A stretch of 25,762 bases of DNA from a virus, in the IMG/VR virus record IMGVR_UViG_3300036759_000100, positions 1-25,762 of that record. One strand, written 5' to 3'. The notes under the pieces are model-generated. The model saw only the letters and a list, made by a program, of their open reading frames with translations, searched no databases and was not told the origin of the DNA. Each line of letters starts with the position of its first letter. Within the stretch, counting starts at the first letter, position 1. Shown piece by piece: positions 1-25,762 of the stretch. Position numbers and translations under genes: made by a program.

Positions 1-2
1 TC

Positions 3-101
3 GCCCGAGCGGTGCGGCGGCGTTACGGCAACCGGGTGGCGAGCGTCGGCAAGGCGAAGGGGACGACGACTCGGCCGGGACTGCGGCGGCGAAGGCGGTG
101 A
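3..101 (+). CDS. C-terminal fragment of a small basic phage protein (5' end outside the window)
   Basis: Reading from base 3 gives 32 residues beginning ARAVRRRYGNRV and ending in a run of arginines before TGA at 99-101. The segment RAVRRRYGNRVASVGKAKG resembles, from memory, the C-terminus of short phage proteins whose N-terminus carries AFAYP.TR.YP, and exactly that N-terminus occurs at the right edge of this window (25643). The stop overlaps the GTG of the next gene in a GTGA motif. The function is unknown and the family match is recalled, not computed. It is too short for a stronger call. Confidence 0.5.
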   Translation, partial: ARAVRRRYGNRVASVGKAKGTTTRPGLRRRRR

Positions 102-181
102 AGGTGGCGGTCAACCTGCCGGGCTTCGCGCAGGTCGTGCTCGCGGTCGTCGCGATCGTCGCGCTGGTGCACTTCTGGTGA
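98..181 (+). CDS. 27-residue single-pass membrane peptide
   Basis: A GTG at 98 sits in a GTGA overlap with the preceding stop, and the reading frame ends at TGA 179-181, which itself overlaps the next GTG. The product (VKVAVNLPGFAQVVLAV then VAIVALVHFW) is almost entirely one hydrophobic helix. The frame is also open upstream to the window edge, but the arginine-rich upstream reading is antisense-like and the double GTGA coupling favours the short form. Tiny membrane peptides next to a two-helix membrane protein can be holin components or membrane-anchored early proteins; which applies here is unknown. Confidence 0.5.
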   Translation: MKVAVNLPGFAQVVLAVVAIVALVHFW

Positions 182-498
182 ACGGCGAGTCGGTACGCCA
201 GACCCGCCTCCGGGACTGGGCTGCGCTCCTGCTGGCGGTCGCGATCTGCACGGCGGTGAACCTGGTGACGATCGGCGTCCTCTACGACGCGATCCGCTCG
301 CCGAAGCCGGGCGTTGCGCTGTCGGACAACGCAACGCAGCTGCTGCAGACCGCGCTCGGCGGGATCATCGGTGTGCTCGGCGCTTACCTCGGCTTCCGCG
401 CAGGCCATGCGGCGGGGGAGGACGGGGGGAGGCCACCCGGCCCGGCGCCGGTGAGCGACGAGTCCGAGCAGACGGCGGCAGAGGTCGCGGCGCCGTGA
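178..498 (+). CDS. Small two-helix membrane protein
   Basis: This 106-residue product starts at a GTG overlapping the previous stop. It has two clear hydrophobic segments, about residues 13-37 (WAALLLAVAICTAVNLV…) and 50-75 (LLQTALGGIIGVLGAYLGF), followed by a hydrophilic, acidic, proline-rich tail. Size and topology (short basic N-terminus, two helices, polar tail) would suit a class II holin, but it lies ahead of the packaging genes rather than beside the endolysin at 16860, so this is only a possibility. It is probably co-translated with the 27-residue membrane peptide. Confidence 0.7.
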   Translation: MNGESVRQTRLRDWAALLLAVAICTAVNLVTIGVLYDAIRSPKPGVALSDNATQLLQTALGGIIGVLGAYLGFRAGHAAGEDGGRPPGPAPVSDESEQTAAEVAAP

Positions 499-530
499 GT
501 GTTGTCAGCCGAGGCGACGGCGGTTTTTAG

Positions 531-818
531 GTGGACGCGCTCGCGACCGACCCCGATCGGCCGATCCCCCCCCGCCGCGCGCGATCGACGGCGCAGCGCG
601 GCTACGGCGCGCGCCACCAGCGGATCCGGCGCGGCCTCGCCCGATGGGTCGCGTCCGGGCACGCGACCTGCGCGCGCTGCGGTCGGCTGATCCGACCGGG
701 CGAGCCGTGGGATCTCGGCCACGTCGATCACGACCGCTCGCGCTACGCAGGCCCGGAGCACGCCTACTGCAACCGCGCGACCGCCAACCGGCCGGGTAGG
801 ACGTCGCGCTCATGGTGA
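531..818 (+). CDS. HNH endonuclease
   Basis: The product is 95 residues from GTG 531. The pattern [20 protein letters not shown] followed by CARCG, then [10 protein letters not shown] and [16 protein letters not shown], is the small phage HNH nuclease layout: a CxxC zinc knuckle, the DLGH/DHD metal and catalytic core, and a final CN.A. In HK97-like phages such nucleases sit beside the terminase and take part in cos cleavage during DNA packaging, and here the terminase genes follow within 1.4 kb. Bases 499-530 hold only a T-run (524-528) and no convincing ribosome site, so the exact start is uncertain. Confidence 0.85.
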
Positions 819-961
819 TGCGGGACGGTCTCTACCGCGTGACGACCGGCTACCTCTGCGCCGGGTTCATGGTCGAGGGCGGTCGCGTCAGCCGCTGCGC
901 GCCGGTCCTGCGGCGGCGGCTCGACTACTGGCGCACGCGCGCGGAGTGGATCTGCCCGTGA
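812..961 (+). CDS. Small conserved phage protein (YRVTT..LCAGF type)
   Basis: This 49-residue product has the segments [20 protein letters not shown] and [13 protein letters not shown], a pattern I recall from many short uncharacterised actinophage proteins. It starts at ATG 812, seven bases inside the end of the HNH gene, with a GGTAGGA purine stretch about ten bases upstream; ATG 818 is an alternative forming a TGATG overlap. The two cysteines (LCAGF and RCAP) might bind a metal or form a pair. The function is unknown. Its stop overlaps the GTG proposed for the next gene. Confidence 0.7.
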
Positions 962-2187
962 GCACGATCGCGCCGACGCTCGCCGACCTGCGCGTGCCGA
1001 TCGAGTCGCTGCGGCCCTACTCGCGCAACCCGAGGCGCGGCAACCTGGAGGCGATCAAGGCCTCGCTGCAGGCGCACGGTCAGTATCGGCCGATCGTCGC
1101 GCGCAAGGGCAGCGGCGAGGTACTGGCCGGGAACCACACGCTGGCGGCCGCGCGTGAGCTTGGCTGGGACTCGCTCGCCGCGACCTTCATCGAGGTGGAC
1201 GACGAGCAAGCGGCGCGGATCGTGCTGGTGGACAACCGGACGGCCGACCTCGGCAGCTACGACGACGGCGAACTGGTGACGCTGCTCGACTCGCTGCCCG
1301 GCCTGGACGGTACCGGCTGGGACAACGACGAGTTCGACCGGCTGCTGATGCGTGTCGATCCCGAGCGCGGCGCCGAGCGCGACACCGACCCGGCCGAGCC
1401 GCCCGAGCAGCCGACGACGCGAGCGGGTGACCTCTACCGGCTGGGTGAGCAGCGCCTGCTCTGCGGTGACGCGACCAGCGCCGCCGACGTCCAACGGCTG
1501 ATGGACGGCGAGCACGCGGCGCTGATGGCGACCGACCCGCCCTACGAGGTTGGCTACGACGCACAGAACCACCCGCCCTCGAAGGCGAACCGGGGCGCGG
1601 CCAACCGCAACAAGGCCTGGGCCTATCGCGAATCGGCCGACGGCTCGGGCCTCTACCTGCGCTTCCTGGAGGTCGCGCTCGCCGAGGCGCTGGCGCGATC
1701 GGTCGCGATCTACCAGTGGCACGCCGGGAACCGGGCCGACAACGTGATCCGCGCCTGGGACGTCTGCCGGGTCGTGACTCATCAGCAGCTGGTGTGGGTC
1801 AAGGCGCGGAAGGTGTTGACCTACGCCGACTTCATGCAGCAGCACGAACCGTGCCTCTACGGCTGGCGCCAGGGTCACCGGCCGAGGCGGCGCCCGCCGG
1901 TCGAGACGCCGACTGTCTGGCAGATCGACCAGCAGGGCGAGTACGACGGCGTCCACCCGACGCAGAAGCCGCTGGCGCTGTTCGCGCGGCCCTACTCCTG
2001 GCACCTGCGCGAGGGGCAGATCGGCTACGAGCCTTTCGCCGGGTCGGGGACGGCGCTGATCGCGGCCGAGAACCTGGGTCGCCGCTGCTTCGCCCTGGAG
2101 ATCGACCCGGCCTACTGCGACGTCGTCGTGGATCGCTGGCAGCGGCACACGGGCGGGAGGGCCGAGGTCGAGCATGCCGCGCTATAG
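958..2187 (+). CDS. ParB-like nuclease domain fused to beta-class DNA methyltransferase
   Basis: GTG 958 overlaps the preceding stop (GTGA). A GTG four codons earlier is possible, but it has no spaced ribosome site. The N-terminal 110 residues form a ParB/sulfiredoxin-like domain (LRPYSRNPRRGNLEAIKASL, GEVLAGNHTLAAARELG). The rest is a DNA methyltransferase: DPPYEVGY (motif IV, residues about 193-200) precedes HPTQKP and FAGSGT (SAM-binding motif I, about 360-365), the circular order of N6-adenine/N4-cytosine beta-class enzymes. Such fusions are common in phages, where the methyltransferase is thought to protect DNA from host restriction or mark it. The target sequence cannot be told from this. 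It overlaps the small terminase by 14 bases. Confidence 0.93.
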   Translation: MSTIAPTLADLRVPIESLRPYSRNPRRGNLEAIKASLQAHGQYRPIVARKGSGEVLAGNHTLAAARELGWDSLAATFIEVDDEQAARIVLVDNRTADLGSYDDGELVTLLDSLPGLDGTGWDNDEFDRLLMRVDPERGAERDTDPAEPPEQPTTRAGDLYRLGEQRLLCGDATSAADVQRLMDGEHAALMATDPPYEVGYDAQNHPPSKANRGAANRNKAWAYRESADGSGLYLRFLEVALAEALARSVAIYQWHAGNRADNVIRAWDVCRVVTHQQLVWVKARKVLTYADFMQQHEPCLYGWRQGHRPRRRPPVETPTVWQIDQQGEYDGVHPTQKPLALFARPYSWHLREGQIGYEPFAGSGTALIAAENLGRRCFALEIDPAYCDVVVDRWQRHTGGRAEVEHAAL

Positions 2188-2554
2188 CCGCCCGAGCGAG
2201 CGCGTCCAGCAGCTGGTCGCGATGCTGCGCGCGGGCAACTACCTCGACGTCGCATGCCGCGCCGCCGGGATCGCAGTCGAAGACCTTGCGGACTGGCTCG
2301 AACGCTCGGACGAGCTTGCGCGCCAGGTGGCGCAGGCCGTCGCCGAGGGCGAGGCGCGCGCGGTCACGCAGATCGCGCAGGCCGCGCGCGAGAACTGGCA
2401 GGCGGCGGCCTGGCTGCTGGAGCGCCAGTACCCGGAACGCTGGGCGCGACCGCTGGCGCGCACGACCGACGAGGCGGTGCCCGCGCTCGGCACCGACGGA
2501 GTCGATGAACTCGCCTCGAAGCGCGCGACGCGAAGGGCGCGCCTCAGTCCGTGA
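2174..2554 (+). CDS. terS: Terminase small subunit (probable)
   Basis: This 126-residue protein starts at ATG 2174 inside the end of the methyltransferase gene. Residues about 18-45 (RAGNYLDVACRAAGIAVEDLADWLER) form a helix-turn-helix of the kind that recognises phage DNA at the packaging site. The segment NWQAAAWLLERQYPERWAR is a hallmark of one family of actinophage small terminases. It lies directly upstream of the large terminase with a GTGA start/stop overlap, the usual arrangement. The product would assemble as a ring on viral DNA and load the motor encoded next. Confidence 0.85.
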   Translation: MPRYSRPSERVQQLVAMLRAGNYLDVACRAAGIAVEDLADWLERSDELARQVAQAVAEGEARAVTQIAQAARENWQAAAWLLERQYPERWARPLARTTDEAVPALGTDGVDELASKRATRRARLSP

Positions 2555-3996
2555 GTGTTGCCGAGGTCGGCGTGCAGACGCCGCGCATCATGCGCGTGCC
2601 GAAGTACCAGTCAAGCGCGGGCGCCGAGGCGGTCGAACTCGCGGCGATGGCTGGCCTGCTGCTCGACCCGTGGGAGGCGCTGGTCTTGAAGCACGCCCTG
2701 GGCGAACGGCTCGACGGGCGCTGGGCGGCGACCGAGGTCGGCCTCTGCGTCCCCCGCCAGAACGGCAAGAACGCCGTGCTGGAGGCGCGCGAGCTGGTCG
2801 GCCTGTTCCTGCTCGGCGAACCGCTGATCATCCATTCGGCCCAGCACTTCAAGACGGCCAAGGAGCACTTCCTGCGCCTGCTCGGGCTGATCGAGGCGAC
2901 GCCCGACTTCGCGCGTCGGGTCAAGAAGGTGATCCGCACGCACGGCGAGGAGGGGATCGAACTTACGAACGGCCAGCGGATCCTGTTCTTCGCGCGCACG
3001 AAGTCGTCCGGTCGAGGCTTCACCGCGCCGCTGGTCGTCTACGACGAGGCGATGTTCCTGGCCGAGGCCTCGCTCGGCGCGCTGATGCCAACGATGGCAA
3101 CGATGCCGAACCGGCAACGCTGGTTCACCGGCTCGGCGGTCGATCAACTCGTCCACCTGGAGGGCGTCGTCTTCGCGCGCGTGCGCGAGCGCGCGCTGGC
3201 GGCGAGCGATCCGCGCCTCGCCTACTTCGAGTGGTCGCTGGAGCACGACACGCCCGACCTGCTCGACGGCGAGACCGCCCGCGACCCCGGCGCCTGGGCG
3301 GTCGCCAACCCCGGCCTCGGGATCAGGATCATGGCCGAAGCGGTTGAGGACGAGTTCAACACGCTCGACCGGCGCACGTTTGCGGTCGAGCGCCTGGGCG
3401 TCGGCGACTGGCCGCCGACCGACCTGACGACGCCCGCGCTGGTCGCGCCCGAGGTGTGGTTCGCGCTGACCGACGAGGCCTCGCAGCTGCTCGACCCGGT
3501 CTGCTTCGCCTTCGACGTTGCGCCTGACCGCTCCTCAGCGGCGATCGCTGCCGCTGGCCGACGCCACGACGGGCTGCTGCACCTGGAGATCGTCGCTCAC
3601 GACCGGGGCGCGACCTGGGCGCCGCAGCGGCTGGCGCAGCTGAACGATCGCTGGCACCCGCTCGCCGTCCTCTGCGACGCCGTCGGCCCGGTCGCCTCGC
3701 TCGTGCACGCCTGCGAGGAGGCGGGCGTGATCGTTCAGCCGGTCAAGGCCTCAGAGCACGCGAAGGCGTGCGGGATGCTGCTCGACACGATCGAAGACGA
3801 AGGCCTGCGCCATCTCGGAAGCGCCGAACTCGCGGTCGCGCTGGCGGCGGCGACCAAGCGCCCGCTGGGTGATGCGTTCGCCTGGTCGCGCAAGAACTCG
3901 AACGCCGACATTACGCCGCTGGTTGCGGCGACGCTGGCGCTGTGGGGTGCGATCACGCTCGGCTGGAACCCCGACGAGGAGCTTCGGATCTACTGA
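2551..3996 (+). CDS. terL: Terminase large subunit (packaging ATPase and nuclease)
   Basis: The protein has 481 residues. The ATPase half carries a Walker A-like PRQNGKN (68-74), Walker B LVVYDEA (161-167) and SSGRGF (152-157) ahead of it. The C-terminal RNase H-like nuclease shows FDVAPDRSSAA (acidic residue 322), LCDAVGP (376) and SNADITPL (453), spaced as expected for the three metal-binding acids. It is the motor that threads DNA into the prohead through the portal (6074) and cuts the concatemer. GTG 2551 overlaps the small subunit stop. The gene is followed by a 72-base gap holding a candidate promoter. Confidence 0.96.
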   Translation: MSVAEVGVQTPRIMRVPKYQSSAGAEAVELAAMAGLLLDPWEALVLKHALGERLDGRWAATEVGLCVPRQNGKNAVLEARELVGLFLLGEPLIIHSAQHFKTAKEHFLRLLGLIEATPDFARRVKKVIRTHGEEGIELTNGQRILFFARTKSSGRGFTAPLVVYDEAMFLAEASLGALMPTMATMPNRQRWFTGSAVDQLVHLEGVVFARVRERALAASDPRLAYFEWSLEHDTPDLLDGETARDPGAWAVANPGLGIRIMAEAVEDEFNTLDRRTFAVERLGVGDWPPTDLTTPALVAPEVWFALTDEASQLLDPVCFAFDVAPDRSSAAIAAAGRRHDGLLHLEIVAHDRGATWAPQRLAQLNDRWHPLAVLCDAVGPVASLVHACEEAGVIVQPVKASEHAKACGMLLDTIEDEGLRHLGSAELAVALAAATKRPLGDAFAWSRKNSNADITPLVAATLALWGAITLGWNPDEELRIY

Positions 3997-4000
3997 GCCG

Positions 4001-4030
4001 TTGCGACCTGTCCCGCGCGTTCGTTAGCCT
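4001..4030 (+). promoter_or_regulatory. Candidate promoter ahead of the ParB-like gene
   Basis: TTGCGA (4001-4006), 18 bases, then TAGCCT (4025-4030) fits an actinobacterial sigma-A promoter, in which TAnnnT is the main -10 requirement. Transcription would begin near 4037 and leave a short leader with GAGGAGG before ATG 4069. The -10 lies inside the left arm of an imperfect inverted repeat, GTTAGCC (4023-4029) and GGCAAAC (4034-4040), that resembles one in the portal promoter. Confidence 0.45.
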
Positions 4031-4040
4031 TTCGGCAAAC
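4023..4040. promoter_or_regulatory. Candidate operator, site A
   Basis: An 18-bp inverted repeat, GTTAGCC-N4-GGCAAAC, has one mismatched pair. It covers the -10 hexamer of the promoter at 4001-4030. It has the same length and the same outer half-sites as site B at 6038-6055, with 12 of 18 positions identical. This spacing over a core promoter suits a dimeric repressor. No regulator is assigned; the winged-helix protein at 22427 is one candidate. Confidence 0.4.
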
Positions 4041-4068
4041 CTGCCTGGACGCAACCGAGGAGGACGAC

Positions 4069-5520
4069 ATGACCGAAGTAACTGGCACGGGCCGCATCCA
4101 GCGACCGGCCTCGAAAGACCTGCGCGCGCTCAGTCGGCGCTTCAAGCAGGGGTTCCGCTGGAAGCCGACCAGGGGTGGGCACTGGCGCCTGGTCGATCGA
4201 AACGGCCACTACGTCGAGCACGGCGGGACGGTCATCACCGTGAGCGACAACCCGAGTCCCGGAGTGCTGCGAGCCGTGACCGACGAGCTTCAAGAGGCGC
4301 GCGTCTTGAAGGGGACGCGGCAGCGCGACATCAGCCGCGCCGATCTCAAGCGCCGAGGCGACGCTTACCGCGAGATGGCCGCCGCTCGCGACGCGCGGCG
4401 GCAGGAGGTCGCCACCGATCGGCTCAAGCGGTACGCCGCTGTGCTCAAGCCGATGGGCGGCGTCCAGACACCAGGGCTGGCGATTGAACTCGGCGCCGCC
4501 GGGATGGTCGTCGCGCGCGAAGACTTCGGCCGTGAACTCGGCCTCGACCTGCTGCAACAGAACGCGCGCCGCGTGCTCACGGGCGGCTGGGTCGAGGATC
4601 GCTACGGCGAGATTTGGGACGCGATGCTCGACCGGCTGGAGCGCGCACCGGACGCGGTCGGCGAGTGGTTCACGCTGATCCGCGAAGGGCGCGGTCTGCC
4701 CGCTGACCACGTCGAGGTGCGACTGCCGAAGGGTGCGCAGGACGACTGGCCGTTTGACGTCAAGCTGCTGCCGCTCGACGCGCTGTTCGCCGATGAGACC
4801 TACCAGCGCCCGATCAACTGGCCGTTCGTGCGCAAGGAGGCGGCGCGCTTCGATCCGTCGCTCGTCGGGACGATCGACGTCGCCCAGCGAGGCCCGGCGC
4901 AGTTCGCGATCCTCGACGGCCAGCAGCGGCGGGAGATCGTGCGGCTCGCCGGGAAGACGACGCTGTTCGCTTCGATCTACGTCGGTCTCGACCTCCCGAG
5001 TGAGGCGCGCTTCTTCCTGCACAAGAACCGCGATCGCCGCAACGTCCACCCGTACTACACCTACCAGGCGAAGCTGACCGCCCGCGACCCGGCCGCGCTC
5101 GGGATCGAGGACGTTGTCAGCAGGTTCGGCTATAAGATCGCCATCGGCGCACCGCGCGGTGGCGAGATGCCAGACAACATCGCGGCGATCGCTGCCGTCG
5201 AGATCGCCTACGGCCTCAAGCTGCCCGACGGCAGTGACGCGCTCACGCCCACCCTGGCGACGATGCGGGAGGCGACCTACGGGCGCGCGCTTGGCAACAG
5301 CGCCGCCCTGATCCGAGGCCTCGCGACCATCTACGCCGCCGAGAACGGGCAGCTGGGCAACGTCGATCCCGAGCGAATGGCGAAGGCGATCCTGGGCGTC
5401 GGTCCCGAACTGCTCGTCGGCCGCGCGCGCGACGTCGTCCGCTCCTCGGGCGGGCAGGTCTACCGGCGGATGGTCGATGTGCTGATGAGCGAGTACCAGA
5501 AGGCCGGGCGGTCGAAGTGA
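4069..5520 (+). CDS. ParB-like (DUF6551-type) protein with HicA-like N-terminal domain
   Basis: This 483-residue protein starts at ATG 4069 with a strong GAGGAGG site. Residues about 22-80 (GFRWKPTRGGHWRLV…, SDNPSPGVLRAV) resemble the HicA-like RNA-binding fold in phage proteins: a G.H strand followed by a GxLR helix. Residues about 231-345 hold a ParB/sulfiredoxin-like domain: ADETYQRPINW, FDPSLVGTIDVAQRG, ILDGQQRREIVRLAG and FFLHKNRDRRNVHPY. The middle is charged and helical. ParB-fold proteins of this group sit in many actinophages without a proven role; DNA binding or CTP/ATP-dependent action is possible. It heads its own transcription unit between terminase and portal. Confidence 0.7.
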   Translation: MTEVTGTGRIQRPASKDLRALSRRFKQGFRWKPTRGGHWRLVDRNGHYVEHGGTVITVSDNPSPGVLRAVTDELQEARVLKGTRQRDISRADLKRRGDAYREMAAARDARRQEVATDRLKRYAAVLKPMGGVQTPGLAIELGAAGMVVAREDFGRELGLDLLQQNARRVLTGGWVEDRYGEIWDAMLDRLERAPDAVGEWFTLIREGRGLPADHVEVRLPKGAQDDWPFDVKLLPLDALFADETYQRPINWPFVRKEAARFDPSLVGTIDVAQRGPAQFAILDGQQRREIVRLAGKTTLFASIYVGLDLPSEARFFLHKNRDRRNVHPYYTYQAKLTARDPAALGIEDVVSRFGYKIAIGAPRGGEMPDNIAAIAAVEIAYGLKLPDGSDALTPTLATMREATYGRALGNSAALIRGLATIYAAENGQLGNVDPERMAKAILGVGPELLVGRARDVVRSSGGQVYRRMVDVLMSEYQKAGRSK

Positions 5521-5711
5521 TCCGCGTCGAGATCCAGAACGATCAGTCGGGCGGCGTCGAGCACGCCAGCTACGACGTGAGCGTGACGCTTCCCGAGCGC
5601 GGGCGCCCGGTCACCTACGCGGCGCGAGTCGAAGGGTTCGAGCGCGGGCGCGGCTGGGGCGATCTGGTCCGGGAAGCGATCGCGGCGCTGGAGGCGGCGG
5701 GTGTCCGGTGA
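5517..5711 (+). CDS. Small protein of unknown function
   Basis: This 64-residue product starts at GTG 5517 in a GTGA overlap and ends in another. The sequence alternates beta-like stretches (MIRVEIQND, YDVSVTLPERG, VTYAARVEGF) with a final amphipathic helix (WGDLVREAIAALEAAGV), suggesting a compact alpha/beta fold. I recognise no family. Coupling on both sides and normal GC-rich third positions support it as a real gene. Confidence 0.65.
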   Translation: MIRVEIQNDQSGGVEHASYDVSVTLPERGRPVTYAARVEGFERGRGWGDLVREAIAALEAAGVR

Positions 5712-5893
5712 GCGCGCCCGCTGAGATTACGCGCGAGGAGTGGTGGCGCGAGTACGCGGCCTGGCAACTTGGGCACCGTGACGGCCCGGTCTGCGTGCGC
5801 TGTGGCGCGACCATCCCGGTCGAGCGCGTGATGCCGTGGTGCCTATGCGAGCCGTGCGAGGCGATTGACGAAGTGATGCGGGAGGTCGAATGA
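5708..5893 (+). CDS. Small zinc-ribbon protein
   Basis: This 61-residue product starts at GTG 5708 (GTGA overlap). An aromatic, acidic helix (REEWWREYAAWQLG) precedes CVRCGATIPVERVMPWCLCEPCE, five cysteines in which CVRC and one of the two later pairs can form a four-cysteine zinc site. Its role is unknown. It is one of several tiny cysteine-pair proteins in this genome. Its stop overlaps ATG 5890. Confidence 0.65.
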   Translation: MSAPAEITREEWWREYAAWQLGHRDGPVCVRCGATIPVERVMPWCLCEPCEAIDEVMREVE

Positions 5894-6150
5894 GTGACGA
5901 CAGCTACGCGCTCTGGCATCTGCGTGAGGTCGCCGATCGCGCGATGAGGCCTGTAGGATCGCCGAGTGTCCGCGCGTCCGGGCAGGACTGCGGCCAGCAC
6001 GACGATGCGGGAGGGCGGCTGCGGTCGCCCTCTCATCGTTTGCACCCTGGCAAACGGGCCGTAGAATCTGACCATGCGGCTTCGTCGTCGCCGCGAGCCG
6101 GTTCTCCCCGAAGCGGTCAACGCAGTACCGCCGACCTACGCGACGTTTGA
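5890..6150 (+). CDS. Doubtful small ORF running into the portal gene
   Basis: ATG 5890 is coupled to the preceding stop (ATGA) and the first 20 codons look coding (MSDDSYALWHLREVADRAM). Beyond about 5950 the frame crosses a -10-like box, a strong hairpin and the portal promoter, turns into serine/arginine-rich sequence, and overlaps the portal gene by 77 bases. Either a real short gene has lost its stop codon to the regulatory island, or the 3' part is chance read-through. I consider only the 5' third likely to be meaningful. Confidence 0.3.
   Translation: MSDDSYALWHLREVADRAMRPVGSPSVRASGQDCGQHDDAGGRLRSPSHRLHPGKRAVESDHAASSSPRAGSPRSGQRSTADLRDV
5954..5966 (+). promoter_or_regulatory. -10 box positioned for a start at 5966
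   Basis: TAGGAT (5954-5959) is preceded by G and followed by six bases and then G of a GTG at 5966, which is where +1 should fall. No good -35 is visible, which is common in actinobacterial promoters. It is the same arrangement as the portal promoter 108 bases downstream. It would drive a short RNA ending at the hairpin 6002-6039. Confidence 0.4.
5966..6041 (+). ncRNA. Possible short untranslated RNA or leader peptide ending in a hairpin
   Basis: Transcription from the -10 box at 5954 would give about 75 nt ending with the stem-loop 6002-6039 and TTT. The same RNA could start translation directly at GTG 5966, giving 32 residues and stopping at TAG 6062-6064, which is part of the next -10 hexamer. 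No known RNA family is recognised. This is an inference from the positions of promoter and hairpin. Confidence 0.25.
6002..6041 (+). terminator. Hairpin terminator ahead of the portal operon
   Basis: An outer stem ACGATG (6002-6007) / CATCGT (6034-6039) and an inner stem GAGGGCG (6011-6017) / CGCCCTC (6026-6032) form 13 pairs around a small internal loop and an 8-base loop, followed by TTT (6039-6041). The T-run is short, but actinobacterial terminators often lack one. It would end the transcript of the ParB-like unit, or the short RNA begun at 5966, before the portal promoter. Confidence 0.55.
6038..6055. promoter_or_regulatory. Candidate operator, site B
   Basis: GTTTGC (6038-6043) and GCAAAC (6050-6055) form an inverted repeat, extended by one C/G pair on the outside (6037 and 6056). 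It overlaps the -35 (TTGCAC, 6040-6045) and spacer of the portal promoter. It shares length and half-sites with site A at 4023-4040. A repressor bound here would block the head and tail operon. As RNA it could also form a small hairpin. Confidence 0.45.
6040..6074 (+). promoter_or_regulatory. Portal operon promoter with leaderless start
   Basis: TTGCAC (6040-6045), 16 bases, then TAGAAT (6062-6067), a five-of-six match to TATAAT. The last T at -7 places +1 exactly on the A of the portal ATG at 6074. There is no Shine-Dalgarno sequence upstream. Together these indicate a leaderless mRNA, a mode common in actinobacteria. Confidence 0.6.
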
Positions 6151-7309
6151 GGACTTCCTCGGACACGCGCTGAGGAACCGCGCCGACGGCTGGTTCGAGT
6201 CTCTGCTCGGCTACCGGGGTGAGCAGGTCGGGACGGTCGATCGGTGCCTGCAGCTGAACTCGCAGCAGATCGCCTCCATGCCGCTGCGCTACCGGCATTC
6301 CGAGGCGACCTCGGCTGACCGGCCAGCCTGGGTCTCGGACCCCGACCCGGCCTGGTACCCGAACGGGATCCACGATGCGATCTTCGCGGCGATCTGGTCG
6401 ATCTACGCGCAGGGGGAGGCCTTCCTGTACGTGACCAGTCGCTACGCCGACGGCTACCCACTGACCTGGACGCTGCTCGACCCGGTGACGATGAAGGTCG
6501 AAGACGAGGGCGGGATGCGCAGCTACCAGTCCAACGGCTTCGACCTCGACCCCGGCGACGTGATCCAGGTGATGCGCGACCCGACCGGCGCGCTACGCGG
6601 GCGCCCCTCGCTGGAGGCGTACTGGTCGAACGTAAGCTCGGCCTACGCGGCCGACAACTACGCGGCCGATGTCTACTACTCGACCGGCGTCAACCGGATG
6701 GCGCTCAAGTCCTCGCGGCGGCTCGACGCCGAGCAGGCGGCGGCGATCCAGGCGCAGTGGGTAGCGGCGGTCTCGAAGCGGCTCGGCGCGCCCGCGATCA
6801 TCCCGCCCGATCTCGAACTGCTGCAGGCGCTGACGATCTCGCCGAAGGACATGATGCTGCTGGAGTCGCGCGACTGGGACGCGCGCCAGATCGCCGCCGC
6901 CTTCGGTGTCCCGGCGATCCTGCTCAACATCCCGGTGTCGGGAGGGCTGACCTACCAGAACCCCTCGATGCTCGCCGAACTCTGGTGGCGGACCGAGTTG
7001 ATGCCGACGGCGGTCAAGCTGCAGGAGGCGCTGAGCCGCTGGCTACCGCGCGGGCACTGGGTCGAGTTCGACCCCTCGGCCTCGATCCGGCCCGACCTGC
7101 AGACGCTCGTCGCGATCTACTCGAAGGCGCTGGCCGACGGCGCCGTCACCGCCGACGAGTACCGCGCGGCGGTCTTCGACCTGCCGCCGATGCGCGAGGG
7201 CGACCAGGCGGCCGACTACTACGAGGAGGCCGGGACGCACGGCTCGATCGGCTCGACGCCGACCGCGCTTGACGCGGCTCTGCCCGAGGAGGTGTTGACC
7301 CCGCCATGA
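6074..7309 (+). CDS. Portal protein, HK97-type
   Basis: This 411-residue protein matches phage portals of the HK97/SPP1 group. It has an N-terminal region entering with YRGEQVGTVDRCLQLNSQQIASMPL, a central TWTLLDPVTMKV…, PGDVIQVMRDPTGALRGRPSLEAYW, then AQWVAAVSKRLGAPAIIPP, a clip region, and ARQIAAAFGVPAILLNIP ahead of YQNPSMLAELWWRTELMPTA. Twelve copies form the ring through which DNA enters and leaves the head. ATG 6074 is chosen because the -10 box puts transcription start on this base; there is no ribosome site. The gene overlaps the protease (ATGA at 7306). Confidence 0.94.
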   Translation: MRLRRRREPVLPEAVNAVPPTYATFEDFLGHALRNRADGWFESLLGYRGEQVGTVDRCLQLNSQQIASMPLRYRHSEATSADRPAWVSDPDPAWYPNGIHDAIFAAIWSIYAQGEAFLYVTSRYADGYPLTWTLLDPVTMKVEDEGGMRSYQSNGFDLDPGDVIQVMRDPTGALRGRPSLEAYWSNVSSAYAADNYAADVYYSTGVNRMALKSSRRLDAEQAAAIQAQWVAAVSKRLGAPAIIPPDLELLQALTISPKDMMLLESRDWDARQIAAAFGVPAILLNIPVSGGLTYQNPSMLAELWWRTELMPTAVKLQEALSRWLPRGHWVEFDPSASIRPDLQTLVAIYSKALADGAVTADEYRAAVFDLPPMREGDQAADYYEEAGTHGSIGSTPTALDAALPEEVLTPP

Positions 7310-7887
7310 GCGAGGAGACCAAGGTCATGCGGCGAACGTTCAGCGCGCCGCTGGAGACCGACGACGAGGGACGGATCGTGGAGGGGTGCATCGTCCCCTA
7401 CGGCGAGGCGCAGAAGGTCTCGGACGGCGGCGCGCCCTACTACGAGGTGTTCGAGCCGGGCGCGTTCGCCAAGCAGCTGCGCGCGGCCGACAGGATCGAG
7501 CTTCGCTACGAGCACGGCGAGGAGTTGGCCGACTCGGTCGGGGTCGGCCGCTCGCTGGTCGAGCAGGCCAACATGCTGTTCGGCTCGTTCAGGATGCACC
7601 GCAGCGCGTTCGGTGACCAGGCGCTTGAACTGGTGCGCGCCGGGGTCTTGCCGGGATTCTCGATCGAGTTCTCAGACCGCTTCACGCACTGGCGCAAGAA
7701 CGCGGCCGGGGCGATCGTGCGCTCGAAGTGCATCCTGCACTCGGTCGGCCTCGTGCGCGTCCCCGCCTACGACACGGCGCTGGTGACCGCCGTTCGCTCG
7801 CGCGCCGAGTTGCTGCCCGACGTCGAGCTTCCCGAGATCGAGGCAGGGCAACTGGACCGCTTGCGCGCGGTCGGGATCGAGGTCTAA
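7306..7887 (+). CDS. Prohead protease (HK97 family, peptidase U35)
   Basis: This 193-residue protein starts at ATG 7306, coupled to the portal. It has the family layout: FSAPLETDDEGRIVEGCIVPYG at the front, FEPGAFAKQL, the catalytic histidine in LRYEHGEELADSVG (His70), the nucleophile in GVLPGFSIEFS (Ser119), and SVGLVRVPAYDTALVTAVRS near the end. The enzyme matures the prohead by removing the N-terminal delta domain of the capsid protein encoded next. A 139-base gap with repeated 10-mers follows. Confidence 0.94.
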   Translation: MSEETKVMRRTFSAPLETDDEGRIVEGCIVPYGEAQKVSDGGAPYYEVFEPGAFAKQLRAADRIELRYEHGEELADSVGVGRSLVEQANMLFGSFRMHRSAFGDQALELVRAGVLPGFSIEFSDRFTHWRKNAAGAIVRSKCILHSVGLVRVPAYDTALVTAVRSRAELLPDVELPEIEAGQLDRLRAVGIEV

Positions 7888-7900
7888 GCTTCCAGCAGAA

Positions 7901-7993
7901 CGGCACCCCGCAGCGGCACGCGGACACCGGCACCCCGTAGCGCGCAGAGCGGCACCCCGGACACCGTCACATAGCCCGCACGGCGGCACCCCG
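7901..7993 (+). repeat. Four direct copies of CGGCACCCCG
   Basis: Perfect copies lie at 7901-7910, 7928-7937, 7950-7959 and 7984-7993, with steps of 27, 22 and 34 bases. GGACACCG also recurs at 7922 and 7958. I found this 10-mer nowhere else in the window. The repeats fill the gap between the protease stop and the capsid ribosome site, where no frame looks coding. The role is unknown: a protein-binding array or RNA leader controlling capsid expression is possible. Confidence 0.75.
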
Positions 7994-8026
7994 TCGAACT
8001 CAATCGACGCGTGAGGAGTGATCCCC

Positions 8027-9289
8027 GTGGGCAACCCCGTCCTGCAGCGCCTGGTAGATGAACGCGGCCAGACGCAGGAGAACATCGACCGCATCCTGGA
8101 TCGGGCAAACGAGGAGGAGCGCGACCCGACCGAATCCGAGCGCGAGCTGATCGTCAGCCACCGCGCCCGGCTCGACCAGCTGGAGCCGATGATCGGCGAG
8201 CTGCTGGAAGTCGAGGAGACTCGCGGCAAGGCGAAGGACGCACGCGCGGCGCTCAGCCGCACCCGTCGCGGCGAGACGACCGAGGGCGACGGCAACGGCG
8301 ACGAGGGCGGCGACGAGGGCGGCGACGAGCCGCCGGAGGGCGAGTACCAGACGTTCGCGCGCTACGCGCGTGACGTGATCCTGACCCGCTTCAACCACAT
8401 CGGCGCGACCGTCCCGGTCCACCAGCGCCACCGGGCGCAGGAGCGCCTGCAGCGCGCCGTGCAGCAGGTGCTGACCGCCGACGTCGGCCCGCTCGTTCAG
8501 CCCCAGTACATCGCGCAGATCATGCAGGTGATCGACCGCTCACGGCCGCTGGTCGATGCCTCGAACCGCGTCACCCTCTCCTCGGGCAAGCTGGAGTGGC
8601 CGCAGATCACCGAGCGCCCGAGCGTAGGCGAGCAGGCTGCTGAGAAGACCGAGGCGGGCGACGGGACGCTGACGGTGGACGTCCTGAGCACGGTCGCGAA
8701 GACCTACCTGGTCGCCGCGAACTTCTCCTGGCAGACGGTCCAGTGGTCGAACCCGGACGCGATGCGGCTCTGGTTCGACCTGGCTGCCGCCGACTACGCG
8801 AAGAAGACCGACGCCGCCGCAGCGGCGGTGCTGGCCGCCGCCGACACGACCCCGACCGCCGTCGCCAGCAATGACCTCGAAGGCTGGATGGCCGCGATCG
8901 CGACCGCCTCCGGTGAGGTCTACGCGAACACCGGGCGCTTCCCGAACGCGATCGCCGCCAACCCGGCGGACGGCTTCGGGCTGCTCGGCCTGGTCGCCCA
9001 GGTCGCGCCCGTCTTCCTCTCGACCGGCGCGGGCGACCTCTCCACCGGCAGCTTCCCGCCCATCGGCGGGCTGCGCTTCATCGCCTCGGCTGGCCTCCCG
9101 GCCGGGACCGTGATCGTCGGCGACTTCTCGACGCTGCTCTGCGCCGAGACCGCTGGCGCTCCGGTCGAGCTTCGCGCCGTCGAGCCGTCGATCGGCGGAA
9201 TCGAAGTCGGGATCATCGGCGCCTTCGCTGCTGCGATCACCGACCCCGGCGCCTTCGCCGAGATCACCGCCCCGGCGGTAGGGCCGTGA
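8027..9289 (+). CDS. Major capsid protein, HK97 fold
   Basis: The product is 420 residues from GTG 8027. GTGAGGAG ends eight bases upstream, which favours this over GTG 8018, which directly abuts it. Residues 1-85 are a charged coiled coil (QENIDRILDRANEEERDPTESERELIV…), the delta/scaffolding domain expected to be removed by the protease. A Gly/Asp/Glu linker (about 86-106, encoded by a repeated GACGAGGGCGGC) separates it from the capsid core: PLVQPQYIAQIMQVIDRSRPLVDASNRV, WPQITERP, KTYLVAANFSWQTVQWSNPDAM and GGLRFIASAGLPAGTVIVGDFS. This is the shell subunit. Confidence 0.95.
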   Translation: MGNPVLQRLVDERGQTQENIDRILDRANEEERDPTESERELIVSHRARLDQLEPMIGELLEVEETRGKAKDARAALSRTRRGETTEGDGNGDEGGDEGGDEPPEGEYQTFARYARDVILTRFNHIGATVPVHQRHRAQERLQRAVQQVLTADVGPLVQPQYIAQIMQVIDRSRPLVDASNRVTLSSGKLEWPQITERPSVGEQAAEKTEAGDGTLTVDVLSTVAKTYLVAANFSWQTVQWSNPDAMRLWFDLAAADYAKKTDAAAAAVLAAADTTPTAVASNDLEGWMAAIATASGEVYANTGRFPNAIAANPADGFGLLGLVAQVAPVFLSTGAGDLSTGSFPPIGGLRFIASAGLPAGTVIVGDFSTLLCAETAGAPVELRAVEPSIGGIEVGIIGAFAAAITDPGAFAEITAPAVGP

Positions 9290-9498
9290 CCAGGTACCGC
9301 GAGCGACGTGATGCGGGCGAGTTCGCGCCTCCGGCGGTAGCTGCGGCCGACGAGGAGGGCGCGCTCGGCGCGCCCTCCTCGTTCGACTCGATGACGAAGG
9401 CCGAACTGCTCGCCGAGGCGCAGAGCCGGGGGATCAGCCCTGCGAACAACGACATGACCAAGGACGAGTTGCGGGCGGCGCTGGAGGGCGCCGAGTAG
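9286..9498 (+). CDS. Small HeH/SAP-like protein following the capsid gene
   Basis: This 70-residue product starts at GTG 9286 (GTGA overlap with the capsid stop). The C-terminal half, MTKAELLAEAQSRGISPAN and NDMTKDELRAALEG, has the paired-helix pattern of HeH/LEM/SAP-type DNA- or protein-binding domains, often found in phage structural clusters. The N-terminal half contains a perfect 15-bp inverted repeat at the DNA level, so its linker sequence (ADEEGALGAPSSFD) may be shaped by that hairpin. It might join head proteins or bind DNA; its function is unproven. Confidence 0.65.
   Translation: MTRYRERRDAGEFAPPAVAAADEEGALGAPSSFDSMTKAELLAEAQSRGISPANNDMTKDELRAALEGAE
9350..9382 (+). terminator. Strong hairpin inside the gene after the capsid protein
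   Basis: ACGAGGAGGGCGCGC (9350-9364) and its exact complement (9368-9382) form a 15-bp perfect stem with a 3-base loop and no T-run. T-less stems can act as terminators in actinobacteria. It lies 61 bases after the capsid stop and could lower expression of downstream connector genes relative to capsid. The stem contains the same GAGGGCG/CGCCCTC core as hairpins at 6011 and 9854. Confidence 0.5.
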
Positions 9499-9825
9499 GT
9501 GACCGCCTACGCGACCGTGGACGAGCTTGCGACGGCGCTGCGCGTTCGCGTGACCGAGGAGAACACCGACGGCCTGCAGGCCTGCCTCGACGCGGCGGCC
9601 GAGGAGATCGACCACGACGTAGATCGGGTCGAGCCGATCCCGGAGGACGACGCGCTCGCCAACCGCGTCAACATCCTGCGCGCGGTCGAGTGGTACAAGG
9701 CGAACGATGCCGCCTTCGGCGTGATCGGCTTCGACCAGACGGGCGCCCTGCAGGCGCCGCGCGACGGCTTCAACCGGCACGCCTACACCCTGACGCCGCT
9801 CAAGCAACAGTGGGGACTGGCGTGA
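9499..9825 (+). CDS. Head-tail connector (gp6-like adaptor)
   Basis: This 108-residue product starts at GTG 9499, directly after the preceding TAG. It shows the helical head-tail adaptor pattern: YATVDELATALRVRVTEENTDGLQACLDAAAEEIDHDV, then ALANRVNILRAVEWYKANDAAFGVIGFDQTGALQAPRDGF. Such proteins form the ring beneath the portal. The position after the capsid fits. Its stop overlaps the GTG of the next gene, and that junction lies inside the first of two tandem hairpins. Confidence 0.75.
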   Translation: MTAYATVDELATALRVRVTEENTDGLQACLDAAAEEIDHDVDRVEPIPEDDALANRVNILRAVEWYKANDAAFGVIGFDQTGALQAPRDGFNRHAYTLTPLKQQWGLA

Positions 9826-9884
9826 GCGGGAACGGATCCCTCCCGCTCACATCGGTGAGGGCGGTTGCCGCTTCCGCCCTCACC
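9822..9884 (+). terminator. Two tandem perfect hairpins at a gene junction
   Basis: Hairpin 1: GTGAGCGGGA (9822-9831) / TCCCGCTCAC (9841-9850), 10 bp with a 9-base loop, its first three bases being the proposed GTG start. Hairpin 2: GGTGAGGGCGG (9854-9864) / CCGCCCTCACC (9874-9884), 11 bp with a 9-base loop. They are separated by three bases. They may terminate transcription, hide the start codon, or protect RNA ends. Confidence 0.55.
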
Positions 9885-10250
9885 CCCAGTCCCGACGACC
9901 CGCCGATCGCCGTTCTGCCCGACCTGGTCGATGCGGTCGAGCCGCCCGCGCTGATGCTGGAGTGGAACGATCCCTGGCTGGAGCTTGAGACAGTCGCGGG
10001 CGGCTTCGGGATCTTCTACGCACGCCTGAACGTGATCTGCTTCGCCGGGCGAGTCGAGCCAGGGCCGGGCGTCGCGACCCTGGAGCAGCTGGTGTCCTAC
10101 ACGCTGGGGCGCCTCCAGAGCGACGCCTACTCGTGGCCGCTGGACGACTCGCAGGCGCCTCGCCGCTTCGACATCAACGGCATCCCGCTACTGGGTGCGC
10201 GGCTCCTGTTCCGGGTGCCGGTCGCGCTCGAAGAAGGAGGAACCCCGTGA
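9822..10250 (+). CDS. Neck or tail-terminator-like protein
   Basis: The product has 142 residues if it starts at GTG 9822 (GTGA overlap). The first 25 residues (SGNGSLPLTSVRAVAASALT) are encoded by two hairpins, so a later start is possible, although the next ATG is at 9954. The core LEWNDPWLELETVAGGFGIFYARLNVICFAGRVEPGPGVATLEQLVSYTLGRL and ARLLFRVPVA look like a small alpha/beta completion protein. The position between connector and major tail protein fits a tail terminator or head-closure protein. The assignment is from context and overall pattern, not from a recognised motif. Confidence 0.6.
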   Translation: MSGNGSLPLTSVRAVAASALTPSPDDPPIAVLPDLVDAVEPPALMLEWNDPWLELETVAGGFGIFYARLNVICFAGRVEPGPGVATLEQLVSYTLGRLQSDAYSWPLDDSQAPRRFDINGIPLLGARLLFRVPVALEEGGTP

Positions 10251-10846
10251 GCATTCCCATGCCGCTGATCCTTGACGACGCGTCGCTCAAGATCGGCACC
10301 GACGACACGCCGACGAGCCTCGCCGAGCTTGCCTGCGTGACCAACCACCTCGAACTCTCGCCCGACGTCGCCGTGACGACGCTCGACACGATGTGCGGCT
10401 CGGTCGATTACCCCGGCGTCGTCAAGTGGTCGCTGGTCGCGACGCTCTACCAGTCGCTCGACCCCGGCGCGACAGAGGACATCCTCAGCCAGGCGGTCGC
10501 CGCCGACACGGCGGTGCCGTTCGAGATCGTCCCCTACAAGTCGAAGCCGGTCGGGCCGGACAACCCCAGCTGGTCGGGGATGGTGATCCCGCAGCCCTAC
10601 TCGCCGATCAACGGCGACGCGGGCGATGCCTCGACCATCGACCTGGAGTGGTCGGTGGTCGGCCAGCCGACGAAGTCTGAGACCGACACCGCCGCTGCGA
10701 CGACCTCGGCGGGCGACCTGCAGGCGATGACCCGCGCGCAGCTGGACGAGCAGGCGACCGCGCTCGGGCTGAACCCGGCCGACTACCCGACCAAGGACGA
10801 GGAGATCGCCGCGATCCAGGCGGCGCAGCCGACGCCGACGACGTGA
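10247..10846 (+). CDS. Major tail tube protein (probable) with C-terminal HeH/SAP-like domain
   Basis: This 199-residue product starts at GTG 10247, preceded by AGGAGG and overlapping the previous stop. The N-terminal 145 residues are beta-rich (LILDDASLKIGTDDTPTS, ATLDTM-like CGSVDYPGVVKWSLVATLYQS, PYKSKPVGPDNPSWSGMVIPQPYSPINGDAGDASTIDLEWSVVG), as in tube-forming proteins. A threonine/alanine-rich linker leads to residues 158-193 (LQAMTRAQLDEQATALGLN, PTKDEEIAAIQAAQ), which resemble the HeH/SAP-like domain of the protein at 9286. Tube proteins often carry an exposed extra C-terminal domain on the tail surface. Confidence 0.75.
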   Translation: MSIPMPLILDDASLKIGTDDTPTSLAELACVTNHLELSPDVAVTTLDTMCGSVDYPGVVKWSLVATLYQSLDPGATEDILSQAVAADTAVPFEIVPYKSKPVGPDNPSWSGMVIPQPYSPINGDAGDASTIDLEWSVVGQPTKSETDTAAATTSAGDLQAMTRAQLDEQATALGLNPADYPTKDEEIAAIQAAQPTPTT

Positions 10847-11241
10847 GTGAGGCGAAGATCACGGTGGTCGGGTTCGATGAACTGGCGTCCGGCTCTAAGC
10901 GCCTGTTCGGCAAGATCGGCGACCGCGCGGTCAAGGACTTCGAGCGGATCGCGGGTCAGCAGGCGGGAACGGTACGCGGGCGCGTGCCGCGCGAGACCGG
11001 GCGCCTGGCCGGGTCGGTCACCAGCTTCCGCGAGGGGGAGCGCGCCATTGTCGGGATGGGTGACGGCGTCCCCTACGCGGGCTGGATCGAGTTCGGCGGC
11101 ACGCGAGGGCGCCCCTACCTGCCGCAGGGGCGCTACCTGTTCCCGGTCGTCTCGGGAGCCGAGCCGCAGGTCGTCGCGGCGGGCACCAGGGCGGCCGACC
11201 GCGAGATCGGAGGATTCCAGTGGAAGACGCCCAGCCCGTGA
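10843..11241 (+). CDS. HK97 gp10-like tail completion protein
   Basis: This 132-residue product starts at GTG 10843 (GTGA overlap). ITVVGFDELASGSKRLFGKIGDRAVKDFERIAGQQAGTVRGRVPRETGRLAGSV followed by VPYAGWIEFGG and the RPYLPQGRYLFP segment is the HK97-gp10 family pattern: an N-terminal helix with pR.TG.L..S and a YA.wvEfG loop. Members help complete the neck or tail. Here it follows the tail tube gene rather than preceding it, a small departure from the common order. Confidence 0.8.
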   Translation: MSEAKITVVGFDELASGSKRLFGKIGDRAVKDFERIAGQQAGTVRGRVPRETGRLAGSVTSFREGERAIVGMGDGVPYAGWIEFGGTRGRPYLPQGRYLFPVVSGAEPQVVAAGTRAADREIGGFQWKTPSP

Positions 11242-11546
11242 GTCGCCTGCCGTTGCCGAAGGAGGTGACGATCCCTACCAGCGCCGCCGAGATGATGCCG
11301 ACGCCGCGCGAGATGCGCGAACTCAAGCTGACCTCCGGGCTGCGGCTGGAGTACCTGTTCGGCGAGGAGTCGGACCTGGACGAGAAGACGCAGATGATGA
11401 TCTGGCTGCAGCTGCGTCGCCAGGGCTACGAGGTCAGCTGGGACGACGCGGCCGATGTCCAGCCGGTGCAGGAGACCGAGCAGCCGGACCCTACGAGCGC
11501 CGAGTCCTCGAAAACCTCGCCGCCTTCTGCCGCTACTGGCGAATGA
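11220..11546 (+). CDS. Tail assembly chaperone, short form (gpG-like)
   Basis: This 108-residue product starts at GTG 11220 with GGAGG six bases upstream, overlapping the preceding gene by 22 bases. LTSGLRLEYLFGEESDLDEKTQMMIWLQLRRQGYEVSWDDA is helical, and the C-terminus is polar and low in structure. It lies immediately upstream of the tape measure gene, the invariant place of the two tail chaperones, which coat the tape measure during tail assembly. Its last 15 codons use poor third positions (aaa, cct, tct, gct, act), while the -1 frame over the same DNA looks fully coding, pointing to a programmed frameshift near 11490. Confidence 0.75.
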   Translation: MEDAQPVSRLPLPKEVTIPTSAAEMMPTPREMRELKLTSGLRLEYLFGEESDLDEKTQMMIWLQLRRQGYEVSWDDAADVQPVQETEQPDPTSAESSKTSPPSAATGE

Positions 11547-11662
11547 CGCCGCGCGAGGTAGACGCACTCAGTCCGGAGGAGTACCGGGTGCTGGTCGCCT
11601 TCCAGAATCGCGAGGCGCGCGAGGCGAATCGGGCGGCGAGCCGTGCGAGGAGGAAGCGGTAG
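11492..11662 (+). CDS. Frameshift extension of the tail chaperone (gpT-like)
   Basis: The -1 frame from 11492 encodes YERRVLENLAAFCRYWRMT, PREVDALSPEEYRVLVAFQ and a basic tail, stopping at TAG directly before the tape measure ATG. There is no credible start with a ribosome site; ATG 11543 overlaps the first frame's stop but would cut away the aromatic-rich conserved-looking part. A -1 slip of the tRNA reading CCT (11490-11492) onto CCC (11489-11491) would join the frames into a fusion of about 147 residues. It is not a classical X-XXY-YYZ heptamer, so the exact slip point is inferred. Confidence 0.6.
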   Translation, partial: YERRVLENLAAFCRYWRMTPREVDALSPEEYRVLVAFQNREAREANRAASRARRKR

Positions 11663-13402
11663 ATGGCGAACCCGTCCGTCTTCGTAGAGTTCGTCGCCAA
11701 CACGCAGAAGCTGGCGGCGGGCGTCAAGGATCTGCAGAAGACCGGCGACCAGGCCTCGAAGGGCTGGGACTGGAAGCGGGTGGCGAAGTGGGCTGGCGCG
11801 GCGGCGGCGGTCGGCGCGGCCTCGAAGTACGTCAAGGATGCGGTCGGGCAGACCGAGGATCTGGCGAAGTCCACCCTGGCGCTGACGCGCACGACCGGGA
11901 TGGACGTCAAGACCTCATCCGAGTGGGCCGAGGTCTTGCACTCGCGCGGGATCGAGACCAAGGCCTTCCAGATGGGCATGGTCAAGCTCTCGAAGGAGAT
12001 GACGAACGCGGCGGCTGGCTCGAAGAAGTCGGTCGCCGCCTTCCAGGATCTCGGCGTCTCCATGGAGGACGTCCGCGCGGGCAACACGCAGGCGGTGATC
12101 ATGCAGGTCGCCGACGGCCTCTCGAAGATGACGAACCCGGCGAAGCGCGCCGCGCTCGCGCAGCAGCTGTTCGCGCGCCAGGGGCAGGCGCTTGCGCCGC
12201 TGCTGTTCAAGGGGTCGGCGGCGATCCAGGAGCAGCTGGACACCGCCGCCAAGTACGGCGCGACGCTCGACGGGGAGACGACCAAGTCGGTCGGCGAGCT
12301 GATCGCGCAGCAGCGCGAGATGGGCATCGCGATGGACGGGGTCAAGATCAAGGTCGGCACCGCGCTGATGCCGGTGATCCTCGACCTCTCCTCGGCGCTC
12401 GTGGATCTGCTGCGGATCTTCCAGCCGCTGCTGACTTCGGCGACCGCGCTCAAGATCGTGATCGGCGTGCTGGCGGGCGCGTTCATCGCCTACAAGGTCG
12501 CGATGATCGCGGCGACCATCGCCGAAAACGTCTTCAACGTCACCCTCGGCGCGACGCAGATCCTGCTGACGGCCGGGATCGTCGTCGCGATCATGGCGGT
12601 GATCGCGGCCGGGTACCTGCTCTACAAGCACTGGGATGACCTCTCGAAGCTGGCCGGGAAGGTGTGGGACGGGATCAAGAAGGGCGCGCAGGCGGCGCTC
12701 AGCTGGATCCGCTCGAACTGGCCGCTGATCCTCGGTGTGCTGACCGGCCCGTTCGGCCTCGCGATCGTCGCGATCTACAAGAACTGGGATCGGATCACGG
12801 CCGCCGTCCGCGACGCCGTCAACACGATGAAGAACCTGCTGAGCGGCTTCCTCGGCTGGCTCGGCGGGATCGCCACCTCGATCGCCGGGGTCGTCTCGCG
12901 GATCGTCGCCGCCTTCGGGCGCTTCGATGACCCGGTGCGCGCCTCGGTCACCGCGATCAAGGACGCGCTCGGCAGCCTGCCCGGATTCATCACGGGGATC
13001 ATCGCGCGCGTCCGCGCTGCCGCCAACGCTGTCGCCGACGCGATCCGCGCGCCGATCAACGCCGTCATCCGGGCCTGGAACGGGATCTCGTTCACGATCC
13101 CGAAGATCAAGCTGCCGAGCGTGAAGATCGCCGGGCACAAGATCGGCGGTGGCTCGTTCGGCGGCTGGACGGTCGCCTTCCCGAACATCCCGACGCTGGC
13201 GGCTGGCGGGATCGTGACGACGCCGACGCTGGCGATGATCGGCGAGGCCGGACCGGAGGCGGTCGTGCCGCTGTCGAACGCGGCGCCGCCGATCGAGGTG
13301 CGGGTGTTCATCGGCGAGACGGAACTGCGCGGTCTGGTCAAGGCCGAGGTGCGGACGGCCAACAATCGCACCGCGCAGGTGCTGCTGGCAGGGGCGCGCT
13401 GA
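11663..13402 (+). CDS. Tape measure protein
   Basis: This 579-residue protein starts at ATG 11663 just after the chaperone stop, with GAGGAGG upstream. Charged helices at the front (VEFVANTQKLAAGVKDLQKTGDQASKGW, TTGMDVKTSSEWAEVL) lead to hydrophobic stretches at about 258-322 and 352-372, repeated KHWDDLSKLAGKVWDGIKK / KNWDRITAAVRDAVNTMKN motifs, and a C-terminus with LAAGGIVTTPTLAMIGEAGPEAVVPL, all typical of siphovirus tape measures. At about 1.5 Å per residue it implies a tail of roughly 85-90 nm. The hydrophobic segments may help DNA cross the host membrane. Confidence 0.95.
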   Translation: MANPSVFVEFVANTQKLAAGVKDLQKTGDQASKGWDWKRVAKWAGAAAAVGAASKYVKDAVGQTEDLAKSTLALTRTTGMDVKTSSEWAEVLHSRGIETKAFQMGMVKLSKEMTNAAAGSKKSVAAFQDLGVSMEDVRAGNTQAVIMQVADGLSKMTNPAKRAALAQQLFARQGQALAPLLFKGSAAIQEQLDTAAKYGATLDGETTKSVGELIAQQREMGIAMDGVKIKVGTALMPVILDLSSALVDLLRIFQPLLTSATALKIVIGVLAGAFIAYKVAMIAATIAENVFNVTLGATQILLTAGIVVAIMAVIAAGYLLYKHWDDLSKLAGKVWDGIKKGAQAALSWIRSNWPLILGVLTGPFGLAIVAIYKNWDRITAAVRDAVNTMKNLLSGFLGWLGGIATSIAGVVSRIVAAFGRFDDPVRASVTAIKDALGSLPGFITGIIARVRAAANAVADAIRAPINAVIRAWNGISFTIPKIKLPSVKIAGHKIGGGSFGGWTVAFPNIPTLAAGGIVTTPTLAMIGEAGPEAVVPLSNAAPPIEVRVFIGETELRGLVKAEVRTANNRTAQVLLAGAR

Positions 13403-14235
13403 TGGCGGTCGCGATCAGCGCCGACCTCGACAGCGTTCGGCTCGCCGCCGAGCTTGCCGTCAGCGGCCTGCCGTCGAACACGGCGACGCTCACGATCAGC
13501 CGCGTCGGCCCGAGCGGCGTCCCCGCCGGGGTGCGCGGCTCGGTTGGCGCGGTCGCGCATCCGACCACCTACGCAGCCCGCGACTTCGAGGTGCCGCTGG
13601 ACGTGAGCGTCACCTACACGGTGACCGTGTACGACGCGGGCGGCGCGGTCGTCGGTAGCGCGACCGTCATCTTCCGGGTCGAGTACGGGGACTGCCGCGC
13701 CTGGCTGGTCGATCTCGCCCGCTCGACCAACAGCCTCCAGGTCACGGTCGAGTCGATGGCCGAGCTTGACTACCTGGTGCCGTCGGGGATCCACCGCGTG
13801 CTCAACCGGCGCGCGCCGGTCGTCAGCGCGCTGCCCGCCTGGACGCCGTCGAGCGAACTGATCGTGCTGACCGAGACGCAGGACGATCGCGATCGGGTCC
13901 GCGCGTTGCTCGGGACGGGCTATCCCTTCCTGCTGCGGACGCAGCCCGAGCAGGGAATCGGGAACATGTACCTGACCGTCAGCGAGTTCGTGGAGGAGCG
14001 ATTCCTCAGCCTCGGCGTCGCCGCCGAGCGCCGCTTCCGCGTGCAGGTGGTGCAGGTCAACCGGCCTGACCCCTCGATCTACGTGCCGGTCGCGCCGAAC
14101 ACCTACGCGAACGTCAAGGCGACATTCGCCAGCTACGCCGCGCTCAAGGCGGGCGTCGCCGACTACGACGAGCTGGCCTACACCTACCCGGAGGGGATCA
14201 GCCCGATCCCCGTCTGGCCGCCGGACGACGTCTGA
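13402..14235 (+). CDS. Minor tail protein, distal-tail-like
   Basis: This 277-residue product starts at ATG 13402, overlapping the tape measure stop (TGATG). It has a beta-sandwich-like front (LTISRVGPSGVPAGVRGSV, DVSVTYTVTVYDAGGAVVGSATV) and a rear half (LNRRAPVVSALPAWTPSSELIVLTETQDDRDRVRALLGTGYPFLLRT) that fits a Dit-like tail-tip ring. The place right after the tape measure is that of the distal tail protein in siphoviruses. No catalytic motif is seen. Confidence 0.75.
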   Translation: MAVAISADLDSVRLAAELAVSGLPSNTATLTISRVGPSGVPAGVRGSVGAVAHPTTYAARDFEVPLDVSVTYTVTVYDAGGAVVGSATVIFRVEYGDCRAWLVDLARSTNSLQVTVESMAELDYLVPSGIHRVLNRRAPVVSALPAWTPSSELIVLTETQDDRDRVRALLGTGYPFLLRTQPEQGIGNMYLTVSEFVEERFLSLGVAAERRFRVQVVQVNRPDPSIYVPVAPNTYANVKATFASYAALKAGVADYDELAYTYPEGISPIPVWPPDDV

Positions 14236-15428
14236 TGCTGGCCGTCTCTGACCGCTTCCTGGCCGCGATCCGCGACACGCACACGATCAGCATCGCGGCA
14301 CGGGTCTACCGCCCGGCGGCGCCGACCGTCCCGATCGCGGCCCAGGTCGTCGGCGGGCAGATGACCTGCGACATCGACGCGACGATCCTGCGTCAGGCGA
14401 CGCTCGACATCGCCTTCGGTCTGACCGACCCGCTGACGGTCGAGATCGTGCGCGAGCTTCCGTTCGGCGGCTACTGCGTGCTGGAGCGCGGGATCCGCTA
14501 CGCGAGCGGCGAGACCGAGCGCGTGCAGCTGGGGCGCTTCCGCATCGACACCGTCGTGTGGGCCGAACTCCAGGGGCAGGCCTCGTTGACGCTCAACGAC
14601 CGGATGGCGCAGATCGCCGACGAGCCGTTCGTGACGCCCTGGGTGGCGACCGGCCAGCGGTCCTCGGACGCGATCGTGGCGATGGTGCAGGACGTCTTCG
14701 GCTCCTCGATCGCCTATCACGTCTCGACCAGCCCGGCGACCGAGCCGGTGCTGGGCGACACGATCTACGACGAGGACCGGGCTGGTGCGATCTCGGAACT
14801 CGCCTCGGGCATCGGCGCCGAGGCGCTGTTCGACAACCTCGGCGACTTCGTCCTGCGACCGCGCCCGAGTCTCGATGCGGGCGGGACGCCGGTCTGGACG
14901 ATCGACGCTGGCGAGGGCGGCGTGTTGCTCGGCGCCGAGGAGTCGCTGGATCGGTCGAGCGTCCGCAACGGGGTCGCGATGCGCGCCCAGGCCGATCCGG
15001 CGCTGCCGCCGATCTACTCGCTGGCGACCGACAACGACTCGGCCTCGCCGACTCGCTGGGGCGGACCGTTCGGCAAGGTCGCGCTGGTCGCGCGCTCGTC
15101 CTCGATCGCCACCCAGGCGCAGGCCGACGCAGCGGCCGCCTCGCTGCTCAACCTGCGCCTTGGCCTCTCGCGGAACCTCACCCTGCGCGGCGTGCCGAAC
15201 CCGGCGCTGGAGCCGGATGACCTGATCCAGATCGTGCACGCCGACGGGCGGGTCGAGCCGCAGATCGTGAACGCGCTCACGATCGGTCTCGACGCCGAGG
15301 GCGAGCTTGAACTGACGACGCGCGCCAACTGGCGACCGCAGGCGATCTCGCCCGCTGCGCGGATCCAGGTCTGGAGCGACGAGGCGGCGCTGCGCGAGAT
15401 GGACGACGCGAAGCTGGTCGAGGCGTGA
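14235..15428 (+). CDS. Tail hub protein with DUF5047-like N-terminus
   Basis: This 397-residue product starts at ATG 14235 (TGATG overlap). The front 115 residues match the DUF5047 pattern as I recall it: VSDRFLAAIRDTHTISIAARVYRP, GGQMTCDIDATILRQATLDIAF, VLERGIRYASGETERVQLGRFRIDTV. The rest (LNDRMAQIADEPFV, NGVAMRAQADP, NPALEPDDLIQIVHADG) resembles gp27-like hub domains that close the tube and connect to fibres. It sits in the tail-tip cluster after the distal tail protein. Confidence 0.8.
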   Translation: MLAVSDRFLAAIRDTHTISIAARVYRPAAPTVPIAAQVVGGQMTCDIDATILRQATLDIAFGLTDPLTVEIVRELPFGGYCVLERGIRYASGETERVQLGRFRIDTVVWAELQGQASLTLNDRMAQIADEPFVTPWVATGQRSSDAIVAMVQDVFGSSIAYHVSTSPATEPVLGDTIYDEDRAGAISELASGIGAEALFDNLGDFVLRPRPSLDAGGTPVWTIDAGEGGVLLGAEESLDRSSVRNGVAMRAQADPALPPIYSLATDNDSASPTRWGGPFGKVALVARSSSIATQAQADAAAASLLNLRLGLSRNLTLRGVPNPALEPDDLIQIVHADGRVEPQIVNALTIGLDAEGELELTTRANWRPQAISPAARIQVWSDEAALREMDDAKLVEA

Positions 15429-16042
15429 GCAGCGTCCCCTTCACCCGCTCGCTCGACTACGTCCTGCGCGACCAGCTGGGGAGCAACGGCCAGGGGACGG
15501 GGCTGCGCGCCGGGGTGGTGACGGCGATCCCCGACAACAAGCACGTCACGGTCTCGATCGGCGGCCAGACGATCACGATCCCGCGCCTCTCGATCTACGC
15601 GCCGACGGTCGGTGAGGGCGTCCAGATCCTCGCTGACGAGGAGGTCGGGCTGCTGCTGGCGATTGGTGCGGTCGGCGGCGTCGCGCCCAGTGGCGGGGTC
15701 GGGCCGGGGAGCGCCGTCGGCCAGATCCTGACCTGGAACGGCTCGGCCTGGGTCGCCGGATCCTCGGCGCCGCAGCTGGGCGGGCTGACGCCCGACCGCT
15801 ACGTCCAGAACGCGCAGACCGGCACGCGCCGCATGTGGTTCACACAGCAGACGCTGGTGACCGATGGCGCCGGGGTCGGCGTGATCGGGAACGGCCTTGG
15901 TGTCGTCCCCGCCGTCTGGTTCGTCTTCTCGAACCAGACGCCCGGCCAGGTGCTCGGCGCGACCGCGACCGCGAGCGTCATCAACGCAATCACGACCGTC
16001 ATCAGCGGCTCGATTCTCGTGTCCTGCCTGCTGATCGCCTAG
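15425..16042 (+). CDS. Tail-tip or baseplate protein with OB-like N-terminal domain
   Basis: This 205-residue product starts at GTG 15425 (GTGA overlap). Residues about 25-80 (LRAGVVTAIPDNKHVTVSIGGQTITIPRLSIYAPTVGEGVQILADEEVGLLLAIG) look like the OB barrel of gpV/gp5-type baseplate spikes. A glycine-rich hinge and ILTWNGSAWVAG, a common tail-fibre repeat, follow. The C-terminal 70 residues are hydrophobic and beta-rich (VTDGAGVGVIGNGLGVVPAVWFVF). It probably joins the hub to a receptor-binding part. Confidence 0.65.
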   Translation: MSSVPFTRSLDYVLRDQLGSNGQGTGLRAGVVTAIPDNKHVTVSIGGQTITIPRLSIYAPTVGEGVQILADEEVGLLLAIGAVGGVAPSGGVGPGSAVGQILTWNGSAWVAGSSAPQLGGLTPDRYVQNAQTGTRRMWFTQQTLVTDGAGVGVIGNGLGVVPAVWFVFSNQTPGQVLGATATASVINAITTVISGSILVSCLLIA

Positions 16043-16054
16043 AAGGAGGCGCCA

Positions 16055-16642
16055 ATGGCTGCTGCCACCACCGTCTACCAGCTGCCCTATCCGGTCCCGG
16101 CCGACCCGGCCGACGTCCCGGCCGACATGCAGGCACTCGCCAACCGGATCGAGGCCGTCATCGCGCCGGGCAGCGCATCGGGGCAGATCCCGATCTGGGA
16201 CAACGCCGCGCACAAGTGGACGCCAGGCACGCCGCCCGCCCAGGGCGCCGAACTCGTCTACACCGAGGGGACGGCGGCGGTCGTCGTCAACTCGATCACG
16301 CAGGCGGCGATCACGATCGTAACGGCGGCGGCGACCACGTTCGATGGGTCACCGGCCTGGCTGGAGTTCTTCGCGCCGCAGGCGACTCTCTCTGGCGGGA
16401 CCAACCAGGGGATTCAGTTCTGGCTGTTCGATGGCGCGGTCAATCTTGGCGCGATTGCTCAGATCGTCGGCTCTAGCGCCGTCGGCGGTCCGATCATCGG
16501 TCGCCGGAAGCTCACGCCGTCGGCGGGCAGCCACACCTACACCGTCCGCGCGAACTCGTTGGCGGCCGGGTCGAACAGCGTCGGCGCGGGCACCGGGCCT
16601 GGCGGCTACGTGCCGCTCTACATCCGGGCGACTCGTGTCTAG
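16055..16642 (+). CDS. Tail fibre or receptor-binding protein (probable)
   Basis: This 195-residue product starts at ATG 16055 with AAGGAGG upstream. The front (YQLPYPVPADPADVPADMQALANRIEAVI, then SGQIPIWDNAAHKWTPGTPP) is the short attachment module of many actinophage fibre proteins. The rest is a beta-rich jelly-roll-like domain (AWLEFFAPQATLSGGTNQGIQFWLFDGAVNLG, AGSHTYTVRANSLAAGSN), suitable for sugar or surface binding. It is the last gene of the tail cluster. Its TAG shares a CTAG with the stop of the reverse-strand gene. Confidence 0.7.
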   Translation: MAAATTVYQLPYPVPADPADVPADMQALANRIEAVIAPGSASGQIPIWDNAAHKWTPGTPPAQGAELVYTEGTAAVVVNSITQAAITIVTAAATTFDGSPAWLEFFAPQATLSGGTNQGIQFWLFDGAVNLGAIAQIVGSSAVGGPIIGRRKLTPSAGSHTYTVRANSLAAGSNSVGAGTGPGGYVPLYIRATRV

Positions 16643-16845
16643 CGACGCCGGGGCGGCTCGTGCGGATGGGGCAGTGCCCAGGAGCGGGCCGAGCGCCACA
16701 TCGACAGTGGGATCAGGTCGGGTATCTCGCGGCGGCGGCGACCGCAGTTCTCGCACACGTAGGGAGCGCCACCCTTGACGAACGGCGCGAGTCGGTAACG
16801 GTGGCGACGGCGCAAGCCACAGCGGAGGTGGGCAAGCAGACGCAC
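16639..16845 (-). CDS. Small reverse-strand zinc-knuckle protein (possible)
   Basis: The complement of 16639-16845 encodes 68 residues: RLLAHLRCGLRRRHRYRLAP, then YVCENCGRRRREIPDL. The H..C and CENC pairs are spaced as in tiny zinc proteins of actinobacteria and their phages. No competing forward-strand frame in 16643-16859 looks coding. Against it: it starts with GTG without a ribosome site and is the only reverse gene in a long forward cluster. It may be an independently acquired moron. Its stop and the fibre stop face each other in one CTAG. Confidence 0.4.
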   Translation of the reverse strand: MRLLAHLRCGLRRRHRYRLAPFVKGGAPYVCENCGRRRREIPDLIPLSMWRSARSWALPHPHEPPRRR

Positions 16846-16859
16846 GGAAGGAGCGAAGC

Positions 16860-17825
16860 ATGGCAGATCCGGCCCTAGCGTGGGTGATCGGCCCTGGGCC
16901 GCGCCCGCACAACAACAGCCGCTTGACGCGGACGCTCTACGCGCCCGACAACCCGAACCAGAAGACGCAGAGCGACGGCAAGGACGTACAGGCGATCAAG
17001 CGGATGGTCTCGCGGGCGGGTTTCTGGAAGTGGCAGGAGTTCGACCGCACCTACAGCAACGCCTTCGCGCACGGCGCCACCGGGCCGACCGGCTCCGGGC
17101 CGGGGGTCGATGGCCTGCGCAAGGCGCTCGGTATCTTCGACGGCTCGGGCACCTTCAACGAACGCTGCTACCACGCGCTGCTCTACGCGAAGGTTCCGGC
17201 CGGGTCGCCGCACGCTGGGGAGTGGGTCTGTGACGCCACCAGTGCCCAGCTGCTCGCCGAGTACGAGCAGGCCTGGAAGAAGGATCACCCCAGCCCTAAA
17301 CCCGAGCCAGCGGGCCAGCCGCGCGACGTCGCGATCAAGCACCTCGCCGCGCGCGTCGGCTACACCGAGCAGCCCGCTGGCTCGAACTGCGACAACCGCT
17401 CGGACGGGATCCGCGTCGCGCAGACCAAGACGGCGGGCGGCGGCACCTGGCTGCTCTACCAGCCCTGGTGCGGCTGCTGGTGCTTCTACGCACTCCAGGC
17501 CGCGAAGGTCGCCAAGCTCGGCTCCTGGATGGCCTCGGTCGCCTCGATCGAGACCTACGCGAAGTCCGCCAGCTACTGCTTCCAGGGCTGGACGACCGAT
17601 CGCTCGCGGGCGCGGCCCGGCGACCTCGCCTGCATCGGTGGCTACGGCCAGCACGTTGAGACGGTGCGCGGCAAGCTGCAGGCCGACGGAGGCCTGCCGA
17701 CCTACGGCGGGAACACGTCGCCGGGGTCGCCAGGGTCGCAGTCGAACGGCGGCGGCGCCTACGCGCGCGTTCGCTACTCGGGCGAGGTGCGGGGGATCGC
17801 GCTCGTCCGCTACCCAGGGGAGTGA
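16860..17825 (+). CDS. Endolysin, CHAP/NlpC-like cysteine peptidase or amidase
   Basis: This 321-residue protein starts at ATG 16860 with GGAAGGAG upstream. Residues about 40-115 (GKDVQAIKRMVSRAGFWKW…, GVDGLRKALGIFDGSGTFN) look like a peptidoglycan-binding helix bundle. The C-terminal half is the catalytic domain: ARVGYTEQPAGSN, QPWCGCWCFYALQAAK with nucleophile Cys204, and GDLACIGGYGQHVETVRG with His265. It would cleave host wall peptidoglycan at the end of infection. There is no signal peptide, so it needs a holin. The two-helix protein at 178 or the one-helix proteins at 18702 and 20789 are candidates. Confidence 0.85.
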   Translation: MADPALAWVIGPGPRPHNNSRLTRTLYAPDNPNQKTQSDGKDVQAIKRMVSRAGFWKWQEFDRTYSNAFAHGATGPTGSGPGVDGLRKALGIFDGSGTFNERCYHALLYAKVPAGSPHAGEWVCDATSAQLLAEYEQAWKKDHPSPKPEPAGQPRDVAIKHLAARVGYTEQPAGSNCDNRSDGIRVAQTKTAGGGTWLLYQPWCGCWCFYALQAAKVAKLGSWMASVASIETYAKSASYCFQGWTTDRSRARPGDLACIGGYGQHVETVRGKLQADGGLPTYGGNTSPGSPGSQSNGGGAYARVRYSGEVRGIALVRYPGE

Positions 17826-17827
17826 CG

Positions 17828-17977
17828 ATGGACGATGACGAGCAGATCGAGGAGGGTGACTACGGCGATGAGGACGCGGACGTGGCCGGTGAGCAGGCGC
17901 CCGCGAACTGGAGCGAGCAGCCGAACTCAGACGCCGGGCTGACGCCGGGAGCGCGCGAGAGGCTGGGACTGGCCTGA
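17828..17977 (+). CDS. Small acidic protein
   Basis: This 49-residue product starts at ATG 17828, two bases after the endolysin stop, with GGGGAG about five bases upstream. The front is highly acidic (MDDDEQIEEGDYGDEDADV) and the end is SDAGLTPGARERLGLA. No family is recognised. A strongly acidic short protein could mimic DNA or act as an assembly or anti-host factor, but nothing in the sequence decides this. It is the last gene before the largest gap of the window. Confidence 0.6.
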   Translation: MDDDEQIEEGDYGDEDADVAGEQAPANWSEQPNSDAGLTPGARERLGLA

Positions 17978-18171
17978 TCCTGCTTATCCACACCGGAGCC
18001 GCGCGCCCTGTGGAACGTGGGGAAAACCGGGGTCGGCGCTTGCGGGCGTTCGCCAGCCCTGGCAACCTCCCCTGCAAGTGCATGACGGTCGGGGGGACGG
18101 GTCCTCCGATGAGCCTGGTCTCGGTGAAAGGGCGAGACACCCCACGAAGACTGCGGCTGGAGGTTCGGAAG
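17978..18171 (+). other. Largest gap: DnaA-box cluster, possible origin or host-factor site
   Basis: The 194 bases lack a convincing gene. A perfect DnaA box TTATCCACA lies at 17984-17992, facing two degraded boxes on the other strand, TGTGGAACG (18009-18017) and TGGGGAAAA (18018-18026). This resembles parts of actinobacterial chromosomal origins. The rest shows no strong promoter or hairpin; GGAGG at 18159-18163 serves the gene at 18172. Confidence 0.4.
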
Positions 18172-18705
18172 ATGGAGCAGTGTGCAGCAGCGGTCGAGGA
18201 GCGGGGTCGCTACTCAGCGTCGGAGGTCGCGGTGATCGTCCGGCGGCTAAGCACTGCGGTCGGGGTCGATCACGCGGCCGACATCGACGTGCGGGCACAC
18301 CTGGTCGAGGTCGCGCGGATCGTCCTGCGCGGTCGCGAACGGCTCGCGCTGATGCGCCGCTACGCCTGGAAGTTCGCCTCAACCGAGCGGCCTCTCTGGC
18401 TGGTCAGCGCCGACCGGATCCTGCTGGCGGTGAGCGCGTCGGCAGCGGCGAGTCTCGGCTACGAGCGGGCCGAACTTGTCGGGCACTCGACGGCGGTGCT
18501 GACGCCCTCCGGGCACGACGCGGCCTGGGCGGCAAGACGGCGCGTGATCGAGCAGCAGAAGATCGGCGAGGGGATCGCGCACGCCCGCGCGAAGGACGGG
18601 CAGGTGGTCGCGGTCGCCTACCGGGCGCGGCTGGTCCCCGTGCAGATGGCGATCCTGGTGCAGACGAAGGTGCTCGTCCCCCTGCTGACGCTGGTCGCCG
18701 CATGA
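18172..18705 (+). CDS. PAS-domain-like protein
   Basis: The product is 177 residues from ATG 18172 (GGAGG eight bases upstream). The frame is open further upstream, but only this start has a good ribosome site. The front 60 residues are helical. Residues about 72-165 follow the PAS layout: ERPLWLVSADRILLAVSASAAASLGYERAELVGHS (strands, then the helix with GY..AELVG), W.ARRRVIEQQKIGEG, and ARAKDGQVVAVAYRARLVP with final strands. PAS domains sense small molecules, light or redox, or join proteins. No kinase, cyclase or DNA-binding domain follows. It lies between the lysis gene and the integrase. Confidence 0.6.
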   Translation: MEQCAAAVEERGRYSASEVAVIVRRLSTAVGVDHAADIDVRAHLVEVARIVLRGRERLALMRRYAWKFASTERPLWLVSADRILLAVSASAAASLGYERAELVGHSTAVLTPSGHDAAWAARRRVIEQQKIGEGIAHARAKDGQVVAVAYRARLVPVQMAILVQTKVLVPLLTLVAA

Positions 18706-18887
18706 GTGCCCTGGTCGCGCTCGCGATCGCCGCCGCCCTGCTCAGCCTCGCCGCCGTTGGCCTCGGCCTTCTGCTGCGCGTACTGGATCGGATCGAGGAG
18801 GAGTTCAGCGCCGAGGAGCAGGCCGCTGAGCACGCGCGGCCGCTTGGTAGCGTCGTCGTCTTGCGAGAGAGGCGGCGGCGGCGATGA
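18702..18887 (+). CDS. Small single-pass membrane protein
   Basis: This 61-residue product starts at ATG 18702, overlapping the PAS-like gene stop (ATGA). A 24-residue hydrophobic helix (ALVALAIAAALLSLAAVGLGLLL) is followed by an acidic helix (DRIEEEFSAEEQAAEHA) and a basic end (RERRRRR). The layout would suit a holin partner or a membrane anchor for the neighbouring PAS-like protein. Neither is shown by a motif. Confidence 0.65.
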   Translation: MSALVALAIAAALLSLAAVGLGLLLRVLDRIEEEFSAEEQAAEHARPLGSVVVLRERRRRR

Positions 18888-19051
18888 CGACGAACGAGAT
18901 GGAGCGCATCGCGCGAGAGGCCTGGTCGGTGTGGGGCTGGGCGTTCGTGCTCTACACGGGCTGCGCCAGCTGCGGGCGGCAACGGGTCTGCCGGGGTCGG
19001 CGGCGCGCGCGGATGCTCTGCCTCGAATGCTGGGACGGCGGCGCACGGTGA
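18884..19051 (+). CDS. Small four-cysteine zinc-ribbon protein
   Basis: This 55-residue product starts at ATG 18884 (ATGA overlap) and ends in a GTGA overlap. GCASCGRQRVCRGRRRARMLCLECWDG gives two CxxC pairs separated by an arginine-rich loop, a nucleic-acid-binding type of zinc ribbon. An amphipathic, tryptophan-rich helix (AREAWSVWGWAFVLY) precedes it. The specific role is unknown. Confidence 0.6.
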   Translation: MTTNEMERIAREAWSVWGWAFVLYTGCASCGRQRVCRGRRRARMLCLECWDGGAR

Positions 19052-19227
19052 CCTGGCTGGTCGTCAACCGCGAGACCGGGGTCGTCGTCTCGCGCTGGCT
19101 GGAGCCGGGCGAGGCCGTCGAGGACAAGCAGCGGCGTGACGCGATGTACGCCTACGTCGAGCCGGTCTCGCTGCTCGACGTGCTCTACGAGGCGGTCGGC
19201 GACTCAGACGAGGAGGGCGCCAGGTGA
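19048..19227 (+). CDS. Small protein of unknown function
   Basis: This 59-residue product starts at GTG 19048 (GTGA overlap). TWLVVNRETGVVVSRWLEPGEAVE forms a beta-hairpin-like front and DAMYAYVEPVSLLDVLYEAVGDSDEEG an acidic helical end. I recognise no family. Tight coupling on both sides and GAGGAGGG near its end, serving the next gene, support it as real. Confidence 0.55.
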   Translation: MTWLVVNRETGVVVSRWLEPGEAVEDKQRRDAMYAYVEPVSLLDVLYEAVGDSDEEGAR

Positions 19228-19469
19228 AGACCTCGAAGAAGTTTCACCTGACGCCCGAGGCGCGCGACGAACTGCAGGCGGTGCTCGATGCGGAGGCGCG
19301 GCGGCTACTGGCCGCGACCCTCGACCGTGACCCGGTCCGGCCCGCGCCCCGGCGCCACCGTCGCCCGCGCCACGACCGCGCGAATCACGCCGCGCTTGCC
19401 GTCGAAGCTGAGGCGATCCCAGTCCGCCGCCGTCGTGACGGTCACGTCCGGCGAGGTCAGGGAGACTAG
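19224..19469 (+). CDS. Small gene whose 3' part runs antisense through the integrase end
   Basis: GTG 19224 is coupled to the previous stop, with GAGGAGGG six bases upstream. The first 35 residues (KTSKKFHLTPEARDELQAVL, DAEARRLLAATLDR) look like a genuine helical protein. From about 19305 the frame is the complement of the integrase C-terminus and turns into arginine/histidine-rich sequence until 19469. Either a short gene was fused to chance sequence when the integrase module joined here, or the true end was lost. The overlap of 165 bases between convergent genes is unusual in this compact genome. Confidence 0.45.
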   Translation: MKTSKKFHLTPEARDELQAVLDAEARRLLAATLDRDPVRPAPRRHRRPRHDRANHAALAVEAEAIPVRRRRDGHVRRGQGD

Positions 19470-20666
19470 GCGCTCGTGTTCGCTCGCCGCCTGATCGCGC
19501 TGCGCTTGGAGTTCGTCCAGGGTCTCCTTGGTCGCCTCCTCCCCGCCGAGACCCGCGAGCGAGCGGATGGCGTTCGCGAGCCGCGTTTCCGTATCGACCT
19601 TCGCGAGCCGAGCGGCCTCCAGTTCGGCCTTGGCCGAGGCGCGGCCAGCGACCTCGCCCGAGAGGCGGATCGCCTCCTCGCTAACGGCCTGCTCAGCGAC
19701 GTCGCAGGAGACCATCGGCGCCGCCTCGCAGAGCCGGTCGCCGCAGCGGTAGTAGGCGTACTGCTTGCCGTTCGCGTGGTCGCGAACGTCCACCGTCATG
19801 CGAGCGCCGCAGGCCTCGCAGACCAGAACGCCGAGCCGGGCGAGCAGGCGCGGCGAGCGCGCCTGACGCCCGCGCGGCGCGCGCGTGGAGTTCAGGCGCC
19901 GGTAGGTCGCATGGTCGATCAGCGGCTCGGTGATCGCGTGCAGGTTCGGCGTGAAGTCGCCGAAGTGGATCTCCCCGACCAACAGCTTCGAGGCGAAGGT
20001 GCGCTGGACGCGAGCGGGCGTCATCGGGATGCCGCGCTCGGTCAGCCAGCGCGCCAGCTGCGTGTAGGAGGCGGCTGGCGTCGCCAGCCGCATCTCGATC
20101 GCCTTGCGCAGCAGCTTCGCCTTCGGCGGGTCAAGTTCGAGCGTCCCGTCCTCGCGCCGCCGGTAAGCGGCGGTGATGCGCGGGAAGGGCGGCACGCCCT
20201 TGTCGATGTTGCGCTGCTTCGAGACGGCCGTACGCTCGGCGGTCGTCCGCGCGAAGTATTCGGCGAAGGCGGCGTGTTGGGTCGAAGACAGCCAGCCGAT
20301 CGCCGTCCCGTTCGAGATGTCGCCGAGGTCGAGCGTCACGACGTTGCCGCCCTTGGCCTCGACCCGGTCGAGCACTTCGTCCTTGACCTTCACCGAGCGG
20401 ACGAAGCGGTCAAAGTAGGCGGCCATCAACAGGTCGGCTCGCCCGGCCTCGATGTCGGCGACCGCCTGCTTGAGACCGTGCCTGCGGTCGAGCGGGCGAC
20501 GCCCGCTCACGTCTTCCTCGGTGTAGACCTCGACCAGATCGGCGCCTGCCCGCTCGCACTCAGCGCGCATGCGCTCGATCTGGTCGGGGACGCTCATCGA
20601 GCCGTCGTTGACGCGCGACTGGCGCGCGACGCCGACGACCCTGCGGCCAGAGAGAGACGACGTCAT
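19305..20666 (-). CDS. int: Large serine integrase
   Basis: This 453-residue protein is on the reverse strand, from ATG 20666. The resolvase domain begins VVGVARQSRVNDGSMSVPDQI, with nucleophile Ser17, and continues with YTEEDVSGRRPLDRR, ADLLMAAYFDRFVRSVKVKDEVL and a recombinase domain (PPFPRITAAYRRREDGTLEL, ARVQRTFASKLLVGEIHFGD). The zinc ribbon has Cys282, Cys285, Cys307 and Cys312 (CEACG, CGDRLC), followed by a coiled coil at about 335-405. This is the full layout of large serine recombinases that integrate phage DNA at attB without host factors. It marks the phage as temperate. The ribosome site GAGGAGG lies inside a 12-codon leader ORF. Confidence 0.96.
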   Translation of the reverse strand: MTSSLSGRRVVGVARQSRVNDGSMSVPDQIERMRAECERAGADLVEVYTEEDVSGRRPLDRRHGLKQAVADIEAGRADLLMAAYFDRFVRSVKVKDEVLDRVEAKGGNVVTLDLGDISNGTAIGWLSSTQHAAFAEYFARTTAERTAVSKQRNIDKGVPPFPRITAAYRRREDGTLELDPPKAKLLRKAIEMRLATPAASYTQLARWLTERGIPMTPARVQRTFASKLLVGEIHFGDFTPNLHAITEPLIDHATYRRLNSTRAPRGRQARSPRLLARLGVLVCEACGARMTVDVRDHANGKQYAYYRCGDRLCEAAPMVSCDVAEQAVSEEAIRLSGEVAGRASAKAELEAARLAKVDTETRLANAIRSLAGLGGEEATKETLDELQAQRDQAASEHERLVSLTSPDVTVTTAADWDRLSFDGKRGVIRAVVARATVAPGRGPDRVTVEGRGQ

Positions 20667-20705
20667 CTAGATCGCCTCCTCGGTGTAGCTGGTCGTGCGG
20701 GTCAT
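20667..20705 (-). CDS. 12-codon leader ORF coupled to the integrase
   Basis: On the reverse strand GAGGAGGACAGC precedes ATG 20705; the ORF reads MTRTTSYTEEAI and stops at TAG directly abutting the integrase ATG. Its own GAG GAG GCG codons supply the integrase ribosome site. This suggests that integrase translation depends on ribosomes finishing the leader. The same 17-base start region occurs before the gene at 25512. Confidence 0.5.
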   Translation of the reverse strand: MTRTTSYTEEAI

Positions 20706-20725
20706 GCTGTCCTCCTCGGTCGTTG

Positions 20726-20775
20726 TTGTGGGAATAGTAGCGGTTCGAGAGATCAAAGGGGCGCTTTTCCCACAA
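20726..20775. promoter_or_regulatory. Divergent control region between integrase and the second operon
   Basis: TTGTGGGAA (20726-20734) and TTCCCACAA (20767-20775) form a perfect 9-bp inverted repeat with 32 bases between the arms. On the reverse strand TACTAT (20734-20739) could be the integrase -10, starting about 22 bases before the leader ORF. CACAAT (20771-20776) is a weaker forward -10. The repeat flanks both. It could hold a repressor, an excision factor, or be part of attP; the data do not choose. Confidence 0.4.
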
Positions 20776-20788
20776 TGAGGGAGGCGGC

Positions 20789-20947
20789 GTGAAGCCGCCG
20801 CGCCACCTTCGCCCGCTGGAGCCGACGCCCGAGCAGCGCGAGCGCGACCTGCAGATCGGGCGCGTGATCGGGACGCTGCTGCTCGTCGGCGGCTGCGTCC
20901 TGGTAACGGTCGCGCTCCTGCGCCTCGCCTGGATGGTGCTCGGGTGA
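20789..20947 (+). CDS. Small single-pass membrane protein
   Basis: This 52-residue product starts at GTG 20789 after a GAGGGAGG stretch. A charged front (KPPRHLRPLEPTPEQRERDLQ) is followed by one helix (IGTLLLVGGCVLVTVALLRLAW). Its stop overlaps the GTG of the Rpf-like hydrolase (GTGA). Size and topology fit a pinholin-like or anchor protein paired with the exported hydrolase; this is inference from position. Confidence 0.6.
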   Translation: MKPPRHLRPLEPTPEQRERDLQIGRVIGTLLLVGGCVLVTVALLRLAWMVLG

Positions 20948-21444
20948 GGAGCGCGCGCAACGGCGCCTGCGCCCTGCTCGCCTCGCTCGGTCTGGCGACG
21001 CCGCTGGTGGTCGCCGGGACCGGCGGCGGCGCCGACGAGACGACAAGCACGCCGACGACGACCGCGCCCGAGACCGACTGGCAGGCGCGCGCGCAGGCCA
21101 ACGCGCGCGAGGCGCGCTACTGGAAGCGGCACGCGCGCCGCTACCGAGGCTGGGTGCTACGGCTGCGCGCGTCGCTCAAAGCGATGCCCTCGCCGGTCAC
21201 GGCCGGGCTGCGCTGCGTCCACCTGGGCGAGGGCGCCTGGAGCGCGAACACCGGCAACGGCTACTTCGGCGGGCTGCAGATGGATCGCCACTTTCAGGCG
21301 ACCTACGGCGCGCCGCTGCTGCGCCGCTATGGCTCGGCGGATCGCTGGCCGGTCGAGGCGCAGCTGGCGGTCGGGACGATCGCCGTCTACTCGGGTCGCG
21401 GCTTCGGGCCGTGGCCGAACACGCGAAGGCCTTGCGGCCTGTGA
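20944..21444 (+). CDS. Exported Rpf/transglycosylase-like wall hydrolase
   Basis: This 166-residue product starts at GTG 20944 (GTGA overlap). A signal peptide (RSARNGACALLASLGLATPL, then VVAGTGGGA) precedes a threonine-rich linker and a charged helix. The C-terminal domain has LRCVHLGEGAWSANTGNGYFGGLQM, with likely catalytic Glu96, DRWPVEAQLAVGTIAVYSGRG and WPNTRRPCGL; Cys91 and Cys164 may pair. This is the resuscitation-promoting-factor/lysozyme-like fold, here in the form I associate with Thermoleophilia. It would cut glycan strands outside the membrane. It lies next to the integrase, away from the endolysin, so it may act in lysogens or at entry rather than in lysis. Confidence 0.8.
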   Translation: MRSARNGACALLASLGLATPLVVAGTGGGADETTSTPTTTAPETDWQARAQANAREARYWKRHARRYRGWVLRLRASLKAMPSPVTAGLRCVHLGEGAWSANTGNGYFGGLQMDRHFQATYGAPLLRRYGSADRWPVEAQLAVGTIAVYSGRGFGPWPNTRRPCGL

Positions 21445-21455
21445 GGAGGGATGCG

Positions 21456-21713
21456 ATGGAAGAACCGCTGCAGCTGAGTCTGGAGGTCGGCGGCGACGAG
21501 CCGGAGGCGGCCAGCCTGCGCCTGCGCGGCAAGGCGAACGTGCTGCGTGAGCTTCGGATGGGCGAGGAGGTCTATCTGCGCCTGACCGATGCCGACGGGA
21601 TCGTGCTCGCCGAGGCCGAGGGCGAGATCACGATCGTCAGCTTCGAGCACCACCCGGCGCCGACGCACGGCCGCGCCTGGACCGAGCGCGTCCAGGTGGT
21701 GAGCCTGCGGTGA
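21456..21713 (+). CDS. Small beta-rich phage protein
   Basis: This 85-residue product starts at ATG 21456 with GAGGAGGG five bases upstream; the frame is open earlier, but only this start has a ribosome site. The sequence (LQLSLEVGGDEPEAASLRLRG, LRELRMGEEVYLRLTDADG, IVLAEAEGEITIVSFEHHP) is a run of beta strands. It resembles uncharacterised early proteins of actinophages. Its stop overlaps the next GTG. Confidence 0.65.
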   Translation: MEEPLQLSLEVGGDEPEAASLRLRGKANVLRELRMGEEVYLRLTDADGIVLAEAEGEITIVSFEHHPAPTHGRAWTERVQVVSLR

Positions 21714-21838
21714 ACGAGCTAAACCGCGTCCTGCTTGAAGGGCAGCGGGCGGTCGATGAGATCGCCGAAGCGATCGACCTGGCGCGCTGGTGGTTCGCGT
21801 TCGTGGTGGAGGAACGGCTCTACGGGGGTGAGCGGTGA
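21710..21838 (+). CDS. 42-residue helical protein
   Basis: The frame runs from GTG 21710 (GTGA overlap) to TGA at 21838, which overlaps the next GTG. The product NELNRVLLEGQRAVDEIAEA then IDLARWWFAFVVEERLYGGE is one amphipathic helix with an aromatic centre. No family is recognised. Evidence for coding is the double start/stop coupling and helical periodicity. Confidence 0.5.
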   Translation: MNELNRVLLEGQRAVDEIAEAIDLARWWFAFVVEERLYGGER

Positions 21839-21954
21839 TCTTCTGGTTCCGGCACCGCTTCTCCAGCCGGGTCGTGCGGATCGAGACCCGGCACGGCCTC
21901 GCGCACTGCCTGGCCTCGCCCTACTGGACCGAGGTCAGGCGGGAGTGGACGTGA
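21835..21954 (+). CDS. 39-residue basic protein
   Basis: The frame runs from GTG 21835 to TGA 21954, coupled on both sides by GTGA. The product IFWFRHRFSSRVVRIETRHG and LAHCLASPYWTEVRREW looks like two beta strands and a short tail. The function is unknown. It is one of the tiny coupled genes of the early operon. Confidence 0.45.
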   Translation: MIFWFRHRFSSRVVRIETRHGLAHCLASPYWTEVRREWT

Positions 21955-22430
21955 CGGCCTGGAAGGATCTGGAGCGGCGGGTCTGCCGCGCCCTCGGCGG
22001 GCAGCGCCGAGGCCAGGTCGAGGGTGGGCGTGGCTGGGCACGCGGCTCGGACGACGACGGCTCGACGCCGTTCGCGGTCGAGGTCAAGCGGACGACCCGC
22101 TACCAGCTGCGCCGCGCCTGGATCGACCAGGCTCGCCGCTCGGCCGACGAGCGGCCGTGGCTGCTGGTAATCGCCGAGCATCGCGACCGGCGGCCGATCG
22201 CCGTTCTCGACTTCGGTGAGCTTGTCGTGCTCGGACGCGAGGCGGGCCGGATCCCGGAGGTCGCCGATCCGACTCGGGTCGAGCGCCTGCGCTCGGCGAT
22301 CGGCGACTGCGCCGCCAACGTCGATCCCGAGGAACAGCTGCAGATCGTCCTGGACATGATCGACCCGGCCGAACGGGCTGCGCGTGTGCCCCTGACGCCG
22401 GAAACCCTGGAAAGAGCGGACTTCGGATGA
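21951..22430 (+). CDS. PD-(D/E)XK nuclease, possibly Holliday-junction resolvase-like
   Basis: This 159-residue product starts at GTG 21951 (GTGA overlap). WKDLERRVCRALGGQRRG leads to SDDDGSTPFAVEVKRTTRYQL, where an Asp of 34-36 with Glu44-x-Lys46 forms the PD-(D/E)XK catalytic core. IDQARRSADERPWLLVIAE continues it with the QxxW/QA-type helix and a strand. Such enzymes resolve branched DNA or trim ends in phage recombination, which agrees with the RecT-like protein encoded 700 bases downstream. Exact substrate is inferred only. Confidence 0.7.
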   Translation: MTAWKDLERRVCRALGGQRRGQVEGGRGWARGSDDDGSTPFAVEVKRTTRYQLRRAWIDQARRSADERPWLLVIAEHRDRRPIAVLDFGELVVLGREAGRIPEVADPTRVERLRSAIGDCAANVDPEEQLQIVLDMIDPAERAARVPLTPETLERADFG

Positions 22431-23119
22431 TGACGCCAGCCGAACGGGTCTACCTGGCGCTGGTGCTTCGCGAGACCGATCCGGTCGAGGCGCGTCTGGA
22501 CGACCTGGTGGTGGAGTGCGATCTGAGCGAATCGCAGGTACGGCGGGCGCTGCGGAGGCTGCGTGAGGACGGGCTGATCAGCCCGTCCTCGAAGCGCGGG
22601 ACGACAACGCTCTGGCGGCTGAACGATGCTCCGGGGACGGCAGCGGCTGCGGAGTCGTCGGACCGTCAGGACCCCATAGGGGGTCTGACGGTACCGACGG
22701 GCTTCGCCGCATCGCCGCCAAGTTCGTCCCCGGCCGATCCCGAGCCGAGCGACGAGGAGGTGGCCGAGATGCGGCGGCTCGGCCTCGCCCATCTCGACGC
22801 CTGGCTCGACCAGCATGACGCCGAGATCGGCGACCCCGACCAGCCCGAGGGCGAGTGCGGCGAGTGCGGCGGCTGGGCGCGCCGACGCTGGTCGCTCGGG
22901 CTATTCGTGCTCTGCCGCGACTGCCGACGCCGACGGGCGCGGGTCGCGCTCAAGGTCGCGGTCGAGGCGGTGGGCCAGTCCGCCGTAACGGGCGCTGCTC
23001 AGACCCCGGACTCCGCTCAACCCCTCCGGGATGCGAGTGAACCCGTGCCGCCTCGCCGCGAACTCGCGCTGGTCGAGCCGCCAACCGACGACGGGCTGTG
23101 GGAGCAGCCGAACTTCTAG
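22427..23119 (+). CDS. Winged-helix protein with C-terminal zinc ribbon
   Basis: This 230-residue product starts at ATG 22427 (ATGA overlap). Residues 1-68 are a winged helix: AERVYLALVLRETDPVEARLDDLVVECDLSESQVRRALRRLREDGLI followed by the wing. A linker of about 65 residues leads to GECGECGGWARRRWSLGLFV and LCRDCRRRR, a four-cysteine zinc ribbon. A polar tail follows. It could be a transcription regulator or a replication-initiation protein; neither repressor nor replisome genes are otherwise apparent. The DNA of this gene contains a 26-bp palindrome and a 44-nt hairpin. Confidence 0.7.
   Translation: MMTPAERVYLALVLRETDPVEARLDDLVVECDLSESQVRRALRRLREDGLISPSSKRGTTTLWRLNDAPGTAAAAESSDRQDPIGGLTVPTGFAASPPSSSPADPEPSDEEVAEMRRLGLAHLDAWLDQHDAEIGDPDQPEGECGECGGWARRRWSLGLFVLCRDCRRRRARVALKVAVEAVGQSAVTGAAQTPDSAQPLRDASEPVPPRRELALVEPPTDDGLWEQPNF
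22565..22590. repeat. 26-bp perfect palindrome inside the winged-helix gene
   Basis: GAGGACGGGCTGA (22565-22577) is followed directly by its reverse complement (22578-22590), with no spacer. It encodes the end of the recognition helix and start of the wing (EDGLISPSS). It could be a dimer operator for autoregulation or a cruciform-forming site. Confidence 0.6.
22656..22699 (+). repeat. Long hairpin inside the winged-helix gene
   Basis: CGTCGG (22656-22661) pairs with CCGACG (22694-22699), and ACCGTCAG plus ACCCC (22662-22675, one G bulged) pairs with GGGGT plus CTGACGGT (22680-22692); the loop is ATAG. That is 19 pairs with two single-base bulges. It lies in the linker between the winged helix and zinc ribbon, 66 bases after the palindrome. 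Confidence 0.6.
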
Positions 23120-23134
23120 AGCAGGAGGGATCCG

Positions 23135-23725
23135 ATGAACGAGCAGAAGCAGGAAGGGGCGCTGGTGCCGGTCAGCGAGCGCGCCGATCTGGAGTACGAC
23201 CGCTTCGCGCGGCTGGGCACCTGGCTGGCCGCGACCGAGGGCAGCGACGACCCGCGCGGCAAGGACGGGATGGTGGCGGCGTTGCGCTTCGCGCTGGCCG
23301 CCGAACTCGGCTGGCCGCTGCGGGCGGCGTCCGAGATCGCGGTGATCCACGGTCGCCTGCACATCTCCTCGAAGATGCTGCGGGCGCTCGCCGAGCGCGA
23401 GGGCTACCGGGTGGTGCGCGTCGAGGAGACGCCGAGCAGCTGCACGGCGGCGGTGATCGACCTGCACGGCGCGGAGATCGGCCGGGCGACCTTCACGATC
23501 GAGGACGCCGAGCGCGCGGGCCTCGTCCGCGACCGCAGCGGCTGGAAGACCTATCCGGCGCGGATGCTGTGGGCGCGCGCTGCGGGCTGGGCGATCAACG
23601 ACGCGATCCCGCACGTCGCGCTCGGCCTCTCGACGGTCGAGGAGGCCGACTGGGTTGAGGGCGCCGCCGAGGAGGTCAGCGAGGCGCTCGAAGCCGAGCA
23701 GCAGGCCGAGGAGGTGACGGCATGA
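23135..23725 (+). CDS. RecT-like single-strand annealing protein
   Basis: This 196-residue product starts at ATG 23135 with AGGAGG seven bases upstream. The RecT pattern is clear: MVAALRFALAAELGWPLRAASEIAVIHGRLHISSKMLRALAERE, then ATFTIEDAERAGLV, WKTYPARMLWARAAGWAINDA and an acidic tail. The protein anneals complementary single strands during phage recombination and replication. No separate 5'-3' exonuclease is recognised; the PD-(D/E)XK nuclease at 21951 may fill that role. It is shorter than E. coli RecT, lacking much of the C-terminus. Confidence 0.82.
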   Translation: MNEQKQEGALVPVSERADLEYDRFARLGTWLAATEGSDDPRGKDGMVAALRFALAAELGWPLRAASEIAVIHGRLHISSKMLRALAEREGYRVVRVEETPSSCTAAVIDLHGAEIGRATFTIEDAERAGLVRDRSGWKTYPARMLWARAAGWAINDAIPHVALGLSTVEEADWVEGAAEEVSEALEAEQQAEEVTA

Positions 23726-24093
23726 CGCAGATCAACTACACCGAGACGCTGATCGTTACCAGCTGCTGGTGCGGGGTCGCGTTCGCGATCCCGGAGGAGC
23801 GGCACGAATGGATGCAGCGATCGAGCAAGAACTCCTGCTACTGCCCGAACGGGCACTCGTTCCACTACACGAACTCCCTGGAGACGCAGCTGCAGCGGGA
23901 GCGCCAGCGGCACCAGGCCACGACGGAGCTACTGCGGGCCGAGGAGCGGTCGCACCAGGCGACGCGCGGGCACCTGACGCGGGCGAAGAAGCGGGCGGCG
24001 GCGGGCGTCTGCCCCTGCTGCCATCGGACGTTCAAGCAGCTGGCGCGGCACATGCAGGCCAAGCACCCGGACTTCATCGAGGCCTCGGCGTGA
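23722..24093 (+). CDS. Phage zinc-finger protein with coiled coil
   Basis: This 123-residue product starts at ATG 23722 (ATGA overlap). The front has SCWCGVAFAIPEE and CYCPNGHSFHY, a zinc-binding set. A helical, glutamine/arginine-rich middle (LETQLQRERQRHQATTELLR) forms a coiled coil. The end is a C2H2-type finger, CPCCHRTFKQLARHMQAKHP. I recall this three-part layout from uncharacterised actinophage proteins encoded near RecT. Nucleic-acid binding is likely; the partner is unknown. Confidence 0.75.
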   Translation: MTQINYTETLIVTSCWCGVAFAIPEERHEWMQRSSKNSCYCPNGHSFHYTNSLETQLQRERQRHQATTELLRAEERSHQATRGHLTRAKKRAAAGVCPCCHRTFKQLARHMQAKHPDFIEASA

Positions 24094-24332
24094 TCGCCGC
24101 CGGGGACCGCGTCGTCACGCCCGAGGGCTGGCCTGGCCGGGTGCGCTCGGCCCGTCGTCAGGAGCCGCCGCACGGCGGCCCGCGCATCCCTGGCGGTGGG
24201 ATCGGGCCGAAGCGTGCCCGGCCCGGCGAGATCGAGGCCGCCTACGCCGGGTTGAAGACCTACGCCTGCGTCGATCTCGACCGTGGCGGTTTCGCCAACT
24301 ACGAGGTGGGCGTGCTGAGGGAGGAGCGGTGA
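24090..24332 (+). CDS. Small protein with a KOW-like front
   Basis: This 80-residue product starts at GTG 24090 (GTGA overlap). AAGDRVVTPEGWPGRVRS resembles the short strand-turn-strand of KOW or SH3-like modules (GD.V.TP.G..G.V). A proline/glycine-rich loop and KTYACVDLDRGGFANYEVGVL follow, with the last strands of the barrel. Such short proteins are frequent in actinophage early operons without an assigned role. Confidence 0.6.
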   Translation: MIAAGDRVVTPEGWPGRVRSARRQEPPHGGPRIPGGGIGPKRARPGEIEAAYAGLKTYACVDLDRGGFANYEVGVLREER

Positions 24333-24757
24333 GCAGGAGAACGGTCAGCCCCGGCGGCGACCGCCGCAGCGTGACTGTCACCTTCGGCTACCCGGACGGG
24401 TTGAAGACGCTGGTCGCCAAGACGCTGCGCTACGCGCTGGTGCTGGCCGAGGCGCGCTGGGGACGCTGGCAGACGATCGAGTCGATCTCGACCCCGGACA
24501 CGATCTACGCCGATGTGACCGGCGCGACGCTGCAGCGGCATGAGACCAACCAGGGGAGGAACAGCGGTCTGCACTCGGTGCGCTCGAAGCTGGAGGCGAT
24601 CGGCTACCAGCCCAGCGCGGAGGAGGTTGGCACGCTGCGCTTCTACCGGGAGGGACTGCCGACGACGCACCGACGGATTCGCCGGGGACGCGGCGGCCAC
24701 CTGCGGCCGGTGCGCCAGACGCCGACCGCCTACGACGACGAGTTCAGCGGTGAGTGA
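24329..24757 (+). CDS. Protein of unknown function in the early operon
   Basis: This 142-residue product starts at GTG 24329 (GTGA overlap). VTVTFGYPDGLKTLVAKTLRYALVL is followed by a helix, ISTPDTIYADVTGATLQRHETN, and LHSVRSKLEAIGYQPSAEEVGTLRFYREG; the end is basic and probably unstructured. No motif assigns it. Composition and coupling are those of a real gene. It overlaps the following start by eight bases. Confidence 0.6.
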   Translation: MSRRTVSPGGDRRSVTVTFGYPDGLKTLVAKTLRYALVLAEARWGRWQTIESISTPDTIYADVTGATLQRHETNQGRNSGLHSVRSKLEAIGYQPSAEEVGTLRFYREGLPTTHRRIRRGRGGHLRPVRQTPTAYDDEFSGE

Positions 24758-24965
24758 GCGCGGCTACTTCGAGCAGCGGTTCCACTGCGTTCGCTGCGGC
24801 GTGGCGGTGCGCGTGAGTTCGACCTATCGGATCGACCCCAACCTGTTCGTCTGCAGCGAGTGCCTGACGCCGGTCGATCCGAGCGAGCGGCAGCTGTCGC
24901 TGAGCGTCGAGCGGGAGGAGCGACGTGATGACTTCGACCCGACGATCGCGGCGATCCCCTTCTGA
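24750..24965 (+). CDS. Small zinc-ribbon protein
   Basis: This 71-residue product starts at GTG 24750. FHCVRCGVAVRVSSTYRIDPNLFVCSEC gives two CxxC pairs 24 residues apart, a compact treble-clef or ribbon zinc site, followed by an acidic/basic helix (LSLSVEREERRDDFDP). Its TGA overlaps the next ATG (TGATG). The function is unknown. Confidence 0.65.
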   Translation: MSERGYFEQRFHCVRCGVAVRVSSTYRIDPNLFVCSECLTPVDPSERQLSLSVEREERRDDFDPTIAAIPF

Positions 24966-25141
24966 TGGAGGCGCCGAGCAGGGAGCGGCGACGCGGGATC
25001 TCGAACGCGCGGCGCGACGGCTGGGTGCTCGGGCGCGTCTGCGAGTGCGAGCGTCCGCTGACGCGGCTGGTCGGCGGGCACTGGTACATCACGACCGTCT
25101 GCCTTCGCTGCCGACGTCGCGCGCGGCTGGAGGCATCCTGA
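24965..25141 (+). CDS. Small zinc-ribbon protein, last gene of the early operon
   Basis: This 58-residue product starts at ATG 24965 (TGATG overlap). VCECERPLTRLVGGHWYITTVCLRCRRRAR has paired cysteines (CEC and CLRC) around a basic beta-hairpin. The front is arginine-rich (SRERRRGISNARRDG). Nucleic-acid binding is plausible. Two hairpins follow its stop and would end the transcript. Confidence 0.6.
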   Translation: MEAPSRERRRGISNARRDGWVLGRVCECERPLTRLVGGHWYITTVCLRCRRRARLEAS

Positions 25142-25171
25142 ACGTGGGCGCGCGCGTCGAGCAGCGTCCTC

Positions 25172-25253
25172 ACACGCCGCACCGCGCTCGGCGTGTCGCG
25201 CCCATCACGAGCGACGCCTCCCGCTGGGGAGGCGTCGGGGTCGTGCGTGTGAG
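25172..25253. terminator. Hairpin pair between converging transcription units
   Basis: Hairpin 1: ACACGCCG (25172-25179) / CGGCGTGT (25189-25196). Hairpin 2: CGACGCCTCCC (25212-25222) / GGGAGGCGTCG (25227-25237) with a 4-base loop, extended by CACGA (25206-25210) / TCGTG (25241-25245). CTCACACGC (25169-25177) can alternatively pair with GCGTGTGAG (25245-25253). The symmetric stem can stop the early operon and the reverse HARE-HTH gene alike. Confidence 0.65.
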
Positions 25254-25260
25254 AGGCGGG

Positions 25261-25512
25261 CTAGGCGGCCGCGCGCGGCTTCTTCGTCGCGGTCTTCCGC
25301 TTCGGGTTCAGCTTGAAGGTGCCCTTGCCCGACTTCACCACCAGGCCGTCGTCCTTCTTCGCCTCGGTGTAGAGCAGCGCGGCGAGGGTCGCCTTGGGCG
25401 TCTTGCCCTTCAAGCCGGTGGCGATCTTCGCGGCCTGCTCAGCGATCTCGCTGGCGGGCATCGGGTTGCGCTTCCCGGTCAGGATCTTCTCGATGGCTTC
25501 GCGTCCGGTCAT
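25261..25512 (-). CDS. HARE-HTH domain protein with lysine-rich tail
   Basis: The product is 83 residues on the reverse strand from ATG 25512, preceded by AGGAGGACAGC. REAIEKILTGKRNPMPASEIAEQA, then GKTPKATLAALLYTEAKKDDGLVVKSGKGTFKL follows the HARE-HTH (HB1/ASXL) fold, a winged-helix-like module found in RNA polymerase delta and DNA-binding proteins. The tail is lysine/arginine-rich (NPKRKTATKKPRAAA), as in actinobacterial nucleoid proteins. It faces the start of the late operon across 130 bases and might control it or the lysogenic state. Its translation start region is shared with the integrase leader. Confidence 0.8.
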   Translation of the reverse strand: MTGREAIEKILTGKRNPMPASEIAEQAAKIATGLKGKTPKATLAALLYTEAKKDDGLVVKSGKGTFKLNPKRKTATKKPRAAA

Positions 25513-25642
25513 GCTGTCCTCCTGGTTCGGCGGGCGCCGATCGCCCGCGACGCACACACACATAGCGTGACCTGGGCGCGGCCAGCTAGTCCACCTGGAG
25601 CATGCCGATTCGGGGCTACGATTCGGGCGAGGAGGTGGCTCG
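25513..25642. promoter_or_regulatory. Divergent promoter region at the head of the late operon
   Basis: Forward: TACGAT (25617-25622) is a plausible -10 and GAGGAGG (25629-25635) lies seven bases before ATG 25643; the -35 is weak. Reverse: TATGTG on the complement near 25560 may serve the HARE-HTH gene, whose leader would include a 7-bp hairpin GCGGGCG (25530-25536) / CGCCCGC (25542-25548). A short CA run (25553-25561) lies between. Confidence 0.4.
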
Positions 25643-25762
25643 ATGGCACGAGGTAGACCGAGACCGCGCCGCGCCTCGACGGCGAGGGGAGTCAAGCGCC
25701 TGCCGTCCTCCGCGTTCGCCTACCCGAAGACGCGGCAGTACCCGATCAACACCGTGAAGCGG
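25643..25762 (+). CDS. N-terminal fragment of a small basic phage protein (cut by the window end)
   Basis: Starting at ATG 25643 with GAGGAGG upstream, 40 codons are present: an arginine-rich front and LPSSAFAYPKTRQYPINTVKR, still open at the edge. The AFAYP.TR.YP pattern recalls short phage proteins annotated as unknown (DUF6582-like). Their C-termini resemble the fragment at 3-101, so the two pieces may belong to a single gene broken by the window ends. It would head the rightward late operon. Confidence 0.6.
   Translation, partial: MARGRPRPRRASTARGVKRLPSSAFAYPKTRQYPINTVKR

Follow-up and report, generated by a model that had tools for sequence, protein, structure and literature searches.

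The portal gene of the soil phage analysed here would open its head/tail operon as a leaderless mRNA, transcribed from a promoter whose -10 box TAGAAT ends six nucleotides before the start codon, an account that we regard as the best full explanation of the locus, with a probability of about 0.8. That the portal message opening this operon would be leaderless or nearly so is well supported. The window, an IMG/VR virus record of which the whole stretch of 25,762 nt was analysed (positions 1–25762), has a GC content of 71%. Its ends adjoin each other in the related contig L003, where 58 nt separate the matches, and lie close together in L002, and the record thus appears to be nearly one complete circular unit. 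A serine integrase on the minus strand (19305–20666, phrog_95) suggests that the phage is probably temperate, and homologues of the portal, the large terminase subunit TerL and the serine integrase are found mostly in actinophages, with Mycobacterium, Rhodococcus, Arthrobacter and Microbacterium as hosts, from which we infer an actinobacterial host. A search of the window against Rfam returned a single chance match.

The portal protein of 411 residues (phrog_12, 4.9e-43) is encoded on the plus strand at positions 6074–7309. Its ATG, the A of which is the predicted transcription start, is preceded by the box TAGAAT (6062–6067) and the six nucleotides CTGACC, and a -35-like hexamer TTTGCA (6039–6044) is located upstream of a 17-nt spacer. 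When positions 4000–9000 were scanned for sigma-70 promoters, this TTTGCA-17-TAGAAT arrangement was the single site detected, with 0.2 expected. The motif TANNNT occurs 13 times on each strand of the window, and three of the 13 plus-strand copies are followed at 6–8 nt by ATG, GTG or TTG, namely the boxes at 5954 and 6062 and a third that opens a frame of eight codons; no called gene of the window other than the portal carries such an element. No GGAGG-type Shine-Dalgarno (SD) sequence is found 5–12 nt upstream of the portal ATG, as the sequence-only reading had remarked, and strong AGGAGG-type sites precede many other genes of the window, such as those at 4069, 11663, 16055 and 23135. The choice of start codon is backed by an alignment of eight portal proteins, in which M1, R2, R6 and R7 of an MR...RR amino terminus are invariant. 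The same reading had taken the head/tail operon to be probably translated from a leaderless mRNA, which would hold for the portal as the first cistron and fails for the genes downstream: the following gene starts at 7306, inside the portal stop codon, and later ones have SD sequences or four-nucleotide overlaps of start and stop.

Evidence for the leaderless portal start comes from relatives collected by portal-based searches, which comprise three close contigs (L002, L003 and L004), with 94% portal identity to the window and identical to one another across 201 aligned bases, and nine deep lineages whose portals are 62–67% identical to that of the window, where measured. Searches with exact DNA patterns yielded no near copies beyond the three close contigs, and searches of genome contigs by protein and profile yielded no prophage relatives. 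With the window and the nine divergent lineages counted as ten portal loci, TANNNT precedes the portal start by 6–8 nt in eight. The boxes read TAGAAT-6-ATG in the window, TAGACT-6-GTG in L006, TAGGCT-7-ATG in L007, TATGGT-7-ATG in both L009 and L011, TAGTAT-6-ATG in L010, TATCTT-6-ATG in L014 and TAAGAT-8-ATG in L021, and the two remaining loci, L005 and L019, contain boxes with one mismatch (CAGAAT-6-GTG and CATACT-8-ATG). The 8-nt spacing in L019 and L021 leaves room for a leader of one to two nucleotides. None of the upstream sequences inspected in these relatives shows an SD before the portal start, and the -35-like hexamer is poorly kept in the deep lineages. The conservation of the distance between -10 box and start codon, for which an alignment of related phages had been suggested as a check, is thus borne out at the portal.

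Whether such boxes could be AT-rich hexamers that arose by chance at high GC content is a question that these counts address directly. Dinucleotide shuffles of each upstream region give a probability of about 5e-13 for at least eight of ten loci with the motif at 6–8 nt, a value that ignores shared ancestry and is for that reason too small; L007, L009 and L011 clearly have upstream sequence in common, and the remaining upstream region has diverged. As control, the non-portal genes of these loci, about 113 in number, include just one with TANNNT at such spacing, a TerL (the tally itself gave 116 genes and four cases, of which three were portals predicted from a start further downstream). Taken together with this control, the comparison across lineages rules out a chance origin of the box at 6062, and we consider chance as an account of the boxes highly improbable, tenable for the one at 5954 alone.

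The organization of the surrounding genes bears on a second alternative, in which the portal would be translated from a longer mRNA that begins at the 5954 box or reads through from the packaging genes; its ribosomes would stop at UAG 6062–6064 and restart nine nucleotides further on at AUG 6074, with TANNNT being incidental. In the window clade, TerL is located upstream of the portal and co-directional with it, the two being separated by small genes, and the distance from UAG to AUG is kept in L002–L004, both of which are consistent with such coupling. In eight of the deep relatives, however, a TerL-like ORF (tested in L007, where it matches phrog_9) is divergent from the portal on the opposite strand, with 21, 25, 26, 36, 36, 36, 62 and 74 nt between the two start codons, and the portal would therefore be fed by no co-directional gene, yet the -10 box is still found at 6–8 nt, as it is in the window clade. 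The weak coding character of the 32-codon frame that ends at this UAG and a strong hairpin standing in between also argue against coupling, which we judge unlikely. That TerL might itself be a second leaderless gene in the divergent relatives was also considered and rejected, since TANNNT at 6–8 nt from its start was found only in L014, where TerL lies elsewhere (4592–6049, minus strand) and has its own leaderless-type box TAACGT-6-GTG. In the distant cultured relatives MooMoo, Dylan and prophiGD91-2, the portal closely follows TerL and is preceded by a GGAGGT-like SD, the portals of distant cultured mycobacteriophages being 28–34% identical to that of the window; the leaderless arrangement thus appears as a feature of the uncultured clade.

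A similar arrangement is found further upstream, where a -10-like box TAGGAT (5954–5959) is followed by CGCCGA and by GTG 5966, the predicted start of transcription from this candidate second promoter and the first codon of a 32-codon frame on the plus strand (5966–6064) whose coding status is doubtful. As had been claimed, the spacing is exact and the same at both boxes, with six nucleotides between box and start codon, and the stop codon of the frame, TAG 6062–6064, does coincide with the first three bases of TAGAAT. To the latter we attach little weight, since, where a frame is open, a -10 box that begins with TAG has a one-in-three chance of being in register to end it. The upstream promoter may nevertheless be real and leaderless, with tandem promoters producing either a small RNA for a 32-residue peptide or one ending at the hairpin at 5997–6043, with or without effect on the portal, a proposal that is compatible with a leaderless portal message and that we hold as tentative, with the odds somewhat against it. 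In L002–L004 the box reads TAAGAT, with the 6-nt spacing, the GTG and the frame retained, and the underlying G-to-A change removes an SD-like AGGA and spares TANNNT. By hand count, three codons of the frame differ, two of them synonymously, and mycobacteria have many small leaderless ORFs (PMC4633059). Against this stand the restriction of the comparison to just two distinct sequences, that of the window and that shared by L002, L003 and L004, the lack of a recognisable -35 element for the 5954 box, and the absence in deep relatives of any counterpart of the frame, in place of which a different gene lies upstream. The codon score of the frame, -0.32 per codon, lies between the +0.60 of genes and the -0.97 of wrong frames and is below every sampled 32-codon window of trusted genes and above about 97.6% of wrong-frame windows. 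The geometry suggested for a leaderless start at this box stands and is retained in the close contigs, and a second leaderless gene here is a weaker proposal than that at the portal, given the two distinct sequences, the missing -35 and the poor coding score. An overlapping ORF of 86 residues (5890–6150, plus strand) was rejected as the real gene across the promoter, with all six codon differences between 5953 and the portal ATG being non-synonymous by hand count and a weak codon score; its first 20 or so codons have a counterpart in L002–L004, and its later part, which runs through the promoter and the portal start, is probably not selected as protein.

The region between the boxes contains further candidate regulatory elements. 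Positions 5942–6073 are 95% identical to L002 (125/132), towards the top of the values found for its flanks. Of the folds predicted here, a large GC-rich hairpin at 5997–6043 on the plus strand (-32 kcal/mol, z -5.0), which overlaps the -35 hexamer, is the only one to survive the comparison with L002, where its z is -5.5. The hairpin is not followed by a U-tract, and a scan of 4000–9000 found no canonical intrinsic terminator; it is possible that it acts as a terminator-like insulator. A cloverleaf-like fold of 5966–6070 (z -3.6) was discarded, its closing stem and small arm being lost in L002, which folds differently. An operator-like dyad, GTTTGC-N6-GCAAAC, covers the -35 hexamer and the spacer (6038–6055, plus strand), and a second 18-bp dyad, GTTAGCC-TTTC-GGCAAAC, precedes the SD-led gene at 4069 (4023–4040). 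In both, the differences in L002–L004 are confined to the centre, and both may serve as operators. Two further repeats were noted at portals of deep lineages: in L019, a dyad GTTGCC-N6-GGCAAC (5962–5979) is located upstream of the portal start in a layout like that of 6038–6055 in the window, and in L005 a perfect 8-bp inverted repeat, CTGGTCAT/ATGACCAG, spans 1585–1620, with its right arm abutting the portal GTG. The elements of the window could in principle be combined into a nested switch, in which a leaderless 32-codon leader stops inside the portal -10 box, nine nucleotides before the portal AUG, and its ribosomes choose between the 5997–6043 hairpin and one at 6037–6056, which have GUUUGC in common, with restart on read-through mRNA and leaderless initiation on fresh portal mRNA. 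We view this elaboration as improbable, and slightly more so than simple coupling.

In the mechanism that we favour for the leaderless portal message, host RNA polymerase would recognise a sigma-70/SigA-type promoter, with TAGAAT 6062–6067 placing the first transcribed base at the A of ATG 6074. A -10 box that ends 6–8 nt before the start codon would place it at that codon or within about two nucleotides, and the message would therefore be leaderless or, in some relatives, carry a leader of up to two nucleotides. 70S ribosomes would bind the 5'-terminal start codon directly, independent of SD pairing, and the remaining genes of the operon would be translated by way of internal SD sequences and overlaps of start and stop codons. 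The dyad over the -35 hexamer would probably be bound by a regulator and the hairpin would probably shield the promoter from upstream packaging genes.

These properties closely resemble what has been described in actinobacteria. In M. tuberculosis, TANNNT is centred 7–12 bp upstream of most primary transcription start sites and 26% of the genes with a primary start site are leaderless (PMC3898074); in high-GC actinobacteria, leaderless starts are preceded at about 12 bp by a TANNNT signal (PMC3160421); and in mycobacteria a 5'-end ATG or GTG is necessary and sufficient for translation (PMC4633059). The portal shares with such genes the TANNNT core, the distance between -10 box and start, the lack of an SD, the ATG or GTG start and the weak or absent -35 element (PMC3898074, PMC3160421), and it appears to match a leaderless TANNNT gene in every feature that can be tested by sequence. 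It differs in being one structural gene of an uncultured phage, kept across lineages and with a predicted start of transcription. The possible short GTG-initiated ORF at 5966, directly upstream, recalls the small leaderless ORFs preceding operons in mycobacteria (PMC4633059). Among phages, leaderless divergent promoters (PL1/PR2), with the first base of the start codon as predicted start of transcription, were proposed for the Cluster O mycobacteriophages Corndog and Dylan, in which the -10 box of another promoter, PL6, is TAGAAT as in the window; in contrast to the case described here, PL1/PR2 are located about 5 kb from the left end and the portal of Dylan has an SD (PMC4351075). A leaderless promoter was also predicted for gene 90 of Adephagia, in a similarly compact regulatory region where the neighbours of the leaderless start are a putative terminator and a promoter that bears inverted repeats, although this is a toxin-antitoxin locus and not a head gene (PMC11373665).

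Leaderless phage promoters have thus been predicted before, and the present case is of note for the conservation of such an arrangement at one structural gene across lineages. The clade would provide a conserved example in which a leaderless mRNA opens a structural operon of a phage, an arrangement kept while the gene upstream switched its orientation. As leaderless and SD-led messages are not handled alike, the clade may offer a comparative test of why phages use leaderless starts, be it for regulatory reasons or as a consequence of a compact divergent promoter that leaves no room for a leader.
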